From Amycolatopsis pithecellobii (GTDB lineage Bacteria; Actinomycetota; Actinomycetes; Mycobacteriales; Pseudonocardiaceae), in contig NZ_WMBA01000004.1 in the NCBI RefSeq assembly GCF_009707865.1, positions 1 to 64,000 of the forward strand: DNA of 64,000 bases, in the 5' to 3' direction. Under the pieces are notes generated by a model. It ran no database searches. It was not told where the DNA came from and saw only the letters and a list, made by a program, of their open reading frames with translations. Shown here piece by piece: positions 1 to 64,000 of this stretch. Each line of letters begins with the position of its first letter. The stretch's first letter is position 1. The translations under genes and the position numbers were made by a program.

Positions 1-1
1 G

Positions 2-424
2 CCGCGTGCGCCGTGGACGCCGGGGAGTGCGGCGGCGCCGGTGGCAGGGCCGCCGACGGGTGATCTCGGGACGGACAACTCGTTTCAGCGGTGGCTCGAT
101 GAGATGAGCGTGCCGTGGTGGCCGTCGCTGGTGGTGGTGGCGGGCCTGGCCGCCGGGGTGGTGGCGGTGGTGCGCCGCCGTTCCTCGATGGCGCGCTACG
201 GCCTGGTGCCGGCCGTGGCCGCGGTGGGCGCGCTCGGGATCGTGATCATGGCTGTGCTGGGGGACGGGTTCTTCGAGATCGCCAAGCACGTGTGGCTGGC
301 CGCGTATCTGCTCGACGTCACGACGCTTTCCCTCTGCGTCTTGATGGCTGCCGCGCTCATGCAAGGGGCACGCACGCAACGACGGAAACCCAGCGCCGCG
401 CCTGCACGGGCGCCGCAACGATGA
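2..424 (+). CDS. Membrane protein, C-terminal fragment cut by window edge
   Basis: The reading frame is open from the first bases of the window, so the N-terminus is missing; an in-frame GTG at 41 exists but has no convincing ribosome site. What is visible is a short polar stretch followed by three hydrophobic segments, starting near SVPWWPSLVVV, RYGLVPAVAAV and VWLAAYLLDV, and a basic tail. The loop DGFFEIAKHVWLAAYLL resembles the C-terminal part of large actinobacterial polytopic glycan or cell-envelope proteins, but the fragment is too short to name. The stop overlaps an ATG (ATGA at 421-424), though the next gene more likely starts at 487. Confidence 0.6.
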   Translation, partial: PRAPWTPGSAAAPVAGPPTGDLGTDNSFQRWLDEMSVPWWPSLVVVAGLAAGVVAVVRRRSSMARYGLVPAVAAVGALGIVIMAVLGDGFFEIAKHVWLAAYLLDVTTLSLCVLMAAALMQGARTQRRKPSAAPARAPQR

Positions 425-486
425 GTCTGCCCGCGCCCGCCGGTCTACCTCCTGACCGATACAACCAACTCATCCGGGAGTACGGC

Positions 487-1095
487 ATGGGCCTCATCGA
501 CATCGAGCTGTTCGCCACCCTCGACCTCGTCGGGCAGGCGCCCGGCGGTCCCGAGGAGGACCCGGCGGGGTTCCCGTTCGGCGGCTGGCAGGCGCCCCTG
601 CTGGACGAGGTCGCCGGGGCGCAGGTCGGTGCCGCGTACGAGGGCACGGACGCCCTCCTGCTCGGCCGCCGGACCTATGACATCTTCGCCGCCTACTGGC
701 CGCACCAGAAGGACGGCGAGATCGCCACGCTCTTCAACGGCGTCCCGAAATATGTGGCCTCCCGCGGCAAGCCCGACCTCTCCTGGGCCGGGTCCACGCA
801 GCTCGGCCCCGATCTGGCCGGCGCGGTGCGGGAAATCCGGGACCGCCACGAACACGTGAAGGTCGTCGGGAGCCTGAATCTCGTGCAGACCCTCCTGCGC
901 GAAAAACTCTTCGACCGCCTCGACCTCTGGCTGTACCCGATCGTGCTCGGCGTCGGGAAGCAGGTGTTCGACGGTGGTGCGGTGCCCACGAACCTCACCC
1001 TCCTCGAACCGCCGGCCGCCGGTCCGAAGGGCGCCGTGTACTTGCGTTACGGGCTCGCCGATGGCACGCCCGCGACGGGGGACATGAGCGCTTGA
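487..1095 (+). CDS. RibD C-terminal (dihydrofolate reductase-like) family protein
   Basis: A protein of 202 residues with the fold of the RibD C-terminal / DHFR-like domain, a family of NADPH-dependent reductases often annotated as dihydrofolate reductase. Visible hallmarks are the N-terminal strand MGLIDIELFATLDLVGQ, the segment DALLLGRRTYDIFAAYW, and the nucleotide-binding VVGSLNLVQTLL near the middle. ATG 487 is chosen because GGGAG lies six bases upstream and the product then has the usual family length; an upstream ATG at 421 would add 22 residues and lacks a ribosome site. The physiological substrate is unknown. First complete gene of a plus-strand run of six. Confidence 0.8.
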   Translation: MGLIDIELFATLDLVGQAPGGPEEDPAGFPFGGWQAPLLDEVAGAQVGAAYEGTDALLLGRRTYDIFAAYWPHQKDGEIATLFNGVPKYVASRGKPDLSWAGSTQLGPDLAGAVREIRDRHEHVKVVGSLNLVQTLLREKLFDRLDLWLYPIVLGVGKQVFDGGAVPTNLTLLEPPAAGPKGAVYLRYGLADGTPATGDMSA

Positions 1096-1154
1096 CGAGC
1101 CGCGCCTCACCGTCTGAGGTGGGGAGGACCACCACGATGACGGGGAGGCGCGCC

Positions 1155-2876
1155 ATGGCCAAGCTTCTGTCGCTGAACGTCGGCCGGCCCCGCGATGTGG
1201 CGTGGAAGGGCCGCGTCGTGCACACCGGCATCTGGAAGAGCCCGACGACGCGCCCGGTGATGGCTCGCCGGCTGAACCTCGACGGCGACGGACAGGGCGA
1301 CCTCGCCGGGCACGGCGGGGAGCAACGGGCTGTGATGGTGTATCAGGCCGAGTCGTATGAATACTGGGCTCGGCAGCTCGACCGGACGGACCTGACGTAC
1401 GGCATTTTCGGCGAGAACTTCACCGTGGACGGGCTGCCGGACGATCAGGTGTGCATCGGTGACCGCTACCGCATCGGTGACGCCGAGTTCGAGGTGACCC
1501 AGCCCCGGACCACATGTTACCGCGTCGGGCTGCGTCTCGGCGAGCCGCGGATGGCCTCGCTGCTGGTCGCCCACCACCGCCCCGGTTTCTACTTCCGGGT
1601 CCGGCAGGAGGGGCTCGTGCGGGCGGGCGACGACATCGTCAAGCTCGGCACCGGACCGGAACAGATCACGGTGGCATCGGCCGATGCGTTGCTGTATCTG
1701 CCCGGTGGCGACACCGAGACGATGCGTCGCGCGCTGAACGTGCCGGCGCTCAGTCCCGGCTGGCGCGACTCGTTCCGTGAGCTGGTCGACCAGGCCGGCC
1801 ACCCACGCCGGGAACCGGCGCCGCGGCCGGCCTGGGACGGGTTCCGGCGCATGCGTGTTGCGGAGCTGGTGCACGAAACCGAACTCGTCACGTCGGTCTC
1901 CCTGCGGCCGGCCGATGGCGGCGCGCTGCCGGTACCCCGGCCGGGGCAGTACCTGACCGTGCGGTTACCCGCCGCCGGTGAGCCGGCTCCGGTGCGCAGC
2001 TATTCGCTGTCGGCATCGGCCCTGGACGGTTACCGGATCAGCGTCAAGCGCGAGCGCCATGGCCGGGCCAGCGGGTATATCGGCACGGCGCTGGCCGTCG
2101 GTGACGAGCTCGATGTCGCGGCCCCGCGCGGCGAATTCGTGCTCGGCGACGGTGACGAGCCCGTTGTCCTGCTGTCGGCCGGTATCGGGGTGACGCCGGT
2201 GCTCGCGATGCTGCGTTCGCTGGCCGCACAGCGCAGCACGCGTGCGGTGTGGTGGCTGCACACGACGAACCGGCCGGCCACGCATGCCCTGGCCGCCGAG
2301 GCCGCCCGGCTCATCCGTTCCTTACCGGACGCGCACAGCCACATCTTCTACACGGCCGATACCGCGGAGACGTCCGAAGCCGGTGTCACCCACGGCCGGC
2401 TGGATCGGGACGCGCTCGCCGCGCTCGGCCTGCCGACTGATGCCAGCGTCTACCTGTGCGGGCCGTCCGGTTTCATGGACGCGATGACGGCGGTGCTCGG
2501 GGCCCTGGGCATCGCCCCGGGCCGCATTCACACCGAGATGTTCGCGTCGTTGTCGGCGATCAACCCTGGTGTCGTGGCCGACGGCCGGCCGGCCCCGCAT
2601 ACCCCCGCCACCGCCGGTACCGGGCCCATGATCACCTTCGCCCGCGCCGCCCTCACCACCGCGTTCGACGTGGACTTGGCCAGTTTGCTCGAGATGGCCG
2701 AGGCCTGCGACGTGCCGACGCGGTGGTCGTGCCGCACGGGGGTCTGCCAGACCTGCTCGACGCCGCTGTTGTCGGGGACGGTGAGTTACTCACCGGACCC
2801 GCTCGACGATCCGGCGGCCGGTCACGTATTGCTGTGTTGCGCGCGCCCTGAGACGGACGTCGTCCTCGACCTCTGA
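1155..2876 (+). CDS. MOSC domain fused to ferredoxin-reductase-type oxidoreductase
   Basis: A 573-residue fusion. Residues about 1-160 form a MOSC domain of the YiiM type, with the conserved cysteine in TQPRTTCYRVG, followed by the helical 3-alpha segment to about 230. Residues about 235-450 are an FAD/NAD(P)-binding ferredoxin reductase unit (RSYSLSA for flavin, SAGIGVTPVLAML and YLCGPSGFM for the nucleotide). The last 80 residues are a plant-type 2Fe-2S ferredoxin with WSCRTGVCQTC and a distal cysteine in LLCCA. Electrons would flow from NAD(P)H through FAD and the cluster to a molybdenum- or sulfur-type reaction on the MOSC part; that direction is inference. Start at ATG 1155 follows GGGGAGG. 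Fusions of this order are known, but the substrate is not. Confidence 0.88.
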   Translation: MAKLLSLNVGRPRDVAWKGRVVHTGIWKSPTTRPVMARRLNLDGDGQGDLAGHGGEQRAVMVYQAESYEYWARQLDRTDLTYGIFGENFTVDGLPDDQVCIGDRYRIGDAEFEVTQPRTTCYRVGLRLGEPRMASLLVAHHRPGFYFRVRQEGLVRAGDDIVKLGTGPEQITVASADALLYLPGGDTETMRRALNVPALSPGWRDSFRELVDQAGHPRREPAPRPAWDGFRRMRVAELVHETELVTSVSLRPADGGALPVPRPGQYLTVRLPAAGEPAPVRSYSLSASALDGYRISVKRERHGRASGYIGTALAVGDELDVAAPRGEFVLGDGDEPVVLLSAGIGVTPVLAMLRSLAAQRSTRAVWWLHTTNRPATHALAAEAARLIRSLPDAHSHIFYTADTAETSEAGVTHGRLDRDALAALGLPTDASVYLCGPSGFMDAMTAVLGALGIAPGRIHTEMFASLSAINPGVVADGRPAPHTPATAGTGPMITFARAALTTAFDVDLASLLEMAEACDVPTRWSCRTGVCQTCSTPLLSGTVSYSPDPLDDPAAGHVLLCCARPETDVVLDL

Positions 2877-2886
2877 GGATATCGGG

Positions 2887-3717
2887 ATGCCGTGGTTTCC
2901 GGATTTCGTCACTGCCGTCGAGCTGGCGCGCCGCCAGACCCGTTCCGCGGGCTTGGCGGATCCGGTGGCGCAGTACTTCGCCGCGCTGGAGCACGGTGAT
3001 CTCGACGCGCTCGAAACGGTCTGGCCCGGCGAGGTCGTCGTGCACGATCCCCGTGCCGGCGAGGTCCGCGGACATAGGCAGCTGCGGCGATTCGTCCTGC
3101 GGAACCGGGCCTGGCTGTCCGAGCGGCACGCGCGGATCGAGACGGTGGCGGCGACGCGCAGCGGTGGACGGGCCGTAGTCGAGTTGCTGGCCCACTTGGC
3201 CGGCGACGACGGGCGCGAAGTCGCGTGGCCGGTCGCGGTCGTCGCCGAATCCGCCGATGACCGGTCCGTGGTGTTCCGGACATACTGCAGCCAGTGGCCC
3301 GTCGACGGACGACGCCACGTCCGGCCGCCGATACTCGAGCCCGTCGACGACGGCCGGGATGACGTCGTCGGCCGCTACCACGCCGCGCTCGCCGCCGGCG
3401 ACACCGCGGCCATCGTCGCGACATTCGAGCCGGACGGATACTTCCGCGAACCCATCGGCCCGCACTACACCCACCGCGGCACCAGCGAGCTGCGGTCGTT
3501 CTTCACCCGGGCCTTCAGCGAGGGCGGCATCGGACTCCAGCCGTGCGCCCGCACCGACGACGACGTGCGCACCGCCGTGGAATACAACTGCGTCAGCTGG
3601 GGCAGGCACGATCTGCCGCCGCAGGCGGGGATCTGCGTCTTCGAGCATCGCCAGAACGGGTTGCTGGCCGCGGTCCGTGTATACGACGACGTCGAAGCGC
3701 CGGTCTCACGCTCCTGA
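2887..3717 (+). CDS. Double NTF2/SnoaL-fold protein
   Basis: A 276-residue soluble protein with two tandem SnoaL/NTF2-like modules. The first runs from about residue 20 to 135 (DPVAQYFAALEHGDLDALE, with VVHDPRAGEVRGHRQL), the second from about 155 to 270 (DVVGRYHAALAAGDTAAIV, with YFREPIGPHYTHRG). Both keep the helix-strand pattern of small-molecule-binding or isomerase members, so an internal duplication is likely. It follows the MOSC fusion by ten bases and is probably co-translated with it. Catalytic function cannot be assigned; it could bind the substrate of the neighbouring oxidoreductases. Confidence 0.75.
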   Translation: MPWFPDFVTAVELARRQTRSAGLADPVAQYFAALEHGDLDALETVWPGEVVVHDPRAGEVRGHRQLRRFVLRNRAWLSERHARIETVAATRSGGRAVVELLAHLAGDDGREVAWPVAVVAESADDRSVVFRTYCSQWPVDGRRHVRPPILEPVDDGRDDVVGRYHAALAAGDTAAIVATFEPDGYFREPIGPHYTHRGTSELRSFFTRAFSEGGIGLQPCARTDDDVRTAVEYNCVSWGRHDLPPQAGICVFEHRQNGLLAAVRVYDDVEAPVSRS

Positions 3718-3815
3718 GCTATGGACTTCGGGGCCGCCCGGCGCGACGCTGGAGGGCCGTACCAGCGCCGGCGGCCCGGTCGCGGCCTCGGCACGACAGC
3801 AGAGGAGCCACGGTC

Positions 3816-4421
3816 GTGGACATGAAGCTCGAGGTTGTCGTCATCCCGGTAGCCGCCGTCGACCGGGCCAAGGACTTCTACCAGGCACTCGGGTGGCGCG
3901 AGGACGCCGACTTCGCCACTGGCCCGGACTTCCGGGTCGTGCAGCTGACGCCACCCGGCTCGCCGTGCTCGGTCATCTTCGGCACCGGACTCACCTCCGC
4001 CACGCCCGGCTCGGTCGAGGGCCTGCAGCTGGTGGTGGACGATATCGAGGCGGCAAGGACCGAGCTGGCGGGCGGTGGCGCCGACGTCAGCGAGGTCTTC
4101 CACGACGCGGGCGGGATCTTCCATCACGCGGGCACGAGTGAGCGGGTGCCCGGTCCGGGCGCGGACCGGCAGAGCTACGGTTCGTGGCTCTCCTTTGCTG
4201 ATCCCGACGGCAATACGTGGTTCGTCCAAGAGGTGACCGAGCGCCTGCCCGGCCGGGTGACCGGAGCCGCGTACGACTCCGCCGCCGGCCTGGCCGCGGC
4301 GCTGCGGCGCGCGGAGGCCGCGCATGGGAAGTACGAGGAGGAGACCGGGCAGGCCGATCCCGATTGGCCGGACTGGTACGCGCAGTACATGGTGGACGAG
4401 CGGAATGCGCAGAACCCATGA
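3816..4421 (+). CDS. VOC (glyoxalase/bleomycin-resistance) family protein
   Basis: A 201-residue VOC-fold protein, with the first beta-alpha-beta module in MKLEVVVIPVAAVDRAKDFYQAL and the second ending in SWLSFADPDGNTWFVQEV, where the DPDGN turn and the final glutamate of the typical metal site are present. A helical tail of about 60 residues (ARRAEAAHGKYEEETG region) follows, longer than in minimal VOC proteins. GTG 3816 is preferred because AGAGGAG precedes it by eight bases; ATG 3822 is the alternative. The stop overlaps the next gene by four bases (ATGA). Metal and substrate are unknown. Confidence 0.8.
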   Translation: MDMKLEVVVIPVAAVDRAKDFYQALGWREDADFATGPDFRVVQLTPPGSPCSVIFGTGLTSATPGSVEGLQLVVDDIEAARTELAGGGADVSEVFHDAGGIFHHAGTSERVPGPGADRQSYGSWLSFADPDGNTWFVQEVTERLPGRVTGAAYDSAAGLAAALRRAEAAHGKYEEETGQADPDWPDWYAQYMVDERNAQNP

Positions 4422-5761
4422 GCCGCAACGATTACGACGTGATCGTCCTCGGCGCGGGATCGCCGGGTGAGCACTGCGCGGGTGAACTCGCGGACGGTGG
4501 TCTGCGGGTGGCGGTGATCGAGCGGGAACTGGTCGGCGGCGAGTGCTCGTACTGGGCTTGCATCCCGTCGAAGTCGCTGCTGCGACCCGGTGAGGCGGTG
4601 CACCAGGCCCGCGAGGCCGGGGCGAGCGCCGACGTCGACGTCGCCGGTGCGCTGGCCTGGCGGGACTTCATGGTCTCGAACCACACGGACGCCGGCCAGC
4701 AGAAGTGGTTGGCGAGCAAGGGCATCGACCTGATCCGCGGCACCGGACGGCTGGCCGGGCCCGGAGTGGTCGAGGTCGACGGGGTGCGCCGCACCGCCGA
4801 GCACATCGTGCTGGCGAACGGCGCGGACCCGGTGGTCCCGCCGGTGCCGGGCCTGCCGGAACTCGACGGCATCTGGACCAACCGTGAAGCGACCGCCATG
4901 ACGGCCGTCCCGCGCCGGCTGCTCGTCCTCGGCGGCGGCCCGGTCGGCGTCGAAATGGCGCAGGCCGTGCGGCGCCTCGGCGGTGCCGTGGTCCTGGTGG
5001 AGTCGGCCCCGCGCGTGCTGGCACGCGAGCCGGCCGCGCTGGGCGAGGCGCTCGGTGAGGTGCTGCGGCGGGACGGCGTCGAGCTCCAGCTCGGCGTGCA
5101 CACCACCGCGGCGCGGCGGGACGGAGCCGGCTATGTGCTGGTTCTCGACGACGGCCGCGAACTACGCGGCGACCGGATCCTGGTCGCCACCGGCCGGCGC
5201 CCGCGGGTCGCCGGAGTGGGGCTCGAGACGACCGATGCGACGTTCGACGAGCACGGCGTCCGGGTGGACGGGCAGCTGCGGGCAGGGGACCGGCTGTGGG
5301 CCATCGGTGATGTGACCGGGGTGCGCCCGCTCACCCACGTCGGCAAATACCAGGGCGAGGTCGCGGCGGCGAACATCCTCGGCGAGACGCGCGAGGCCGG
5401 CTACGAAGCCATCCCGAACGTGGTCTATACCGATCCGCAAGCGGCGTCGGTGGGCGCCACGGAAGGCCGGTTCAGTGCGACGGTGCGGTTGGCCGAGGTG
5501 GCGAAGACGGCCACCTATACGCACGCCTACGCCGAGTCGACCGGCTTCCTGACCCTGGTCAGCGACGGCGAACGGCTGACCGGCGCCTGCGCGCTGGGCC
5601 CTGAGGCGGGGGAGTGGCTGCAGCAGGCCACGCTGGCAATCCGCGCTCAGGTGCCGCTGGAGGTGCTGCGTGATGTCATCCAGCCATTCCCGACGTTTTC
5701 CGAGATCTTCGTCGGAGCATTGAAGGCACTTCGCGGTGAGCTCGAGGGAGCCAGAACATGA
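4418..5761 (+). CDS. Class I pyridine nucleotide-disulfide oxidoreductase family flavoprotein
   Basis: A 447-residue relative of dihydrolipoamide dehydrogenase and mercuric reductase. The FAD dinucleotide fold is GAGSPG at residues 12-17, the redox disulfide is Cys43/Cys48 in GGECSYWACIPSK, a second nucleotide fold follows in LLVLGGGPVGVEMAQ, and the flavin-binding RLWAIGDVTG is present. The C-terminal dimerisation domain ends with IQPFPTFSEIF where lipoamide dehydrogenases have HxHPTxSE, so the catalytic histidine is replaced; this points to a non-lipoamide disulfide or quinone substrate. It overlaps both neighbours by ATGA, implying translational coupling with the VOC protein and the SDR. 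Confidence 0.85.
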   Translation: MSRNDYDVIVLGAGSPGEHCAGELADGGLRVAVIERELVGGECSYWACIPSKSLLRPGEAVHQAREAGASADVDVAGALAWRDFMVSNHTDAGQQKWLASKGIDLIRGTGRLAGPGVVEVDGVRRTAEHIVLANGADPVVPPVPGLPELDGIWTNREATAMTAVPRRLLVLGGGPVGVEMAQAVRRLGGAVVLVESAPRVLAREPAALGEALGEVLRRDGVELQLGVHTTAARRDGAGYVLVLDDGRELRGDRILVATGRRPRVAGVGLETTDATFDEHGVRVDGQLRAGDRLWAIGDVTGVRPLTHVGKYQGEVAAANILGETREAGYEAIPNVVYTDPQAASVGATEGRFSATVRLAEVAKTATYTHAYAESTGFLTLVSDGERLTGACALGPEAGEWLQQATLAIRAQVPLEVLRDVIQPFPTFSEIFVGALKALRGELEGART

Positions 5762-6510
5762 GCGCCCCGACCGGTTTGCGTGAACCCGCACTGTCCGGCC
5801 AGACCGTTGTCGTGATCGGCGGCAGTGCGGGTATCGGACTCGAAACCGCCCGCCTGGCTCAGACCGAAGGGGCCGGCGTGATCATCACCGGGCGCGATCC
5901 CGATCGCCTCGACCGGACGGCCGCCGAACTCGGCGCGCAGCGCGGTGCTGCCTTTGACGCAACGGATCCGCTCGCGCTCGGGCGGTTCTTCGACGAGCTG
6001 CCCGCACCGATCGACCACGTGCTGGTGACGGCGGGCCGGCCATACTACGGCCGGCTGGCCGACATGGATGTGGAGGCGGCGCGGCGCTCGCTGGACGAGC
6101 ATCTGTGGTTGCCCATCCACGTGGCCCGGCTGGCCGTCGGCACGGTGCGTCCCGGCGGCACCCTGGTGTTCCTCAGCGGTACCGGCGCCCGCCGGCCTGG
6201 TCTGGGCCTTTCCGTCATCGCGGCGGGCACCGCGGCGATGCCTGCGCTGGTCGCCAACCTCGCGCTCGAAGTGGCGCCCATCCGGGTCAACCTCATCGCA
6301 CCGGGTTTCGTCGACACGCCCTTGTCGGCGGAGCTGCTCGGTGGCGAGTTGGACGCACGCCGGGACCAGCTGCGCGCCACGCTGCCCATCCGCCGCGTGG
6401 TCGGCCCGGCTGACGTCGCCGCACTGGCCGTGCACCTCATGACCAACACCGCACTGACCGGCGCCACCTACGACATCGACGGCGGCCAGCAACTGGTCAC
6501 GGGCACGTAA
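5758..6510 (+). CDS. SDR-fold protein lacking the Tyr-xxx-Lys catalytic pair
   Basis: A 250-residue Rossmann-fold protein of the short-chain dehydrogenase family. The cofactor loop is GGSAGIG at residues 21-27 and the C-terminal PGFVDTPL and DIDGGQQL segments are normal. The conserved serine is visible in FLSGTGA, but the expected YxxxK is absent: the equivalent stretch reads LGLSVIAAGTAAM. It is therefore an atypical SDR that may bind NAD(P) without classical hydride transfer. ATGA overlap with the flavoprotein makes it the last gene of the operon, and a strong hairpin follows three bases after the stop. Confidence 0.82.
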   Translation: MSAPTGLREPALSGQTVVVIGGSAGIGLETARLAQTEGAGVIITGRDPDRLDRTAAELGAQRGAAFDATDPLALGRFFDELPAPIDHVLVTAGRPYYGRLADMDVEAARRSLDEHLWLPIHVARLAVGTVRPGGTLVFLSGTGARRPGLGLSVIAAGTAAMPALVANLALEVAPIRVNLIAPGFVDTPLSAELLGGELDARRDQLRATLPIRRVVGPADVAALAVHLMTNTALTGATYDIDGGQQLVTGT

Positions 6511-6512
6511 AA

Positions 6513-6547
6513 CGGTGGGGGCAGCACGAACCGCGCTGCCCCCACCG
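6513..6547. terminator. Perfect hairpin between convergent genes
   Basis: A 13-bp perfect stem (CGGTGGGGGCAGC and its complement) with a nine-base loop. It lies between two convergent genes and can terminate both. No long T-run follows, as is common in actinomycetes. Confidence 0.85.
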
Positions 6548-6558
6548 CTCCTCAGCGA

Positions 6559-7245
6559 TTACCAGGGAAGTTCCCCGTTTTCGTCTTGGAAGGTTCCGGT
6601 CGGGCCGTCCGCGTCGAGGGTTGCCAGGCGCACGATGACTTCGGCGCTCTCTGCCGGGGACCGTCCGATTCCGAAGGCCGCGGTCATATCGGTGGCGGTG
6701 GTGCCGGGCTCGACGGCGTTGAATTTGATGCCCGGCTGGGACTTCGCGTACTGGACCGTCAGCATGGTCGCCGCCGATTTGGACGCCGAATAGAGCGCGA
6801 GCGGGAGGTTGAACTCCGGCCGCTCGGGGTTGGTCACCGCCCAGAATGACCCGGCGCTGCTGGAAACCGTGACGACGGCCGGGTTCGAGGACTTGCGCAG
6901 CAAGGGAAGCGCCGCCTCCGTGACGCGCACGATGCCGACCGCATTGGTGTCGAACACTCGCAAGGCCGTCGGACCGTCGGCGACGACGTCCCCGAGGATG
7001 CCCGCGTTGTTCACCAGCACGTCGAGCCGGCCCTCGGCCGAATCGATCGTTGCCAGCGCGCTGCTCACCGACGCGTCGTCGGTCACATCGAGCTGCACGA
7101 ACCGTGCGCCGAGCTCGGCCGCGGCCTTTTCGCCTCGTTCGGCGTCACGCGCACCGATGTAGACGACGTGCCCCAGTTGCAGAAGCTGTTTGGCCGTCTC
7201 GAAACCGATGCCCTTGTTGGCCCCGGTGATCAATGTGATGGTCAT
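6559..7245 (-). CDS. Short-chain dehydrogenase/reductase
   Basis: A 228-residue classical SDR: cofactor motif TGANKGIG at residues 7-14, NNAG at 79-82, catalytic Ser in TVSSSAG near 128-130, and Tyr152/Lys156 in LYSASK. The PGTTATDM segment matches the usual substrate loop. It is similar in type to carbonyl reductases of the plant/actinobacterial SDR group that reduce ketones or aldehydes with NADPH. It lies 21 bases downstream of an ester cyclase-like gene on the same strand and is probably co-transcribed with it from the palindromic control region at 7685-7746. Confidence 0.9.
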   Translation of the reverse strand: MTITLITGANKGIGFETAKQLLQLGHVVYIGARDAERGEKAAAELGARFVQLDVTDDASVSSALATIDSAEGRLDVLVNNAGILGDVVADGPTALRVFDTNAVGIVRVTEAALPLLRKSSNPAVVTVSSSAGSFWAVTNPERPEFNLPLALYSASKSAATMLTVQYAKSQPGIKFNAVEPGTTATDMTAAFGIGRSPAESAEVIVRLATLDADGPTGTFQDENGELPW

Positions 7246-7266
7246 GTGTCTCCCTCTCGAATGGTG

Positions 7267-7659
7267 TCAGCGGGTCAGCTGCCGGAGTAGTTCGCCGGCG
7301 TCGTGCAGGGCGGTCATGTGCACGAACCGCCCGTTGCGGACCTGATAGATGGCGAACTCGACGATCTCGAAGGAGGCGCCGCTGGGAGGCACACCGAGCC
7401 ACTCCTTCACCGGAGTACCCGTGTTGATCAGTCGCGCGGCCAGCCGGTCACCGTCGAAGAGGAGTTCCTTGAGCTCCCAGTGGAGGTCCGGAACCGCGTC
7501 CACGTCGGCCTTCTGCACCGCGATGAGGTCGTCCCGGGTGGCCGGTTCACCGTTCAACGTGGTCCGCTCGTCGATGAACTCGTCCATCTGATCGAACTTG
7601 TGGGCGTTGAGCTGCTCGAGGTAGCGCAGGTAAAACCCGCGCAGCTCATTGTCGGACAT
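7267..7659 (-). CDS. SnoaL-like ester cyclase family protein
   Basis: About 130 residues with the SnoaL-like polyketide cyclase/NTF2 fold: [20 protein letters not shown] at the N-terminus, then [22 protein letters not shown] and the terminal [19 protein letters not shown]. Members are usually small hydrolase- or isomerase-like proteins of unassigned function. ATG 7659 is chosen because AAGGGG lies seven bases upstream on the minus strand; an upstream ATG at 7698 would start inside the operator palindrome. It is first gene of the pair with the SDR. Confidence 0.82.
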
Positions 7660-7684
7660 CAGATACCCCTTCTGTAGGGCAGCC

Positions 7685-7746
7685 GTCGAGTTCTGCATCG
7701 ATCGATGCAGAACTCGACCGTAGCACGTTCTGCATCGATCGCTACA
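7685..7746 (-). promoter_or_regulatory. Operator region: 34-bp perfect palindrome plus 40-bp repeat R1
   Basis: Positions 7685-7718 form a perfect 34-bp palindrome whose half-site is GTCGAGTTCTGCATCGA. It overlaps a 40-bp sequence (7707-7746) that recurs inverted at 8402-8441 upstream of the TetR gene with only two differences. Both contain the core TGTAGCGATCGATGC. The arrangement fits TetR operators controlling the ester cyclase-SDR operon and the regulator itself. The palindrome sits where the transcript start and leader of the operon should be. Confidence 0.75.
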
Positions 7747-7772
7747 AAAGGGTGACGCGGCGGCGGAGAACC

Positions 7773-8381
7773 TCAGCAGAGCGGCCAGCTGCGCAGCGCG
7801 GCGTCGGCCATTTCCTGGAGTTCGTCGCGGCTGACGCCGCCGGCGGCTGCCACGGCGATGCCGGAGGTCAGCGAAGTGACGTAGCGCGCAAGCAGTGCCG
7901 GGTTGGCCTCCGGGGGCAGGTCGCCCTCGTCAACGGCTCGTTCGAACCGCTCCCGGATAGCGGAGTAACCGTTGTTGCGCCAGGCGATGAGGAGGTCGCG
8001 GACTCCGCGCCCGGAGTCGCTGGTGGCCAGTGCGCCGTGCACGCCCAGGCAGCCGTGGGGCTGTTCCGGGCGTGTGGTGGTCCGAACGGTGCCCGCCACG
8101 ATGGCGGTGGCGACGCCGAGCGCGGTCGGCTCTTCCAGTGCCCGGGCCAGATAGGCGCTCGGGCCTTCGGTGTAGCGCTCGAGGGCCTTGCGGAACAGTT
8201 CTTCCTTGTTGCCGAAGGTCGCGTACATGCTGGTGGTGGAGATGCCCATCGCGTCGGTCAGGGTGGCCAGGCTGGCCCCCTCGTAGCCCTGTTCCCAGAA
8301 GACCAGCAGGGCGCGCTCGAGAGCTTCGTCGACGTCGAATTCTCGGGGCCGGCCGGTCCGGCGGCGTTGTTTGGTCTCCAC
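7773..8381 (-). CDS. TetR/AcrR family transcriptional regulator
   Basis: About 202 residues. The N-terminal helix-turn-helix is typical ([31 protein letters not shown] followed by [19 protein letters not shown]), and the rest is a helical ligand domain. GTG 8381 is preferred because the protein then starts just before the basic [10 protein letters not shown] arm; an upstream in-frame start at 8456 would place coding sequence over the operator-like repeat. It probably represses its own gene and the downstream ester cyclase-SDR pair through the GATCGATGC-containing sites. The inducer is unknown. Confidence 0.88.
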
Positions 8382-8401
8382 GGCCGGCAGTCTACCCGTT
8401 C

Positions 8402-8441
8402 TGTAGCGATCGATGCGGAACGTGCTACGGTCGAATTCTGC
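8402..8441 (+). repeat. Inverted second copy (R2) of the 40-bp operator repeat
   Basis: 38 of 40 bases match the reverse complement of 7707-7746. It lies 21 bases upstream of the TetR start. In the orientation that drives the ester cyclase at R1, this copy points rightward into 8442-8571, where no convincing gene is present. Confidence 0.8.
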
Positions 8442-8571
8442 GGCACCGCTGCCCAACTACATGATCTGGCGCGACGGCCATATCCCGGTCATCGACTCGG
8501 GGAGAAGACCGTTTACGAGCTACGTCAGGAACACCTTCGGCGATCGAACTCGTCAGACGACGCGCGACCGA

Positions 8572-9552
8572 TCATCCTGACGTGAGGTCTCCGATTCCGG
8601 GCCGGCGGTCGGTCGCGGCGTTGGCGTAGCGGCGGGCCAGATGTGCGAAGGCCTCTTTCAGTTCGGCCGGCCCGACGACTTCGATATCGGCGTCGAATCT
8701 GCCGATGCTGGCGGCCAAGGCGGGCCACGACCAGGAGCCCAAGCCGACCCGGCAGCGGTCCGGGCCGAGTTCCTCGACGATCCCGTCGCGGACGAACGGC
8801 GACACCTCGGCGGCGGGCAAGTCGAGGATCACTTCACCGCGGCAGGGCCAGCCGCCGGAGCCGTCGGAGCCCGAGAACCGGTCGATGACGAAGGTGGCCA
8901 CGCTCCCTCCGGGCAGTTCGCGCGGGGTGAAGCGGGGTCCGGTGGGGATGCGCGGGGTGATCCGGTCGGCGCGGAAGGTGCGCCAGTCGTCGCGGTCAAG
9001 GTCCCAGGCGACGAGGTACCAGCGACCGCCCCATGTGACGAGATGGTGCGGCTCCACCCTGCGTGGTGCGGCCGCGGTGGCGTAGTCGAAGCGCAGCACC
9101 TCGCAGGCGTGGACGGCGCCACTGATCGCCAGCAGCACACCACTGTCGAGCGGCGGCCCCGGGGACCGTTCGACGGCGGTGAGCTGGAGGGTGTCGATGC
9201 GGTGGCGCAGTCGTGGGGGCATGACCTGCCGGATGGTGGTCAGCGCCCGGGCCGCGGCCTCCTCGATGCCGGCGCCGGTGGTGGTGGCGATCCGGAGTGC
9301 CACGGTCAGGGCGATGGCCTGCTCGTCGTCGAACAGCAACGGAGGAAGTTGCGTGCCGGCGCCCAGCCGGTACCCGCCGTCCGGGCCTTTCGTGGTCACG
9401 ATGGGATAGCCGAGCTCGCGAAGGCGATCGACGTCGCGGCGCACCGTGCGAGGGCTGACCTCCAGTCGCTCCGCCAGCAGCTGCCCCGGCCAGTCGCGGC
9501 GTGCCTGCAACAGCGAGAGCAGCGCCAGCAGTCGCGCTGAGGTTTTTGGCAT
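8572..9552 (-). CDS. WYL-domain transcriptional regulator (YafY type)
   Basis: A 326-residue regulator. Residues 1-60 form a winged helix of the HTH_11 type (ARLLALLSLLQ, LLAERLEVSPRTVRRDVDRLRELGYPI), followed by a glycine-rich wing (KGPDGGYRLG). The central WYL domain carries its name motif in GGRWYLVAWDLDRDDWRTFRADRI, and a C-terminal WCX-like region follows. WYL proteins bind nucleotides, nucleic acids or small ligands to switch transcription. ATG 9552 gives the usual length. No target is obvious: the neighbouring genes are another regulator and, divergently after a 513-bp gap, a methyltransferase. Confidence 0.88.
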   Translation of the reverse strand: MPKTSARLLALLSLLQARRDWPGQLLAERLEVSPRTVRRDVDRLRELGYPIVTTKGPDGGYRLGAGTQLPPLLFDDEQAIALTVALRIATTTGAGIEEAAARALTTIRQVMPPRLRHRIDTLQLTAVERSPGPPLDSGVLLAISGAVHACEVLRFDYATAAAPRRVEPHHLVTWGGRWYLVAWDLDRDDWRTFRADRITPRIPTGPRFTPRELPGGSVATFVIDRFSGSDGSGGWPCRGEVILDLPAAEVSPFVRDGIVEELGPDRCRVGLGSWSWPALAASIGRFDADIEVVGPAELKEAFAHLARRYANAATDRRPGIGDLTSG

Positions 9553-10065
9553 GTTCCTGATTGTGCCCGAAGAAGAGGCCATTCCCTGGCCGCTTCGGCT
9601 GCGACCGTTGCCGTCATCACCGATGAGGACGTGGCGCCGAGGAGATGAGGGCGCTCCCGTATTGCCATCGTTGCGACAAGAAGAACACCGGGGTTGGGAC
9701 GCGCAGCTGCGCACGGTGGAGTACGTGCTATTTCTGCAATTCAAGCGGGCTGATTACGTCAGCCGTCGGCACCCGTCTTCACCGCGGTTCCATCGCCAAA
9801 ATGACTTCGACAGCACATACGTCGACGGGACTGTGCTCGACAAATCCGTCCTCGTGCCCGAGTGAGTTCGGAGAAAAGTCGGGCGGCATCTCGGTCGAGG
9901 CCATATCTCGACCGTCAACCGGAGGCGCCAATCGAGCGACGTATCCACCGATCACTGTTCCTGACGAAAGTGAAGGCAGTCCGGACACAAGCCAGGATCC
10001 AGCTCGTGGCAATGGCGCATAAGAACGGGTAGCGTGCGATCCCACCAATGCTGAGGGGAGGGCCG
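9553..10065. other. Gene-free gap of 513 bp between WYL regulator and methyltransferase
   Basis: Less GC-rich than its surroundings and without GC-rich third codon positions in any frame. It must hold the divergent promoters of the two flanking genes, but no clear palindrome, hairpin or RNA-like structure was recognised. Confidence 0.5.
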
Positions 10066-10902
10066 ATGGCGAGTGGGGATGAGATCCGGGACGCTCAGCG
10101 AGCGACGTGGGCCGGGCTTGCCGCGGGCTGGGAAAAATGGGACGCGGTCATCATGGATCAGCTGGCCCCGGTCGGCGCTGCGATGATCGAGCGGCTCGAC
10201 ATCGCTGACGATCAACGGCATCTCGACATCGCCGCGGGCACGGGGGAACCTGGGCTGACCGTCGCCAAGCTCGCGCCCAGCGGGCACGTCGTGCTGACCG
10301 ATCTTGCGGCCGAAATGCTCGATATCGCGACCCGACGGGCGATCGCGCGAGGGATCACCAATTTCGAGACCACCGTGTGCAGCGCCGACGACCTGCCATT
10401 CGGTGACGCGACATTCGACAGTATTTCCGTCCGGTTTGGATACATGTTCTTTCCCGACCTCGCCAAAGCGACCACCGAGTTCGCGCGGGTGCTCAAGCCG
10501 GGCGGACGGCTCTGCTCCTCTGTCTGGGGCAAGCCCGGGGAAAATCCGTGGACGACGATCGCCACGCAGGCCATCGCGAAGGAAACGGCGCCGCCCGACC
10601 CGGATAGGCCGAATATTTTCCGGTGCGCTGCCCCTGGATATGTCGGTGCCCTGTACGAAACCGCGGGGCTGCACGACGTCGCCGAGTGGAATGTCGGCGT
10701 CGAACTCGTGACCCGGTCGCCCGCGCAGTACTGGCAAATGATCAGCGAGCACGTCGCGCCCGTGGTTTCGGCACTTGCGCAGGTCGGCGAACCGGCGCGG
10801 GAGCGGATCGCGGAAGCCGTCATCGCCGAGGCCGGCACCTACGAAGAAGACGGCAAGGTCAGGCTTCCCGGTCTGGCCCGCTGCATCATCGGCACCAAGT
10901 GA
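10066..10902 (+). CDS. Class I SAM-dependent methyltransferase
   Basis: A 278-residue methyltransferase of the UbiE/Methyltransf_11 type. Motif I is LDIAAGTGEPGLTVA, the acidic motif II follows in VVLTDLAAEMLDIA, and the post-II region SADDLPFGDATFDSISVRFGYMF and LKPGGRLCSSVWG are typical. ATG 10066 follows GGGGAGGG. Acceptor unknown; a small molecule such as a quinone, sterol or natural product is more likely than a nucleic acid. The stop codon abuts the stop of the convergent TetR gene with no bases between (TGATCA). Confidence 0.87.
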   Translation: MASGDEIRDAQRATWAGLAAGWEKWDAVIMDQLAPVGAAMIERLDIADDQRHLDIAAGTGEPGLTVAKLAPSGHVVLTDLAAEMLDIATRRAIARGITNFETTVCSADDLPFGDATFDSISVRFGYMFFPDLAKATTEFARVLKPGGRLCSSVWGKPGENPWTTIATQAIAKETAPPDPDRPNIFRCAAPGYVGALYETAGLHDVAEWNVGVELVTRSPAQYWQMISEHVAPVVSALAQVGEPARERIAEAVIAEAGTYEEDGKVRLPGLARCIIGTK

Positions 10903-11532
10903 TCACGCGGCGGCGAGGAGATGGCGCAGCGTGGTGGTGAGCCAGCGCCGGTAGTCGCGCGTGGTCCAGCCGGTGGTGCGGCGCAGAAGCAGGTAGGTGT
11001 CGGCCTGGCCGGCGAGAGCCACGGTTTCCTGGAGCCACGTCCGGTCGGTGGGCCGGCGGGCCAGGCCGTCGGCGACGGCCTGGCGGACGAAGGTGTGTAG
11101 CTGCTCGCGGGTGGCCTGGCGTCCGGCTCGGAACGCCCCCGCCAGCAGGGGTTCGGTGGCCTGTGCTTGCTGGACCACCTCGAACAGGTCCCCTGCGCGC
11201 TCCATCACGTCGGCGGTGCCGCGGGCTAGCGCGGCGATGCGCTTCTCGAGGGTCGGGGCGGTGAGCGCCGTCCGGAACCAGTCTCGATGGGCGACGTCCA
11301 CCGGGTCTGCGTCACCGGCGACGGCGACGTCGGTGACACGCTTCAGCAACGCGGCCTTGGTGCCGAACCGCAGGTAAACGGTGCGATGTCCCACGCCGGC
11401 GGTGTCGGCGACCTCGGTCAGGGTGGTCGCGTGGTAGCCGTGGCGGACGAACAGCTCCCGCGCGGCGGCGAGGATCCGTTCTTCGGTCGCCGCCACCCGC
11501 GCCTCGTGTGGTCGCTTGACACCTTCGCTCAT
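10903..11532 (-). CDS. TetR family transcriptional regulator
   Basis: A 209-residue regulator with helix-turn-helix in RILAAARELFVRHGYHATTLTEVADTAGVGHRTVYLRFGTKAALL. The ligand domain is helical and unassigned. It is divergent from a VOC protein gene, and the 54-bp intergenic space contains a 38-bp near-perfect palindrome immediately before its ATG, so autorepression together with control of the VOC gene is likely. Confidence 0.88.
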   Translation of the reverse strand: MSEGVKRPHEARVAATEERILAAARELFVRHGYHATTLTEVADTAGVGHRTVYLRFGTKAALLKRVTDVAVAGDADPVDVAHRDWFRTALTAPTLEKRIAALARGTADVMERAGDLFEVVQQAQATEPLLAGAFRAGRQATREQLHTFVRQAVADGLARRPTDRTWLQETVALAGQADTYLLLRRTTGWTTRDYRRWLTTTLRHLLAAA

Positions 11533-11534
11533 GC

Positions 11535-11572
11535 GATGCAGTCTAACTGCATAATTGCAGTCGGACTGCATC
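11535..11572. promoter_or_regulatory. 38-bp imperfect palindromic operator between tetR-like and VOC genes
   Basis: Outer arms GATGCAGTC and GACTGCATC are exact complements; inner arms ACTGCA and TGCAGT are also exact. The whole 38 bp can pair with few mismatches, giving nested half-sites. Its place two bases before the TetR start and 14 bases before the VOC start fits a dual repressor site. Confidence 0.8.
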
Positions 11573-11586
11573 AGGTGGGAGTCAGC

Positions 11587-12090
11587 ATGACCATGATCGA
11601 CGCACCCGTCCTCGACGGCGTCCACCACCTCAAGCTCCCCGTGGCCGACCTCGACCGGACTCAGGCCTGGTACTCCTCGCGCTTGGGGTATCGCCCCGTC
11701 ATCCGGTTCACGAAGCACGGCCGGGCCACCGGGCTGGTGATGGCACACCCCCACGGCGGCCCGATGCTGGGCTTCGTCCTCGACCCCGAGCGCGCGGCGC
11801 GGGCCAGCGGCTTCGACTACTTCTCGATCGGTGTCCCCGACAAGGACGGGATCGACCAGCTTGCCGAGCGCCTCACCACCTTCGGCGAGAGGCACGCCGG
11901 CGTCCACTTCGCCACGATCGGCTGGATCCTGCCGGAAACCCACGACCCCGACGGGCACGAAGTGCGCTTCTACACCACCGGCCACCACACCGACCTCACC
12001 GGTGACGAGGTGATCGTCGTCGAAGATCCGGTCGGCACCGAGGCTCAGCGCGAAGAAGCCCATCGCGCTCGCGCGAACGGGGACGTTTAG
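11587..12090 (+). CDS. VOC family protein (glyoxalase/dioxygenase fold)
   Basis: A 167-residue VOC-fold protein. GVHHLKLPVADLDRTQAWYSSRLGY opens the first module; the second contains FSIGVPDKDGIDQLAERL and ends at HDPDGHEVRFYTTGHH, which carries the usual terminal glutamate. His13/His14 near the N-terminus may also bind metal. GGGAG precedes ATG 11587 by six bases. It is the apparent target of the divergent TetR. Its stop overlaps the stop of the convergent aldehyde dehydrogenase. Detoxification or dioxygenation of a small compound are both possible. Confidence 0.82.
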   Translation: MTMIDAPVLDGVHHLKLPVADLDRTQAWYSSRLGYRPVIRFTKHGRATGLVMAHPHGGPMLGFVLDPERAARASGFDYFSIGVPDKDGIDQLAERLTTFGERHAGVHFATIGWILPETHDPDGHEVRFYTTGHHTDLTGDEVIVVEDPVGTEAQREEAHRARANGDV

Positions 12091-13607
12091 GGATCAGCTC
12101 GGAAGGAGTCTCCGGGTTCGTTGACGGTGCGGGGTAATCCCAGCGGGTTGGCGTCCTGGAGTGCGCGGGGCAGCAGCGCGTCGGGCGCGTTCTGGTAGGT
12201 GACCGGGCGCAGGAAACGCTCGATTGCCGCCGTACCAACGGATGTGTGCAGCACGGCGGTGGTGGCGGGGTAGGGGCCGCCGTGGTGCTGGGCCGCGGTG
12301 ACCGCCACCCCGGTCGGCCATTCGTTGAACACGACGCGGCCGCTGCACCGCGCCGCGAGCTGGAGCAGCTCGCTGAGGCGTGCCCGTTCGGACTCCTCCG
12401 GCCGGCTCGACGTCTGCACCGTGACCGTCAGGCTTCCTCCGACTGCTTCGAGGATCCCGGCCAGATCATCGTCCACAGTGTACTCCGCGATCACCGCCGA
12501 GGGGCCGAAGTTCTCTTCCAGCAACACTTCTCGGTGCTCGTGCAGGTTGTGCACCGACCCGGCGTGGAAGAGGGTCGGGCTGACGGCGGGCACGCCGGAC
12601 TGATCCGCATGTTCCCGCCCGTTCAGCAGGACCTTGACTCCTGGGACGTTCACCAGTTCGCCGAGCCGTTCGCGGTAGCGCTGCGCGATTCCGGCGGTGA
12701 GCATCCGGGCGGGCGGTACGCCGTCGGCGAGTTCGGCCACGTGCTCGGAAAGGTCTGTACCACGTGGCAGCAGGAGCACGCCGGGCTTGGTGCAGAACTG
12801 GCCCGCCCCCAGGGTGAACGACGCGACGAAACCCTCGGCGATCTGCTGTCCGCGTTCGTGTGCCGCTTCGGCGGTGACCACCGCCGGGTTGACGCTGCCG
12901 AGTTCGCCGTAGAACGGGATCGGCGACTTGCGAGACGAGGCGATGTCGAACAATGCCCGGCCGCCGGCGACGGATCCGGTGAACGCGGCCGCGGTGACGC
13001 GGGGGTCTCGCAGTGCCCGCACCCCGGCCTCCTGGCCGGTGATCAGGTCGAAGGTCCCCTCCGGCGCCCCGGTGTGGCGCAGCGCCGAGCGGACGATGTC
13101 CGCGGTCAACCGTGAGGTCCCGGGGTGGCCGGGGTGAGCCTTGAGCAGCACCGGGCAGCCCGCGGCGAGCGCGGCGGCGGTGTCCCCGCCGGCGACCGAG
13201 AACGCGAACGGGAAGTTGCTCGCCGCGAAAACGAGCACCGGGCCGAGCGGAACGAGCCAGCGCCGCAGATCCGGCTTTGTGCCGAGGGCGAAGCCGGGGT
13301 CGCTGCGGTCGATCACGATCCGGAGGTAGGAGCCGTCGCGCAGCACGCCGGCGAACATGCGCAGCTGGACCGTGGTCCGCTTCACTTCGCCGGTGAGCCG
13401 GGCCTCGGGGAGACCCGTTTCTGTCATCGCGGCAGCGACGAGGTCCGTGGCGCCGGCGTCGAGTGCGTCGGCGACCGCGTCGAGTGCCTCCGCTCGCGAT
13501 CGCGGCGCCCACCGCCCCCACTCCGGCGCGGCGGCGCCCGCCGCATCCAGGCGCCGGTCGACCTCCGCGGCCGGCGTGTCCTGGTCCAGCTGGTCCACTG
13601 TGGACAT
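12087..13607 (-). CDS. Aldehyde dehydrogenase (NADP+), ketoglutarate-semialdehyde dehydrogenase type
   Basis: A 506-residue aldehyde dehydrogenase. Catalytic Cys272 is in GAGQFCTKPG and general base Glu235 in PFYGELGSVNP; the cofactor-binding SNFPFAFSVAGGDTAAALAAGCPV is clear. The GELGSVNP/FCTKPG pair and length match the NADP-dependent group that includes 2,5-dioxovalerate (alpha-ketoglutarate semialdehyde) dehydrogenases of sugar-acid and aromatic catabolism. ATG 13607 follows AAGGAAG by six bases. It is the last gene of a leftward run with three cupin proteins and would oxidise the terminal aldehyde of the pathway; the actual aldehyde is inference. Confidence 0.87.
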   Translation of the reverse strand: MSTVDQLDQDTPAAEVDRRLDAAGAAAPEWGRWAPRSRAEALDAVADALDAGATDLVAAAMTETGLPEARLTGEVKRTTVQLRMFAGVLRDGSYLRIVIDRSDPGFALGTKPDLRRWLVPLGPVLVFAASNFPFAFSVAGGDTAAALAAGCPVLLKAHPGHPGTSRLTADIVRSALRHTGAPEGTFDLITGQEAGVRALRDPRVTAAAFTGSVAGGRALFDIASSRKSPIPFYGELGSVNPAVVTAEAAHERGQQIAEGFVASFTLGAGQFCTKPGVLLLPRGTDLSEHVAELADGVPPARMLTAGIAQRYRERLGELVNVPGVKVLLNGREHADQSGVPAVSPTLFHAGSVHNLHEHREVLLEENFGPSAVIAEYTVDDDLAGILEAVGGSLTVTVQTSSRPEESERARLSELLQLAARCSGRVVFNEWPTGVAVTAAQHHGGPYPATTAVLHTSVGTAAIERFLRPVTYQNAPDALLPRALQDANPLGLPRTVNEPGDSFRADP

Positions 13608-13628
13608 TTGAGCTTCCTTTTCAGACAC

Positions 13629-14024
13629 TCAGGCCGGGGCGTCGACCGGGTGGGCGATGGGCTTGCCGGGGTCGGGCAGGGGAGTGTTGAACGAGATCAG
13701 CCGGACGTCGTCGGGGCCCTCGTTCCAGTTCCGGTGTGGCACGCCGGGCGGGGTGATCTGGATGCTGCCCGCCGGGACGCGGAATCGCCGGCCGTCTATT
13801 TCGAAGATCAGCGTGCCGGACAGGATGTAGAAGATCTGCTCGCCCTCGTGGGTGTGCCAGCCGACCGGCGAACCGGTTCGCGGTGGCAGGATGAAGACAT
13901 TGATCAGGCAGTTGCGGGCTCCGCTGTCGTGCCCCAGGAGGGTTTGCATGGCCAGCTCGCCGCGTTGGGCCACCGCCTGCAACGCGTCGAAGTCGATGGG
14001 GCGGACGTAGGTCGGTTCGGTCAT
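13629..14024 (-). CDS. Small cupin-domain protein
   Basis: A 131-residue single-cupin protein. Cupin motif 1 is VGWHTHEGEQIFYILSGTLIFE (two histidines and a glutamate in HTHxxxE) and motif 2 is PPGVPHRNWNEG with the last metal histidine. Such proteins are metal-dependent isomerases, dioxygenases or sensors. It lies between the aldehyde dehydrogenase and the first bicupin gene, 21 bases before the former, in an apparent catabolic operon. Confidence 0.83.
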   Translation of the reverse strand: MTEPTYVRPIDFDALQAVAQRGELAMQTLLGHDSGARNCLINVFILPPRTGSPVGWHTHEGEQIFYILSGTLIFEIDGRRFRVPAGSIQITPPGVPHRNWNEGPDDVRLISFNTPLPDPGKPIAHPVDAPA

Positions 14025-14042
14025 CGCGCTCCTTTGCGCTGG

Positions 14043-14070
14043 GGCCCGCGGGGCCGCAGCCCCGCGGGCC
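14043..14070 (-). terminator. GC hairpin between cupin genes
   Basis: A perfect 12-bp stem (GGCCCGCGGGGC and complement) around a four-base loop, directly after the bicupin gene stop. Inside a run of same-strand genes it may attenuate rather than end transcription. Confidence 0.6.
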
Positions 14071-14075
14071 GGCTG

Positions 14076-14972
14076 TCAGGTCGTGGCGTAGGCCGGCTCC
14101 TCCTCGGCCCTGGGCGCGGGAGGCTCCTTCGAAATCTGGTCCAAAGTGGGCAGTCCGAAGTGGACCAGTTCGGTGGTCTCGTCCGCGGTGAACGAAGCCT
14201 GCTCGCCGGTTTCCAGGTACACAGTGGACAACGTTCGATACCCGCTGCCGTCGACGGAACCGTTGCCCGCCAGCACGATGTAGATGCCACGCCCGCTCGC
14301 GGTGAAGGTGGCGCCGGGCTGGAGCCGGTAGGTGGCGGCCTTGAGGTGAGCACTGGACAGGACGCCGAGAAGCTTCTCCTCGACTCCCGCGCTGCCCTCG
14401 ACCGGCTCCCACGAGAACCCCGCCGGGTTCATGAAGATGGGGTTCGGGTACTGCGGTTCGGGATAGCCGATCGGCCGTTGCCGCACATGCTCCCAGATCG
14501 CTTCGTAGCTGTCCTGAGTGCGCGGGCCGGGCACGTCCGGGTTGCGCTTGAAAATCCCCTTTTCGAACACACCGAGTTTCTTGAGTTCTTCGAAGGCCGC
14601 GCTGTGTTGCTTGGCGTCCAGGAAGCCGGAACCGGCCGGGCCGCCGAACTGGACCGCGATCCGGGTGTGGGGTGTCCCGGACTGGGGCCCGTAGAACGCG
14701 CCTTCGGGAACGTAGACGAGCCAGCCCTCCTTGGCGTGGCCGGTCTGGCCGAAGTCGTAGTCGCCTTCGAGCATGTAGTAGAACTGGCAGAAATTGTGGT
14801 GGTGGCGGGGCGAATAGATGTCACCGGCCTCGTCGTAGAGAATCCGGAAATTGAAGTTGTCCAGTCGCTCGGGGTCGCCGTGCATGATGATGCTCGTCTT
14901 GACCGACTTGCCCTCGCGTCCACGCGGTTGGCGGCTCTGGACGGGCAACTCGTCGATGTGCACGATCCTCAT
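14076..14972 (-). CDS. Bicupin-like protein A of a putative catabolic operon
   Basis: A 298-residue protein with two beta-rich halves. The N-terminal cupin is marked by SPRHHHNFCQFYYMLEGDYDF (His57-59) and VPEGAFYGPQ (YGPQ at 94-97); the second half, around residues 200-290, has a cupin-like GIYIVLAGNG and YLETGEQASF without clear metal ligands. It shares SPRHHH, the FYxxxEGD/IxYG strand and YGPQ with the next gene upstream, so the two are paralogues. The family has no assigned activity that I recognise; a metal-dependent oxygenase or isomerase acting with the nearby dehydrogenase is a guess. Confidence 0.72.
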   Translation of the reverse strand: MRIVHIDELPVQSRQPRGREGKSVKTSIIMHGDPERLDNFNFRILYDEAGDIYSPRHHHNFCQFYYMLEGDYDFGQTGHAKEGWLVYVPEGAFYGPQSGTPHTRIAVQFGGPAGSGFLDAKQHSAAFEELKKLGVFEKGIFKRNPDVPGPRTQDSYEAIWEHVRQRPIGYPEPQYPNPIFMNPAGFSWEPVEGSAGVEEKLLGVLSSAHLKAATYRLQPGATFTASGRGIYIVLAGNGSVDGSGYRTLSTVYLETGEQASFTADETTELVHFGLPTLDQISKEPPAPRAEEEPAYATT

Positions 14973-15004
14973 GTGACTTCTCCTTGGTATGACGGAATGC
15001 GAGA

Positions 15005-15892
15005 TCAGTCCAGGCGCGGGAATTCGACGACGAAGATTTCCACGGTCCCCTCGGCCGAGATTTCGGCCTTCTCGTCGCGAGGGCTGTAGAGGTAGGTCAG
15101 TTCCGGATAGGTACTGTCCTCGACACGGAGCCCCGGATCGGTGGTCCAGGCGATCTGTCCACGCTCGGGTCCGAAGTGGTAGGTGCCGCCGGGGGACAGG
15201 CGCACCACCGAAAGCCGGATATCGGCGTGGGGACCGGGGTGATCGAAGAAGCTCCCGAGATGCTTGACCTCCACGCCCGGGGCGGCCTCGTAATAGTCGA
15301 ACGCCTGCGGGTGCAGGAGAATCGGCGAGTCGTAGCCCTCTTCCGGGACGACGAACTTGTTGCCCGTCAGAGCCGCATATTGTTCTTCGTAAAGTGCCTG
15401 ACCGCTGTCACGCTCGCGGCGCTCACCGGTATCGGGATCGGTGTCGACGAACACACCCTCGGCGAACGTTCCCTTTTCCTTGAGTCGCTTGATCGCCTCC
15501 TCGCGGACATTCGCCCACACGCCGCCGTACTGGTGCTCTCCGTGGAAGCCGAGTTGCAGCAGCAGGCCGACGCCGGTGTCCTTCACCTGCGGCCCGTAGT
15601 AGGCGCCACGCGGGAAGTAGGCCATCTCCCGGGCGCGGATGTACTGCCCTGGACCGTAGTTGATCTCGCCGGACTCCGTCCAGCGCAGTTGCTGGAACGC
15701 GTGGTGGTGGCGCGGGCTGGTGAAGGCCTTGTCTCCGGGCAGGTACTGACTCCGGAAGAATTTGAAGCTGAGCCCGTCAGGGGCATTGTCGTGAAACAAC
15801 ATCTGACGCAGGACCCCGCCAGGGCGCAACGAACTGTCGGTGCCCTTGTCCTGCGCCTGGGTTGCCACGTCGCGTGCGACGACGACGTCCAT
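15005..15892 (-). CDS. Bicupin-like protein B of a putative catabolic operon
   Basis: A 295-residue paralogue of the downstream protein: SPRHHHAFQQLRWTESGEINYG with His62-64, then FPRGAYYGPQ (YGPQ at 99-102). The second half, about 200-290, repeats the pattern with GTYHFGPERGQIAWTTD and LTYLYSPRDEKAEI. First gene of the leftward operon (bicupin B, bicupin A, small cupin, aldehyde dehydrogenase). Its promoter region holds the TACCTTAGATAGGTA palindrome that recurs near the isochorismatase-fold gene. Two paralogous bicupins side by side suggest a heteromeric enzyme or two successive steps. Confidence 0.72.
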   Translation of the reverse strand: MDVVVARDVATQAQDKGTDSSLRPGGVLRQMLFHDNAPDGLSFKFFRSQYLPGDKAFTSPRHHHAFQQLRWTESGEINYGPGQYIRAREMAYFPRGAYYGPQVKDTGVGLLLQLGFHGEHQYGGVWANVREEAIKRLKEKGTFAEGVFVDTDPDTGERRERDSGQALYEEQYAALTGNKFVVPEEGYDSPILLHPQAFDYYEAAPGVEVKHLGSFFDHPGPHADIRLSVVRLSPGGTYHFGPERGQIAWTTDPGLRVEDSTYPELTYLYSPRDEKAEISAEGTVEIFVVEFPRLD

Positions 15893-15927
15893 TGCGACCT
15901 CCCGTCGAATTTATCTCATCGAGTAGT

Positions 15928-16003
15928 TACCTTAGATAGGTACTTGGGGAAGGTCAAGGGGTCGCGGCCGGCTCGCCGCGAGTACCTACCGGAGATACCT
16001 ATG
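15928..16003. promoter_or_regulatory. Putative MarR operators in divergent promoter region
   Basis: Palindrome TACCTTAGATAGGTA at 15928-15942, 36 bases before the bicupin start, and related half-sites AGTACCTACC and GATACCTATG at 15981-16003 before the MarR gene. The first matches the site at 17127-17141 in 13 of 15 bases. The spacing fits autoregulation plus control of the leftward operon. Confidence 0.7.
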
Positions 16004-16023
16004 TTTCTTGCTAGGCTGAGTGG

Positions 16024-16503
16024 GTGGCGGGCGAAGAAGTCGAGCGGTTGCTCGGGCAGATCAAGGTGCTGAACCGGCGGTTGCGCCGCGAGCGGTCGGC
16101 GGTCGAGGGGCTCTCGACGGCCGCACTGGTGGTCCTCACGGCCGCCACGCGGGCCGACTCGCCGCAGCGTCCCGGCCAGCTGGCCGCCGAGCTGCAAATG
16201 ACGAGCCCGAACATGGCCGCCGCGCTGCGCATGCTGGAGGACGCGGGCATGATCACCCGCCATCCCGATCCCGGTGACGGGCGCAAGGTGTTCGTGCATG
16301 TCACGAAACGAGGCCGGGATGTGGTGGCCAGGACCTCGGCCGGCCGTCATGCCTGGCTGAGCGAGGCGGTCGAGTACGCGCTGACCGACCGGGAGCGCCG
16401 CCTGCTGTTTCAGGCCGGCGACCTGATCGAACGCATCGCCGAGTACGACGCGGGCCCGGCCACCCCGCAGCGGGGCCGCCGGGCCGCATCCAATCGGCGC
16501 TAG
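16024..16503 (+). CDS. MarR family transcriptional regulator
   Basis: A 159-residue winged-helix regulator: RPGQLAAELQMTSPNMAAALRMLEDAGMITRHPDPGDGRKVFVHVTKRG is the DNA-binding core with the DxR wing. GTG 16024 has no ribosome site, and a possible -10 (TAGGCT) just upstream suggests a leaderless transcript. It sits between the leftward cupin operon and the isochorismatase/HpcH genes, whose control regions share its presumed operator motif, so it is the best candidate regulator of the entire catabolic region. Confidence 0.85.
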   Translation: MAGEEVERLLGQIKVLNRRLRRERSAVEGLSTAALVVLTAATRADSPQRPGQLAAELQMTSPNMAAALRMLEDAGMITRHPDPGDGRKVFVHVTKRGRDVVARTSAGRHAWLSEAVEYALTDRERRLLFQAGDLIERIAEYDAGPATPQRGRRAASNRR

Positions 16504-16513
16504 GAGTCACCCG

Positions 16514-17077
16514 CTAGCGGTTCCGTCCGATCAGTTCGATGATCTCGTCCACCGAACCGGTCTCGCCGAGCTTGCCGAAGATGCGCTCGATGCTGTTGGC
16601 ATGCGCGGCCGCGTCGATGTCGGTCATCGAATCGGTGGCCAGCACGACGTGGTATCCGTGATCGTGGGCGCCGCGCGCGGTTCCCTCGACACCCACGCTC
16701 GTGGCGACGCCGGCGATGATCACCTGCGTCACGCCCCGTCCGGTCAGCTCGGCGTGCAGTCCGGTGTCGTGAAAGGCGTTCCAGCGGTGCTTGGTGATGC
16801 GGATGTCGCCGGGCTGGGGATCAAGGCCCTCGGCGACATCGGACCAGCCGGCGGGCCGGTCGCCGGAGGGGTGGCCGGCTTCGGTGCGTCCGGGCGCACC
16901 GCCCTCGACGGTCACGAGGGCCACCGGCAGGTCGTGCGCGCGGAACGCCTTGGCCAGGCGCGCGGTCTGCCGGACGACCTCCTCCATCGGATACGGGACC
17001 GTCGGGGCTCCCAATAGACCCTGCTGCAGGTCGACCACGACGAGGGCGGGGGTTGAATCGATCGTGCTGACGGGCAT
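16514..17077 (-). CDS. Isochorismatase-fold hydrolase homologue without nucleophilic cysteine
   Basis: A 187-residue isochorismatase-fold protein. The first catalytic Asp is in ALVVVDLQQGLL and the Lys in DIRITKHRWNAFHDTGL. Where cysteine hydrolases have CVxxTAR, this protein has AGVATSVGVEGTARGAHDHGY: glycine replaces the nucleophilic cysteine. PhzD-type isochorismatases also lack the cysteine and cleave vinyl ethers by acid-base chemistry, so a non-amidase activity is likely. The gene is convergent with the MarR gene and divergent from the HpcH/CitE operon; a MarR-like site lies 50 bases before its start. Confidence 0.83.
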   Translation of the reverse strand: MPVSTIDSTPALVVVDLQQGLLGAPTVPYPMEEVVRQTARLAKAFRAHDLPVALVTVEGGAPGRTEAGHPSGDRPAGWSDVAEGLDPQPGDIRITKHRWNAFHDTGLHAELTGRGVTQVIIAGVATSVGVEGTARGAHDHGYHVVLATDSMTDIDAAAHANSIERIFGKLGETGSVDEIIELIGRNR

Positions 17078-17126
17078 CGCTTCGGTCCTTTGTCCACGGT
17101 GTGCTGATCTTGCTCTGTCGAGAAGC

Positions 17127-17175
17127 TACCTTACATAGGCAAAATAGCTCTAGTGCATAACTATCTTGTGAGATA
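17127..17175. promoter_or_regulatory. Shared regulator motif and second inverted repeat
   Basis: TACCTTACATAGGCA at 17127-17141 is a near copy of the site at 15928-15942. A second inverted repeat, TATCTTGTGAGATA, lies at 17162-17175. The divergent promoters of the isochorismatase-fold gene and the lyase operon must lie here. Confidence 0.6.
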
Positions 17176-17261
17176 TCGTGGCAGGGCAGGCCCGCGGCAG
17201 GCGGGGGTCAGATTCCTGCGATCCATTCGTCCGCTGTCGAACGAAACAGAGGTTTGCTGCC

Positions 17262-18206
17262 ATGGCATCCACCCCGGTCCGCCGTTCCTTCTTGATCGCG
17301 CCGGCGCACAAGGAGAACCTGCTCGCCAAGCTGGCCGGCTCGCCGGCGGACGTGTGCATTCTCGAGCTCGAAGACGGCGTGCACCCGAGCTTGAAGAGCG
17401 CGGCCCGGGCTTCCGCCGTGCGGCAGCTCGCCGATCTCGACTGGGGTGTCCGGGAGCGAATCGTGCGCATCAACCGGGTCACGACGGTGGAAGGTGAGCG
17501 GGACATCGCCGTGCTCGTGGCGGGGCGACCGGATGGGTTGCTGCTGCCCAAGGTGGAGAGCGAGAGCGAGATCCACCGGGCCGCCGAGTTGCTGTCCGAG
17601 GCGGAACGCGCGGCAGGCGTCGCCGACGGGACCGTGCGGATCTGGTCGATGATCGAGACGGCCAAGGGCCTGAACCGCGTCGAGGCGATCTGCGCGGCCC
17701 ATCCACGGGTGACGGGCGTGATCTTCGGCGTCGGCGACTTCGGTGCCGACATCGGGGTGAAGCGGCTCAGCATCGGGTCGTTCCGGCGGTTCCCCGCACC
17801 GAGCCACGAGTACCTCTACGCGCGCGGCCGGGTGGTGGCGGCGGCCAGGGCGGCCGGGGTGGACCCGATCGACGTCGGGCACTCGACCTTCGCCGACGCC
17901 GAGGGCACGCGACGGACGGCCGAAATCGCCGCACAGATGGGATTCGCCGGCTCGGTGGTCTTCCATCCCCGGCAGGTGCCGATCGTCAACGAGGCGTTCA
18001 GTCCCGCCGAGGAAGACGTGGCCTGGGCGGCCAAGATCGTCGAGCTGGTCAAGGCCGAGGCGGCGAAGGAAGAGGCCGGCACCATCGTGGTCGTCGACGG
18101 CGACATGATCGACGGCCCGTTCGTGGTCAACGCGGAGGAGATCCTGGCCCGGCACGAGCGGATCCGGGCCTTCGAGGACCGCAAGCAGGCGGGGAGCGGG
18201 CTGTGA
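17262..18206 (+). CDS. HpcH/HpaI aldolase / CitE-like lyase
   Basis: A 314-residue TIM-barrel protein of the CitE/malyl-CoA lyase group. N-terminal RSFLIAPAHKENLLAKLAGSPADVCILELEDGV is characteristic; the magnesium ligands are the Glu in IWSMIETAKGLNRVEAI and the Asp in IFGVGDFGADIG; HPRQVPIVNEAFSP near the C-terminus is the CitE-type motif. Members split or join beta-hydroxyacyl-CoA thioesters, for example releasing glyoxylate or acetyl-CoA. The adjacent acyl-CoA synthetase and TPP enzyme support a CoA-ester cleavage step. Starts at ATG 17262; overlaps the TPP gene by GTGA. Confidence 0.87.
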   Translation: MASTPVRRSFLIAPAHKENLLAKLAGSPADVCILELEDGVHPSLKSAARASAVRQLADLDWGVRERIVRINRVTTVEGERDIAVLVAGRPDGLLLPKVESESEIHRAAELLSEAERAAGVADGTVRIWSMIETAKGLNRVEAICAAHPRVTGVIFGVGDFGADIGVKRLSIGSFRRFPAPSHEYLYARGRVVAAARAAGVDPIDVGHSTFADAEGTRRTAEIAAQMGFAGSVVFHPRQVPIVNEAFSPAEEDVAWAAKIVELVKAEAAKEEAGTIVVVDGDMIDGPFVVNAEEILARHERIRAFEDRKQAGSGL

Positions 18207-19810
18207 AGGGCCACACGAGTTTGGCGGCCGCGCTGGCCCGGCACGGGGTGACCACGATGTTCGGCGTGATGGGCGACGGGAACATGTTCTTCGTCGACAG
18301 CTTCATCCGGGACTTCGGCGGCGAGTACGTGGCGGCCGCCAACGAAGCGGGCGCCGCCTTGATGGCCGCCGGCTACGCCACCGGTTCGGGCGGGGTCGGG
18401 GTCGCCACGGTCACGCATGGCCCTGGGCTGGCGAACTGCGTGGCCACGCTGGTGTCGGCCACGCGGGAACGGCGCGCGATGGTCTTGATCGCGGGGGACA
18501 CGGCCGCGGAAGACCGCACCAACGCGCAGAAGATCGACCAGGCGTCGTTGGTGGCGCCCACCGGGGCCGGTTACGTGACCGCGGCGTCGGCGCGGTCAGC
18601 GCCTGCCGATCTGGAGCGCGCGCTGGCGCGAGCGGCGGTCGAGCAACGGCCGATCGTCTTCAACGTACCGGCGGACTTCATGTTCGCCGAAGTCGCCGAC
18701 TTGCTTGAATCGCGGCCGGCGCTGCCACGGCAAGCTCCGGCGCCGGACCCGGCCGCGCTCGACGCGGCCGTGGGCATGATCGCCACCGCCCGGCGCCCCA
18801 TCGTGCTGGCCGGCACGGGTGTGCTGCTCGCCGAAGCGGAGGCGGCCGTGCGTGAGCTGGCCGAAGTGCTCGGCGCGCCGGTGGCGACGACCCTTCCGGC
18901 GCGCGGACTGTTCGGCGCGTACGAGCACGACCTGGGCGTCTTCGGGACCTTGGCAACGCCCCGGGCAGTGGAGGCCATCCTCGCCAGCGACTGCGTCATC
19001 GCCGTCGGCACCAGCCTCAACCCCTACACCGGGGGCGGCGACGGCTGGCCCTATCTGGAGGGCAAGCGGGTGGTGCACTGTGACCTGGACCCGAAGGCAC
19101 TCACCGCGTTCACCGCCGATGCGGCCATCGTCGCCGATGCCGGCGCCTTCGCCGAAACAGTGGTCACGTGGCTGCGCGAGGCCGAACACACCGCGACCGG
19201 TTTCCGCGACTCGATCGACGCCGGCACCGAACCCGGAACAGGGGACGGCCGGCCTGGTTTCGTCGACCTGGCCGCCGCGCTCGGTGAGCTCAACCGGCGA
19301 CTTCCCGGCGCCCGCACGCTCACCGTGGACGGTGGGCGTTTCACCGACGAGGTGATCCGGCGGTTCGATGTCTCCCGGCCACGCGCCTGGACCTGTTCCT
19401 TCACCGGTTTCGGGGCCATCGGCAACGGGCTCGCGGTGGCGATCGGGATGGGATGTGCGGACCGCGGCGTCCCGGCCGTCGCGCTGGTCGGCGACGGCAG
19501 CTTCATGCTGGGCGGGCTGGCGGAGTTCAGTACCGCGGTGCGGCACGGCGTGGACCTGATCGTCGTGGTCTGCAACGACGGCTGCTACGGCGCCGAATAC
19601 CGCAAGCTCGCCGGCCGCGGTTTCGAGATCGAGCACAGCCTGTTCGACTGGCCCGACTTCGCGCCGGTCGCCGAGTCGCTCGGCGGGCTCGGCTGCACCG
19701 TCCGGAGTCTCGAAGACCTCGCCCAGGCCGAGAAGGTGGTGGGCGAGCGCGACCGTCCCGTGCTGATCGACCTGAAGCTCGATCCGGCCGCCGTGCACTG
19801 GGCACATTGA
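18203..19810 (+). CDS. Thiamine pyrophosphate-dependent enzyme, acetolactate synthase-like
   Basis: A 535-residue three-domain TPP enzyme. The N-terminal PYR domain has the cofactor-activating glutamate in AAANEAGAALMAAGYA and the THGPGLANCVATLV loop; the middle domain follows from about 195; the C-terminal PP domain carries GDGSFMLGGLAEFSTAVRHGVDLIVVVCNDG, the TPP/Mg motif. No FAD-binding signature is evident. It could be a 2-oxoacid decarboxylase, glyoxylate carboligase-like enzyme or C-C ligase; the CitE-like lyase directly before it suggests it consumes a 2-oxoacid or glyoxylate released there. GTG start overlaps the lyase stop. Confidence 0.86.
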   Translation: MKGHTSLAAALARHGVTTMFGVMGDGNMFFVDSFIRDFGGEYVAAANEAGAALMAAGYATGSGGVGVATVTHGPGLANCVATLVSATRERRAMVLIAGDTAAEDRTNAQKIDQASLVAPTGAGYVTAASARSAPADLERALARAAVEQRPIVFNVPADFMFAEVADLLESRPALPRQAPAPDPAALDAAVGMIATARRPIVLAGTGVLLAEAEAAVRELAEVLGAPVATTLPARGLFGAYEHDLGVFGTLATPRAVEAILASDCVIAVGTSLNPYTGGGDGWPYLEGKRVVHCDLDPKALTAFTADAAIVADAGAFAETVVTWLREAEHTATGFRDSIDAGTEPGTGDGRPGFVDLAAALGELNRRLPGARTLTVDGGRFTDEVIRRFDVSRPRAWTCSFTGFGAIGNGLAVAIGMGCADRGVPAVALVGDGSFMLGGLAEFSTAVRHGVDLIVVVCNDGCYGAEYRKLAGRGFEIEHSLFDWPDFAPVAESLGGLGCTVRSLEDLAQAEKVVGERDRPVLIDLKLDPAAVHWAH

Positions 19811-19835
19811 CCTCAACGACCTCAACGACCTCAAC
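19809..19835 (+). repeat. Three tandem copies of a 9-bp unit
   Basis: GACCTCAAC is repeated three times without a gap between the TPP gene stop and the ribosome site of the next gene. It overlaps the TPP gene stop codon and may set the distance between the two cistrons by slippage. Confidence 0.8.
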
Positions 19836-19848
19836 GAGGAGGAGATCC

Positions 19849-21993
19849 GTGGACACCCTTGCGGCGATCCAGTCCATTCTGGCGCCCCGTTCGGTCGTCG
19901 TCATCGGCGCGTCCCCGCATGGCCGGGGGTTCACGTCGGCGCCGCTGAAGAACCTGCGGCGCCACGGTTTCGACGGCCCGCTCTACGCCGTGAACCCGCG
20001 GCACACCGATATCGACGGCATCCCCTGCTACCCCGATGTGGCGAGCCTGCCGGAGGTCCCGGATACGGCGGTGCTCGTGGTCGGTGCACGCCGGGTGCCG
20101 CGGGCACTCGCCGACTGTGCCGCCGCCGGTATCAAGACGGCCACCGCCGTAGCCGGCGGTTTCAGCGAACTGGGGGAGGAGGGGGCGCGTCTCGAAGCCG
20201 AGATCCGGGCGCTGTGCCGGGACTCGGGTCTCCGGCTGGTCGGGCCGAATACGGCGGGGTTGATGAACATCGCGGACGGCTACGTGCCGCGGGCCGGGCT
20301 CAACCATCCTGACGAGCTGACCCGCGGCGGGCTGGCGGTGGTGACGCAGAGCGGCGCGCTGTGCAACACCCTCATGCTCCGTATCCTCGCCCGGGGGCTG
20401 GGGCTCACCTACGCCGTCGCCACCGGGAGCCAGTGGGACCTCGACCTGTGGGATTTCGTCGACCACTACACCCACGACGAGCGCACCCGGGCGACCCTGA
20501 CGATCGTCGAAGGGCTCAAGGACCCGGAGAAGTTCCTGCGCACCGCCCGCCGGGCCGCGGCCGCCGGAAAGCCGGTCATCCTGTGCAAACCCGGTCGTTC
20601 GGAGCTCGGCCGGCAGGCCGTGCAGACCCACTCGGGCGCGCTGTCCGGTGCGGCGGACGTGCAGGTCTCGCTGATGCGGGAGAACGGGGTCATCGTCGTC
20701 GACGAACTCGACGAGCTCTGGGAGACCGGGCAGCTGTTCGACCGGTGGCGCCGCCCGGCCGTGCCTCCCCGGGCGCTCGGCATCTCGACGTATTCCGGTG
20801 GTGACGGCGCGATTGCCGTCGATGCGGCCGACGCCGCGGGGCTGACCTGCCCGCCGCCCGCACCGGCCACTGTGGACACACTGGCGGGGCTGTTCCAGCT
20901 CGCCAGGCCGGGAAATCCGTTCGACCTGACCGGAGAAGTGATCGACAAGCCGGAACTCATCGCCCCGGCGACAGCGGCGCTGCTGGCCGATCCGACGTTC
21001 GATCTGCACCTGATGGCGGTGCCCGCATGGTCGGGCCACTTCGCGAAATGGACGGTCGGCTCGGCGTTGGAGGAGGTGGCCAAACGGCCCGATCTGCCGG
21101 TGGCCGTGTCGTTGTGGTCGGCGGGCGAAACCACCGCGGAGGCCGAACGGCTCGTGCTCGACGCCGGGGTTCCGCTGTTCGACGGATCTCAGCGGGCTGT
21201 CCGCGCGATGGGCCGATATGCGGACTTCTTCGCCGAAGCGGACCGGTGGGCGGGCATGCCGGTCAGGCGGCATGTCGGCGTCACGCCGGGTGCGGGGGAT
21301 CCACCGGTGGTGCACGATTACTGGTCCTCACGCGCGTTGCTGCACGACGCCGGAGTCCCCTTCAACGAGGCCCGGCTGGTCGAAGATCCCCAAGCCGCCG
21401 CCGCGGCGGCCGACGAGCTCGGCTATCCGGTCACTCTCAAGCTGTCCGCCGTCGACATCGTGCACAAGGCGGCGGCCGGGGCGGTCCGCCTGTATCTGCG
21501 TGATCGCACCGCCGTATTCGAGGCCGCCAGGGACATGCTCACTCGCTCGCCCGGTGCTCGCATCGTGGTGGAGACGTTCACCCCAAGCGTGGCGATGGCG
21601 CTGCTGGGTGGTCAGCGCGACCCCGAGTTCGGCCCGATCGTGGTCGCCGGGCTCGGCGGCGGTTATGCGGAGCCCTATCGGGACGTGACGCATGTCCGGT
21701 GCCCCGCCGAGCCGGGGGAGGTGGCCAGGGCGCTGGGCCGCACGACGTTCGGCCGGATGCTCGGTGCGAGCACCGAACGGTTCGCGCAGATGGTCGACGT
21801 CATCGCGGTGGCGAGCTGGTGGTTCGCCGAGCATCCGGAGGTGGACAGCTTCGACATCAACCCGGTGCTGCTGGGGCTGGACGGCCGGATCGTCGCGGTC
21901 GACGCCCGCGTCACCACAACGCAGACCCGCCAGCGGATCAACGACGATCAGGAGGATGCCCGTGTCCGCACATCAGCCCATCGAGACGTGTGA
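19849..21993 (+). CDS. ADP-forming acyl-CoA synthetase (acetate-CoA ligase family)
   Basis: A 714-residue single-chain NDP-forming acyl-CoA synthetase. Order of domains: CoA-binding Rossmann domain (SVVVIGASPHGRGF), succinyl-CoA-ligase-like domain with VVTQSGALCNT, a further ligase domain with the phospho-accepting His in QTHSGALSGAADV, and a C-terminal ATP-grasp domain (YPVTLKLSAVDIVHK, then FGPIVVAGLGGGYAEPYRDV). It converts a carboxylic acid, ATP and CoA to the thioester, ADP and phosphate, or the reverse. GTG 19849 follows a strong GAGGAGGAGA. It would supply or recover the CoA ester handled by the CitE-like lyase. Confidence 0.9.
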   Translation: MDTLAAIQSILAPRSVVVIGASPHGRGFTSAPLKNLRRHGFDGPLYAVNPRHTDIDGIPCYPDVASLPEVPDTAVLVVGARRVPRALADCAAAGIKTATAVAGGFSELGEEGARLEAEIRALCRDSGLRLVGPNTAGLMNIADGYVPRAGLNHPDELTRGGLAVVTQSGALCNTLMLRILARGLGLTYAVATGSQWDLDLWDFVDHYTHDERTRATLTIVEGLKDPEKFLRTARRAAAAGKPVILCKPGRSELGRQAVQTHSGALSGAADVQVSLMRENGVIVVDELDELWETGQLFDRWRRPAVPPRALGISTYSGGDGAIAVDAADAAGLTCPPPAPATVDTLAGLFQLARPGNPFDLTGEVIDKPELIAPATAALLADPTFDLHLMAVPAWSGHFAKWTVGSALEEVAKRPDLPVAVSLWSAGETTAEAERLVLDAGVPLFDGSQRAVRAMGRYADFFAEADRWAGMPVRRHVGVTPGAGDPPVVHDYWSSRALLHDAGVPFNEARLVEDPQAAAAAADELGYPVTLKLSAVDIVHKAAAGAVRLYLRDRTAVFEAARDMLTRSPGARIVVETFTPSVAMALLGGQRDPEFGPIVVAGLGGGYAEPYRDVTHVRCPAEPGEVARALGRTTFGRMLGASTERFAQMVDVIAVASWWFAEHPEVDSFDINPVLLGLDGRIVAVDARVTTTQTRQRINDDQEDARVRTSAHRDV

Positions 21994-23101
21994 CCGGCGA
22001 GGCCCGCTGTTCACCGGCCCGGATCTCAAGCTCGGCATCTTCGGATTCAACGTCTCCGCCGGCGGTGGCTTGAGCAAATCGCCGTCCCGCTACGAAATCG
22101 ACTGGCACGACAACGTGCGACTGGCCCGGAAGGCCGAGGAAGCCGGGTTCGAGGCAGCCATCCCGTTCTCGCGGTGGCGTGGCTTCGAGGGCGAGACGAA
22201 CCCGTGGGGACGCAGTTTCGAGACCTACACCTGGGCGGCGGGGATCGCGGCCAGTACGAGCCGCATCGTCGTCTTCTCGACGTCACATTCCCTCACGGTC
22301 TCGCCCGTGGTCGCCGCCAAGCAACTGACCACTGTGGACCACATCGCCGATGGTCGCGCCGGGCTCAACGTGGTCGCCGGCTGGTTCGAGAAGGAACTCA
22401 AGATGTTCGGCGCCGGCAAGCTCGAACACGACGAGCGCTATGACTACCTCGAGGAGTGGATGGACGTCGTCTGTCGCTTGTGGAGCGATGACGACGAGTT
22501 CGACTACGTCGGCAAGTTCGTCCGGGTCGATGGTGGTTACCAGCAGCCGAAACCGCTCCAGGCGCCACGGCCGCCGGTGATGAACGCGGCGTTTTCCCCA
22601 CGAGGACACCAATTCGCGGCGCGCTACGCCGATATCGCGTTCGTCTCGGCGCGGGACGTCGACGGCGCGCGGTCGAAGGCGGCCGAAATCCGGGCGCTCG
22701 CCGAGTCGTATGGCCGCGAGCTGCAGGTGTGGATGTCGGCGAGTGTCGTGCTGGGGGAGACCGACCGGGAAGCCGAGGAGCTGGTCTCCCGATATGTGTC
22801 CGAAGCGGACGAGCAGGCGGTGCGCAACTGTATCGAGTGGACGATGGGCGGCGCCCGGATGCCACCCGAGGCGCGGCGGCAACTGTCGCGGTCGGTGGCG
22901 GCGACGCCGGGGCTGCCGCTGGTCGGTTCGGCGTCCCGGATCGCCGAGCAGATCGGCGCCCTGCGCGAGGCGGGGATCGATGGTCTTGCCCTGACCTGGA
23001 TCGACTATCCCAGTGGTCTGGACGCCTTCGTCGAGCAGGTGATGCCGGAGCTCGAACGGCAGGGCATCCGCCGGAAACCGGCCGCGATCCCGTCCCGATA
23101 G
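21962..23101 (+). CDS. LLM-class flavin-dependent monooxygenase
   Basis: A 379-residue luciferase-like (TIM barrel) monooxygenase. KLGIFGFNVSAGGGLSKSP, WRGFEGETNPWGRSFETYTWAAGIAASTSRIVVFSTSHS and GLNVVAGWFEKELKMFG are typical of the FMN-dependent group containing RutA, SfnG and SsuD, which oxygenate pyrimidines, sulfones or sulfonates. GTG 21962 is preferred over ATG 21956 because AGGAGG then has a six-base spacer. It overlaps the synthetase by 32 bases. With the SsuABC-like importer downstream it suggests oxidation of a heterocyclic or organosulfur substrate; the exact substrate is not evident. Confidence 0.87.
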   Translation: MSAHQPIETCDRRGPLFTGPDLKLGIFGFNVSAGGGLSKSPSRYEIDWHDNVRLARKAEEAGFEAAIPFSRWRGFEGETNPWGRSFETYTWAAGIAASTSRIVVFSTSHSLTVSPVVAAKQLTTVDHIADGRAGLNVVAGWFEKELKMFGAGKLEHDERYDYLEEWMDVVCRLWSDDDEFDYVGKFVRVDGGYQQPKPLQAPRPPVMNAAFSPRGHQFAARYADIAFVSARDVDGARSKAAEIRALAESYGRELQVWMSASVVLGETDREAEELVSRYVSEADEQAVRNCIEWTMGGARMPPEARRQLSRSVAATPGLPLVGSASRIAEQIGALREAGIDGLALTWIDYPSGLDAFVEQVMPELERQGIRRKPAAIPSR

Positions 23102-23105
23102 GAGC

Positions 23106-23705
23106 TCAATGCGGGTCCGCGCGCTCGATTCCGGTGAACACGATCTGCTCGATGTAGCTGCGTGTGCGTTCGGGCGACGCGGGCCCATCGGGGCGATACC
23201 AGCGGGTCGCCCAGTTGACGGTGCCGATGGCCACGCGGACCGCGACCCGGGGCGGGATGTCCAGCAAGGTGCCGGCGGCCACCCCCGCCGAATAGGAGTT
23301 CTCCAGCAGTTCGAAATAACGCTGGCGAGCCTTCTGCATCGCGTGGCGGTCCGGATCGAGCAGCTCCCGGTACTCGTTGACCGCGACGGCTGCGATCGCC
23401 GTGTCCTCCAGGATGACGTCGATGTAGACGGAGAAGAGCTCACGGAACCTTGTCGCGGCGGGGAAGGCGTCGACCTGCTCCGCGGATTCGAGCAGCCGGT
23501 CGAACAGCAGGTGGAAGATCGACGACAGGATCGCCTGCTTGTTGCGGAAATGGTGATAGAGCGCCTGCCGCGTGACATCCAGTGCGCCGGCGACGTCATT
23601 GAGGTTCGTGCCCCGGTATCCTCGCTGGGCCATCAGTGCCGCCGCCACCGTCAGGATGCGTTCCCGTGTGACGGGCTGGAGATCGTCTTCGGTTCTGCGC
23701 GCCAC
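23106..23705 (-). CDS. TetR family transcriptional regulator
   Basis: A 199-residue regulator with helix-turn-helix RERILTVAAALMAQRGYRGTNLNDVAGALDVTRQALYHHFRNKQAIL and a TetR_C-type helical domain. It is transcribed away from the ABC transporter operon; a 24-bp palindrome lies between. It ends five bases from the convergent LLM monooxygenase stop. It probably represses the transporter operon and itself. The effector is likely to be the transported compound or its CoA ester. Confidence 0.88.
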   Translation of the reverse strand: MARRTEDDLQPVTRERILTVAAALMAQRGYRGTNLNDVAGALDVTRQALYHHFRNKQAILSSIFHLLFDRLLESAEQVDAFPAATRFRELFSVYIDVILEDTAIAAVAVNEYRELLDPDRHAMQKARQRYFELLENSYSAGVAAGTLLDIPPRVAVRVAIGTVNWATRWYRPDGPASPERTRSYIEQIVFTGIERADPH

Positions 23706-23758
23706 GGCCGGACCTCATTTGTTCCCGGGGAAATTCTCTTCCGGTCAGGCTAGCCATG

Positions 23759-23782
23759 AATTTACTTGCGCGCAAGGAAATT
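23759..23782. promoter_or_regulatory. 24-bp palindromic operator near TetR and ABC operon
   Basis: AATTTACTTGCGCGCAAGG followed by AAATT; the two halves are complementary apart from one pair (A/G). It is AT-ended and GC-centred, unlike the surrounding sequence, and lies 54 bases before the TetR start. Confidence 0.78.
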
Positions 23783-23907
23783 AACCTCTACAGTCTGCTG
23801 CAAGCGCGGTGGACGACGGAAACGCCAGGCACTTCTCGCAGGGCAGCCGCCCGCGCCTTTCCTGCACGTGGATCGACGAAGCGCCACAGCATCCGGGAGG
23901 TTTGGCG

Positions 23908-24771
23908 ATGCGCCCCGTATCCCATGGCACCACCAAGGTCGGACCTGAGCTGGCCGATATCGGCGAACCCGAGCCGAAGGCCGGCACGGGCTCGGTGCCC
24001 GCCAAGGTCAGTGTCCGTAACGTGACCATCGCTTATCCGATGCGTGGTCGCAGCAAGGACTTCGTGGCGGTCGCCGATGCGACCTTCGACATCGGGCCTT
24101 CCGAGATGGTCTGCGTGGTCGGCCCGAGCGGGTGCGGCAAATCGACGGTACTGAGCGCGGTCGCGGGGCTGGTGCCGCACCGCTCAGGGGCGGTGCTGGT
24201 GGACGGCAAGCCGGTCACCGGCCCGGGATCGGACCGCGCGGTCGTGTTCCAGAAGGCATCGTTGCTGCCGTGGATCACGGTCGAGGACAACGTGGCCTAC
24301 GGCCTGCGGTCCTACGGCGTGGGTAAGCGGGCCGCGCGGGAACGTGCCCGCGAACTGCTCGACCTCGTCGGGCTCACCGCGTTCGCCCGGTCGTATCCGT
24401 ATCAGTTGTCCGGTGGGATGCAGCAGCGGGTGAACCTGGCCAGGGCGCTCGCGGCCGATCCGAGCATCCTGCTGCTCGACGAGCCGTTCGCCGCGCTGGA
24501 CGCCCAGCAACGCGAGATTCTGCAGCTCGAGCTGCTGCGGATCTGGTCCGATACGCCCAAGGCCGGGCTGTTCATCACGCACCAGATCGATGAGGCCGTC
24601 CTGCTGGGCAACCGGGTCGTGGTCAGCAGCCGCGGCCCCGCATCGAGCATCCGGAACGCGATCGAGATCGACCTGCCGTGGCCGAGGTCCCGCGACACCC
24701 GGCTCGAGCCTCGCTTCACCGACTATGTCGAGCACATCTGGGAGTTGCTTTCCGCCGCGCAGGCGGAATGA
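23908..24771 (+). CDS. ABC transporter ATP-binding protein, SsuB/TauB type
   Basis: A 287-residue ATPase of the nitrate/sulfonate/taurine importer group. Walker A is GPSGCGKST at residues 72-80, the Q-loop is in VVFQKASLLPW, the signature is LSGGMQQR, and Walker B is ILLLDEPFAALD. An extra 30-residue N-terminal extension precedes the domain. ATG 23908 follows GGAGG. It energises uptake together with the permease at 26041. The order ATPase, binding protein, permease, binding protein is unusual. Confidence 0.92.
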   Translation: MRPVSHGTTKVGPELADIGEPEPKAGTGSVPAKVSVRNVTIAYPMRGRSKDFVAVADATFDIGPSEMVCVVGPSGCGKSTVLSAVAGLVPHRSGAVLVDGKPVTGPGSDRAVVFQKASLLPWITVEDNVAYGLRSYGVGKRAARERARELLDLVGLTAFARSYPYQLSGGMQQRVNLARALAADPSILLLDEPFAALDAQQREILQLELLRIWSDTPKAGLFITHQIDEAVLLGNRVVVSSRGPASSIRNAIEIDLPWPRSRDTRLEPRFTDYVEHIWELLSAAQAE

Positions 24772-24805
24772 CCCCTGTCCCCCCATCGAACCAGGAGCTT
24801 CAGTC

Positions 24806-25816
24806 ATGCACCCGACAACGACGTCGACGTTTCTTCGCAGGTCCCTCGTCGCCGCTTGTGCGACCACCGCCGCGGTCGCACTGGCCGCCTGTTCCTCCGG
24901 CGGCGCCGCCGCACCCGCCTCCGGGCTCACGCCCGTGTCGGTCGGCTTCATCGCCGCGACCGCCGGTTTCGCCCCGGAGCTGACGATCCAGAACGACCCG
25001 GGCATGTGCGCCCCCTACGGTGTGGCACCGACGATGCAGATCGTCAGCCCGCAGACCTCCGGGCCCGCACTGGCCGCGGGCAAGATCCAGGTGATGCGGC
25101 ACAGTTCCGGCGCGATGCTGACCAGCGCGTACCAGAACCGCTCCGCGATGAAGATCGTGGCGTCGGTCAGCAGCCCGCCCTACAACGTGTGGGGCACCAA
25201 GGACATCAAGTCGGTGGCCGATCTGCGCGGCAAGACGGTGGGCGTCACGGCGGCCGGGTCCACCGGTGATCTGGCGATGCGGCAGTTGCTGGCGGAGCAG
25301 GGCATGGAGGCCGGCAAGGATGTGAAGATCACCTACGGCGGTGATGCGACGGCCGTGCTGGGCCTCGCCGCGTCGAACGCGATCCAGGGCTTCCTGTTCC
25401 CGCCGCCGCTGCCCGAGGTGGCGTCCAGGGCAGGGGTGCACGAGCTTGCCAACGTCGCCGAGTACCGGACGGTGACACCGACCCTGGCCACGGTGATCGC
25501 GGCGGCCGAGCCGTTCGCCTCGCAACATCAGCCCGCGGTGAAGGGCCTGCTGCAGTGCCTGCAGGCGGCGATCAAGCTGACGCTCGCCAAGGATCCCAAG
25601 GTGGTTCAGGCACTGGCCAAGGCCGAGGGCAAGAGTGTGGACACGGCCAAGAAGGAGATCGACGCCATCGCGGCGCCCACCGCTTTCCAGCTCGGCCCGT
25701 TCACGACGGACGACGCGAAAGACGTCATGCACGCACTGGAGAGCGCGAACGTCCAGAAGTTCGACGGCTTCGATCCGGCGGACGCCATCGATACGTCGCT
25801 GGCCCCGGCGAACTAG
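24806..25816 (+). CDS. ABC transporter substrate-binding lipoprotein 1
   Basis: A 336-residue lipoprotein with lipobox cysteine at residue 29 (AVALAACSSG). The mature part is of the SsuA/NMT1-like periplasmic type: SVADLRGKTVGVTAAGST, EAGKDVKITYGGDATAVLGLAA. A distinctive FAPELTIQNDPGMCAPYGVAP motif is shared with the second binding protein. It should sit on the outer face of the membrane and deliver substrate to the permease. Followed by an array of 22-bp repeats. Confidence 0.88.
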   Translation: MHPTTTSTFLRRSLVAACATTAAVALAACSSGGAAAPASGLTPVSVGFIAATAGFAPELTIQNDPGMCAPYGVAPTMQIVSPQTSGPALAAGKIQVMRHSSGAMLTSAYQNRSAMKIVASVSSPPYNVWGTKDIKSVADLRGKTVGVTAAGSTGDLAMRQLLAEQGMEAGKDVKITYGGDATAVLGLAASNAIQGFLFPPPLPEVASRAGVHELANVAEYRTVTPTLATVIAAAEPFASQHQPAVKGLLQCLQAAIKLTLAKDPKVVQALAKAEGKSVDTAKKEIDAIAAPTAFQLGPFTTDDAKDVMHALESANVQKFDGFDPADAIDTSLAPAN

Positions 25817-25817
25817 C

Positions 25818-25975
25818 CGCGCGAGTTGAGCGTTGGGAGCGCGCGAGTTGAGCGTTGCGTGCGGGTGAGTTGAGCGTTGCGTGCGCGCGAGTTGAGCGTT
25901 GCGTGCGGCGGGAACGTGCAACTCGCGCACCGGGAACGCGCAACTCGCGCACCGGGAACGCGCAACTCGCGCGGA
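25818..25975. repeat. 22-bp repeat array, four direct plus three inverted units
   Basis: Four units containing GCGAGTTGAGCGTTG start at an exact 22-bp period (GAGTTGAG at 25823, 25845, 25867, 25889). They are followed by three units in the opposite sense (CAACTCGCGC at 25919, 25941, 25963), also 22 bp apart. The two classes share GCGCGAGTTG but differ in the rest (AGCGTTGCGTGC against CGCGTTCCCGGT). Together they can fold into a long imperfect hairpin inside the ABC operon transcript. There are no spacers, so it is not CRISPR. Confidence 0.9.
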
Positions 25976-26040
25976 CTCAGGGGCCGCCACCGGCACCGCC
26001 ACGCACACCATTTCCAAACACTCTGAGGAAAGGGACCGCA

Positions 26041-26874
26041 ATGACTGTGGGTATGCAGGAGCGGCCCGTGGTGGCCGCGCCGGCGCGCCGGCGTTCCTGG
26101 CTGGCTCGGCAGCTTCAAGACCGCGAACGGGTTCTGCTCGGCGCCGTGACCGTCGTCGTGTTGCTGGCGCTGTGGGAGGTGCTGGCCCGGACCGGCGTGG
26201 CCAATGCCGCCTTTGTGAGCTCGCCGTCCCGGATCTGGGATTCGCTGGTCGAGTATTTCGGCCCGGCCGGCAACGGGTGGCGTGACCTCGCCGCCAGCGG
26301 GCAGGAGTTCGCCTACGGTTTCCTGATCTCGGTCGCGCTCGGGGTGCCGATCGGAATCCTGATGGGCTGGTACCACCGCAGGCTGGACGCGCTGCTGAAC
26401 CCGATCGTGCTGTTCCTCAACACCAGCCCGCGGATCGCGACGGCGCCCCTGTTCGTGATCTGGTTCGGCCTGGGGCTGGAGTCGAAGGTCTGGGTGGTCG
26501 TGCTGAGCGCGATCGTGCCGATCATCGTCAACGCGCGGGCCGGTGTGGTCACGATCGAGCCGTCGCTGATCGCCATGTCGCGCAGTTACGGCAACTCGGA
26601 TCTGCGGGTGCTGCGCACGGTGGTGCTGCCGGGCACGGTGCCGGCGATCAGTTCCGGTCTACGCCTCGGCATCGGGCACGCGTTGCTGGGTGTGGTGCTC
26701 GCCGAGTTCATCTCCTCCACGCAAGGGCTCGGGTTCGTCGTCGTGTCCTCGGCCGCGACCTTCAACACGGACCGGCTGTTCGTGGCGGTGGTGCTGATCT
26801 CGGTCCTCGGCATGCTCGTCACCGGTCTGCTGGGCCGGGTGGAAAAGTACTTTGACCGCTGGCGTACTGCATGA
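26041..26874 (+). CDS. ABC transporter permease, SsuC/TauC type
   Basis: A 277-residue inner-membrane permease with about six hydrophobic segments. The EAA loop contacting the ATPase is in LIAMSRSYGNSDLRVLRTVVLPGTVPAISSGLRLGIG. The other conserved segment, FVSSPSRIWDSLVEYFG, is typical of nitrate/sulfonate/taurine importers. ATG 26041 is preceded by AGGAAAGG. It is separated from the upstream binding-protein gene by the 22-bp repeat array and overlaps the second binding-protein gene by ATGA. Confidence 0.92.
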   Translation: MTVGMQERPVVAAPARRRSWLARQLQDRERVLLGAVTVVVLLALWEVLARTGVANAAFVSSPSRIWDSLVEYFGPAGNGWRDLAASGQEFAYGFLISVALGVPIGILMGWYHRRLDALLNPIVLFLNTSPRIATAPLFVIWFGLGLESKVWVVVLSAIVPIIVNARAGVVTIEPSLIAMSRSYGNSDLRVLRTVVLPGTVPAISSGLRLGIGHALLGVVLAEFISSTQGLGFVVVSSAATFNTDRLFVAVVLISVLGMLVTGLLGRVEKYFDRWRTA

Positions 26875-27848
26875 GGCGTCGGTACGGGCTGGTGGCGGCG
26901 CTGGCCGTGATTCTCGCCGGGTGCTCGACGGGACAGCCGGGCGATTCGGCCTCCGGTCTGACGAAGATCTCCTACGCGATCCTGAGCCCGTCGGCGAGCT
27001 TCGCGCCGGAACTGCTCATGGGGAGCGAACCGCAGATGTGCGCGCCCTACGGGGTCGCGCCGTCGATTACCGTGCTCAACGCCGCGGCGGCCGGCCCGGC
27101 GCTGGCCGCCGGGCAGATCCAGGCGGTGCGTGACGGTACCGGCGCGGTCCTGGCCACTGCGTCGAAGAACCCGGCCGGCATCAAGATCGCGGCGACCGTG
27201 GGCAACGCCCCCTATTTTTTGTGGGGTGCCAAGGAGATCCGGTCGATCGGTGACCTCAAAGGACAGACGGTCGGAGCGTCCGCATCGGGCGCCGTGGCGG
27301 ACCTGGTGATGCGCGAGACGCTCAGCGAAAACGGTCTCCAGCCCGGCACCGACGTCAAGATCACCTACGGCGGCAGCGCGAGCAGCCTGTTCGGCCTCGC
27401 CGCGTCCGGGGCGATCAAGGGGCTCGTCTATCCGGAGCCGCTGCCGGCGACCGTGACCGCGGCCGGTGTGCACAAGATCGCCGAGGTCTCCGCCGACCCG
27501 AGGATCGCCCCGATCCTCTCGACCGTCATCGCGGTGTCCGCGCGGGTGGCCACCGGTCAGCGCGAGGCGGTGACCGGTCTGCTCCGCTGCCTCGCCGCCG
27601 CGTCCCAGCTGGCCCTCCGGGGTGACCAGCGAGTGGTGGCGGCGCTGGCGAAGGCCGCGAAGATCGACGAGCCGACCGCAGCCGCCCAGCTGGCCGGTGT
27701 CCGCGCGGCGGGCACGTTCGCGCTGGCCCCGCTCACCGCCGGCGACGCGCGGGCGGTCATGGCCGTCCTGGAAAAGCAGGGCGTGCAGCGGTTCGGCCCC
27801 TTCGACCCCAGCGAGGTCATCGACGACTCTTTGCTCCCGCGGTCGTAA
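26871..27848 (+). CDS. ABC transporter substrate-binding lipoprotein 2
   Basis: A 325-residue lipoprotein with lipobox cysteine 18 (AVILAGCSTG). It is clearly paralogous to the binding protein at 24806: the FAPELLMGSEPQMCAPYGVAP, IGDLKGQTVGASASG and GTDVKITYGGSASSLFGLAAS segments align throughout. One permease and one ATPase thus appear to serve two receptors, perhaps for two related substrates. The sequence has diverged too far for a very recent copy. Translationally coupled to the permease by ATGA. Confidence 0.88.
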   Translation: MRRRYGLVAALAVILAGCSTGQPGDSASGLTKISYAILSPSASFAPELLMGSEPQMCAPYGVAPSITVLNAAAAGPALAAGQIQAVRDGTGAVLATASKNPAGIKIAATVGNAPYFLWGAKEIRSIGDLKGQTVGASASGAVADLVMRETLSENGLQPGTDVKITYGGSASSLFGLAASGAIKGLVYPEPLPATVTAAGVHKIAEVSADPRIAPILSTVIAVSARVATGQREAVTGLLRCLAAASQLALRGDQRVVAALAKAAKIDEPTAAAQLAGVRAAGTFALAPLTAGDARAVMAVLEKQGVQRFGPFDPSEVIDDSLLPRS

Positions 27849-27882
27849 CGAGTTTTCCGATGTCCACAAAGGAGAGTGCATC

Positions 27883-28638
27883 ATGAATCGGTTCGATGGT
27901 GTGGTCGGCGTGGTGACGGGCGGCGCGAGCGGGATCGGCCGGGAGATCGCCATCGGCCTCAGCGCCCTGGGCATGCGACTGGCCCTGATCGACCTCGACG
28001 GCGCGGGCCTGGCTGAGACCGTATCGCTGACCACCGGCCCCGAGCGGCACCGTGCGTTCACCGTCGATGTCGCTGATGCGGCGGCGGTCGACGCGGTCAC
28101 GGCCCGGATCGTCGAGGACCTGGGCACGCCCGGCATGCTGGTCAGCAGCGCGGGCCGGCTCGGCCCCCACCGCCCCGCGGTGTGGGAGCTGACGCCGCAG
28201 GACTGGACCGACGTGTTCGGCGCGAACCTGTACGGATCGGTGAACTTCACGCGCGCCCTGGTTCCGCTTATGCGGGCGGCGGCGCGACCCGCGCATATCG
28301 TCACCATCGCCTCGCTCGCGGGGCTGGTCGCGGAGGATCGCCTTGGCGCTTATGTGGCCGCCAAACGCGCGCTGATCTCGTTCACCGAGACGCTACGGCT
28401 GCAACTGGCCGCCGATGAAGCCGGCATCGGCGTGACACTCGTCTGTCCCGGCGGCGTGCCGACGAACCTCAACGCGGCGCTTCGTGCGACCGCCCGCAGC
28501 TCCTCGTCGGACTGGCTGACCGCCGCGGAAGTGGCGAAGAAGGTCATCGACGCGGTTCACCGTGGCGACTTCTACGTCTTCACCCACGCGTCGTCCGAGG
28601 AACGGATCCGCCGCTACTACGAATCCGTCCTCGGCTGA
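27883..28638 (+). CDS. Short-chain dehydrogenase/reductase
   Basis: A 251-residue SDR with TGGASGIG near residues 13-20, a variant SSAG in place of NNAG (LVSSAGRLGPH), and the catalytic Tyr/Lys in YVAAKRALISF. The C-terminal region WLTAAEVAKKVIDAVHRGDFYVFTH resembles the group annotated as SDRs acting on steroids or other lipophilic ketones. ATG 27883 follows AAAGGAG. It lies 34 bases after the second binding protein and is probably the last gene of the transporter operon, oxidising or reducing the imported compound. Confidence 0.88.
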   Translation: MNRFDGVVGVVTGGASGIGREIAIGLSALGMRLALIDLDGAGLAETVSLTTGPERHRAFTVDVADAAAVDAVTARIVEDLGTPGMLVSSAGRLGPHRPAVWELTPQDWTDVFGANLYGSVNFTRALVPLMRAAARPAHIVTIASLAGLVAEDRLGAYVAAKRALISFTETLRLQLAADEAGIGVTLVCPGGVPTNLNAALRATARSSSSDWLTAAEVAKKVIDAVHRGDFYVFTHASSEERIRRYYESVLG

Positions 28639-28706
28639 GGGGATCATTCCGGTACGGTTGCCGGATCGCCTGACGCGATGTCTCTGCCGTGAAATACGGT
28701 TCTGTG

Positions 28707-29189
28707 ATGCGAAGTGCACCTCAACCGCCGCTGGAGGGCGCCGGCCCGAGCCCGTCCGTCGATTCCGAGATCACCTGGTTGCTGCACCGGGCTGCACAGC
28801 ACCTGCGTGCGGCGACCGGTGCCGTGGCTGAGGAGCACGGGCTTTCGTTGCGCGAGTACATCGTGCTCAGCGCCCTCGACAAGTCCCCTGGACTCACTCA
28901 GTCCGACCTGGGTAAAGCGCTGGGGCTGGACAAGACGACGTTGATGAGCCAGCTCGACCGGCTCGAGCGCCGGGGACTCGTGGTGCGCCACAACGCCCCC
29001 GGCGACCGCCGCCTGCGTATCCCGGTGATCACCGACGCCGGCGACGCAGTGAGAGCGACCGTGGCCGAGGCTTGTGCCGCCGTCGAAGCCGCGGCTCTGG
29101 ACATGTTCAGCCAAGATCAGGTCCAGACGCTGCGCAGGACGCTCGTCGCGATCATCGGCGACTCGGCAGACCCGGGATCGTGCCTGTGA
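28707..29189 (+). CDS. MarR family transcriptional regulator
   Basis: A 160-residue winged-helix regulator: LSLREYIVLSALDKSPGLTQSDLGKALGLDKTTLMSQLDRLERRGLVVRHNAPGDRRLRIPVITDAG contains the HTH and wing. ATG 28707 is chosen because TACGGT at 28695-28700 is a plausible -10 box with six bases to the ATG, implying a leaderless transcript; GTG 28689 is the alternative. It is convergent with the TPP enzyme at 29214 and may act on the palindrome at 30922-30936. Confidence 0.85.
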   Translation: MRSAPQPPLEGAGPSPSVDSEITWLLHRAAQHLRAATGAVAEEHGLSLREYIVLSALDKSPGLTQSDLGKALGLDKTTLMSQLDRLERRGLVVRHNAPGDRRLRIPVITDAGDAVRATVAEACAAVEAAALDMFSQDQVQTLRRTLVAIIGDSADPGSCL

Positions 29190-29213
29190 TCTGCCGAGGC
29201 GCGCGAATCGCTG

Positions 29214-30869
29214 CTAACCGAGGTCCGCGATCCGCAGATCCGGGGTGATCTGCTCCGCGTCGGTGCGGACTTCGATCAGGCTGGGTCCGTGGTGGCTCAA
29301 TGCCTCGGCGAATGCCGGCGCGAACTCGCCGGTGGTGCGCACCAGGTGTGCGGCGGCGCCGAACGACCTGGCATAGGCGACGAAGTCGGGGTTGTGCAAC
29401 TGCGTGGCGATCACCCGGCCCGGGTAGGCCCGTTCCTGGTGCATCCGGATGGTCCCGAACATCGAATTGTTGACCACCACGACGACGACACGAAGCCCGT
29501 ACTTGACCGCGGTCGCCAGTTCGCTGCCGCTCATGAGCAGGCACCCGTCACCGGCGAAGGTCACCACCACACGGTCCGGATGCAGCGCGGCGGCCGCGAG
29601 CCCGGCAGGCAGGCCGTAGCCCATGGCCCCGTTGCGGGGCGCGAGCTGGGTGTGGAAGCGCCGGAACTCGAAGAAACGCTGGAGCCACACGGTGTAGTTC
29701 CCGGCGCCGTTGGTGATCACCGCGTCGTCGGGAACCGTGTTCCGGACGTGCGAGACGATCGACGCCAGGTCCGGTTGGGGCGCCGGCACGGGGGGACTGG
29801 TGAACCGTTCCTGTTCGGCGCGCAGTTCCGGCAACCAGCCGCGACGGGACGCGTTTTCGCGGAGGTGGCTCGCCTTCAGCGCATCGGCGACCGACGCCAG
29901 GCTGCCGTGCAAGGCCAGGTGCGGGATGGCGCCACCGTACAGCTCGTCCGCGGCTTCCGATACCAGCACGAGCCGGCGGGCGGTGTCGGTCAGTGCATAA
30001 CCGTCGGTGGTGGGATCGTCCAGCCGCGGGCCGAGGCCGACGATGAGGTCCGCCTCGGCGAGGCGCGCTCGCAGCTTCGGGCTGCAGCCGAGCCCGAGGT
30101 AGCCGACGAAGGCGCGGCTGGCATTGGGTACGGCGTCCTGCCACCGGAACGCGGCGGCGACCGGAACGTCGTTGCGCTCGGCGAAAGCGATGACCTGCTC
30201 GCCGACGGATTGGCGCCATCCCGGCCCACCGACGATGAGGACCGGACGTTCGGCGGCGTTGAGTTCGACCAGCAGCCGGTCGCGATCAGCCGCCGTGACA
30301 TCCGGGCAAGCCGGCTCGGGCGCGTACATCACGGGGGCATCGGTCCGGTCGGAAAGCACGTCCTCCGGCAGCACGAGTACGACCGGCCCGGGGCGGCCAC
30401 CGTGGGCCGTGGCGACGGCGCGTGCGACGTGCTCCGGGATCCGGTCCGCGTCCATCACGGTGACCACGGCTTTGGCCGAGCTGCCGAAGACGTGCTCGTA
30501 GTTCATTTCCTGGAACGCCTGCCGCCCGAGGTGCCGCCGTTCGACCTGGCCGACCACGAGGATCAGCGGGGTGCCGTCCTGATAGGCGGTGTGCAGCGCG
30601 ATGCTCGCGTGGGTCGCCCCCGGCCCGCGAGTGACGAGGCAGACGGCGGCACGCCCGGTCAGTTTCCCTGCCGCCTCAGCCATGTTCGCCGCAGCTGCCT
30701 CATGCCGCGCGGTGATGAGACGTACCCGGTCGCCTCGCTCGTGCAGCGCATCGAGCACCGGGAGGAAGCTCTCGCCGGGCACACACGACCACAACGACAT
30801 GTCGTGCTCCAGGAGACACTGCACGAGCAGGTCCCCACCGGACCGGACGTTCGCTCCTGTCGGTTCCAC
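29214..30869 (-). CDS. Thiamine pyrophosphate-binding protein, acetolactate synthase-like
   Basis: A 551-residue TPP enzyme of acetolactate synthase large-subunit length. The activating glutamate is in ITARHEAAAANMAEAAG, the glycine loop in VTRGPGATHASIAL, and the TPP/Mg motif in GDGCLLMSGSELATAVKYGLRVVVVVVNNSMFG. It is not closely similar to the TPP enzyme at 18203, so the region has two distinct members. Possible roles are decarboxylation of an aromatic or branched 2-oxoacid or carboligation. No small regulatory subunit gene is next to it, which argues against housekeeping branched-chain synthesis. Confidence 0.86.
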   Translation of the reverse strand: MEPTGANVRSGGDLLVQCLLEHDMSLWSCVPGESFLPVLDALHERGDRVRLITARHEAAAANMAEAAGKLTGRAAVCLVTRGPGATHASIALHTAYQDGTPLILVVGQVERRHLGRQAFQEMNYEHVFGSSAKAVVTVMDADRIPEHVARAVATAHGGRPGPVVLVLPEDVLSDRTDAPVMYAPEPACPDVTAADRDRLLVELNAAERPVLIVGGPGWRQSVGEQVIAFAERNDVPVAAAFRWQDAVPNASRAFVGYLGLGCSPKLRARLAEADLIVGLGPRLDDPTTDGYALTDTARRLVLVSEAADELYGGAIPHLALHGSLASVADALKASHLRENASRRGWLPELRAEQERFTSPPVPAPQPDLASIVSHVRNTVPDDAVITNGAGNYTVWLQRFFEFRRFHTQLAPRNGAMGYGLPAGLAAAALHPDRVVVTFAGDGCLLMSGSELATAVKYGLRVVVVVVNNSMFGTIRMHQERAYPGRVIATQLHNPDFVAYARSFGAAAHLVRTTGEFAPAFAEALSHHGPSLIEVRTDAEQITPDLRIADLG

Positions 30870-30921
30870 TCTCGACCACCTTCGGTTTCACCGGGGTGCG
30901 GGGACGACCCGCATTTCCCTC

Positions 30922-30936
30922 ACATAGTAGCTATGT
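30922..30936 (-). promoter_or_regulatory. 15-bp inverted repeat before TPP enzyme gene
   Basis: ACATAGTAGCTATGT, with arms ACATAG and CTATGT, lies 53 bases upstream of the TPP enzyme start and just after the stop of the next minus-strand gene. Size and AT content fit a MarR or TetR site; the MarR gene at 28707 is the nearest candidate. Confidence 0.55.
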
Positions 30937-30945
30937 CAAACAGCT

Positions 30946-32277
30946 TTATGATAGGGGTGCGACGTTGTGGTTGAGCCGGAACACATTCGCCGGGTCGTAG
31001 GTGCGTTTGAGCGCGGCCAGCCGGTCGCGGTTGGGGCCATAGGCCGACTTGACGCGGTCGGGTCCTTCGTTGCCGAGGTTGTTCACGTAGACGGCGTCTT
31101 CGAGATGCGGTGCCACGGCACCGAACGCGCGCCGGGCCCAGCTCACGAGTTCGTCGGTGCGCGCCGGGTCGGCCCACTGGGCCAGGATGAGCAGGTCGTA
31201 CTGCTGGGCTCGGTGGGGGAACGCCGTGGCGTCCACGGGCACCCGGGCGGCGGCACCCCGCACTCCTTGCAGTCCGATTCCGGTCTCGGGGGTCGGGATG
31301 GTCGGCGTGACGGCGAGCAGGGCGTCGACAGCGGTGTCGGTGAGGTGGCGCAGGTAGCCGGACTTCCAGTAGTGCAGACGCCCACGGGGAAAGCCGGCGT
31401 CGGGGAGGCGCTGCCAGTCGAGGTAGGCAACCGGCGCGATGGAGTCCTCGAGGGGTGCGCCGAACGCGCGCAGTGGCCGGAGTACGCGTTCCCCCTCCTC
31501 GAGATCGCCGGACCAGCAGACGACGACGGTGACACCCGGGTCGCCATTGGCGTCGACGCCCAGCGAGACCGAGCTGGTCAGTTCGTCGGGCGCGCCGGCC
31601 ATGAAGCGGTGGTGCTCGTGCAGCACCTCGCGCGCGGCCGGCCAGGAATAGGTGAGCGCGCCCGCGAGGACCTGCGTGACCGGGTGCAGGCGGTAGTGGA
31701 ACGAAGTCACCACACCGAAGTTGCCGCCACCGCCGCGCAGCCCCCACAACAGGTCGGCGTGTGTCTCGGGCCCGACGTCCAGGATGTCGCCGTCCGCGGT
31801 CACCACCTCGGCGCCGACCAGGTTGTCGCACGCCAGGCCGTGTGCACCGGTGAGCCAGCCGAGGCCGCCACCGAGGGTGAGCCCGGCGATGCCCGTTCCC
31901 GACATGACGCCCAGCGGCGTGGCCAGGCCGTGGCGCTGGGTCGCGGCGTCGAGGTCACCGAGCAGCAGCCCGGCGCCGGCCTGCGCGATCCGCCGCCCGG
32001 GGTCGACCGTCACCGTCTTCAGGCCGGACAGGTCGAGCACGATCCCGCCGTCACAGACGGCATTGCCGGCCACGCCATGTCCGCCACCGCGGACGGCCAG
32101 CGGCAGGTCGTGCATGCGGGCGTAGCTGATGGCGGTGGCGACGTCGTGCGCATCGCGGCAGCGCAGAATCGCCAGCGGGCGACGGTCGATCATGGCGTTG
32201 AACACCGCCCGCGCCCCGTCGTAACCGGGATCGCCGGGACGGATGGCGGGAACGGCGAGGTCGGCGAACGTGGTCAC
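30946..32277 (-). CDS. FAD-binding oxidase, berberine-bridge enzyme type (1)
   Basis: A 443-residue flavoprotein with an FAD_binding_4 domain (residues about 35-200) and a C-terminal BBE domain ending RTYDPANVFRLNHNV. His67 in AVRGGGHG is the expected covalent FAD attachment residue, and GGGLGWLTGAHGLACDNLVGAEVV and WGLRGGGGNFGVVTSF complete the flavin site. No signal peptide is seen. Actinobacterial members oxidise sugars, alkaloid-like or polyketide intermediates with oxygen. It is paired with the SARP-like regulator 45 bases upstream on the same strand. Confidence 0.88.
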   Translation of the reverse strand: MTTFADLAVPAIRPGDPGYDGARAVFNAMIDRRPLAILRCRDAHDVATAISYARMHDLPLAVRGGGHGVAGNAVCDGGIVLDLSGLKTVTVDPGRRIAQAGAGLLLGDLDAATQRHGLATPLGVMSGTGIAGLTLGGGLGWLTGAHGLACDNLVGAEVVTADGDILDVGPETHADLLWGLRGGGGNFGVVTSFHYRLHPVTQVLAGALTYSWPAAREVLHEHHRFMAGAPDELTSSVSLGVDANGDPGVTVVVCWSGDLEEGERVLRPLRAFGAPLEDSIAPVAYLDWQRLPDAGFPRGRLHYWKSGYLRHLTDTAVDALLAVTPTIPTPETGIGLQGVRGAAARVPVDATAFPHRAQQYDLLILAQWADPARTDELVSWARRAFGAVAPHLEDAVYVNNLGNEGPDRVKSAYGPNRDRLAALKRTYDPANVFRLNHNVAPLS

Positions 32278-32322
32278 GGCAGCCTCCTGGTCGAGTTGAG
32301 AAGCCCAGCCTCGCGCCCCGGG

Positions 32323-35121
32323 CTAATCGCCGGCTAACCGCGGAATACCCGTCTCGTCCCGCAGGCGGGCCGCCTCGGCGTTGAGTGCCGCCGCCTGGTC
32401 CGAGCTGCCGGTGACCGCGGCGACCTCGGCGAGCCCTTCGAGCGCCTCGGCCGTTCCCGCGCGATGTCCGATGCGCCGGCAGACTTCGAGCGCGGCCTGG
32501 AAAGCAGCCCTCGCGTCGGCGGTCCGCGCCGCGCCGAGCGCGATCGTCGCGGCCGACCGCAGGGCCGAGGCTTCGCCCTCCGCGTAGTTCACCTCGCGGT
32601 ACAGCGCGAGCGCCTCGCCGGTGAGCCGGGCGGCCTCCTCCGCGTCGCCCCACCGATGCTCGATCGAGGCCAGCACATCCCGCGCCAGGCCACGCGCGGT
32701 GCTCTCGCCGGGCTCCTCCGCGTGGGCCAGCGCCCGCAGGGCCATCGCGCGTGCTGCGTCGGGTTCGCGGCGATCGCGGTGCAGCCGGGCGAGCTGGGCC
32801 TCGGCGAGGGACGCGCCCCAGACATCGCCTCCCGCCAGAGACAGGCTCACGCCGTCCTCGTATCGGCGCTGGGCGCGGTCGTAGCGGCCGCGGGCCCAGT
32901 CGACGGTGGCGAGGAGAGCCAGCGCATCACCCGTCCAGGACGGTGCCTCGTGTGCCCGGCCGAGCGCGAGTTGCTCGCCTGCCCACTGTTCGCTGTCGGC
33001 GAGATCGGCACGGCCCAAATGCAGCAGCGAGCCTGCGGACAACAACGGAAGGCGTTCCGGGCCGGAGCCGGCCGCCGTGAGGGCCTTGTGGACCCAGTAT
33101 AAACCCTCGTCCCGTGCGCCCCGCAGGTCCCAGTAGTGCCACAGGCAGTTGACCAGCCGCACACCGCGTTGCGGGTCGTGGGCGAAAGACCACGCCAGTG
33201 CGGCCCGCAGGTTGTCGCGTTCGGTGTGCAGTCGCGCCAGCCAGGGGCCCGAGCGCGGCGCGAACAGCCGCGGCTGCGCCTCTTCGGCCACCGCCAGGTA
33301 GTGCGCGGCATGCTGCTCGGCGACTTCGCAGTGTCCGCGCGGATCGAGCTGGGCGGCGGCGTAGGCCCGCACGGTCTCCAGGAGCCGGTACCGCATGCCC
33401 CCATCGGATTGCTCCTCGGGCTGCACCAGCGACGACGCGACGAGACGCGCGAGCGGCAGCTCGACTTCGGCCGGGCCACCACTGACCGCGTTGGCCGCGG
33501 CGAGGTCGAAACGTCCCGGGAAGACGGCCAACCGGGCGAACAGCGAACGCTCGGTGTCTCCGAGCAACCCGTGTCCCCACGCCAGGGTGGCCGCCAGGCT
33601 CCGGTGCCGCGGGTCGGCGGCCCGGGTCACGGACTCCAGGAGCGCGAACGGGTCGTTGAGGCGGTCGACGAGCTTGGCCAGCGGGAGCGTCGCCGCGCGG
33701 GCGGCGGCCAGTTCGATCGCGAGCGGCAAGCCGTCGAGCCGGCGGCACAGCTCGCCGATGAGCGCCACGTTGGCGGCGGTGACCGTGAACCCGGAGCCGG
33801 TGGCGGCCGCGCGATCCCCGAACAGGCGCACCGCCGCGCTCGCCGCGGCCTGCTCCGCGCTCTCGCCCTCCGACGGGATGCTGAGCGGATGCACGGAATA
33901 GACCCGCTCCCCGGGCACGCCGAGGGGCTCGCGGCTGGTCGCCAGCACACGCAGCGGCGCTGCCGCGGCCAGCAGGAGCTGCACGAGTGTCGCGCTCTCG
34001 GCCACGAGATGCTCGCAGTTGTCCAGCACGAGCAGGGCCGGCCGCACCGCAAGGGCTGCCGCGACGGTCCGTGCCAGCGGCTGCCCGGGTTCTGCGCGCA
34101 CACCCAGGGCTTCGGCGACCAGCCCCTGCAGCAGTGCCGGGTCGGCGAGCGGTGCGAGATCGACGATCACCGCCTCGGCGTCCGCCTCCCGGCGAGCGAT
34201 CTCCACCGCGAGCCGTGTCTTCCCGACACCGCCCGGACCCGTGAGCGTGACGAGCCGATGAGCCCGCAGCAGAGCCCCGATCCGGTCGACGTCGCCGCCG
34301 CGGCCCACGAAGGAGCCGAGCGGCGCGGGCAACACGGCCGTGCCGGCCGGCCCAGGGTGCAACGCCGGATCGTGACGCAGGACCGCCAGATGGAGATCGC
34401 TCAGCCGCTTTTCGGGTTCCACCCCCAGCTCGCCGGCCAGCACCGTGCGCAGCCGCCGGTACGCCGCGAGTGCCTCCGCCTGCCGCCCACAGCGATACAG
34501 CGCGAGCATCAGCAGCGCGCACACGTCCTCCCGCAGCGGATGCTCCGCAGCCAGTGTCTCCAGCTCGGCCACGATCGCCCCGTGGTGCCCCAATCGCAGC
34601 TCGGCGTCGACACGCAGGGCCCGTGCCTCGACACGCAGCTCGTCCAGACGCTGGGCCGCGGCCCGCGCGAAGGTTTCCTCCACTCCGGCGAGCGCCGGGC
34701 CACGCCATTCGGCCAGCGCCTGCGCGAGCAGCCGGGCGGCCTTCCCCGGCGCCGGGGCGAGATCGCGACGTCCTTCCGCCAAAGCCGTCTCGAAGCGCGC
34801 GATGTCCAGTTGCTCGGCGAGAACCTCGACCGCGTATCCGCCGTCGCGGGTGACCAGTACCCGTGGACCTCCGCGCGACTCGAGGGCCCGCCGCAATGCC
34901 GCGACCGCACCGTGCACCATCGTGGCCGCGGACGACGGTGCCGGAGCCGGCCACAGCAGCTCCACCAACCGCTCCACCGGGAGGCTCCGCCCCCGCTCCA
35001 GCAGCAGAGCGGCCAGCACCGCACGCCTGCGCGGACCCCCGAGCACCAGCGGGGCACCGGTGCCGTCCAGTGCGGTCACCGGTCCCAGCAGGCGGAAGGA
35101 CAGCGGCTCGTCTGCGGTCAC
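32323..35121 (-). CDS. SARP-like regulator with BTAD, AAA ATPase and TPR regions (AfsR type) 1
   Basis: A 932-residue regulator. Residues about 8-100 form an OmpR-like winged helix, about 105-250 a bacterial transcriptional activation domain, then an NTPase module with Walker A GPGGVGKT at 295-302 and LLVLDNCEHLV as Walker B, followed by tetratricopeptide-like helices to the end. This is the AfsR-type layout. GTG 35121 is selected because AGGAGGG lies six bases upstream. It is followed on the same strand by a berberine-bridge-type oxidase, which is the obvious candidate target. Secondary-metabolite or stress control is typical for the family. Confidence 0.88.
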   Translation of the reverse strand: MTADEPLSFRLLGPVTALDGTGAPLVLGGPRRRAVLAALLLERGRSLPVERLVELLWPAPAPSSAATMVHGAVAALRRALESRGGPRVLVTRDGGYAVEVLAEQLDIARFETALAEGRRDLAPAPGKAARLLAQALAEWRGPALAGVEETFARAAAQRLDELRVEARALRVDAELRLGHHGAIVAELETLAAEHPLREDVCALLMLALYRCGRQAEALAAYRRLRTVLAGELGVEPEKRLSDLHLAVLRHDPALHPGPAGTAVLPAPLGSFVGRGGDVDRIGALLRAHRLVTLTGPGGVGKTRLAVEIARREADAEAVIVDLAPLADPALLQGLVAEALGVRAEPGQPLARTVAAALAVRPALLVLDNCEHLVAESATLVQLLLAAAAPLRVLATSREPLGVPGERVYSVHPLSIPSEGESAEQAAASAAVRLFGDRAAATGSGFTVTAANVALIGELCRRLDGLPLAIELAAARAATLPLAKLVDRLNDPFALLESVTRAADPRHRSLAATLAWGHGLLGDTERSLFARLAVFPGRFDLAAANAVSGGPAEVELPLARLVASSLVQPEEQSDGGMRYRLLETVRAYAAAQLDPRGHCEVAEQHAAHYLAVAEEAQPRLFAPRSGPWLARLHTERDNLRAALAWSFAHDPQRGVRLVNCLWHYWDLRGARDEGLYWVHKALTAAGSGPERLPLLSAGSLLHLGRADLADSEQWAGEQLALGRAHEAPSWTGDALALLATVDWARGRYDRAQRRYEDGVSLSLAGGDVWGASLAEAQLARLHRDRREPDAARAMALRALAHAEEPGESTARGLARDVLASIEHRWGDAEEAARLTGEALALYREVNYAEGEASALRSAATIALGAARTADARAAFQAALEVCRRIGHRAGTAEALEGLAEVAAVTGSSDQAAALNAEAARLRDETGIPRLAGD

Positions 35122-35164
35122 ACACCACCCTCCTGTGCGGTATCGGCCCAGGTCAAGCGCCGGT

Positions 35165-36037
35165 TCAGTGAGTCCAGACATCCGTGACCGGGGCCGTCTG
35201 CGCACTGTGCCCCAATGCGGGCAGCCGGTACATCTGCTCGAGGGTGCGCAGCATCCGGTAGTGATCGACGTATTCGCCGTACTGGCCGGCCACGACCATG
35301 GGGCCGAGCACCATGGTGGCGATCCGGTTGGACGGCGAGTCGTCCGATTCGTCGAAGGTGATCACGAGCATGCTGTTGTGTGCGCGGGCCCAGGCGAGGT
35401 AGCCGGCGATGTTCGTGTGCAGCCACGAGTCGCCGGTTGCCACATCGCAGTTGTGCATGTCGTGGCACAGGTTGGGGATCACGAACGAGAGGGTGGGCAG
35501 CCGCTCCGGGTCGGGCGGGAACTGCGTGTACGGCAGGTTCACCGATCCGGGCAGGTTCGTGAAGTCCACCCAGGGGGCGTGATTGCGGTCGTACTGGCCG
35601 GGAAAGCACCCGGTGTAGCCGGTGCCGGGCAGGTCCTCGGAGTAGCCGGCGAAGCTCAGTTGCGCGGCGGTGAGTTCCGAGCCGAGGTTGGCCGCGGCGG
35701 ACGAGTGCGGGCAGGAGTCGTCGGTGATTCCCTGTGTGTCGCCGGAGAACAGTGCGAGGTAGTTGGGCTGGCTCGGATGCGTGATCGCATGCGCGTTGGT
35801 GAACACGGCGCCCTGGTCGGCGAGCGAGGTCAGGTAAGGGGCATCCGGGGCGCCGATGATCGCGTCGGCATTGTGATTTTCCAGCACCACCACCACGACG
35901 TGATCCGGGGTCGGCACGGCGGTTCCGCCAGGCCCGGGCGCCGGCTGCGGCACGGCAGCCGAGGTGCACGCCGCCATCACCGCCGTCGCGAGGGCCAGTG
36001 CGAGGCCGCCGATCAGCCTGGCTGGAAGACGGCGCAT
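35165..36037 (-). CDS. Phosphoesterase-family lipoprotein (acid phosphatase/phospholipase C type)
   Basis: A 290-residue member of the phosphoesterase family that includes acid phosphatases and phospholipase C. Lipobox cysteine 24 is in TAVMAACTSA. The mature chain starts with DHVVVVVLENHNADAII (metal-binding Glu-Asn-His region) and has AITHPSQPNYLALFSGDTQGI, DLPGTGYTGC and AHNSMLVITFDESDD. It should act at the cell surface on phosphate esters. Its start overlaps the end of the secreted FN3 protein gene by 25 bases, so the two are translationally coupled. Confidence 0.85.
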   Translation of the reverse strand: MRRLPARLIGGLALALATAVMAACTSAAVPQPAPGPGGTAVPTPDHVVVVVLENHNADAIIGAPDAPYLTSLADQGAVFTNAHAITHPSQPNYLALFSGDTQGITDDSCPHSSAAANLGSELTAAQLSFAGYSEDLPGTGYTGCFPGQYDRNHAPWVDFTNLPGSVNLPYTQFPPDPERLPTLSFVIPNLCHDMHNCDVATGDSWLHTNIAGYLAWARAHNSMLVITFDESDDSPSNRIATMVLGPMVVAGQYGEYVDHYRMLRTLEQMYRLPALGHSAQTAPVTDVWTH

Positions 36038-37674
36038 AGTGCGTACCAGTCCGATCCGGTGGCGAGGGTGAAGGGTGCGTGCTGCGTGCCCGCGGCGCCG
36101 GCCAGGATCCCGGCCAGGTCGGCGGATTCGCTGCCGTTGTGGACCTGCAAGGCGAACGGGACGCCCTGACTGCTGCCCGGGGTGACGGTCAGCGGCTGGC
36201 CGCCGGTGATCAGCCCGCCGAGCACGAGCTTGCCGGCGCTGACCGCCGGGGTCGCCCCGGAATCGGCGGCGGTGCCGGACCCGCTGGCAGCCACGGCCTG
36301 GTTCAGCGGCGCACTGGCGGCCACTCCGGCGTACTCGCCCGCGGCGCCGGGCAGGTAGGTCGCCGCGGCGGCGGACAGGGTGATGGTGAGCCCTTGCGGC
36401 GCGGCCTTCGTGTTCGGCAGGTAGTACAGCGCCAGATCGCCGCCGCCGTTGGTGAACGTCTCCGACACCGACCGGACCCATGCGCCGTTGACGTTGTCGG
36501 AAACCTGGACCTGGCCCGGCGAGTCGTACTCGGCGAACCACCCGGCCAGCAGGTCACCCGCGGCGACCGGCGCCGACAGCGTCAGGGTGGTCGATGTCGT
36601 CCTGGTCCCCGGCGAATCGGCGGCGCCCTGGACAAACCTGGGCGACGAGGCCGGTGTGGTCACCGCCAGCCCGCTCGACGGGGGCGAATGGTTACCCGCG
36701 GCGTCGAAGGCGTCCACGGTGTAGGTGTAGCTGGTCCCCGCGGACACGGTGGCGTCCGTGTAGGTCGTGGTGGCGCCGTTGGTGGTGCCGATGGCGCTGC
36801 CGTTGCGGTACACCGTGTAGCCGGTGACCCCGGTGTTGTCGGTCGAGGGTGACCACGCGAGGCTCACGCTCGTCGACGCGACACTGGTGGCCCGCAACCC
36901 GGCGGGCGTGGTGGGCGGCTGTGTGTCGCCGGTGGAAGCGGGCAGGAACACCGCGGCCACGGCATACCAGTCGGTCGAGGCGCCGAGGGTCGCCGCGCCA
37001 TGCTGGCTCCCGGCGTTCGACGCGGGGATGTCCTGCTCGTAGGCCGAGTCGTTCGAGGTGCCGGCGCGCGCGGTGTACTGGGCTCCCTGGCTGCTGCCGG
37101 GAGTGACCGACTGGGGGTTGCCTCCGGTGACGATCGCCGAGTAGACCAGCTCCCCGGCGTTGACCGCGGCTGTCGGGCCCGTGTCCACGGCGGTGCCCAC
37201 ACCGCGGTTGGAGACGACCTGGGCCAGCGGCCCGCCGACGGCCACACCGCTGTACTCGGCGACCGAGCCCTGGAAGTAGGCCGGCGCACCAGCGGTCACG
37301 GTGACCGTCAGCCCAGCCGCCGCGGCTTTGCTGTTCGCGACGTAATACAACGCGATGTCACCGGTGTCGTTCTGGAACGCCGTACTGGCGGGTGCCCGCG
37401 TCCAGGTCCCGTTCACGTTGTCGGACACCTGGACCTGCCCGGACGTGTTGTACTGGGCGAACCAGCCCACCAGGAGATCACTCGCGCCGACAGGTCCCGT
37501 CTTGGCCTGAAGCGACGCCACCCGGGTGCCGGTGGTGAACGCCTGGCCCTGAACGAAGGACGGCGTCGCGGCTTGCGCGACCCCGGGCGCGAGGAGAGTG
37601 CCACCGGCGACGGCGCCCGCGGTCAGCGCGATCAGCAAACGCCGGCGGTATCGGGCTCGGCTCGTGTTCATCAT
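36013..37674 (-). CDS. Secreted protein with duplicated beta domain around an FN3 domain
   Basis: A 553-residue exported protein. A Sec signal peptide ends near APGVAQAA (about residue 36). Residues about 38-250 and 347-553 are copies of one domain: both contain GQVQVSDNVNG, DLL(V/A)GWFA(Q/E)Y, ALYY and VTPGSSQG. Between them lies a fibronectin type III domain (TPAGLRATSVASTSVSLAWSPS to SGLAVTT). No catalytic motif is apparent; adhesion, carbohydrate binding or scaffolding are possible. The overlapping phosphoesterase lipoprotein gene suggests both act on the same extracellular material. Confidence 0.82.
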   Translation of the reverse strand: MMNTSRARYRRRLLIALTAGAVAGGTLLAPGVAQAATPSFVQGQAFTTGTRVASLQAKTGPVGASDLLVGWFAQYNTSGQVQVSDNVNGTWTRAPASTAFQNDTGDIALYYVANSKAAAAGLTVTVTAGAPAYFQGSVAEYSGVAVGGPLAQVVSNRGVGTAVDTGPTAAVNAGELVYSAIVTGGNPQSVTPGSSQGAQYTARAGTSNDSAYEQDIPASNAGSQHGAATLGASTDWYAVAAVFLPASTGDTQPPTTPAGLRATSVASTSVSLAWSPSTDNTGVTGYTVYRNGSAIGTTNGATTTYTDATVSAGTSYTYTVDAFDAAGNHSPPSSGLAVTTPASSPRFVQGAADSPGTRTTSTTLTLSAPVAAGDLLAGWFAEYDSPGQVQVSDNVNGAWVRSVSETFTNGGGDLALYYLPNTKAAPQGLTITLSAAAATYLPGAAGEYAGVAASAPLNQAVAASGSGTAADSGATPAVSAGKLVLGGLITGGQPLTVTPGSSQGVPFALQVHNGSESADLAGILAGAAGTQHAPFTLATGSDWYALCAVFQPG

Positions 37675-37728
37675 CGATCACCGCCAATACGGCTCCCGAT
37701 TAGGCCGTCGCCGTGACACCCTCAGCCG

Positions 37729-39150
37729 TTACACAACTTCACGCCCCGGCCGGATGTTCTGGTTGATGTGGAACAGGTTTCCGGGGTCGTAGCGTTCCTT
37801 GACCTGGGCCAGCCGGCGATAGTTCCCGCGGTAGGACGCCATCACCCGGTCCTGGCCCTCGTCCATCATGAAGTTGACGTAGGCGCCGCCCGCCGAGGTC
37901 GGGTGCAGCGCTTCCCAGTAGTCGCGCGCCCACTGCGAGATCTTCTCGGCGTTGGCGGGGTCCGGGTCGACGCCGACGATCACGCCGGCCCAGCCGCCGT
38001 CGCGATAGGCGAATGCGGTCGCGTCCTCGGGCACGCGGGCCGCGGCGCCGTCGATGGGGTAGAGGTGCATGGTCGAGTGCCCGGTGGGCAGCTGCCGCCC
38101 GTATTCACGGTGTACCTCGATCGCGTCGTCGGTGATCTCGTTGAAGAAGTCCGCCCGCCAGTACCACTGCAGCCCGGCCGGGTACAGCGCGTCGAATGCG
38201 CTCTGGAGCGCGGTGAACGGCATGGCCTGGATACCGGTCAGCAGTGGTGAGCCGAACGTCCGGACAGGTTCGAGCACCTCGTCCGCGCGGTCGTGCGGAC
38301 CCGTGTAGCACCAGACGATGCCGCACGCCTTGCGTCCCCACAGCTGTTCGGGGAACGGCGGGGCCGGCGGGATCGTCAGCAGACCCAGCCAGCCGCTGAG
38401 CTCCTCCGGCAACGTGGGCAGCAGCTGCCGGTACCACCGCATCACCTCGGCCGCGTCGGCGATGTCGTAGAGAACCGGCCCGGCCATGACCACACCGTGC
38501 TCGCCGATGTCGTGACAGCGGAACGTGAACGAGGTGACGATGCCGAAGTTCCCGCCTCCGCCGCGGAGCGCCCAGTAAAGGTCGCTGTGGGAGTTCTCGC
38601 TTGCGGTGACGAAACTTCCGTCGGCGAGCACGACGTCGGCGGCGAGCAGGTTGTCCACCGTGAGACCGAACCGACGGGACAGGTAGCCGATCCCGCCGCC
38701 GAGCGTCAGGCCGGCCACTCCGGTGGACGCGAGGAAGCCCGATGGCGTCGCCATGCCGAACGCGACCGTCGCATGGTCGACGTCACCCCAGGTGCAGCCC
38801 GCGTCGACGCGGACGGTGTGCTGCTCCGGATCGACGGTGGTGCTGCGCATGAGGGACAGGTCGATCACGAGCGCGTCGTCCCAGACCCCGAGGCCGGCGG
38901 CGTTGTGGGCGCCGCCTCGCACGGCGATCTCGAGTCCGTGCGCGCGGCCGAACCGGACGCACGCGATGATGTCGGCGGCGTCGCGGCACCGGACGATCGC
39001 CGCCGGCCGCTTGTCGATCATCGCGTTGTACACGGCGCGTGCCTCGTCGTAGCCGGGGTCCGACGGTCTGATCAGGACTCCGCGCAGGACCGCGGTCAGG
39101 TCTTCGTACGGCGCAATGGTGTCGCTGGAGGTGATGGGTGTGGTGGTCAT
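37729..39150 (-). CDS. FAD-binding oxidase, berberine-bridge enzyme type (2)
   Basis: A 473-residue paralogue-type of the oxidase at 30946: AVRGGAHNAAGLG carries the expected flavin-linking histidine, GGGIGYLSRRFGLTVDNLLAADVVLADG and WALRGGGGNFGIVTSFTF form the FAD site, and the BBE tail ends in RYDPGNLFHINQNI. No signal peptide. The two enzymes are alike in length and motifs but not closely related. It lies 90 bases downstream of a second, larger SARP-like regulator, repeating the regulator-oxidase arrangement. Confidence 0.88.
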   Translation of the reverse strand: MTTTPITSSDTIAPYEDLTAVLRGVLIRPSDPGYDEARAVYNAMIDKRPAAIVRCRDAADIIACVRFGRAHGLEIAVRGGAHNAAGLGVWDDALVIDLSLMRSTTVDPEQHTVRVDAGCTWGDVDHATVAFGMATPSGFLASTGVAGLTLGGGIGYLSRRFGLTVDNLLAADVVLADGSFVTASENSHSDLYWALRGGGGNFGIVTSFTFRCHDIGEHGVVMAGPVLYDIADAAEVMRWYRQLLPTLPEELSGWLGLLTIPPAPPFPEQLWGRKACGIVWCYTGPHDRADEVLEPVRTFGSPLLTGIQAMPFTALQSAFDALYPAGLQWYWRADFFNEITDDAIEVHREYGRQLPTGHSTMHLYPIDGAAARVPEDATAFAYRDGGWAGVIVGVDPDPANAEKISQWARDYWEALHPTSAGGAYVNFMMDEGQDRVMASYRGNYRRLAQVKERYDPGNLFHINQNIRPGREVV

Positions 39151-39240
39151 GTGATCTTCCCCTTTGGCGGTGGAGCGTCTTGGGCACCACCGACGCTAGG
39201 AAGGGTGCGTTCGCGCAGCGTTCGGGCGCTCGGGCGCGAC

Positions 39241-42200
39241 TCAGCCGGGGGGCCGAACGCCAAGCCGGGCAAGGTCGCGGGTACAACGCTCGACCAGGGC
39301 TGTGCTGCCCTGGCTCCGGGCGAGCCCGGCGGCCTCGTGCAGCCGTCGCGCCGCGGTGTCGTGGTCGTCGTGCCCGGCGCGCATCCGGCTCACCTCGGGC
39401 AGCCACCACAGGTCGTCCCGGGCACGCGCGCCGGTCAGCGCCTTGTCCAGGGTCGCGCGTGCCTCGCCGGGCCTGCCGTCCACCAGCTGCAGGTCGGCCA
39501 GCAGTGACAGCCAGTACGGCATCCGGGCGAGCGAGCCCTGCGCTTCGAGGTTCCCGATACCGTTGCGTGCCAGCGCGATGCCCGAGCCGTCCCCGCTGGC
39601 CCAGCCGTCGAGGATGAGGCCCCATTCCGGGTAATAGGCGAAGCCATAACGCTCGCACAGTTCACGCAATTCGGCGACGGTTTCCCGGAGCGCCGGAAGG
39701 TCGTGCCGCAGCTGGCAGGTGATGGCGCCGTAGGCGAGCGCAACGGCCAGGCTGTAGGGATGTTCGATCGTGCGGGCCAGCGTGATGGCCGCCGTGGCGC
39801 TCGACGAGGCGGAGGCGTCGTCGCCGAGCAGCCAGTGGGCGTGGGCGGCCCAAGCGGTGCCGTGCACATCGGGGCGGGTACCGACGGTCAGGAGATGACG
39901 GCTCTGGTTCCGTTCGGCGGCGAGTTCGAAGTGGCGCAATGCCTCCGCCGGTCTGCCGAGGCTGAGCGACGATCCCGCGTAGGCGAAGTGGGCCGAGCCG
40001 CTCGGCTCGGAACCGGGGGTGACCAAAGCCAGCGCCTGGCCGGCGCCACGGTGTGAGTCCGCGATGTGCCCTTGGACGAATCGTGACGTCCACAACCCGA
40101 TCAAGCCGGTGACCAGTGAGTCGTTGCGCCCCAGCGTTTCCGCCAGCTCGACCGTGCGCTCGAGCGTGTGCTGGAGTTCGGTCGAGGCGTAGCCGTAGCG
40201 CGCGTTCAACGGCGCGGCGAGTGCTTCGAGGATCGCCAGCTCCTGCTCGAACGTCTCTCGCCGGTCCGGCTGTGCCCGCACGATCGCCAGGGCCGCCTTG
40301 TTCAGCCGGATGGCTTCGGCGTGCGCGAACGTGTTCGTCGCCAGCTCGGCCGCTCGCCGGTAGTAGGCGACGGCGCGCGCCGGCTGACCGCCATTGGCGT
40401 ACTGCGCCGCGAGCTGGGCCGAAACCGCGTCGGTGTCTTCGTGGAGCAACTCGAGTCCCTGTGCGAGACGGCGGTGCAGCAGCCAGCGCTTCGGCGGACT
40501 TATCTGTGCGTACGCCGTCTCGCGCAGCAGGTCGTGAGAAAAGTCGTAGCCGTCGCGGAACTCGCGGATGATGCGTAGCCGCCACAGCTCGTCGACGGCC
40601 TGAACAACGGTGTCGGCGTCGAGGTCGCTCGCTTCGGTGAGCAGGTCGAGCGTGAAGTCCCGGCCCACGGCGGCCGCGAGCTCGACGACCTGCCGTGCCG
40701 CCGGAGGCGCCTGCGCGAGCCGGTTGCGCAGCGCGCCCCTCAGCTGCCCGGCCGGCGGGCCGGCGCTGCCGAGCTCGACGGAGGTACGCATCGCCTCGAC
40801 GACGTACAGCGGAAAACCACCGGTCGTCGCATGCAGCAGCTTAGTGTCCTCATTGGACAGTCGGCGGCCCGAGATTGCCTCGGCCAGCTGTGCCGTGCCG
40901 TCGATGTCCAGCGGGCTCAGGGAAAGCTCGGTGAGCAGCCCGGTGGCGCGCATCGCGCTGAGCCACTCGCCGAGTTCCGGCTCCGCCTCGGCGTTCTCTG
41001 CGCGGAGCGTGGCGGCCACCAGTACCGGGGCCCTGTGGTCCAGACCAAGGTAAAAGCTGAGGAACGCCAACGTTTCCTGGTCGCACCATTGCAGGTTCTC
41101 CACGATCAGCAGCATCGGTCGGCCGACCCCGATAAGGGCCCGTGCCAGCCCTTCGAAGAAGCGGTGACGCTGCCAGCCGTCAGCCATCGTGGGGGCAGGG
41201 GCATCAGGGTCCCCGTGGCTTGTGCCCGACGGCACCAGTCTCTCGACTTCGCGACGCCAGACCGGGTCGAGCGCGGCCGTGCCCGACTGGACCTTCGGCA
41301 GCCGCAGCCAGTCCGCGACCGGGGCCAGTGGCAGCCGCCCGGAGCTGCCGAAGCACTGGGCGCGCGCCACTACCGCACCGCGCGACCGCGCCGCTCCGGC
41401 GATTTCGGCCAGCAGCCGGGTTTTCCCGACCCCCGCACCACCGTGGACCACGGCGAGTGCCGGCTTGCCCGCCGCCGCGGTCCGCCACAGCCGATGCAGC
41501 CGGTCGAGCTCCCGGGACCGGCCGATCAGGTTCGTCGCGGCCGGCCCGGAACGCCCGGCGGGGACCCTCGGCGCTGCGACCTCGGCCGGGCGGGCGAGCA
41601 GCCGCTCGATCACCTCCCGTGTCTCCCGGTCCGGAGAAACCCCGAGCTCCTGCTCCAGGATCGAGGCACAGTGGTGGTAGGTGCTCACCGCTCCCGCCCG
41701 GTCACCGAGGCGGGCTTGCAGCTCCATCAGCGTCCGGTAGCCGGCCTCCTCCAGCGGCCGGAGGTGGGTGCGGAAGCGGGCGGCGGCCACCGCCCCTGGC
41801 AGGTCGCCCGCCCGGGTGCGCACCGCGCAGAGCAGGTCGCACAGGTCGGCGCACTGTCCTGCGAGCTGAGTCCTGGCCTCGAGCACCCAGTCGTCGTACC
41901 TTCCCGGCAGGAATTCGCCGCGGTACTCGGCGATCGCGTTCGCCGCGTGCCGCTGGATCGCGTCATCGTCCGTTGCCTGTGCAGCGGCTTGCCGTTCCCT
42001 GTCGAAGACGCGCAGGTCCACGCGGCTGGTGCCGGTGTCGTGCCAGCACAAATCCTGGGACGTCACGACCAGCGACGGCTCGTCTCGAAGGATGCCGCGA
42101 AGGTGATGCAGCTCGCGGCGCAGGTTCGTGAGTGCCTGACCATCCCTCGAGTCGGGCCAGAACAGCTGGGAGATGCGCTGCCGTGGCTGCGGGTATCCGG

Positions 42201-42312
42201 CGTGGAGGACGAGAAACGCGATGAGCGCGATCGTCCGTGGCGATCGCGTGACGACACCGCCGGTCGCGTCGTCGACGATCGCCTGCTCTCCCAGCACAGA
42301 GACACGAAGCAT
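39241..42312 (-). CDS. SARP-like regulator with BTAD and AAA ATPase (2)
   Basis: A 1023-residue regulator. The N-terminal winged helix (residues about 1-95, MLRVSVLGEQAIV) is followed by a BTAD domain (about 100-240), an AAA/NTPase module with GGAGVGKT at 291-298 and MLLIVENLQWCD as Walker B, and a long helical C-terminus. No C-terminal LuxR helix-turn-helix is seen, unlike LAL regulators. ATG 42312 follows AGGAGG. The 105-bp repeated element A begins 23 bases upstream. It probably controls the downstream FAD oxidase. Confidence 0.86.
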   Translation of the reverse strand: MLRVSVLGEQAIVDDATGGVVTRSPRTIALIAFLVLHAGYPQPRQRISQLFWPDSRDGQALTNLRRELHHLRGILRDEPSLVVTSQDLCWHDTGTSRVDLRVFDRERQAAAQATDDDAIQRHAANAIAEYRGEFLPGRYDDWVLEARTQLAGQCADLCDLLCAVRTRAGDLPGAVAAARFRTHLRPLEEAGYRTLMELQARLGDRAGAVSTYHHCASILEQELGVSPDRETREVIERLLARPAEVAAPRVPAGRSGPAATNLIGRSRELDRLHRLWRTAAAGKPALAVVHGGAGVGKTRLLAEIAGAARSRGAVVARAQCFGSSGRLPLAPVADWLRLPKVQSGTAALDPVWRREVERLVPSGTSHGDPDAPAPTMADGWQRHRFFEGLARALIGVGRPMLLIVENLQWCDQETLAFLSFYLGLDHRAPVLVAATLRAENAEAEPELGEWLSAMRATGLLTELSLSPLDIDGTAQLAEAISGRRLSNEDTKLLHATTGGFPLYVVEAMRTSVELGSAGPPAGQLRGALRNRLAQAPPAARQVVELAAAVGRDFTLDLLTEASDLDADTVVQAVDELWRLRIIREFRDGYDFSHDLLRETAYAQISPPKRWLLHRRLAQGLELLHEDTDAVSAQLAAQYANGGQPARAVAYYRRAAELATNTFAHAEAIRLNKAALAIVRAQPDRRETFEQELAILEALAAPLNARYGYASTELQHTLERTVELAETLGRNDSLVTGLIGLWTSRFVQGHIADSHRGAGQALALVTPGSEPSGSAHFAYAGSSLSLGRPAEALRHFELAAERNQSRHLLTVGTRPDVHGTAWAAHAHWLLGDDASASSSATAAITLARTIEHPYSLAVALAYGAITCQLRHDLPALRETVAELRELCERYGFAYYPEWGLILDGWASGDGSGIALARNGIGNLEAQGSLARMPYWLSLLADLQLVDGRPGEARATLDKALTGARARDDLWWLPEVSRMRAGHDDHDTAARRLHEAAGLARSQGSTALVERCTRDLARLGVRPPG

Positions 42313-42334
42313 CGCATCGCCTCCTGGCTCGCCA

Positions 42335-42439
42335 GGTTACCGATCCGACCGAAAGTAGGCGGAAACGGTCCGCAGCCCATCTGCTGGTAGATATCCGTTT
42401 CCGCCGTGGCTGCCGTCGGATTGGTAACGAATGGCACAG
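42335..42439. repeat. 105-bp palindrome-ended element, copy A
   Basis: Its ends are GTTACCGATCCGACC and GTCGGATTGGTAAC, complementary over 14 positions with one mismatch, and the right end continues with GAATGGCACAG. Copy B at 46073-46177 matches it in 23 of the first 26 and 33 of the last 39 bases, with identical total length, while the core differs. In copy A the core makes its own hairpin from GGCGGAAACGG and CCGTTTCCGCC. It lies between two minus-strand genes. Confidence 0.85.
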
Positions 42440-42454
42440 CAGTCGCGTATTTCG

Positions 42455-43435
42455 TCAGCGGAGGGCAGCTGGGGACTCGGCGTGCGGGATGAGCAGCCTG
42501 GGGGCGCCGGCGCCGTCCGCGGGGACGGCCCAGATATCGGAGTCGCCGGTGCCGCGGGGGAGTGCGTAACCGATGGTGTCCGGGTCGAGCCAGGCCGGCT
42601 GGTCGTCCACGCTGCGCGTTTCCGCGAGCGGGGTTCTCGCGCCGGTGGCGAAGTCGAGCACGGTCAGCCGCCAGCCTTTCGCCGGATCCTGGTCGATCGC
42701 CGATTTGAAGGCGATGCGTTTGCCGTCCGCGGACAGCGAGGGGCATTCGACGTTCTCCGCGATGGTGCGGACGGTTTTCGCGGCGATGTCGCCTTCGACG
42801 AGATACCGGTGCCCGGCGGTGGACATCGTGGCGTAGAAGTGGTTGTCATCGGCGGCGAACGTGATTCCCCAGAAATTGAGGTCGGCGGCGACGTAGGGGT
42901 GACCGTCGAGCGTGACCGAAAGGAACTCCAGCGAGTCCACTGTGTCCTCGGTTCTGAGGTCGATCAACCCCGCGCGGGTGGAGAACCGCCCGTTGTTGTA
43001 GGAGTCGCCGGCCACGAACACGGTCCAGGCGACCAGTCGTCCGTCCCCGGACACCCGGGTGCGGTTGGGCACGCCGACGAGCGGAATCTCCTTGCCCACG
43101 TTGAGATCGGCGTCCAGGATGGCGATCTGGAAGGTGGCGAGCGCGCCGTCCTGGCGCAGGCAGGCGCCGGTGCCGGCCGCGGCGTAGACCCGCAGGCAGC
43201 TCAGCGCCGACACCGAACGAGGCCCGGCCGGATCGTCGTCGGCGACCGTCGCCAGCCGTCCGTCGCTGTCCGGTGCGGTGCTGCGGAACAAGATCCGCGG
43301 TGCGGGCGCGAGACTCAGCCGGCCGGCCGCGGTCACCGTGGGGTGTTCGCGGGCCATGGTGAACGCGCCGTAGCCGACCGCGATCGCGGTCAGCAGCACG
43401 GCTCCGAGGAGCGCGAACAGGACTCGCCGCGTCAT
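42455..43435 (-). CDS. Membrane-anchored TolB-like beta-propeller protein
   Basis: A 326-residue protein with one N-terminal transmembrane or uncleaved signal segment (RRVLFALLGAVLLTAIAVGYGAF) and an extracytoplasmic WD40/TolB-like propeller: repeated strand pairs such as NRTRVSGDGRLVAWTVF, CPSLSADGKRIAFKSA and WLDPDTIGYALPRGTGDSDIWAV. Such proteins act in binding or assembly rather than catalysis. ATG 43435 overlaps the stop of the MFS gene (ATGA), so it is the partner of that transporter. Confidence 0.8.
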   Translation of the reverse strand: MTRRVLFALLGAVLLTAIAVGYGAFTMAREHPTVTAAGRLSLAPAPRILFRSTAPDSDGRLATVADDDPAGPRSVSALSCLRVYAAAGTGACLRQDGALATFQIAILDADLNVGKEIPLVGVPNRTRVSGDGRLVAWTVFVAGDSYNNGRFSTRAGLIDLRTEDTVDSLEFLSVTLDGHPYVAADLNFWGITFAADDNHFYATMSTAGHRYLVEGDIAAKTVRTIAENVECPSLSADGKRIAFKSAIDQDPAKGWRLTVLDFATGARTPLAETRSVDDQPAWLDPDTIGYALPRGTGDSDIWAVPADGAGAPRLLIPHAESPAALR

Positions 43436-44697
43436 GCGTGCTGCTCCTCGGTGGCCGGGATACCGCGTAGCAGCAGTCCCACGGCGAGCACGGCGACCGC
43501 GACCAGGACGGCGGCGATCCGGCTCGCGCTTGCCGGTCCCCATGCGGTCCAGGCGAGTCCGAAAAGGACAGAGGAAAGCAGATAGCACAACGCCTGTCCA
43601 CTTTGGATCAGTGCGATTCCGGTGGTGCGCAGGGCTTTGGGCAGCACCGGACCGGCCAGTGCCATCAGCACGCCATCGGTGGCCGCATAGAACAGGCCGT
43701 AGAGCCCGAGCGCCACCACCAGGAGCGGCCAGCCGCCGAGGGGCCCGAACAGCAGCAGGTAGACGAGCACGAGCGCGGTGTAGCCGCCGAGCACCACCTT
43801 GAGCCGGCCGATCTTGTCCGCCAGCATGCCCAGCGGGGTGGCCAGCAGCAGATACGACAGGTTCGTGCCGACCGCGAGCAGCGGAAACCAGCCCACGCCG
43901 AGGTGTTCGTGTTGCTGCAGCAGGAGGTAGACGAAACCGTCGCCGATGGTCACCATCCCGGCCAGGCCCGCGGCCAGCACCAGCCGCCGCACCGGCGCCA
44001 GCCGGATCAGGTCACCGAGCGCCGAGAAGGACACCGTGCCTTTCGGTGGTTGGTCGCCGCGACGGTCGCGGACGAACAGCACCAGCACCAGGACACCGAA
44101 GGCGGCGATGCAGAAGCTGGCGACGAACACCGTGTCGTAGGCCTGTGCGGTGGCGGCCAGGACGCCGAGCGCGACGAGTGGTCCGGCGAAGGCACCGGCG
44201 GTGTCCATCATCCGGTGAATGCCGAACGCGCGGCCGTACAGGTGTGGCGGGGTGGAGAGGGTGATCAGCGCGTCGCGTGGCGCGGTGCGCAGGCCCTTGC
44301 CGGTGCGGTCGACGGCGATCACCGCGCCGATCGCGCCGACGGCGTTACCCGCGGCCGGCAGCCCGAGCTTTGCCAGCGCGGACAATCCGTAGCCAAGCCC
44401 GGCGATCAGCTTGCGGTGACGCGTCACGTCGGCGAGGTAGCCACCGGCCAGGCGCAGCAACGCCGTCGCGCCGGTGTAGGTGCCGTCGACCATGCCGTAG
44501 ACAGCGGGGCTCAGGTGCAGTCCGAGTACCAGGTACACCGGCAACACCGCGGTCACCATCTCCGACGAGACGTCGGTGATCAGGCTGACCGCACCGAGCG
44601 CGAACACGTTGCCGCTCACCGAGAACAGCGCGCGTTTGCGGGATGGCTTCGTGCCGTCGTCGCCGGTATGTGGATGGTCTATTGTGGACAGATACAC
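43432..44697 (-). CDS. MFS transporter
   Basis: About 421 residues with roughly 12 hydrophobic segments. DRTGKGLRTAPRDALI in the first cytoplasmic-loop region and GMLADKIGRLKVV in the middle are major-facilitator signatures; the former is typical of exporter-like MFS proteins. GTG 44697 is chosen because GGAGG lies eight bases upstream; ATG 44712 is possible. Longer starts up to 44766 would run through the terminator hairpin of the upstream gene and are rejected. Transport substrate unknown; it is coupled to the downstream propeller protein. Confidence 0.84.
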   Translation of the reverse strand: MYLSTIDHPHTGDDGTKPSRKRALFSVSGNVFALGAVSLITDVSSEMVTAVLPVYLVLGLHLSPAVYGMVDGTYTGATALLRLAGGYLADVTRHRKLIAGLGYGLSALAKLGLPAAGNAVGAIGAVIAVDRTGKGLRTAPRDALITLSTPPHLYGRAFGIHRMMDTAGAFAGPLVALGVLAATAQAYDTVFVASFCIAAFGVLVLVLFVRDRRGDQPPKGTVSFSALGDLIRLAPVRRLVLAAGLAGMVTIGDGFVYLLLQQHEHLGVGWFPLLAVGTNLSYLLLATPLGMLADKIGRLKVVLGGYTALVLVYLLLFGPLGGWPLLVVALGLYGLFYAATDGVLMALAGPVLPKALRTTGIALIQSGQALCYLLSSVLFGLAWTAWGPASASRIAAVLVAVAVLAVGLLLRGIPATEEQHA

Positions 44698-44726
44698 GAG
44701 CGCCACCTCCATGGGGCCGGCAGGAA

Positions 44727-44758
44727 CCCGCTCGGGGACACGTGTGCCCCCGAGCGGG
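44727..44758 (-). terminator. Terminator hairpin after secreted phosphoesterase gene
   Basis: Perfect 11-bp stem (CCCGCTCGGGG and complement) with a ten-base loop, 23 bases past the stop of the gene ending at 44781. It separates that gene from the MFS operon. Confidence 0.78.
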
Positions 44759-44780
44759 GTGATCATTTCCGGCTACCGGG

Positions 44781-45632
44781 TCAGTTCCAGACGTTGGTGA
44801 TCGCTGACGCCGAGTTCAGATGCGAGAGGCCGTAGGCGCTTTCGATGGTGCTCAGCACGTTGTAGTGGTTGATCTGGTTGGTGAAGGTGCCGACCTGGGT
44901 GTGCGCGCCGACGAACGCGGTGAAGATGTGGTTCGACGAACCGCCGTTGTCCTCGTCGAAGGTGACGATGAGCAGGCTGTTGTGCGTTTTCGCCCACTGC
45001 GCATAGGCGTCCAGGTTGTTCTTCAGCCAGCTGTCACCCGTGCTGATCGAGCAGTCGTGCATGTCGTTGCACAGGTTCGGGTCGAGGTAGGAGACCGTCG
45101 GCAGGCTCGCGTAGTTGGCCGAGTTCGGGAAATCGGTGTACATCAGGTTGCTGGCGGCCGGGACGTTGCTGAAGAACGGTGCGGCGTTGTGCTTGCGCGC
45201 GTATTGGCCGCTGCTGCACCCGGTGTAGCCGTCCGACGGCATGCTCTCCGAGTAGCTCTTGAACGTCTTGCCCGAGGTGAGCAGCTGGTTGGCGATGTTG
45301 TTGCCGGTGAAGGTGTGCGGGCAGCTGTCGTCGGTGATGCCCTGGGTCGATCCGGAGAAGATGGCCAGATAGTTCGGTTCGCTGGGGTGCGTGACCGCGT
45401 AGGACTGGGTGAACTTCGCGCCCTGCGCGGCGAGGCTGTTGAAGTAGGGGGCGCTGGAGCTGCCGTTGATCTGTGAGTAGGCGTGGTTCTCGAACATCAC
45501 CTGCACGATGTGGTCGAACACCGGCACACTCGACGCCGCCTGCGCGGTGGACGAGGTGACGACCACGGCCGTCACCGAACCGATCAGTGCCGCTGCCGCC
45601 GCGACCGCGGCCGCAATGCGCTTCCGTAACAC
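44781..45632 (-). CDS. Secreted phosphoesterase (acid phosphatase/phospholipase C type)
   Basis: A 283-residue exported member of the same family as the lipoprotein at 35165: DHIVQVMFENHAYSQI, YAVTHPSEPNYLAIFSGSTQGITDDSCPH, MPSDGYTGCSSGQY and HNSLLIVTFDEDNGG. The Sec signal peptide ends near STAQAAS (about residue 33); there is no lipobox, so it is released or wall-associated. GTG 45632 is preceded by AGGAGG. A 12-bp-stem hairpin sits in its leader, just before the ribosome site, and a terminator follows. Confidence 0.87.
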   Translation of the reverse strand: MLRKRIAAAVAAAAALIGSVTAVVVTSSTAQAASSVPVFDHIVQVMFENHAYSQINGSSSAPYFNSLAAQGAKFTQSYAVTHPSEPNYLAIFSGSTQGITDDSCPHTFTGNNIANQLLTSGKTFKSYSESMPSDGYTGCSSGQYARKHNAAPFFSNVPAASNLMYTDFPNSANYASLPTVSYLDPNLCNDMHDCSISTGDSWLKNNLDAYAQWAKTHNSLLIVTFDEDNGGSSNHIFTAFVGAHTQVGTFTNQINHYNVLSTIESAYGLSHLNSASAITNVWN

Positions 45633-45651
45633 GAATCCTCCTGAAAGTGGA

Positions 45652-45685
45652 TGACCGGCCCTGACCGCACTGCCAGGGCCGGTCA
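45652..45685 (-). promoter_or_regulatory. Hairpin in the 5' leader of the secreted phosphoesterase
   Basis: A 12-bp perfect stem (TGACCGGCCCTG and complement) with a ten-base loop, ending 20 bases before the GTG and immediately upstream of AGGAGG. It could be an attenuator, an RNA stabiliser or a repressor site. Confidence 0.6.
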
Positions 45686-46029
45686 ATCCTGAGAGGCATC
45701 CGCGGCATTGATCCCAATTTCCCGGGGACACCAGGTGTGCGCGAAGTAAACAAACCAAACGCGAAATCCATTCTCTGGGACAACCGTGAATCGGTTGCCG
45801 CGCAAGGAGCATCCGGGCGAAATTTCCCGCGGATAATGACCGAATTGTCCGTAGTCAGCGGACGGCAAATTCGGCGGAAATCGGAAATCCTTTTTCTGGA
45901 ATAGGGATTGTTAATGGTCAATTAACCCCGCGTTCGGGTTCCGGGGCCGCACCGGTCATGCACCCGGCGCAGCGTGTGCACCCGTTGTCCCCAGCGGCTT
46001 CCGGCCGCGCGTGTGAGGAGGTTGGATTG
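45686..46029. other. AT-richer gene-free region with divergent promoters
   Basis: This stretch is noticeably less GC-rich than its surroundings and has no convincing reading frame. It must carry the promoters of the secreted phosphoesterase (leftward) and of the alkaline-phosphatase-superfamily gene (rightward). No further palindrome of note was found. Confidence 0.5.
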
Positions 46030-47754
46030 GTGCCGAGACGATGGAGGCGGGCCGCGGCGGTGGGTGCGGCCGGGTTACTAATCCGACCAAAAGTAGGCAG
46101 ACCCCGAGCAGCACGTAACCGTTGTCACGCAATCCGGATAGCCGTGACTGTGGTCGGATTGGTAACGAACGGCACAGTACTCGGGTGTGCCGGTGCGGTG
46201 GCGACGGCGCAGGCGCAGCCGCGTAGCGAGCATGTGCTGCTGCTGAGTGTGGATGGTCTGCACCAATCCGATCTCGCATGGTATACGGCGAAACATCCGG
46301 GTTCGGCGCTGGCTTCCTTGGTGCGTCAGGGAACCGAGTACACGCACGCGCAGACCCCGGTGCCGTCGGACTCGTTCCCGGGCATGGTGGCGCAGGTGAC
46401 CGGCGGCAACCCGGCCACCACCGGCGTGTACTACGACGACGCCTACAACGCCGGCCTGCTGCCCGCGGGCACCACGTCGTGCACCGGTCAGGCCCTGGGC
46501 GCCGAGGTGGACTACACCGAGGATCTCGACCGGAACAAGGACAGTATCGATGCGGGGCAAGGCCTGCCCGGTCTCCCCGCCGGTGTGCTGGCCATGACCG
46601 GAACCCCGCGTACCTTGCTCAACCCGGCGGCGCTGCCGGTCGATCCGGAGACGTGCAAGCCCGTTTATCCCGGCCAGTACCTGAAGGTCAACACGGTGTT
46701 CGAGGTCGCGAAGCAGGCAGGCCGGCGCACCGCGTGGTCGGACAAGCACGCGGCCTACGACATCCTGAACGGCCCGTCGGGCGCCGGAATCGACGACCTG
46801 TTCACCCCGGAGATCAACAGTAAGGCCCCGGCGGGCGGTGACTGGACCACCGACAACGCCGACACCCGCACCTACGACGGCTACAAGGTCCGGGCCGTGC
46901 TCAACGAGATCGACGGTTACGACCACAGTCGCACCACCAGAACCGGCGTCCCGGCGGTGTTCGGGATGAACTTCCAGACGGTGTCCACGGCGCAGAAACT
47001 GCCCTCCTCGGACGGCAAGCAGGGCGGGTACCTCGTCGACGGCACCCCCGGCCCGCTGCTGGCGGACGCGCTGGCCTGGGTCGACCAGCAGGTCGCGGCG
47101 ATCACCGCGGAGCTGCGCACGCAGGGCCAGGCCGCGGACACCACGATCATCCTGTCCGCCAAGCACGGCCAGTCCCCGATCCAGCCCGCCGCACTCACCC
47201 GGATCGACGACGGTCCGCTGCTGGCCGGGCTCAACTCCGCCTGGCGGGCCGCACATCCGGGCGCGGGCGACCTGGTGGCGCACGCGGTCGACGACGACGT
47301 GATGTTGTTGTGGCTGACCGACCGTTCGCCGGCGGCGACCGAGTTCGCCAAGAGCTACCTGCTCGCCCAGCCGGGAACCGGCAACGGCATCGACGGCAAG
47401 CCGAAACCGTTCGTCCACTCCGGACTCCAGACCGTCTATGCCGGGGCAGCCGCGGCGCAGTACTTCGGCGCGGCGGCGGGCGATGTGCGCGTGCCCGACC
47501 TGTTCGGCGTCGCCGATGTCGGCGTGGTCTATACCGGTGGCCACAAGAAGATCGCCGAACACGGCGGCGCCGCCCCGGACGATCGTGATGTGCCGCTCGT
47601 GGTCAGCGGTCCGCGGATCAGGCACGAAACCGTGACCGGCGGGGTGGAGACCACGCAGATCGCCCCGACGATCCTGACCCTGCTGGGCCTGGATCCGGTT
47701 GCCCTCCAAGCGGTCCGTGTCGAGCACACCCCGGCCCTGCCCGGCACATACTGA
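46030..47754 (+). CDS. Exported alkaline phosphatase superfamily protein (nucleotide pyrophosphatase-like)
   Basis: A 574-residue hydrolase of the phosphodiesterase/alkaline phosphatase superfamily. HVLLLSVDGLHQSDL gives the first metal aspartate, PVPSDSFPGMVAQVTGG the nucleophile region (Ser where relatives often have Thr), and TTIILSAKHGQSPI and DVPLVVSGPRI further metal sites. GTG 46030 is favoured by GAGGAGG eight bases upstream. The N-terminus then reads through the 105-bp element B in frame, giving an extended signal sequence whose hydrophobic core is IAVTVVGLVTNGTVLGCAG and whose cleavage is likely near TAQAQP. Substrate unknown; extracellular nucleotide or phosphodiester cleavage is likely. 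Confidence 0.85.
   Translation: MPRRWRRAAAVGAAGLLIRPKVGRPRAARNRCHAIRIAVTVVGLVTNGTVLGCAGAVATAQAQPRSEHVLLLSVDGLHQSDLAWYTAKHPGSALASLVRQGTEYTHAQTPVPSDSFPGMVAQVTGGNPATTGVYYDDAYNAGLLPAGTTSCTGQALGAEVDYTEDLDRNKDSIDAGQGLPGLPAGVLAMTGTPRTLLNPAALPVDPETCKPVYPGQYLKVNTVFEVAKQAGRRTAWSDKHAAYDILNGPSGAGIDDLFTPEINSKAPAGGDWTTDNADTRTYDGYKVRAVLNEIDGYDHSRTTRTGVPAVFGMNFQTVSTAQKLPSSDGKQGGYLVDGTPGPLLADALAWVDQQVAAITAELRTQGQAADTTIILSAKHGQSPIQPAALTRIDDGPLLAGLNSAWRAAHPGAGDLVAHAVDDDVMLLWLTDRSPAATEFAKSYLLAQPGTGNGIDGKPKPFVHSGLQTVYAGAAAAQYFGAAAGDVRVPDLFGVADVGVVYTGGHKKIAEHGGAAPDDRDVPLVVSGPRIRHETVTGGVETTQIAPTILTLLGLDPVALQAVRVEHTPALPGTY
46073..46177. repeat. 105-bp palindrome-ended element, copy B, inside a signal-peptide coding region
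   Basis: Ends are GTTACTAATCCGACC and GGTCGGATTGGTAAC, followed by GAACGGCACAG. It has the same length and end sequences as copy A at 42335-42439 but a different core, with its own short hairpin (GTCACG/CGTGAC). It is open in the reading frame of the exported hydrolase and encodes about 35 residues of its N-terminus. Confidence 0.82.
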
Positions 47755-47765
47755 ACCGGCGTACG

Positions 47766-47798
47766 GGCCCCGCCGGAGTGGCTTCCGGCGGGGCCTTT
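47766..47798 (+). terminator. Rho-independent terminator after exported hydrolase
   Basis: Perfect 12-bp stem (GGCCCCGCCGGA and complement), six-base loop, followed by TTT. Confidence 0.88.
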
Positions 47799-47901
47799 CC
47801 CGGTTCACTGTTTCCGGTTTTTACCGTCCGTTGGTTTGGGACTATTCACACCAATTCGGGGCGCCGGAAAGCCGTCCATTCGTTGTGTCAGACTGTTCCG
47901 C

Positions 47902-48690
47902 ATGGTCAACAACCTTGCCGGAGCGATCGCGCGACGGCCGATCCGGGTTCCGGAGATCACCGCGTATTTCTGGATTCTCAAAGGTCTTTCGACCGCATTG
48001 GGCGAATCTGCGTCGGACTATCTCGTGCGGGTGCTGACGCCGGTTCCCGCAGTCGTGCTCGATTGTCTCGCTTTCGTAATTGCGCTGGCCGTGCAATTCA
48101 CCCGGCGCCGGTATGTAACGTGGACGTACTGGTTCGCGGTCGTGATGGTCGGCGTTTTCGGAACCATTGCCGCTGACGTTCTGCATGTCGGATTAGGGGT
48201 GCCTTATCTGGTATCGACCGTGCTGTGCGGCGCCCTGCTTGCCGCGGTGTATCTCCTGTGGTGGCGGCGCGAGGGGACGCTCTCGATTCACGCCGTCGAT
48301 TCCGCCCGGCGAGAGGCGTTCTACTGGGCCGCGGTCGTGGCGACCTTCGCGCTGGGCACCTCGGCCGGCGACCTTGCGGCCACCACCTTCGGTCTGGGCT
48401 ATTTCGGTTCGATCGTGGTGTTCGCGATCGTGATCCTCATTCCGGCGATGGGGTACCGGTGGTTGCGCTGGAATGGCGTGTTCTCATTTTGGTTCGCCTA
48501 TGTGGTGACCCGCCCGCTGGGCGCCTCGATCGCCGACTGGCTTGGCAAGCCCGTGGCCGAGGGTGGCGCCGGCGTGGGTGTAGAACTCGTGAGCCTCGTA
48601 CTCGCGGTGGCGATCGTGGCCCTCGTTGGCGTTGTGTCCGTCAGGGGCCGCCGCCGGGAATCCGCATCGGCTGACCTGAGTGGACACTGA
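47902..48690 (+). CDS. Polytopic membrane protein, COG4705-like
   Basis: A 262-residue integral membrane protein with about eight hydrophobic segments. The N-terminal VPEITAYFWILKGLSTALGESASDYLVRVL matches the uncharacterised COG4705 group, and the later EAFYWAAVVATFALGTSAGDLAATTFGLGY repeats the same pattern (F/YW...GT/STA..G(E/D)), so the protein appears to be an internal duplication. ATG 47902 begins directly with MVNNLAGAIARRP. Function unknown; the conserved acidic residues inside membrane helices would suit ion or metal transport. Confidence 0.8.
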   Translation: MVNNLAGAIARRPIRVPEITAYFWILKGLSTALGESASDYLVRVLTPVPAVVLDCLAFVIALAVQFTRRRYVTWTYWFAVVMVGVFGTIAADVLHVGLGVPYLVSTVLCGALLAAVYLLWWRREGTLSIHAVDSARREAFYWAAVVATFALGTSAGDLAATTFGLGYFGSIVVFAIVILIPAMGYRWLRWNGVFSFWFAYVVTRPLGASIADWLGKPVAEGGAGVGVELVSLVLAVAIVALVGVVSVRGRRRESASADLSGH

Positions 48691-48746
48691 GAACGTTTGC
48701 CCGGCCAAGGGAAGATCTTGCGCCGGGGACTCGCTAGGTTGGTGCC

Positions 48747-49835
48747 GTGGATGCCTCCGCCGTGGCCGAAGTCTCGCTGACCGACTGGTGGCCGGTGCGT
48801 GTGGTGCTCCTGGTCGCGTTGGCCGTGTGCGTGGTGTTGGTGTGGCGGATCCGGCGGCGTATCGCCCGGATCGGGTTCGGCGTGGTGGCGGTGCTGCTGG
48901 CCGTGCTGAACGTGCTGGTGGAGGTGAACGCCTCGTACGGCTACTACCTCACCATCGGGCAGGCGATCGGGCTGCCCGGCCGTGACGCCGCGTCGTTGTC
49001 GGCGCTCGACCCGTCGCGAGTGCCCTCGTCGGGTGTGGTGATCAGCTTGACGATTCCCGGCCGCACGTCGCGGTTCGACACCCGGCCCGCTCAGGTGTAT
49101 CTGCCGCCGGCGTGGTTCGCACGGCCGCGTCCGAAGCTGCCGGTGGTGCTGCTCCTGCACGGCACGCCCGGCGCCCCCGAGGACTGGACGAACGGCGGCG
49201 GCGCGGCCATCACCCTCGACGCGTGGGCGAGCGCACATGGTGGCACGGCGCCGATCGTGGTGATGCCCGACATCAACAGCGGCTTCGACGGGGACACCGA
49301 ATGCGTGGACGGGCCGCAAGGCAAGGCAGAGACTTATCTGAGCGAGGACGTGCCGGACTTTGTCACGAGCCGCTTCTTCACCCAGCCGCCCGGTGCGCAC
49401 TGGGCGGTCGCCGGTCTGTCCGAAGGTGGCTCATGCGCGGTCACGCTGGTGTTGCGCCACCCCGCCCGGTTCGCCACCTTCGCCGACTACAGCGGGCTCG
49501 CCGGGCCACGCACAGGTGATTCCAACGCCCTCGGCGACACCGTTGCGGCGCTGTTCGGGAACTCGCTCACCGCGTTCCGGGAGCACGAACCGTCGTGGCT
49601 GCTGACCCACCAGCGGTATCCGGGGCTCGGTGGCTGGTTCGAGGTCGGTGACCAGGACGCGGATCCGCTGGCCGCCGCCCGTCAACTCGAGTCGCAGGCC
49701 GCGGCCGCGGGTGTGGCGACCAGGCTGGTCGTCGTCCCGGGCGCGAACCACGACTTTTTCCTCTGGCGGCAGGCATTCGCGGACTCGTTGCCGTGGCTGG
49801 CCGACCGCCTGGGGCTGAGGCAGGGTGTGCGATGA
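48747..49835 (+). CDS. Membrane-anchored alpha/beta-hydrolase, esterase D / mycolyltransferase-like
   Basis: A 362-residue protein. Two N-terminal hydrophobic segments (WPVRVVLLVALAVCVVLVW; IGFGVVAVLLAVLNVLVEV) anchor an extracytoplasmic hydrolase of the putative esterase family: LPVVLLLHGTPGAPEDW oxyanion region, nucleophile Ser in AVAGLSEGGSCA, a late acid residue in WFEVGDQDADPL and the histidine in VVVPGANHDFFLW. Lipid or mycolate-like ester transfer is common for the fold, but a general esterase is equally possible. GTG start at 48747, 56 bases after the previous gene. Confidence 0.83.
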   Translation: MDASAVAEVSLTDWWPVRVVLLVALAVCVVLVWRIRRRIARIGFGVVAVLLAVLNVLVEVNASYGYYLTIGQAIGLPGRDAASLSALDPSRVPSSGVVISLTIPGRTSRFDTRPAQVYLPPAWFARPRPKLPVVLLLHGTPGAPEDWTNGGGAAITLDAWASAHGGTAPIVVMPDINSGFDGDTECVDGPQGKAETYLSEDVPDFVTSRFFTQPPGAHWAVAGLSEGGSCAVTLVLRHPARFATFADYSGLAGPRTGDSNALGDTVAALFGNSLTAFREHEPSWLLTHQRYPGLGGWFEVGDQDADPLAAARQLESQAAAAGVATRLVVVPGANHDFFLWRQAFADSLPWLADRLGLRQGVR

Positions 49836-49875
49836 ACGTGGCACCGCGACACCAAGGTGCTGCCACAATAAGATC

Positions 49876-50472
49876 ATGCACATCACCAAGTTCACTCATG
49901 CCTGTGTCCGGGTGGAGCATGCGGGCGGCGTCCTGGTGATCGACCCGGGAGAATGGACTGAACCAGAGGCCGTCGCCGGGGCCGACGCCGTCCTCATTAC
50001 CCACGAGCATTTCGACCACATCGATACGCGCCACCTGACCGCACTCGATGTGCCGGTATACGCACCGGCGGGCGCCGACATTCCCGGTGTCGAGGTCATC
50101 GGCGTGTCCGGCGGCGACGTCTTTGTCGCCGCCGGTTGCCCGGTCACCGCGATCGGTAGCGAGCACGCCACCGTTCACGCGGGCCAGCCGTCCTGCGCCC
50201 ACACCGGTTACCTCGTTGCCGATGCGCTTTATCACCCCGGCGACTCGCTGCAATTGCCCGAGAGACCGGTGCAAACGCTTCTTCTGCCCGTGCACGCCTC
50301 GTGGCTCAAGCTGGCCGAGGCGATCGATTTCGTCACCCGCGTCCAGCCGGAGGTATCGCTGGCAATCCACGATGCCATGGTCAACGAGCGAGCCTTGAGC
50401 AGCACCGAGGGCTGGCTCACGAAGGTCACCGATGGGCGCTACCGATGGATTTCCCCCGGCGAGACGCTGTGA
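49876..50472 (+). CDS. MBL-fold metallo-hydrolase, UlaG-like
   Basis: A 198-residue metallo-beta-lactamase-fold protein. Metal motif THEHFDHID (HxHxDH) is at about residues 39-46 and further ligands are His in IGSEHATVH, Asp in YHPGDSLQ and His in LAIHDAM. The compact length matches the UlaG/ YtkL-like branch of cytoplasmic hydrolases. ATG 49876 has CACAAT seven bases before it and no ribosome site, suggesting leaderless translation. Its last 34 bases overlap the end of the convergent MHS transporter. Confidence 0.84.
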   Translation: MHITKFTHACVRVEHAGGVLVIDPGEWTEPEAVAGADAVLITHEHFDHIDTRHLTALDVPVYAPAGADIPGVEVIGVSGGDVFVAAGCPVTAIGSEHATVHAGQPSCAHTGYLVADALYHPGDSLQLPERPVQTLLLPVHASWLKLAEAIDFVTRVQPEVSLAIHDAMVNERALSSTEGWLTKVTDGRYRWISPGETL

Positions 50473-51854
50473 CCAGCACCCTTCCTCAGCTCGCTGCGGT
50501 AGGTCTCACGCAGGCCCCAGACCACGCAAACCGTTGATATCACTGCCAATCCGGACAGGTAGCCGACGACGGACCAGATGGTGCCCGTGCTCGAAAGCAG
50601 TGAACCGGATACCAGCGGCGCCGACCCCGCGAAGATCGCGAACGGCAGGTTGTAGGCCAGGGCGCTGGCACTGTAGCGGAGCCGGGTCGGGAACATCTCG
50701 GCGAGCGTGACGTTCAGGGACACGTTGGTCAGCCAGATCGGCACCATGAACAGCAGCTGTCCCAGCAGGAGAATGGCGAAGCCGTGGTTGTGCATGAGTA
50801 GCACCGAAAATGGCATGAGCACGATGGCGAGGCCGCAACCCCAGGCGAACAAGGGCTTCCGGCCGAATCGGTCGGTCAGCCGGCCGACGGGGAACACCAT
50901 CAGTGCCACCACGGCGAGGCTGATGGTGCCGGTCAGCAACGCTTGAGACCCGGACAGGCCGAGATTGCGCTTGAGGTAGCTGGGGATGAAAGCGATGAAG
51001 GTCGGTGCGATCGTGGCCGGTGCGAGCGCGCATCCGGCGTACACGAGAATCGGCTTCCACTGGGTCCGCACAGTCTCGGAGAAGGGTGCCTTCGCCCGCT
51101 CGTCACCACCTCGGCGCCGCGACGTCAGCGCCTCGAACTCCGGGGTTTCCCGGATCCGCATCCGGAGCAGCAGGCCCACCACGGTGAGTGGGAGCGCGAT
51201 GAGGAACGGGATCCGCCACCCCCCGCCTGTCATCGTCTGATCGCCGAGCAGGCCGCTCACCAGCGCCGCGACGCCACTGCCTGCCAGCAGACCGACGAAG
51301 GTGCTGCTGGACAGCGCGGAGGTGTAGCGGCCTCGGCGCCCGGCGGGTGCGTACTCGACGATGAACGACACCGCACCGGGAAACTCACCGCCCTGGCTCA
51401 GTCCTTGTATGACACGCAACAGCACCAGCAACATCGGCGCGAGCAAGCCGACCGAGCCGTGCGTGGGCAGAAGACCGACCGCCGCGGTGCCGAGCCCCAT
51501 CAGGATGAGGGACCACGCCAGGGTGCTCCGACGTCCCAGCCGGTCACCGAAACGTCCGAAGAGTATTCCGCCGAGGGGCCGGATGAAGAAAGACAGGCCG
51601 TAGACGAGGTAGACGCTCAGCAGCGACGCGACTGGATCATGACTGGGAAAGAAAGAGGCCGCCAGGTACGGCGCCATGTAGCCGTAGATGCCGAAATCGA
51701 ACTGCTCGATGAAATTGCCCACCGAACCACCGAGCAACGCCTTGCGTGTCTCGCGTTTCAGTTGCTCCGGCTCGGGCTCCGGCGCCCGCGGGCCGGATGG
51801 TGCCGTAGCCGGAGGAATCGCTTCACGCTTGGTCTCGCCCTCGATACCGCTCAT
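50439..51854 (-). CDS. MHS-family MFS transporter (proline/betaine, shikimate or citrate type)
   Basis: A 471-residue major-facilitator protein of the metabolite:H+ symporter group: GNFIEQFDFGIYGYMAPYLAASFFP is the typical first helix, FGRFGDRLGRRSTLAWSLILMG the loop 2-3 signature and VIQGLSQGGEFPGAVSFIVEYAP the MHS helix 4-5 motif; GRLTDRFGRKPLF is the equivalent in the second half. ATG 51854 follows AAGGGAG. Likely imports a dicarboxylate, aromatic acid or osmolyte with protons. A GTGAT...ATCAC inverted repeat lies 38 bases upstream. Confidence 0.88.
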   Translation of the reverse strand: MSGIEGETKREAIPPATAPSGPRAPEPEPEQLKRETRKALLGGSVGNFIEQFDFGIYGYMAPYLAASFFPSHDPVASLLSVYLVYGLSFFIRPLGGILFGRFGDRLGRRSTLAWSLILMGLGTAAVGLLPTHGSVGLLAPMLLVLLRVIQGLSQGGEFPGAVSFIVEYAPAGRRGRYTSALSSSTFVGLLAGSGVAALVSGLLGDQTMTGGGWRIPFLIALPLTVVGLLLRMRIRETPEFEALTSRRRGGDERAKAPFSETVRTQWKPILVYAGCALAPATIAPTFIAFIPSYLKRNLGLSGSQALLTGTISLAVVALMVFPVGRLTDRFGRKPLFAWGCGLAIVLMPFSVLLMHNHGFAILLLGQLLFMVPIWLTNVSLNVTLAEMFPTRLRYSASALAYNLPFAIFAGSAPLVSGSLLSSTGTIWSVVGYLSGLAVISTVCVVWGLRETYRSELRKGAGHSVSPGEIHR

Positions 51855-52194
51855 GACACTCCCTTGAGTCATCGGCGGGGATTCTGGCTGGGTGATTTTG
51901 TATCACATTTGGCCGAGCGTCAACCCTCCCGGAGCGGTCGTTGACCCCAGGCTGACAACTCGTCGAGTGTGCTGGGGCCCGGCGTACTCGCACCCGGTCG
52001 CATGGTGGACAGCGTTGGCGGAAGCGGTGGTCGGGTAGATCTCGCCGCTGGCGACGTGGTTCGCGAGCGAAACGCGGCTCGTCGGCGTGTGACTCCGCAA
52101 ACATGGCGGTCACCTTGATCGACACCGTGGAGACGGGCACTCTTGCTTGCTCAGCTAGGATACTTTATCAGAAACGAGCTGAAGGGACGTGACC
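51855..52194. other. Divergent intergenic region with inverted repeat 51892-51906
   Basis: 340 bases between the MHS transporter and the SDR gene. GTGATTTTGTATCAC at 51892-51906 is an inverted repeat in an AT-rich patch and may be an operator for the transporter. Near 52158, TAGGATACTTTATC is a plausible -10 area for the SDR gene. No short gene was recognised in between. Confidence 0.5.
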
Positions 52195-53010
52195 ATGAGC
52201 GACAAGGAGCTGGCCGGCCGGATCTCGGTGGTGACCGGGGGAGCGATGGGCATCGGAAAGGCGATCGCCCGGACGTTCGCCGCGGCGGGGGCGCATGTGG
52301 TGGTCGCCGACCTGGCCCTCGAAGACGGCGAAGCCACGGTCGGCGAGATCATCGGCGACGGCGGCTCGGCGGAGTTCGTCGCCACCGATGTGGCCAGCCG
52401 CACGGCCTGGGTGTCGCTGGGGGAACACCTGCGGCGCGAACACGGGGGCCTTGATGTGCTCGTGAGCAACGCGGGGCTGGTCAACCGCCAATCGATCATG
52501 GGCACCGTGGAAGCGGACCTGCGCCGTACCGTCGATGTCAACCTGGTGGGCCCCCTGCTCGGCCTCCAGCAACTCGCGCCGGTGATGCGGGAGCGAGGGG
52601 GCGGGTCGATGATCCTGATCTCCTCGACCTCCGGCATGATGGGCCACCTCGACGCCGGCTACTCCGCCACCAAGTGGGGGCTGCGCGGGCTCGCCAAAAC
52701 CGCGGCGATCGAGTTCGCCGGCTGGGGAATCCGGGCGAACTCGGTACATCCGGGAACGATTCCGACGGCAGCGCACGCCAACGCGCCACAGGGGCATGCC
52801 GAAGCGTGGCGCGCGCTCGTCCCCCTGCACCGTGCCGGGACGCCGGACGAGGTCGCGCAGGCCGTGCTCTTCCTCGCTTCGGACCGATCGGCTTATGTGA
52901 CCGGCACCGAAATCGTCGTCGACGGCGGATTGACCAACGGCGGCGTCAGCACCGCTCGCCTGCACTTGCTGGATCGGCTCAGCCACGAACCGGACGGCGC
53001 CCGAAGCTGA
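52195..53010 (+). CDS. Short-chain dehydrogenase/reductase
   Basis: A 271-residue classical SDR with TGGAMGIG at about residues 15-22, SNAG (VLVSNAGLVN), catalytic Ser in LISSTSGMMG and Tyr/Lys in YSATKWGLRG. The end VDGGLTNGG is typical of 3-oxoacyl reductase or steroid dehydrogenase relatives, with an extra C-terminal tail of about 20 residues. ATG 52195 follows AAGGGA. It is divergent from the MHS transporter and may use its substrate. A hairpin follows the stop. Confidence 0.88.
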   Translation: MSDKELAGRISVVTGGAMGIGKAIARTFAAAGAHVVVADLALEDGEATVGEIIGDGGSAEFVATDVASRTAWVSLGEHLRREHGGLDVLVSNAGLVNRQSIMGTVEADLRRTVDVNLVGPLLGLQQLAPVMRERGGGSMILISSTSGMMGHLDAGYSATKWGLRGLAKTAAIEFAGWGIRANSVHPGTIPTAAHANAPQGHAEAWRALVPLHRAGTPDEVAQAVLFLASDRSAYVTGTEIVVDGGLTNGGVSTARLHLLDRLSHEPDGARS

Positions 53011-53020
53011 CGCCCGCTGG

Positions 53021-53045
53021 CCGCGGCGATCACCCACCGCCGCGG
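53021..53045. terminator. Hairpin between convergent SDR and YcaC-like genes
   Basis: Eight-base perfect stem CCGCGGCG/CGCCGCGG with a nine-base loop, between two convergent stop codons. Confidence 0.55.
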
Positions 53046-53057
53046 GCAGGGTTCCGT

Positions 53058-53687
53058 TCAGGCCGTAGCGGCGAGCGCCTCGCGGGCGGCGCTGTGCTGA
53101 AGCATCGCCCCGAGGGCCGGGGAGTGCTCCATCATCAGACCCACGAACTGCTGCACCGTTTCGAGGTTGGCATAGCTGCCTTGGAATTCGGACGCCGCGG
53201 CGAGCCAGGTGATCGGCTTGGCGCCGGCCGCCACCAGCCGCTGAATCGCGGCCTCGTGCGTCTCCGCGGTCTCGCCCGCGACCGCGTCGACCACGATGTA
53301 GACCTCGAAGCCCCGGTCGAGGGCGGCGAGCGCGGTCTGCGCGACACAACCCTCGGTCATCAGGCCGGAGACAAGGAGTGTGCGCCGCCCGCTTTCCTCG
53401 ACGGCGCGGGCGAAATCAGGCGTGTCGAAGGCATTGAAGTTGCCACCGCGGACGATGACCTCGGTGTCGCCCAAGGTCTCCTTGAGCGGCGCGACCAGCG
53501 GACCGGGCCCGTCGGTGTCGGCGCCATTGGTCACGATCAGCGGAACGTCGTAGATCTTGCCGGTCTTGGCGAGTGCCACCGCCGCGTTGACGTGCTCGGC
53601 GACCTGGTGGGACCGGAACAGGTTGAGGAAGCCCACCGCGTGGTCGATCATGACGATCGCCGTCTGTTCCTTGATGAGAATGGACAT
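53058..53687 (-). CDS. YcaC-like isochorismatase-family hydrolase
   Basis: A 209-residue cysteine hydrolase homologue. Asp15 is in AIVMIDHAVGFL, the nucleophilic cysteine in LVSGLMTEGCVAQTALAAL, and the basic position is Arg in VIVRGGNFNAFDTPDF as in YcaC rather than the Lys of nicotinamidases. The C-terminal KPITWLAAASEFQ segment is also YcaC-like. Substrate unknown. It is downstream of a MarR gene and a small degenerate reading frame on the same strand and is probably induced with them. Confidence 0.87.
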   Translation of the reverse strand: MSILIKEQTAIVMIDHAVGFLNLFRSHQVAEHVNAAVALAKTGKIYDVPLIVTNGADTDGPGPLVAPLKETLGDTEVIVRGGNFNAFDTPDFARAVEESGRRTLLVSGLMTEGCVAQTALAALDRGFEVYIVVDAVAGETAETHEAAIQRLVAAGAKPITWLAAASEFQGSYANLETVQQFVGLMMEHSPALGAMLQHSAAREALAATA

Positions 53688-53702
53688 TCTGTCTCCTTTT
53701 CA

Positions 53703-53965
53703 CTAGCCGGCCGCGCTGGCGGCCGGAACCTGGAGGGGGAACTTGTGGTGCAAGACGTTGCCGGGATCGGCTCGCCGGGGTGGACGGTCTCGAGCATGAT
53801 CGCCCCAAGCCGCGACGCTGAGCACGACCCGGAGAAGCGGCCGTGTTCGCGGACGAGGCCGGCGACCGCGCCGCTCAGGTCCGCATCGAGCTGGTCCAGA
53901 GTGGCGGTGCTCAGCCGGGGTGAGGCCGTCCGCACCGCTACGCAAACCACCTTCGAGATGGTCAT
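53703..53965 (-). pseudogene. Degenerate small gene, possibly the remnant of an FAD-oxidase-like C-terminus
   Basis: An ATG at 53965 overlaps the MarR stop (ATGA) and opens MTISKVVCVAVRTASPRL and about 60 more residues with coding-like composition. This frame then runs out of phase into the next gene, while another frame ends properly at 53703 with RADPGNVLHHKFPLQVPAA, resembling the DPGN(V/L)F.xN tails of the BBE oxidases in this window. The simplest reading is a frameshifted and truncated gene. It could also be a short real protein; homology was not testable here. Confidence 0.4.
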
Positions 53966-54423
53966 CAGCCGCGCTCGGCGGCTCGCTGCTGGACGTGGTC
54001 CAGCACGGCGGTGAGTGTCGCGTCGAATTCGTCCAGCCGGCCGGACTCGATCCCGTCGAGGAACCAGTACCTGGCTGAGCGCAGGTGTGGCGCCAGCGCG
54101 TCGCGGTACGCGATGCGGCCGGCGTCGGTGATGGTGACCACCGCGGCCCGGGCGTCGCTCGCGTCGCCGCGGGCACGGGTGATCAGGCCACGCTCTTGCA
54201 TGCGGCGCAGCTGGTGGGAGAGCCGGCCGGTATCCCAGTCGAGCGCGCGTGCACAGTGCGTGGACCGCATCGTGCCGCCGGGGGCATGGGCAAGCTCGGC
54301 GAGAACGGTGAAGTCGGCGTCCGACAGGCCGGAGGTCTCGGCCAGGTCGCGGCCCACCTCGCGGCGAACCGCCTCGCTGAGCAGGACGAAGGTCTGCCAC
54401 ACCCGGTGCTGTTGCGCTGACAT
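53965..54423 (-). CDS. MarR family transcriptional regulator
   Basis: A 152-residue winged-helix protein: VLAELAHAPGGTMRSTHCARALDWDTGRLSHQLRRMQERGLITRARGDASDARAAVVTITDAG is the HTH and wing with a W-D helix 3 typical of one actinobacterial MarR group. ATG 54423 is chosen because a promoter with two operator palindromes ends just before it; GTG 54435 would lie inside an operator. It very likely represses itself and the downstream YcaC-like gene. Confidence 0.87.
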   Translation of the reverse strand: MSAQQHRVWQTFVLLSEAVRREVGRDLAETSGLSDADFTVLAELAHAPGGTMRSTHCARALDWDTGRLSHQLRRMQERGLITRARGDASDARAAVVTITDAGRIAYRDALAPHLRSARYWFLDGIESGRLDEFDATLTAVLDHVQQRAAERG

Positions 54424-54425
54424 TC

Positions 54426-54472
54426 TTGCTGACACATCAGCAAGATTAGCGCAGTTGCTGACGCGTCAGCAA
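54426..54472 (-). promoter_or_regulatory. Promoter with twin 18-bp operator palindromes
   Basis: TTGCTGACGCGTCAGCAA (54455-54472) is a perfect palindrome, and TTGCTGACACATCAGCAA (54426-54443) has the same seven-base arms, centre to centre 29 bp. Read on the minus strand, TTGCTG at 54472-54467 is a -35 box, TAATCT at 54448-54443 a -10 box with 18-bp spacing. One operator covers -35, the other the start region. Confidence 0.85.
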
Positions 54473-54588
54473 AGTCTGACCCGTCACAACGGCGAATTGT
54501 GGATGGCCTCGCTGCACCGCGACGTCAACCCGCCGGCCGGAACGTAGTGCGGCCGGCGGCGACTGCCGGACTCCGCGAGTGTGTGCCG

Positions 54589-55032
54589 TCAGGCGGGGTC
54601 GACGCGGAACACGGCGATCCGATGGGCCGCCGCGGCGACGCCGTCCGGGGTGGCGTCCTCGGCCAGGCCGGTCGTCACGAATCGTTTGCCGACACTCGCC
54701 GGGCTGTCGGCCACCAGTTCCCGCAACAACGGCCCGCGCTGGTCCACGGGAACCTCGGTCAGGCGGGCGGTCGCGGCCCTCCGGCCCCGGGTCAGGGTGA
54801 CCGTGTCCGCCGCCCGGGCGTTGGCCACCCAGGAAGCCTTCGGGAAGGCCTGGAAAATGTACCGGCCGGTGTGCAGCTTGTTCACCGCGATCGGGAAGGT
54901 GAGCATCCTCCCCGTGCGCCGGCCTTTCACCGTCAGCGGCTGCATCGGGCCGAATGCGATGCCGACCCGGTGCAGTCCGACGATCACCTTGTTGATGGCG
55001 TTGACCCTGGTTCGGTAGGTGTTGTCATCCAT
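54589..55032 (-). CDS. Deazaflavin-dependent nitroreductase family protein (DUF385)
   Basis: A 147-residue protein of the F420H2-dependent DDN/DUF385 family found in actinobacteria: NKVIVGLHRVGIAFGPMQPLTVKGRRTGRMLTFPIAVNK contains the conserved GRRTG loop that contacts F420 in this fold, and WVANARAADTVTLTRGRR is typical. ATG 55032 is preferred because TATAGT on the minus strand at 55047-55042 would start the transcript there (leaderless); ATG 55041 is possible. It is divergent from a MarR gene. It may reduce quinones or other acceptors. Confidence 0.82.
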   Translation of the reverse strand: MDDNTYRTRVNAINKVIVGLHRVGIAFGPMQPLTVKGRRTGRMLTFPIAVNKLHTGRYIFQAFPKASWVANARAADTVTLTRGRRAATARLTEVPVDQRGPLLRELVADSPASVGKRFVTTGLAEDATPDGVAAAAHRIAVFRVDPA

Positions 55033-55040
55033 GGAAACCA

Positions 55041-55081
55041 TACTATATGAAAACCGTAGAATATCGAAAGCGTACTATGTG
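55041..55081. promoter_or_regulatory. AT-rich divergent promoter with direct repeats
   Basis: TACTATATG at 55041-55049 and TACTATGTG at 55073-55081 are near-identical direct repeats 32 bases apart, in the AT-rich space between the nitroreductase relative and the MarR gene. The first contains the -10 box of the former. They are candidate sites for the MarR protein. Confidence 0.5.
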
Positions 55082-55128
55082 GCGCGGAGGTCAGGCCGGC
55101 CTCCGGGAGCCGAGCGACAGGAAGCGCG

Positions 55129-55620
55129 ATGAGTGACGGGACGGACCGGGCGGCGAGGCGGCGGCGCCGGCAGCTGACGACCGCCGTGAAAGATGCCCTG
55201 CGCGACCTGAACATTCAGCTGTCGCTGCTCAATCGGAGATTCGGTGGCCGGATCGAGCTCCGCGATGTCGACTGGACCTGCCTCGACCTCATCAACCGGC
55301 ACGGACCGCTTTCCCCCACGGAGCTGGCCCGCCGCGCCGGGGTCCACCCGGCCACGCTGACCGGGATCCTGGACCGGATGCAGAAGCGTGGCTGGATAGT
55401 GCGTGAGCGCGATCCCGGGTCGCCGGACCGGCGGGCGGTGACGCTGCGCGGGGTGCGAGAGCGCAACGCTGAACTGTTTCAGGTGTTTTCGGGCATGAAC
55501 ACACGCATGGACGAGCTGTGTGAGCATTACTCGGAGGCCGAACTCGAAGTGATCGCCGACTTTCTGCGGCGAACAGGTGTCGCCGGGCGCGAATCCGCCG
55601 AGGACCTGATGGAAGCTTGA
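55129..55620 (+). CDS. MarR family transcriptional regulator
   Basis: A 163-residue winged-helix regulator: DWTCLDLINRHGPLSPTELARRAGVHPATLTGILDRMQKRGWIVRERDPGSPDRRAVTLRGV forms the DNA-binding core. The N-terminus is strongly basic (RAARRRRRQL). ATG 55129 is preceded by GAAGCGCG-type purines only. It is divergent from the F420-type reductase gene and is presumed to control it, an arrangement seen for quinone- or redox-sensing MarR proteins. Confidence 0.86.
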   Translation: MSDGTDRAARRRRRQLTTAVKDALRDLNIQLSLLNRRFGGRIELRDVDWTCLDLINRHGPLSPTELARRAGVHPATLTGILDRMQKRGWIVRERDPGSPDRRAVTLRGVRERNAELFQVFSGMNTRMDELCEHYSEAELEVIADFLRRTGVAGRESAEDLMEA

Positions 55621-55816
55621 CCGGTGTCGTTGTCACGCAGCCGTCATTTTCGGGTGATCCGATAGCGCTCGGCCCGTACAGGCTTGCGATCATTGTCGCG
55701 CTCTCCAGCGACGCACGCGACCTGCCTGGTCGTTGTGAAACTTGGCGTGGGGCGGCCACGTCGGATTGTAAATATGTGTTTCGTTCCCTCCATGCATCAA
55801 GGGGCATCCGCGTCGC

Positions 55817-56179
55817 TCACCCCAGTGCCAGCACGAGGCCGGCCGCGACGAGCAGTCCGGCCGTGAGCCCGTGGATGCCCAGCGCGGTCGAGAGTTTCCC
55901 GCCGTTGGTGCGCACGATGATGGCGTCCCCTACCGGCGTGAGGGCCGCGGCGACCAGTGCCCAGCCGAGTGTCGCGGGGCCGGCGGCGGCCCAGACGACG
56001 AGCGGTACCACTCCGGAGGTGATGTCGCGGACGCCCTTGATCGCGGTCAGGGCGCGGAGATTGTCGGCGGCGACACCGAAGTCGAGCGTCGCCCGCCGAG
56101 GTGTCAGGAGGAACCGGGTGCCGAGGCCGATGATGCCGGCACATCCGATGAGCGCGACCACCAGCGCGGTGACATGCAT
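55817..56179 (-). CDS. DUF4267-like small membrane protein
   Basis: A 120-residue protein with four hydrophobic segments (VTALVVALIGCAGIIGLGTRFLL; DITSGVVPLVVWAAAG; ATLGWALVAAALTPVGD; LGIHGLTAGLLVAAGLVLAL). The RATLDFGV and IKGVRDITSG segments are characteristic of the DUF4267 family. ATG 56179 follows GGAAGGGA. It is divergent from a TetR gene, with a palindromic operator between. Function of the family is not established. Confidence 0.82.
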   Translation of the reverse strand: MHVTALVVALIGCAGIIGLGTRFLLTPRRATLDFGVAADNLRALTAIKGVRDITSGVVPLVVWAAAGPATLGWALVAAALTPVGDAIIVRTNGGKLSTALGIHGLTAGLLVAAGLVLALG

Positions 56180-56200
56180 GGTGAAGTCCCTTCCAGGTTT

Positions 56201-56231
56201 GTCTAGCAACGTTATCTAACCATGCTAGACT
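56201..56231. promoter_or_regulatory. TetR operator and leaderless promoter
   Basis: Perfect eight-base arms GTCTAGCA (56201-56208) and TGCTAGAC (56223-56230). TAGACT at 56226-56231 is a likely -10 box with the transcript starting at or next to ATG 56238. The left arm is 22 bases before the DUF4267 start, so both divergent genes can be controlled. Confidence 0.75.
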
Positions 56232-56237
56232 ATCGTC

Positions 56238-56780
56238 ATGTCACCGAGACCGGCCCCGAATCTGGACCTGAGACGCGATCAGATCGTCCGCGCCGCCCGG
56301 GACCTCGCCGAGTCCGATGGTTGGGCCGCCGTCACGATGCGCCGCCTCGCCGGGGAACTCGGCGTCACCCAGCCGGTGCTCTATTCGGCCTTCGCCGGCC
56401 GCCAGGCGCTCATCGACGCGGTGGCGCTCAACGGCTTCGGTGACGTCGCCGCGGCGCTGGAGGCGGTGGACGCCTCGCCCATGCCGCGGATGCGTGCCTA
56501 CCTCGACTTCGCCGCCGCACACCCCCGGGTCTACGAGGCGATGTTCTCGATGCCCTCGGGGCTGGCCTTCGCCGCCGACGACACTCCCGAACCGCTCCGA
56601 CGTGCGTTCTCGGGCATCCGCGACGCGTTCGGGGATGCCGACGGCACCCGGGCGGAGGTCGCCTGGTCGGCACTGCACGGCCTGGCCACCCTCCAGGCCG
56701 CCGGACGCCTCACCCCGGGCCAGGCGCAGGCCCGGCTCGACCTTGCCCACCGCATGCTCACCCAGCTGGAGACCCGTTGA
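56238..56780 (+). CDS. TetR family transcriptional regulator
   Basis: A 180-residue regulator with helix-turn-helix DQIVRAARDLAESDGWAAVTMRRLAGELGVTQPVLYSAFAGRQALIDAVA and a short helical ligand domain. It is probably leaderless. A GTCTAGCA/TGCTAGAC palindrome overlaps its promoter. Divergent from the DUF4267 protein and 31 bases upstream of a CocE-type hydrolase with which it may be co-transcribed. Confidence 0.88.
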   Translation: MSPRPAPNLDLRRDQIVRAARDLAESDGWAAVTMRRLAGELGVTQPVLYSAFAGRQALIDAVALNGFGDVAAALEAVDASPMPRMRAYLDFAAAHPRVYEAMFSMPSGLAFAADDTPEPLRRAFSGIRDAFGDADGTRAEVAWSALHGLATLQAAGRLTPGQAQARLDLAHRMLTQLETR

Positions 56781-56811
56781 TGAGCAAACCAGGACCTGGA
56801 CAGGAGTAGAC

Positions 56812-58569
56812 ATGGCCAAGCTACTGGAAGAAGAGGCTCGCGAGGGCTTCGTCGTTGTCGAGCGGGATGTACGGATACCCACCAGAGACGGCGGCTTTGT
56901 CGCAGCCGACGTGTACCGGCCGGCCGGGTCAGGCCCGTTCCCGGCGCTGTATGCCGTGTCTCCCTACGGCAAGGACTGGGTGGATCTGCCCGCGATCCCG
57001 GCCTTCCGCCACCGCGAAACCGGCGACATCGCTTTCTACGTCGAGCACGGGTATGCCTACGTCCACGCCGATACCCGGGGCACCGGACATTCGACGTTCG
57101 GTGAGTGGGAGGTCCTTGCGAAGGCGGAGCAGCACGACGTCTACGACAGCATCGAGTGGATCGCCGGCCGGCCTTGGTCTTCTGGCCGGGTCGGGATGAT
57201 AGGGGAGTCGTACTACGCCATACCGATGTGGCTCGCCGCCGCCGACAAGCCGCCGCATCTGACCACGATCGTCGTCTATGACGGTGCCGTGGACCTCTAC
57301 CGCGATGCCCTTTACCACGGCGGCGTGCTTTCGGTCGGGTTCTTGAACTGGTGGCATACCAACACCCGGGCACTCACCCTGCTCGATCCCGTGGAACGCC
57401 TCACCGTTCCCGCACCGGAGAACCAAGCCGCGTTCGACTTCGTCGGCCAAGTGCTGCGCCATCCGTCCTACGACGGGTTCTGGCAGGAACGAACCCCCGT
57501 CGATCGCCTCGCGGACATCGACATCCCGGTCTATTCGATCGGGAACTGGAACCAGGCCGGCCTGCACCTGCGCGGGAACCTTTACGGCTACGAACAAATC
57601 CGCGGCCCCAAGAAGTTGCTCGTCAACGGCGGGCCGATCGGGGACGCCCACTCATCCATCAACATCTTCAACGATCAGGGCTTTCACGAGCACCTCCTGG
57701 GCTGGTTCGACCAGTGGCTCAAGGGAGTCGACACCGGAATACTCGACGAGCCTCCTGTGCGCGTCTCTGTTCGGCCCGAGGGTTCTCACCGTGCGGCCCG
57801 TGATTGGCCCTTGCCGGGCACGACCATGCGCCCGTTGTATCTGACATCCGGGCCATCCGGCGCCACGTCTTCGCTGAACGACGGCAGGCTGAGCTGGGAG
57901 CCGTCCACAGTGGACGAAGACGCCACCCGGTACCCCTATCCCGCGGATCACTGGGCGGGCTGGCCGGGCCTCGGCAATGCCACCATCAGCCAGGGGCGGC
58001 CGCCGGAGAACCTGTCGAATCTGTGCAGCTGGACCACTGAACCGCTGGAAACCGACCTGGAAATCTGTGGCGGCCTCGTCCTGTATTTGTATGCCGGCTC
58101 CGACCAGGCCGACACCCAGTTCATCGTCCGCGTCGTCGATCAGGCACCGCCGGCCGGCGACATCCCCGCCGCGGCGCAGGCACCCTGGGCGCCCATCGTC
58201 ACCCGCGGCTGGCTCCGTTCGGCACACCGCGACACCGACCCCGCCCGTTCCACGCCGCAGCGCCCTTGGCACCCGCACGACAAGGCCGAACCACTCGTCC
58301 CGGGACAGATCGCGGAATTCGCCATCGAGATCCTGCCGACCGCTTGGGTGTTCCAGAAGGGACACCGGATCCGGCTCGACATCTCCAACGCCGACTCCGC
58401 CGCGCTCGACGCACCCTGGACCCACCACTACGGCACTCGCCGGGGAACCGACACCTACCACCATGACCGGGTCCGGCCCAGTCGCCTGCTGCTCCCGATT
58501 CCTCCGGCTGACGCCTGGATCGGCGAACCCACACCCCCGCGGCCCAGTGGCGCGCCCGGAGCGCCGTGA
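56812..58569 (+). CDS. CocE/NonD family hydrolase (X-Pro dipeptidyl-peptidase-like)
   Basis: A 585-residue alpha/beta-hydrolase of the CocE family. Early RDVRIPTRDGGFVAADVYRP and DTRGTGHSTFGEW are typical; the nucleophile serine is in VGMIGESYYAIPMWLAA, the acid is expected in IPVYSIGNWNQAG-to-INIFND region and the histidine in GGPIGDAHSS. The C-terminal jelly-roll domain (CSWTTEPLETDLEICGGLVLYLYAG to RIRLDISNADS) is the X-Pro peptidase C-terminal type. No signal peptide. It cleaves esters, lactams or acyl-peptides; the substrate is unknown. Preceded by CAGGAG. Confidence 0.88.
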   Translation: MAKLLEEEAREGFVVVERDVRIPTRDGGFVAADVYRPAGSGPFPALYAVSPYGKDWVDLPAIPAFRHRETGDIAFYVEHGYAYVHADTRGTGHSTFGEWEVLAKAEQHDVYDSIEWIAGRPWSSGRVGMIGESYYAIPMWLAAADKPPHLTTIVVYDGAVDLYRDALYHGGVLSVGFLNWWHTNTRALTLLDPVERLTVPAPENQAAFDFVGQVLRHPSYDGFWQERTPVDRLADIDIPVYSIGNWNQAGLHLRGNLYGYEQIRGPKKLLVNGGPIGDAHSSINIFNDQGFHEHLLGWFDQWLKGVDTGILDEPPVRVSVRPEGSHRAARDWPLPGTTMRPLYLTSGPSGATSSLNDGRLSWEPSTVDEDATRYPYPADHWAGWPGLGNATISQGRPPENLSNLCSWTTEPLETDLEICGGLVLYLYAGSDQADTQFIVRVVDQAPPAGDIPAAAQAPWAPIVTRGWLRSAHRDTDPARSTPQRPWHPHDKAEPLVPGQIAEFAIEILPTAWVFQKGHRIRLDISNADSAALDAPWTHHYGTRRGTDTYHHDRVRPSRLLLPIPPADAWIGEPTPPRPSGAPGAP

Positions 58570-58652
58570 TCTCTGCCGGTCATGACTTTTGTCCTTGTGG
58601 CGGGGACGTCCTGCCCTGTACCGAACGATGGCAGCCGCACCATGGTGGGGGC

Positions 58653-59054
58653 ATGAGCAGACTCGAGTGGCATACGACGACCCGGCGCCGGCCGTGGCTG
58701 GCCGCGTTCACGGGCCTGATCGCGATATTCGCCGTGGCCGGTGCGGTGGGGCTGATGACCGGCACGCTCGGGCTGGAGGAGGAGGTTGTCGCGCGGTTTC
58801 CGTTCGGTAGTGCGGTTTTCGGCGGGCTTGCGCTGGTGCTGGTCGTCGGTGTGCCGATGGGGCTGGTGTGTTATTTCGGTTCCCGGCCCGACAGGCGGAC
58901 CAGCGGCGCGGCGATCGTGGCCGGCTGCCTGTTGATCGCTTGGGTCGCCGTGGAGATCGGGTTCGTCCAGACCTACAGCTGGCTGCAGGTCGTGTTCGCA
59001 TTTGCCGGTGTCCTGGTTGCCCATGCGGGGTTGCGCGACGTGCGGAGCCGGTGA
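58653..59054 (+). CDS. Small membrane protein, four hydrophobic segments
   Basis: A 133-residue protein with segments WLAAFTGLIAIFAVAGAVGLM, FGSAVFGGLALVLVVGVPMGLVCYF, GAAIVAGCLLIAWVAVEIGF and LQVVFAFAGVLVAHAGL. I do not recognise a named family with confidence. ATG 58653 follows a GGGGG run; upstream in-frame starts lack a ribosome site. Lies alone between the CocE hydrolase and PPK2 on the same strand. Confidence 0.65.
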   Translation: MSRLEWHTTTRRRPWLAAFTGLIAIFAVAGAVGLMTGTLGLEEEVVARFPFGSAVFGGLALVLVVGVPMGLVCYFGSRPDRRTSGAAIVAGCLLIAWVAVEIGFVQTYSWLQVVFAFAGVLVAHAGLRDVRSR

Positions 59055-59147
59055 CCGTGGGCGGCCCCGGCGACAGGGTCCTTGGTCCCCTCCGGTTGAG
59101 GACGCCGGGCCCTGCCCGGATCGCCGGCCGCCGAGGATGCTCGTCTC

Positions 59148-59948
59148 ATGACGGACGCGGCAGCACGGTTGCGGCGCAAACCCTACGAACGCGAGCTCGC
59201 GCGGTTGCAGGCGGAGCTGGTGAAGCTGCAGGAGTGGGTGCGCGCCGAGCGGCAGCGGCTGGTGGTGATCTTCGAAGGACGGGACGCCGCGGGCAAGGGC
59301 AGCACCATCAAGCGGATCACGGAGAACCTCAACCCGCGGGTCGCCCGTATCGTGGCGCTGCCCAAGCCCGACGACCGCGAGCGTGGGCAGTGGTATTTCC
59401 AGCGGTATGTCGAGCAGTTGCCGGCCGCCGGTGAGATCGTGCTGATGGACCGCAGCTGGTACAACCGCGCGGGCGTGGAGTGGGTCATGGGTTTCTGCTC
59501 GAACGATGAGCACCGCCGCTTCCTGCACCAGTGCCCGATCTTCGAGCGGTTGCTGGTCGAGGACGGCGTCCTGCTGCGGAAGTACTGGTTCTCGGTGAGC
59601 GCGGGTGAGCAGGAGCGGCGGATGCGGGCCCGGCTGGACGATCCGGTCCGGCGGTGGAAACTGTCCACTGTGGACTTGCAGTCCATCGAGCGCTGGGACG
59701 ACTACTCCCGCGCAAAGGACGAGATGATCCTCTACACCGACATCCCGGAAGCGCCGTGGTCCATTGTGGACAGTGATGACAAGCGGAGCGCCCGGATCAA
59801 CATGATCGCGCACCTGCTGGGCAGCGTGCCGTATCACGAGGTGTCCCCACCTGCGATCCGGCTCCCGGACCGGCCCGCGCCCGACGGCTACCGGCGGCCG
59901 GAGAAGAACCCGGGCAGCTACGTGCCCAACCATGCCGCGACTCTCTGA
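59148..59948 (+). CDS. ppk2: Polyphosphate kinase 2
   Basis: A 266-residue PPK2. Walker A is in VVIFEGRDAAGKGSTIKRI, the lid module follows in PDDRERGQWYFQRYVEQLPAAGEIVLMDRSWYNRAGVEWVMGF (Walker B DRSWYNR), and KYWFSVSAGEQERRMRARL and LSTVDLQSIERWDDYSRAKDEM are typical. One-domain PPK2 enzymes use polyphosphate to phosphorylate GDP or ADP, or the reverse. The length and the E-G-R-D motif fit class I. It is convergent with the histidine kinase gene, nine bases away. Confidence 0.92.
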   Translation: MTDAAARLRRKPYERELARLQAELVKLQEWVRAERQRLVVIFEGRDAAGKGSTIKRITENLNPRVARIVALPKPDDRERGQWYFQRYVEQLPAAGEIVLMDRSWYNRAGVEWVMGFCSNDEHRRFLHQCPIFERLLVEDGVLLRKYWFSVSAGEQERRMRARLDDPVRRWKLSTVDLQSIERWDDYSRAKDEMILYTDIPEAPWSIVDSDDKRSARINMIAHLLGSVPYHEVSPPAIRLPDRPAPDGYRRPEKNPGSYVPNHAATL

Positions 59949-59957
59949 AAACCCGGA

Positions 59958-61166
59958 TCAACTCACGCGAGGAAGGGTGAGCCGCAGGATCGCGCCGCCG
60001 GTGGTGGCGTTGTGGGCGGACACCGTGCCGCCGTGGCGGGCGGCGATCTCGCTGACCAGTGCGAGCCCGAGGCCGTAGCGACGCCGGCCGCCGGGGGACT
60101 CGGAGGCGGGTGGACCCGAGGCGAAGCGGGCGAACATGGTCGGCATGACTGCGGGGTCGATGCCGGGCCCGTCGTCGGTGACGGTGATCGTGACGTGTTT
60201 GCCCGACGGGAGCACGGTGACGCTGAGCGTGCCGGCGGCGTGGCGGATTCCGTTGTCCAGCAAGGCAGCCACCGCGCGCCGCAGCGCCACCTCCGTGCCT
60301 TCGACGGTGACGGGCGGACTGTCGGCGAGGTCGAGCCGCACGCCGTGTTCGGTGGCGGCGGGCCGTGCGGCGGACACCGCGTCGCGCACGATGGTCGTGA
60401 GCTCGATTCGCCGGCGCGGGGATTCCTGGCTGGGATCGGCGGCCAGGAGGAGGTCTTCGAGGATTTCGGTGAGCTGGTGGGCATCGGTGACGAGATCGTC
60501 CACTTCGGACTTGAGCGGGCTGTTCGCGGCGTGCCGTTGCAGGAGCTGGGCGCGGGTGCTGATCAGCGTGAGCGGGGTGCGCAGCTCGTGGCCGGCGTCG
60601 GCGACGAACCGGCGTTGCAGGGACAGCGCGCGTGCCAGTGGCACGATGGCGCGGCGGCCGGACCAGGTTCCCGCGGCGGCGGCCAGCACCAGGCCGATCG
60701 CACCGGTGACCAGCTGTGCTTTCAGCAGGCGGCCGCGCTCGACGTGCGCCGGGTGCAGGTCGAGCACGGCCTGGACGACCTCGTCACCGCGCCGCTCGGT
60801 CAGCGTCCGGTATTGGCCGTGTGGCACCGAAATATCGGAGGTGCGGGTGGCGCCGTCGGCCGCAGTGGCGGCGAGCGCGCTGCGGTCCAGCGCCGCCGGC
60901 GGCAGGCCGGGGCTGGTGTCGAGGCGCCCGCTGCGGGCGATGGCCAGCCAGACCCCGGCCGGCGGATCGGTGACGTCGTCGGTGCGCTGCACCGTGGTCG
61001 TCAGCATCGCGTTCTGGTCGGCTTCCTGGCTACGCAGCAGGACCAGTACCGCGACACCGCACAGCACGCCGACGGTGACCGCGACCGCGAGTGCCGCCTG
61101 CAGGCCGGCGGCCAGCGCGGTGCGGCGGATCATCCTGGCCTCGGTCGCCGGGCCGGCGCGGTTCAC
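59958..61166 (-). CDS. Sensor histidine kinase
   Basis: A 402-residue membrane kinase. Two transmembrane segments (LQAALAVAVTVGVLCGVAVLVLL and LVTGAIGLVLAAAAG) flank an extracytoplasmic loop of about 110 residues. The H-box is DAGHELRTPLT, followed by the N-box ALLDNGIRHA, DDGPGI and GGRRRYGLGLAL. GTG 61166 overlaps the regulator stop (GTGA); ATG 61133 is an alternative. It would phosphorylate the response regulator upstream in the operon and probably senses the redox or metal state served by the flavoproteins. Confidence 0.9.
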   Translation of the reverse strand: MNRAGPATEARMIRRTALAAGLQAALAVAVTVGVLCGVAVLVLLRSQEADQNAMLTTTVQRTDDVTDPPAGVWLAIARSGRLDTSPGLPPAALDRSALAATAADGATRTSDISVPHGQYRTLTERRGDEVVQAVLDLHPAHVERGRLLKAQLVTGAIGLVLAAAAGTWSGRRAIVPLARALSLQRRFVADAGHELRTPLTLISTRAQLLQRHAANSPLKSEVDDLVTDAHQLTEILEDLLLAADPSQESPRRRIELTTIVRDAVSAARPAATEHGVRLDLADSPPVTVEGTEVALRRAVAALLDNGIRHAAGTLSVTVLPSGKHVTITVTDDGPGIDPAVMPTMFARFASGPPASESPGGRRRYGLGLALVSEIAARHGGTVSAHNATTGGAILRLTLPRVS

Positions 61167-61852
61167 GTGACCAGGCCGAGCTGGTAGCCGCGTCCCCGGA
61201 CGGTGTCGACGATCTTGCGCCCGAGTTTGCGCCGGAGGTAATGGATGTAGGTGTCGACCACGGCTTCGTTCTCGGCGTCGTCGAACACCAGGGAAAGCAG
61301 CCTGGACCGGGAGAACACGTGCCCGGGGTGGGTTGCCAGCAGTGCGAGCACGGCGCATTCCCGTTCGGACAGCCGGACCGGCGCGATGCCGTCCCGGGTG
61401 ACCAGCCGGGTGTCGAGGTCGAGTCGTCCACCGGGCACGGGCAGGGTGCGCGCGGTGTCGAGGTGTCGCCGGCGCAGCGCGCGCAGGCGCGCGAGCAGCT
61501 CGTCGATGTCGAACGGTTTCGCGAGATAGTCCTCGGCTCCGGCGTCGAGCCCGGCCACGCGGTCGGCCGGGGTGGCGAGCGCGGACAGGATCAATATCGG
61601 CGTCACCACACCACGCCCGCGCAGCCGCGCCAGCAGGTCCAGCCCGTCGACCGCGGGCAGGCCCCGGTCCAGCAGCAGCACGTCGTAGCTCCGGGTGAGT
61701 CCCAGGTGCAGGCCGCGTTGACCGTCGGCCGCCTCGTCGACGTCGTAGCCCTCTTCGGCGAGCAGCCGGGTGAGCATGGCCAGCAGCTGCGGGTCGTCCT
61801 CCACGACCAGCACCCGCGGGGCCGGCGCCAGGCCGTTCATCAGGCCGTTCAC
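61163..61852 (-). CDS. OmpR-family response regulator
   Basis: A 229-residue regulator. The receiver domain has VVEDDPQLL, phospho-acceptor Asp in VLLLDRGLPAVDGL and Lys in LAKPFDIDEL; the C-terminal winged helix runs from LDLDTRLVTRDG to VDTVRGRGYQLG. GTG 61852 overlaps the ApbE stop (GTGA); ATG 61840 is an alternative, and the start is peculiar in encoding a tandem NGLMNGL. Order flavin genes, regulator, kinase with overlaps at each junction shows one operon. Confidence 0.9.
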   Translation of the reverse strand: MNGLMNGLAPAPRVLVVEDDPQLLAMLTRLLAEEGYDVDEAADGQRGLHLGLTRSYDVLLLDRGLPAVDGLDLLARLRGRGVVTPILILSALATPADRVAGLDAGAEDYLAKPFDIDELLARLRALRRRHLDTARTLPVPGGRLDLDTRLVTRDGIAPVRLSERECAVLALLATHPGHVFSRSRLLSLVFDDAENEAVVDTYIHYLRRKLGRKIVDTVRGRGYQLGLVT

Positions 61853-62577
61853 GAGGCTATTGTGCCGGGCGGGACGAGCAGGTCGTCCAGCGCGGCCGAG
61901 CGGTGCACCCGCCGTGCGGCGTCGACCGCGTACACGAGGCAACCGGGCTGGGCGTCCGCCCAGGCGATCCCCTCGTGCCCGAGGGCGAACGCCGCGGTGG
62001 AGACCGCGTCGGCGGTCGTGAGGTCGGCGGCGACCACCGTGAGGCTGACCAGTTCGCGCGCGGGCAGCCCGGTACGGCCGTCGACGATGTGCTGGCCACG
62101 TTCGTAACTGCCGGAGGTGGCGACCGCCAGGTCCCGCACCGCGAACACCGCGCACACCGCGTGTGGCTGGTCGGGGTGGCGGATCCCGACCGACCAGGTG
62201 CGGCCGGCGGCGATCACGTCCCCGCCGGCGTTGAGGCAGAACCGCGACACCCCGGCGGCACGCAGCAGCTCGCCCGCGCGCTGCGCCGCCCAGCCCTTGA
62301 CGATGCCGGACGGGTCGAAAGCCCGGCCGGGCAACCGCGCGCGGAAGGCCCCGCCGCTGAGCCGTTCGTAGGTCCGGCACAAGCCGGCGATCTCGCGCAT
62401 CTCGGGGCTTTGCGGCCCGTGGAGATCGAACCGCGTGACTTCGCTGTCGTCGCGGAACGGGCTGAACCTGCGGTCCACCTCGCGCAGCCAGGCGAACGCC
62501 CGCTCGGCCGCGTTCGCTTCACCGCCGGGCACCTCGAGTGAGATGGGCAGGCCCATGATCTGGCGCACCAGCCGCAT
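61849..62577 (-). CDS. apbE: FAD:protein FMN transferase (ApbE)
   Basis: A 242-residue ApbE. Typical segments are MGLPISLEVPGG, SGIVKGWAAQRAGELL, FCLNAGGDVIAAG, VDGRTGLPA and the Mg-binding TADAVSTAAFALG. It transfers FMN from FAD to a Thr/Ser of target proteins outside the cytoplasm. The protein is short and lacks an evident signal peptide. The start ATG overlaps the preceding stop (TGATG), placing it directly behind its obvious substrate, the FMN-binding protein. Confidence 0.92.
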   Translation of the reverse strand: MRLVRQIMGLPISLEVPGGEANAAERAFAWLREVDRRFSPFRDDSEVTRFDLHGPQSPEMREIAGLCRTYERLSGGAFRARLPGRAFDPSGIVKGWAAQRAGELLRAAGVSRFCLNAGGDVIAAGRTWSVGIRHPDQPHAVCAVFAVRDLAVATSGSYERGQHIVDGRTGLPARELVSLTVVAADLTTADAVSTAAFALGHEGIAWADAQPGCLVYAVDAARRVHRSAALDDLLVPPGTIAS

Positions 62578-63005
62578 CAATGCCCCTTCGCGTCCAGTGC
62601 GCCCTGCAGCGACTGCGCGTAGGCCTCACTGGTCGCGGTGGCGCCGGAGACGGTGTCGATGTGCGCGCTCTGCGCCTGCAGGGCTTCCTGCCGCAGGGTC
62701 GGCTCGGCGGCGCCGGCGATGCGCCGGCTGTGCCGGTCGCCGGGTTCGGTGATCAGCGCGACGTCGGTGATCCGGTCGCCGGCGAAGGTGACCCGCACCT
62801 GGTATGGACCAAAGTCGCTGTCCACCGTCGGGCCGTCCACAACGGACTGATCGCCGGGCGGCCTCGGTGGTGCCGACGAGGTGGCCGAGGACGCCGGCGG
62901 TGCGGGCGCCGCCGCAGGGTGCGCGACCGACACTGCCGGCTGGTAGCGCAGCAGTGGCAGCAGGGCCGCGATGCCCAGCAACGCGATGACGAAAGCCTTG
63001 CGCAT
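62577..63005 (-). CDS. Exported FMN-binding domain protein, ApbE substrate
   Basis: A 142-residue protein. The N-terminus is a signal-anchor (AFVIALLGIAALLPLL) followed by an Ala/Pro linker (residues about 25-55), then an FMN_bind domain. SGATATS at residues 120-126 is the covalent FMN attachment motif, Thr123 being the likely acceptor, as in NqrC and RnfG. Located between ApbE and a ferric-reductase-like flavoprotein, it would pass single electrons across or along the outer face of the membrane. ATG 63005 follows AAAGGA. Confidence 0.9.
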   Translation of the reverse strand: MRKAFVIALLGIAALLPLLRYQPAVSVAHPAAAPAPPASSATSSAPPRPPGDQSVVDGPTVDSDFGPYQVRVTFAGDRITDVALITEPGDRHSRRIAGAAEPTLRQEALQAQSAHIDTVSGATATSEAYAQSLQGALDAKGH

Positions 63006-63017
63006 CAAGGGTTCCTT

Positions 63018-64000
63018 TCACGCCGCGAACGCGAAGCGTTCCGTGTGGCACTGCCCGGCCGGCACGCCCAGTTCGGTGAGGACGCCCCGGACGGCGTCGG
63101 TCATCCCAGGTGGACCGCATACGTAGACGTCGCGGTGCCGGATATCGGGCACCATCGCGGCGAGGTGGCGGGGCCCCAGCACCGGACCGAAGCGGCCGAT
63201 CGCGGTGGACGGCCCGAGCACGAGGAACATCCGTGCACCGCAGCGGGCGGCCCAGTGCCGCAGCTCGTCGGCGAGGACGGCGCTGCCGGTAGTGCTCGTC
63301 CGGTAGATCAGGGCGATGTCGTCGCGCCGCGCGGCGAACTCTTCCAGCAGCGCGCGTACCGGTGTCACCCCGACGCCGCCGGCGATGAGCAGGACTTTGC
63401 GCTGTGTCCGGCGCTGCGCGGTGAACGCGCCGTACGGGCCTTCCGCGAGCACTCGCGTACCCGGCCGGACGTGCCGCAGCCAGGCGCTGCCGTCACCGAG
63501 CGCTTTGACGGTGATCCGCAGCCGGCGCCCGTCCGGCATGGCGGACAGCGAATAGGGATGGGCCTCCTGCCAGTGGCCGGCGGTGAGGAACCGCCAGAGG
63601 AAGAACTGCCCGGCCCGCGCCGGAAGCGCGTCCAGTGCGCGACCGGTGATCACCACGGACACCACGTCATCGCTTTCCGCCACGACCGACTCGACCCGCA
63701 GCCGGTGCCGGAGGTTGCGCACGAGCGGCAGCCCGATGCGGGAAATCGCGACCAGGCCGAGCGCCAGACCGTAGAGCGACCACCAGTACAGGCGGCCGGC
63801 GGGCGAGCCGGTGAAGTCCTGTCCGATGCTCACCTGGTGCAGGAACCCGAGTACGACCGCAAGGTAGGCGAGCAGGTGCAGCAGATGCCACGACTCGTAA
63901 CGCAGCCGGCGTCGCGCCGCCCTGGCCGAGGTCACACCGACCACCACCAGCAGGACGAAGGCGATCGTCGCCAGCAGCACATCGTCGGTGTGGAACACGA
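63018..64000 (-). CDS. Ferric-reductase-like transmembrane flavoprotein, cut by window edge
   Basis: At least 327 residues, truncated at the N-terminus by the window end. The visible N-terminal part has hydrophobic helices with heme-type histidines (ESWHLLHLLAYLAVVLGFLHQ), then an FAD-binding domain (HPYSLSAMPDG, AEGPYGAFT) and an NAD(P) domain (LIAGGVGVTPVRALLEEF, VYVCGPPGMTDAV). It resembles the NADPH oxidase/ferric reductase superfamily. It would take electrons from cytoplasmic NAD(P)H across the membrane to the FMN-binding protein. First visible gene of the operon. Confidence 0.88.
   Translation of the reverse strand, partial: VFHTDDVLLATIAFVLLVVVGVTSARAARRRLRYESWHLLHLLAYLAVVLGFLHQVSIGQDFTGSPAGRLYWWSLYGLALGLVAISRIGLPLVRNLRHRLRVESVVAESDDVVSVVITGRALDALPARAGQFFLWRFLTAGHWQEAHPYSLSAMPDGRRLRITVKALGDGSAWLRHVRPGTRVLAEGPYGAFTAQRRTQRKVLLIAGGVGVTPVRALLEEFAARRDDIALIYRTSTTGSAVLADELRHWAARCGARMFLVLGPSTAIGRFGPVLGPRHLAAMVPDIRHRDVYVCGPPGMTDAVRGVLTELGVPAGQCHTERFAFAA

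Follow-up and report, generated by a model that had tools for sequence, protein, structure and literature searches.

Within the 64,000-nucleotide stretch of Amycolatopsis pithecellobii DNA analysed here (the window), a gene for a phosphodiesterase-like protein carries a 102-bp unit that is probably a non-autonomous mobile DNA hairpin, an element that inserts 3' of a triple of bases and that landed in the signal-peptide part of the gene. The unit belongs to a large mobile hairpin family in Amycolatopsis-like actinomycetes, akin to the MITEs and REPINs. The original prediction of a mobile repeat at this position, taken as a whole, is partly supported. The features concerned, all on the + strand, are as follows.

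46030..47754, + strand: host gene, type I phosphodiesterase/nucleotide pyrophosphatase-like protein, predicted to be exported (PF01663, E=2e-17)
46075..46077, + strand: left (target) triple TTA, read in frame as Leu codon 16; three genus orthologues have CTG
46075..46088, + strand: left hairpin arm including the left triple, TTACTAATCCGACC (consensus fold)
46078..46179, + strand: inserted, probably mobile hairpin unit, 102 bp, 34 codons, LIRPKVGRPRAARNRCHAIRIAVTVVGLVTNGTV (gap against three orthologues; covariance-model match at 46075-46179, 122.6 bits)
46152..46165, + strand: right hairpin arm, GGTCGGATTGGTAA (consensus fold; single-strand DNA fold z)
46163..46165, + strand: internal triple TAA, the complement of the left triple (triple comparison across 155 copies)
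46166..46179, + strand: conserved 14-nt 3' tail, CGAACGGCACAGTA (frequencies by column across 78 copies; the last part recurs in copies of other genera)
42337..42441, + strand: copy A, TTA at 42337-42339 followed by a unit at 42340-42441 with a different middle (98.2 bits, alignment)

Empty sites and anatomy of the element

The borders of the unit are set by genes that lack it. Three orthologues of the host gene (G012, G002 and G003) were found among the 19 genomes of the genus examined, and all three have GGN-CTG-CTC without interruption, against GGG-TTA-(102 bp)-CTC in the window, a net gap of 102 bp and hence a gain of 34 in-frame residues. The G012 locus is identical over 3,501 bases to a record of Amycolatopsis sp. 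GM8 (L031), and the G002 locus over 3,474 bases to a record of A. acididurans (L032). Neither the 102-bp element nor its peptide occurs at any of 80 orthologue loci of the host gene. The borders first proposed, 46073-46177, thus give way to 46078-46179, and the accompanying count of about 35 residues added after 14 codons becomes 34 residues, with 15 codons before the left triple; the in-frame read-through itself stands. The empty sites in three of three orthologues, the absence from 80 loci and the multi-copy family together uphold the claim of a mobile repeat read in frame within a signal-peptide region, and contradict the possibility, raised with that claim, that orthologues might all keep these N-terminal residues with no empty site.

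The start of the host gene at GTG 46030, with GAGGAGG just upstream, agrees with the prediction: start and ribosome site are conserved in the three genus orthologues (L377, L378 and L379), and their GTG with an AGGAGG-type site speaks against a true start downstream at GTG 46144. In actinomycetes the TTA codon is rare and is read by the bldA tRNA; given a TTA where three orthologues have CTG, expression of the host gene may have become bldA-dependent.

The unit folds as a single long imperfect hairpin, with a consensus of 19 pairs, 10 of which show at least one double change. When folded as single-stranded DNA, the window copy has a z of -3.38 on the + strand and -2.08 on the - strand, and copy A has values of -5.34 and -3.80, respectively. 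These two copies are 85% alike in stretches of 33 and 46 nt at their ends and unlike in the middle, and the middles of the element are of three kinds despite a near-constant length, which among 78 good copies from several genomes is 105 positions in 49, 104 in 13 and 106 in 9. A palindrome-ended element that shares its length and ends with copy A is therefore real, chance being excluded by the size of the family, and copy A, first placed at 42335, is corrected to 42337-42441 with its different middle. The description of the ends as terminal inverted repeats holds for the left arm; the right arm stops 14 nt short of the end, and the tail CGAACGGCACAGTA runs on from it to 46179. In the window copy an open frame runs through the element on each strand. 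Two minus-strand ORFs flank copy A, which stands 24 bp upstream of a BTAD/AAA regulator gene (PF03704; start at 42312) and could possibly affect its expression.

Family size and distribution

A blastn search of the own genome, with 40 of 111 candidates scored, gave at least 40 matches at E<1e-10, the window copy included, and the other copies are 75 to 95% identical to it. A covariance model (R1) built from 57 sequences gave at least 98 matches there at E<=0.01 with 150 of 14,529 candidates scored; three of these 98 are the opposite strand of another match, leaving at least 95 distinct places, 89 of which measure 100-109 bp and 62 exactly 105. Within the genus, blastn matches at E<=0.001 were obtained in 7 of the 19 genomes, the own genome among them. 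Copies are plentiful in G000, G004, G012 and G154. Across the bacterial family at least 9 of 150 genomes, again including the own, were matched by the model when 26 candidates were scored per genome. The clear matches are in G000 (the own genome), G154 and G101, at E 4.6e-11 or better; copies are present in at least one other genus. Six further genomes of the family gave weak model matches (E 6e-5 to 9e-4), which, to judge from a common stem foot and tail end, look like relatives. Related hairpins of 94-103 bp with stem mismatches and the same tail end were seen in other genera of the family (L179-L183 and L185). Plasmids, phages and one viral-contig pattern scan gave no match to the element, in collections from which the records nearest to the own genome may be missing.

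Some copies are arranged in tandem arrays with a period of 102 (L201, L223 and L152). The array at L201:1466-1774 comprises three units and about 13 bp of a fourth, and that at L223:1581-1786 two units and about 11 bp of a third; these partial end units look as though produced by repeated rounds of a circle. At L162:1036-1309 (G004) two near-alike copies lie 170 bp apart; their right flanks are the same and their left flanks similar, and the pair is best described as a local duplication that took in the unit.

The target triple and its complement

After removal of copies with look-alike flanks, 155 remained for analysis of the triple on the left, which is TTA in 100. Ten sites could be compared with an empty site in a relative. 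At four of them the present triple is already there: TTA at the L111 site in G002 (TTG in G012), TTA at the L208 site in G012 (among nine near relatives, TTG in seven and TTT in one), TTA at the L016 site in G004, and GTA at the L169 site in G000, the last with a one-base gap. At the other six the relatives have a different triple, namely CTG in three of three for the TTA of the window; TCN in 14 of 14 alignments for the TGA of L137, where the net gain is 102 without duplication; TTG in 7 and TTC in 3 of 17 relatives for the TTA of L205:2596; GTG in four of six for the CTA of L205:1339; and TCA in a relative for the TTA of L214, while at L204 a TTAC present in both copies of a target repeat is absent from relatives. 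Insertion 3' of a kept triple without target duplication is seen at L111, L208 and L016; the window, L137 and L205 also show a net gain of 102 without duplication, but the triple of their relatives differs, and at L204 the target is duplicated. Either the ancestor had another triple at the six differing sites, or the triple changed with the insertion.

The left triple is matched within the element itself. Left and internal triples are exactly complementary in 116 of the 155 copies. Among the 100 copies with TTA on the left the internal triple is TAA in 83 and another triple in 17, and 33 of the 55 copies with some other left triple are exactly complementary, against 4.9 expected and a maximum of 16 in 10,000 permutations; 12 of these 55 retain an internal TAA. 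The base before the left triple is G in 79 of 155 copies, and only 7 of the other 76 are matched, which means that the matching largely ends at three bases.

The internal triple appears to track the site more than the lineage. When the three nearest copies were taken for each of the 60 copies with an internal triple other than TAA, 95 of the 180 neighbour slots held TAA, near the background of 95 in 155, and 15 held the same variant triple, where 7.2 were expected (p 0.035, a weak clustering). A control column inside the element, by comparison, follows lineage strongly (341 of 465, 262.7 expected). Moreover, copies with GTA/TAC, TTG/CAA, TGA/TCA, GGG/CCC and TCG/CGA have TTA/TAA copies among their nearest relatives, with cores 83-94% alike.

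The simplest reading of these observations is that, site by site, the two triples were made to match, either during insertion or afterwards. In one form of this, which we propose tentatively, the sequence of the internal triple would be changed to complement that of the landing site, or vice versa, either at insertion or by a three-bp repair just after it; if true, the family would transpose as hairpins with no known Y1 enzyme, and pairing with the target would both guide and edit DNA. The main alternative is that the internal triple is a heritable guide that chooses insertion sites. Variant triples do cluster weakly, and the copies nearest by core seldom have the same one. Third comes repair of the hairpin arms by template switching, under which the matching would have no need to end at three bases. 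The complementary triples make target choice testable from sequence alone.

Proposed mechanism and the missing enzyme

In the mechanism we propose, the 102-nt unit would fold into a long hairpin that ends in a 14-nt 3' tail. It would insert immediately 3' of a short triple, in most cases TTA or a near match to it and usually without target duplication, and the left and internal triples would pair at the foot of the hairpin. A single-stranded intermediate is thereby implied, as is a role for the triple pairing. The profile of the Y1 transposases (PF01797), the only HUH family covered, gave 0 matches in the draft of the own genome (144 contigs); it matched in 5 of 14 control genomes and, within the genus, in one of 19 (G013), itself without a match to the element. 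Presence of Y1_Tnp does not track the element, and it was rejected as the mobiliser, as was RVT_1, which 8 of 19 genus genomes have and the copy-rich G000 and G004 lack. No recurrent neighbour gene emerged from clustering of the ORFs at 162 copy-bearing loci, where the largest cluster had four members. Half-length matches at L029, L135, L160 and L161 were considered as an autonomous partner and rejected, having no paired far end in the stretches examined. The mobiliser may have been lost, may lie in a gap of the draft, or may come from a family outside those searched; the missing Y1 match points to a mobilising enzyme beyond those found here.

It is unlikely that the element is an ordinary MITE of a DDE transposase, for example of the IS630 type, in which TTA...GTA would mark a 100-bp element flanked by a duplicated TA target. 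TTA...GTA is indeed the commonest end pair (69 of 162 aligned copies), and a net gain of 102 also equals 100 + 2. Left and right ends of the aligned copies nevertheless vary independently (TGA...GTA, CTA...GCA, GGG...GTA), on which ground a TA target duplication was rejected. The ends are also not symmetric, the right arm lying 14 nt from the end, and a TA duplication does not predict the pairing of left and internal triples. Neither matching terminal repeats nor a target duplication of fixed length was found, the net gain being 102 at five of six in-gene sites.

The view that these are structured RNAs or regulatory elements, maintained by selection and spread by duplication rather than by transposition, draws on the conserved internal motifs AGYAGGC and GCCGTGRCTG together with the covariation of the stem, on an excess of G-U type over A-C type cells (about 51 to 25) as RNA on the + strand would give, and on a strict scan in which no more than 5 of 162 copies had a single continuous coding frame on both sides. 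It is improbable given the patchy occurrence (blastn matches in 7 of 19 genus genomes, counting the own) and the clean gain of the unit at unrelated loci, gene interiors among them; a search of Rfam with window positions 40000-48000 gave no match at E<=5.

Insertions inside genes and the export signal

Mobility of a DNA hairpin, the reading preferred here, is well illustrated by six in-gene insertions that could be compared with empty sites, all of them in frame and open, with a net gain of 102 bp in five and 111 in one. Apart from the window copy they lie in genes whose names were read from the translated sequence and not from a domain search: an hrpA-like gene (net +102, the unit being absent in 18 of 18 relatives), the amidohydrolase-like L208, the MMPL-like L205 and the thiolase-like L111 of G004 (each net 102 against nearest relatives), and the hydantoinase B-like L204 (net +111, the target being repeated over 11-12 bp). 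Of 162 copies a strict scan placed 4 in one continuous coding frame, two of them open, one interrupted by a stop (L025) and one by both a stop and a frame shift (L124). A second scan with other settings placed 5 of the 162 there, of which four are open and L025 again has a stop; both scans miss the window copy and L111, whose left parts are short. A permissive list was left out of the counts; further copies (L192, L197, L215, L171 and L242) appear to be read through. The stop brought by L025:1501-1605, and the stop and frame shift brought by L124:1485-1578, have likely disrupted their genes.

In the phosphodiesterase-like gene, a 34-codon unit without a stop in the frame used left the gene open, and the element-encoded IAVTVVGLV now precedes the old cleavage region of the protein, where it may form part of a working export signal. 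The element had been credited with supplying the hydrophobic core of this signal, and the hydropathy maximum (15-residue window) of the window protein does fall in the mostly element-encoded IAVTVVGLVTNGTVL, at 1.90, which is consistent with that claim. The GM8 orthologue has its maximum of 1.99 in AVAGAVGLLGCTAAV, and so the ancestral signal peptide already had a hydrophobic core of its own, which the insertion split.

That the 34 residues are a selected, domesticated portion of the export signal is unlikely. The frame is open through the insert and the hydropathy maximum falls inside it, both as domestication would have it, but the residues are present in one genome only, so that conservation is not measurable, and the other in-gene copies encode different peptides in unrelated proteins, so that no benefit has to be assumed for a copy to persist in frame. 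To explain such persistence it would be enough that the length is divisible by three, that the frame is open and that frame-breaking copies are selected against. A clean 34-codon unit able to enter genes without breaking them is all the same a route to new protein segments.

Comparison with known systems

A 102-bp hairpin family is not described among the literature matches listed, a set largely without subscription papers. The GTAG and CGTC superfamilies of REP sequences are palindromic repeats of 20-40 bp with an unpaired tag at one end (PMC3733652); the Amycolatopsis element is likewise a palindrome with an unpaired end, but its unit measures 102 bp, and the main text of that paper makes no mention of actinobacteria, Streptomyces, Amycolatopsis or Pseudonocardia.

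Insertion in frame into coding genes is shared with the Rickettsia palindromic elements, which are about 150 bp long and of which nearly half of the 44 first reported were in-frame gene fusions; a 2024 review of MITEs treats them as the outstanding in-frame case (PMC10969869). In Amycolatopsis six such insertions have empty sites, with L025 and L124 as counter-examples. The two systems, compared by description only, differ in that the present family occurs in another phylum and that a small part of its copies lies in genes.

In the REPINs, a 5' tail is suggested to rebuild the hairpin by pairing with a complementary target (PMC3116915). The present family resembles them in being miniature and of high copy number, in having as its unit one hairpin formed from inverted repeats, and in its tandem clusters. 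It differs from them in its 14-nt 3' tail, its trinucleotide site and its in-frame copies inside genes, and the own genome has no PF01797 match that would represent a RAYT (Y1) gene.

IS608, of the IS200/IS605 family, inserts precisely 3' of a short target, TTAC, which stays in the left flank and is found by base pairing (PMC5934647). At some sites (L111, L208 and L016) the Amycolatopsis element similarly sits 3' of a triple already present in a relative, and its target pairs with DNA of the element (33 of 55 against 4.9 expected). It differs in that the PF01797 search found no Y1 (HUH) transposase in genome or element, in that the 102-bp unit has neither tnpA nor tnpB and one hairpin only, and in that its pairing triple is located on the 3' side of the hairpin, rather than in a guide 5' of it, and appears to track the site more than the lineage.
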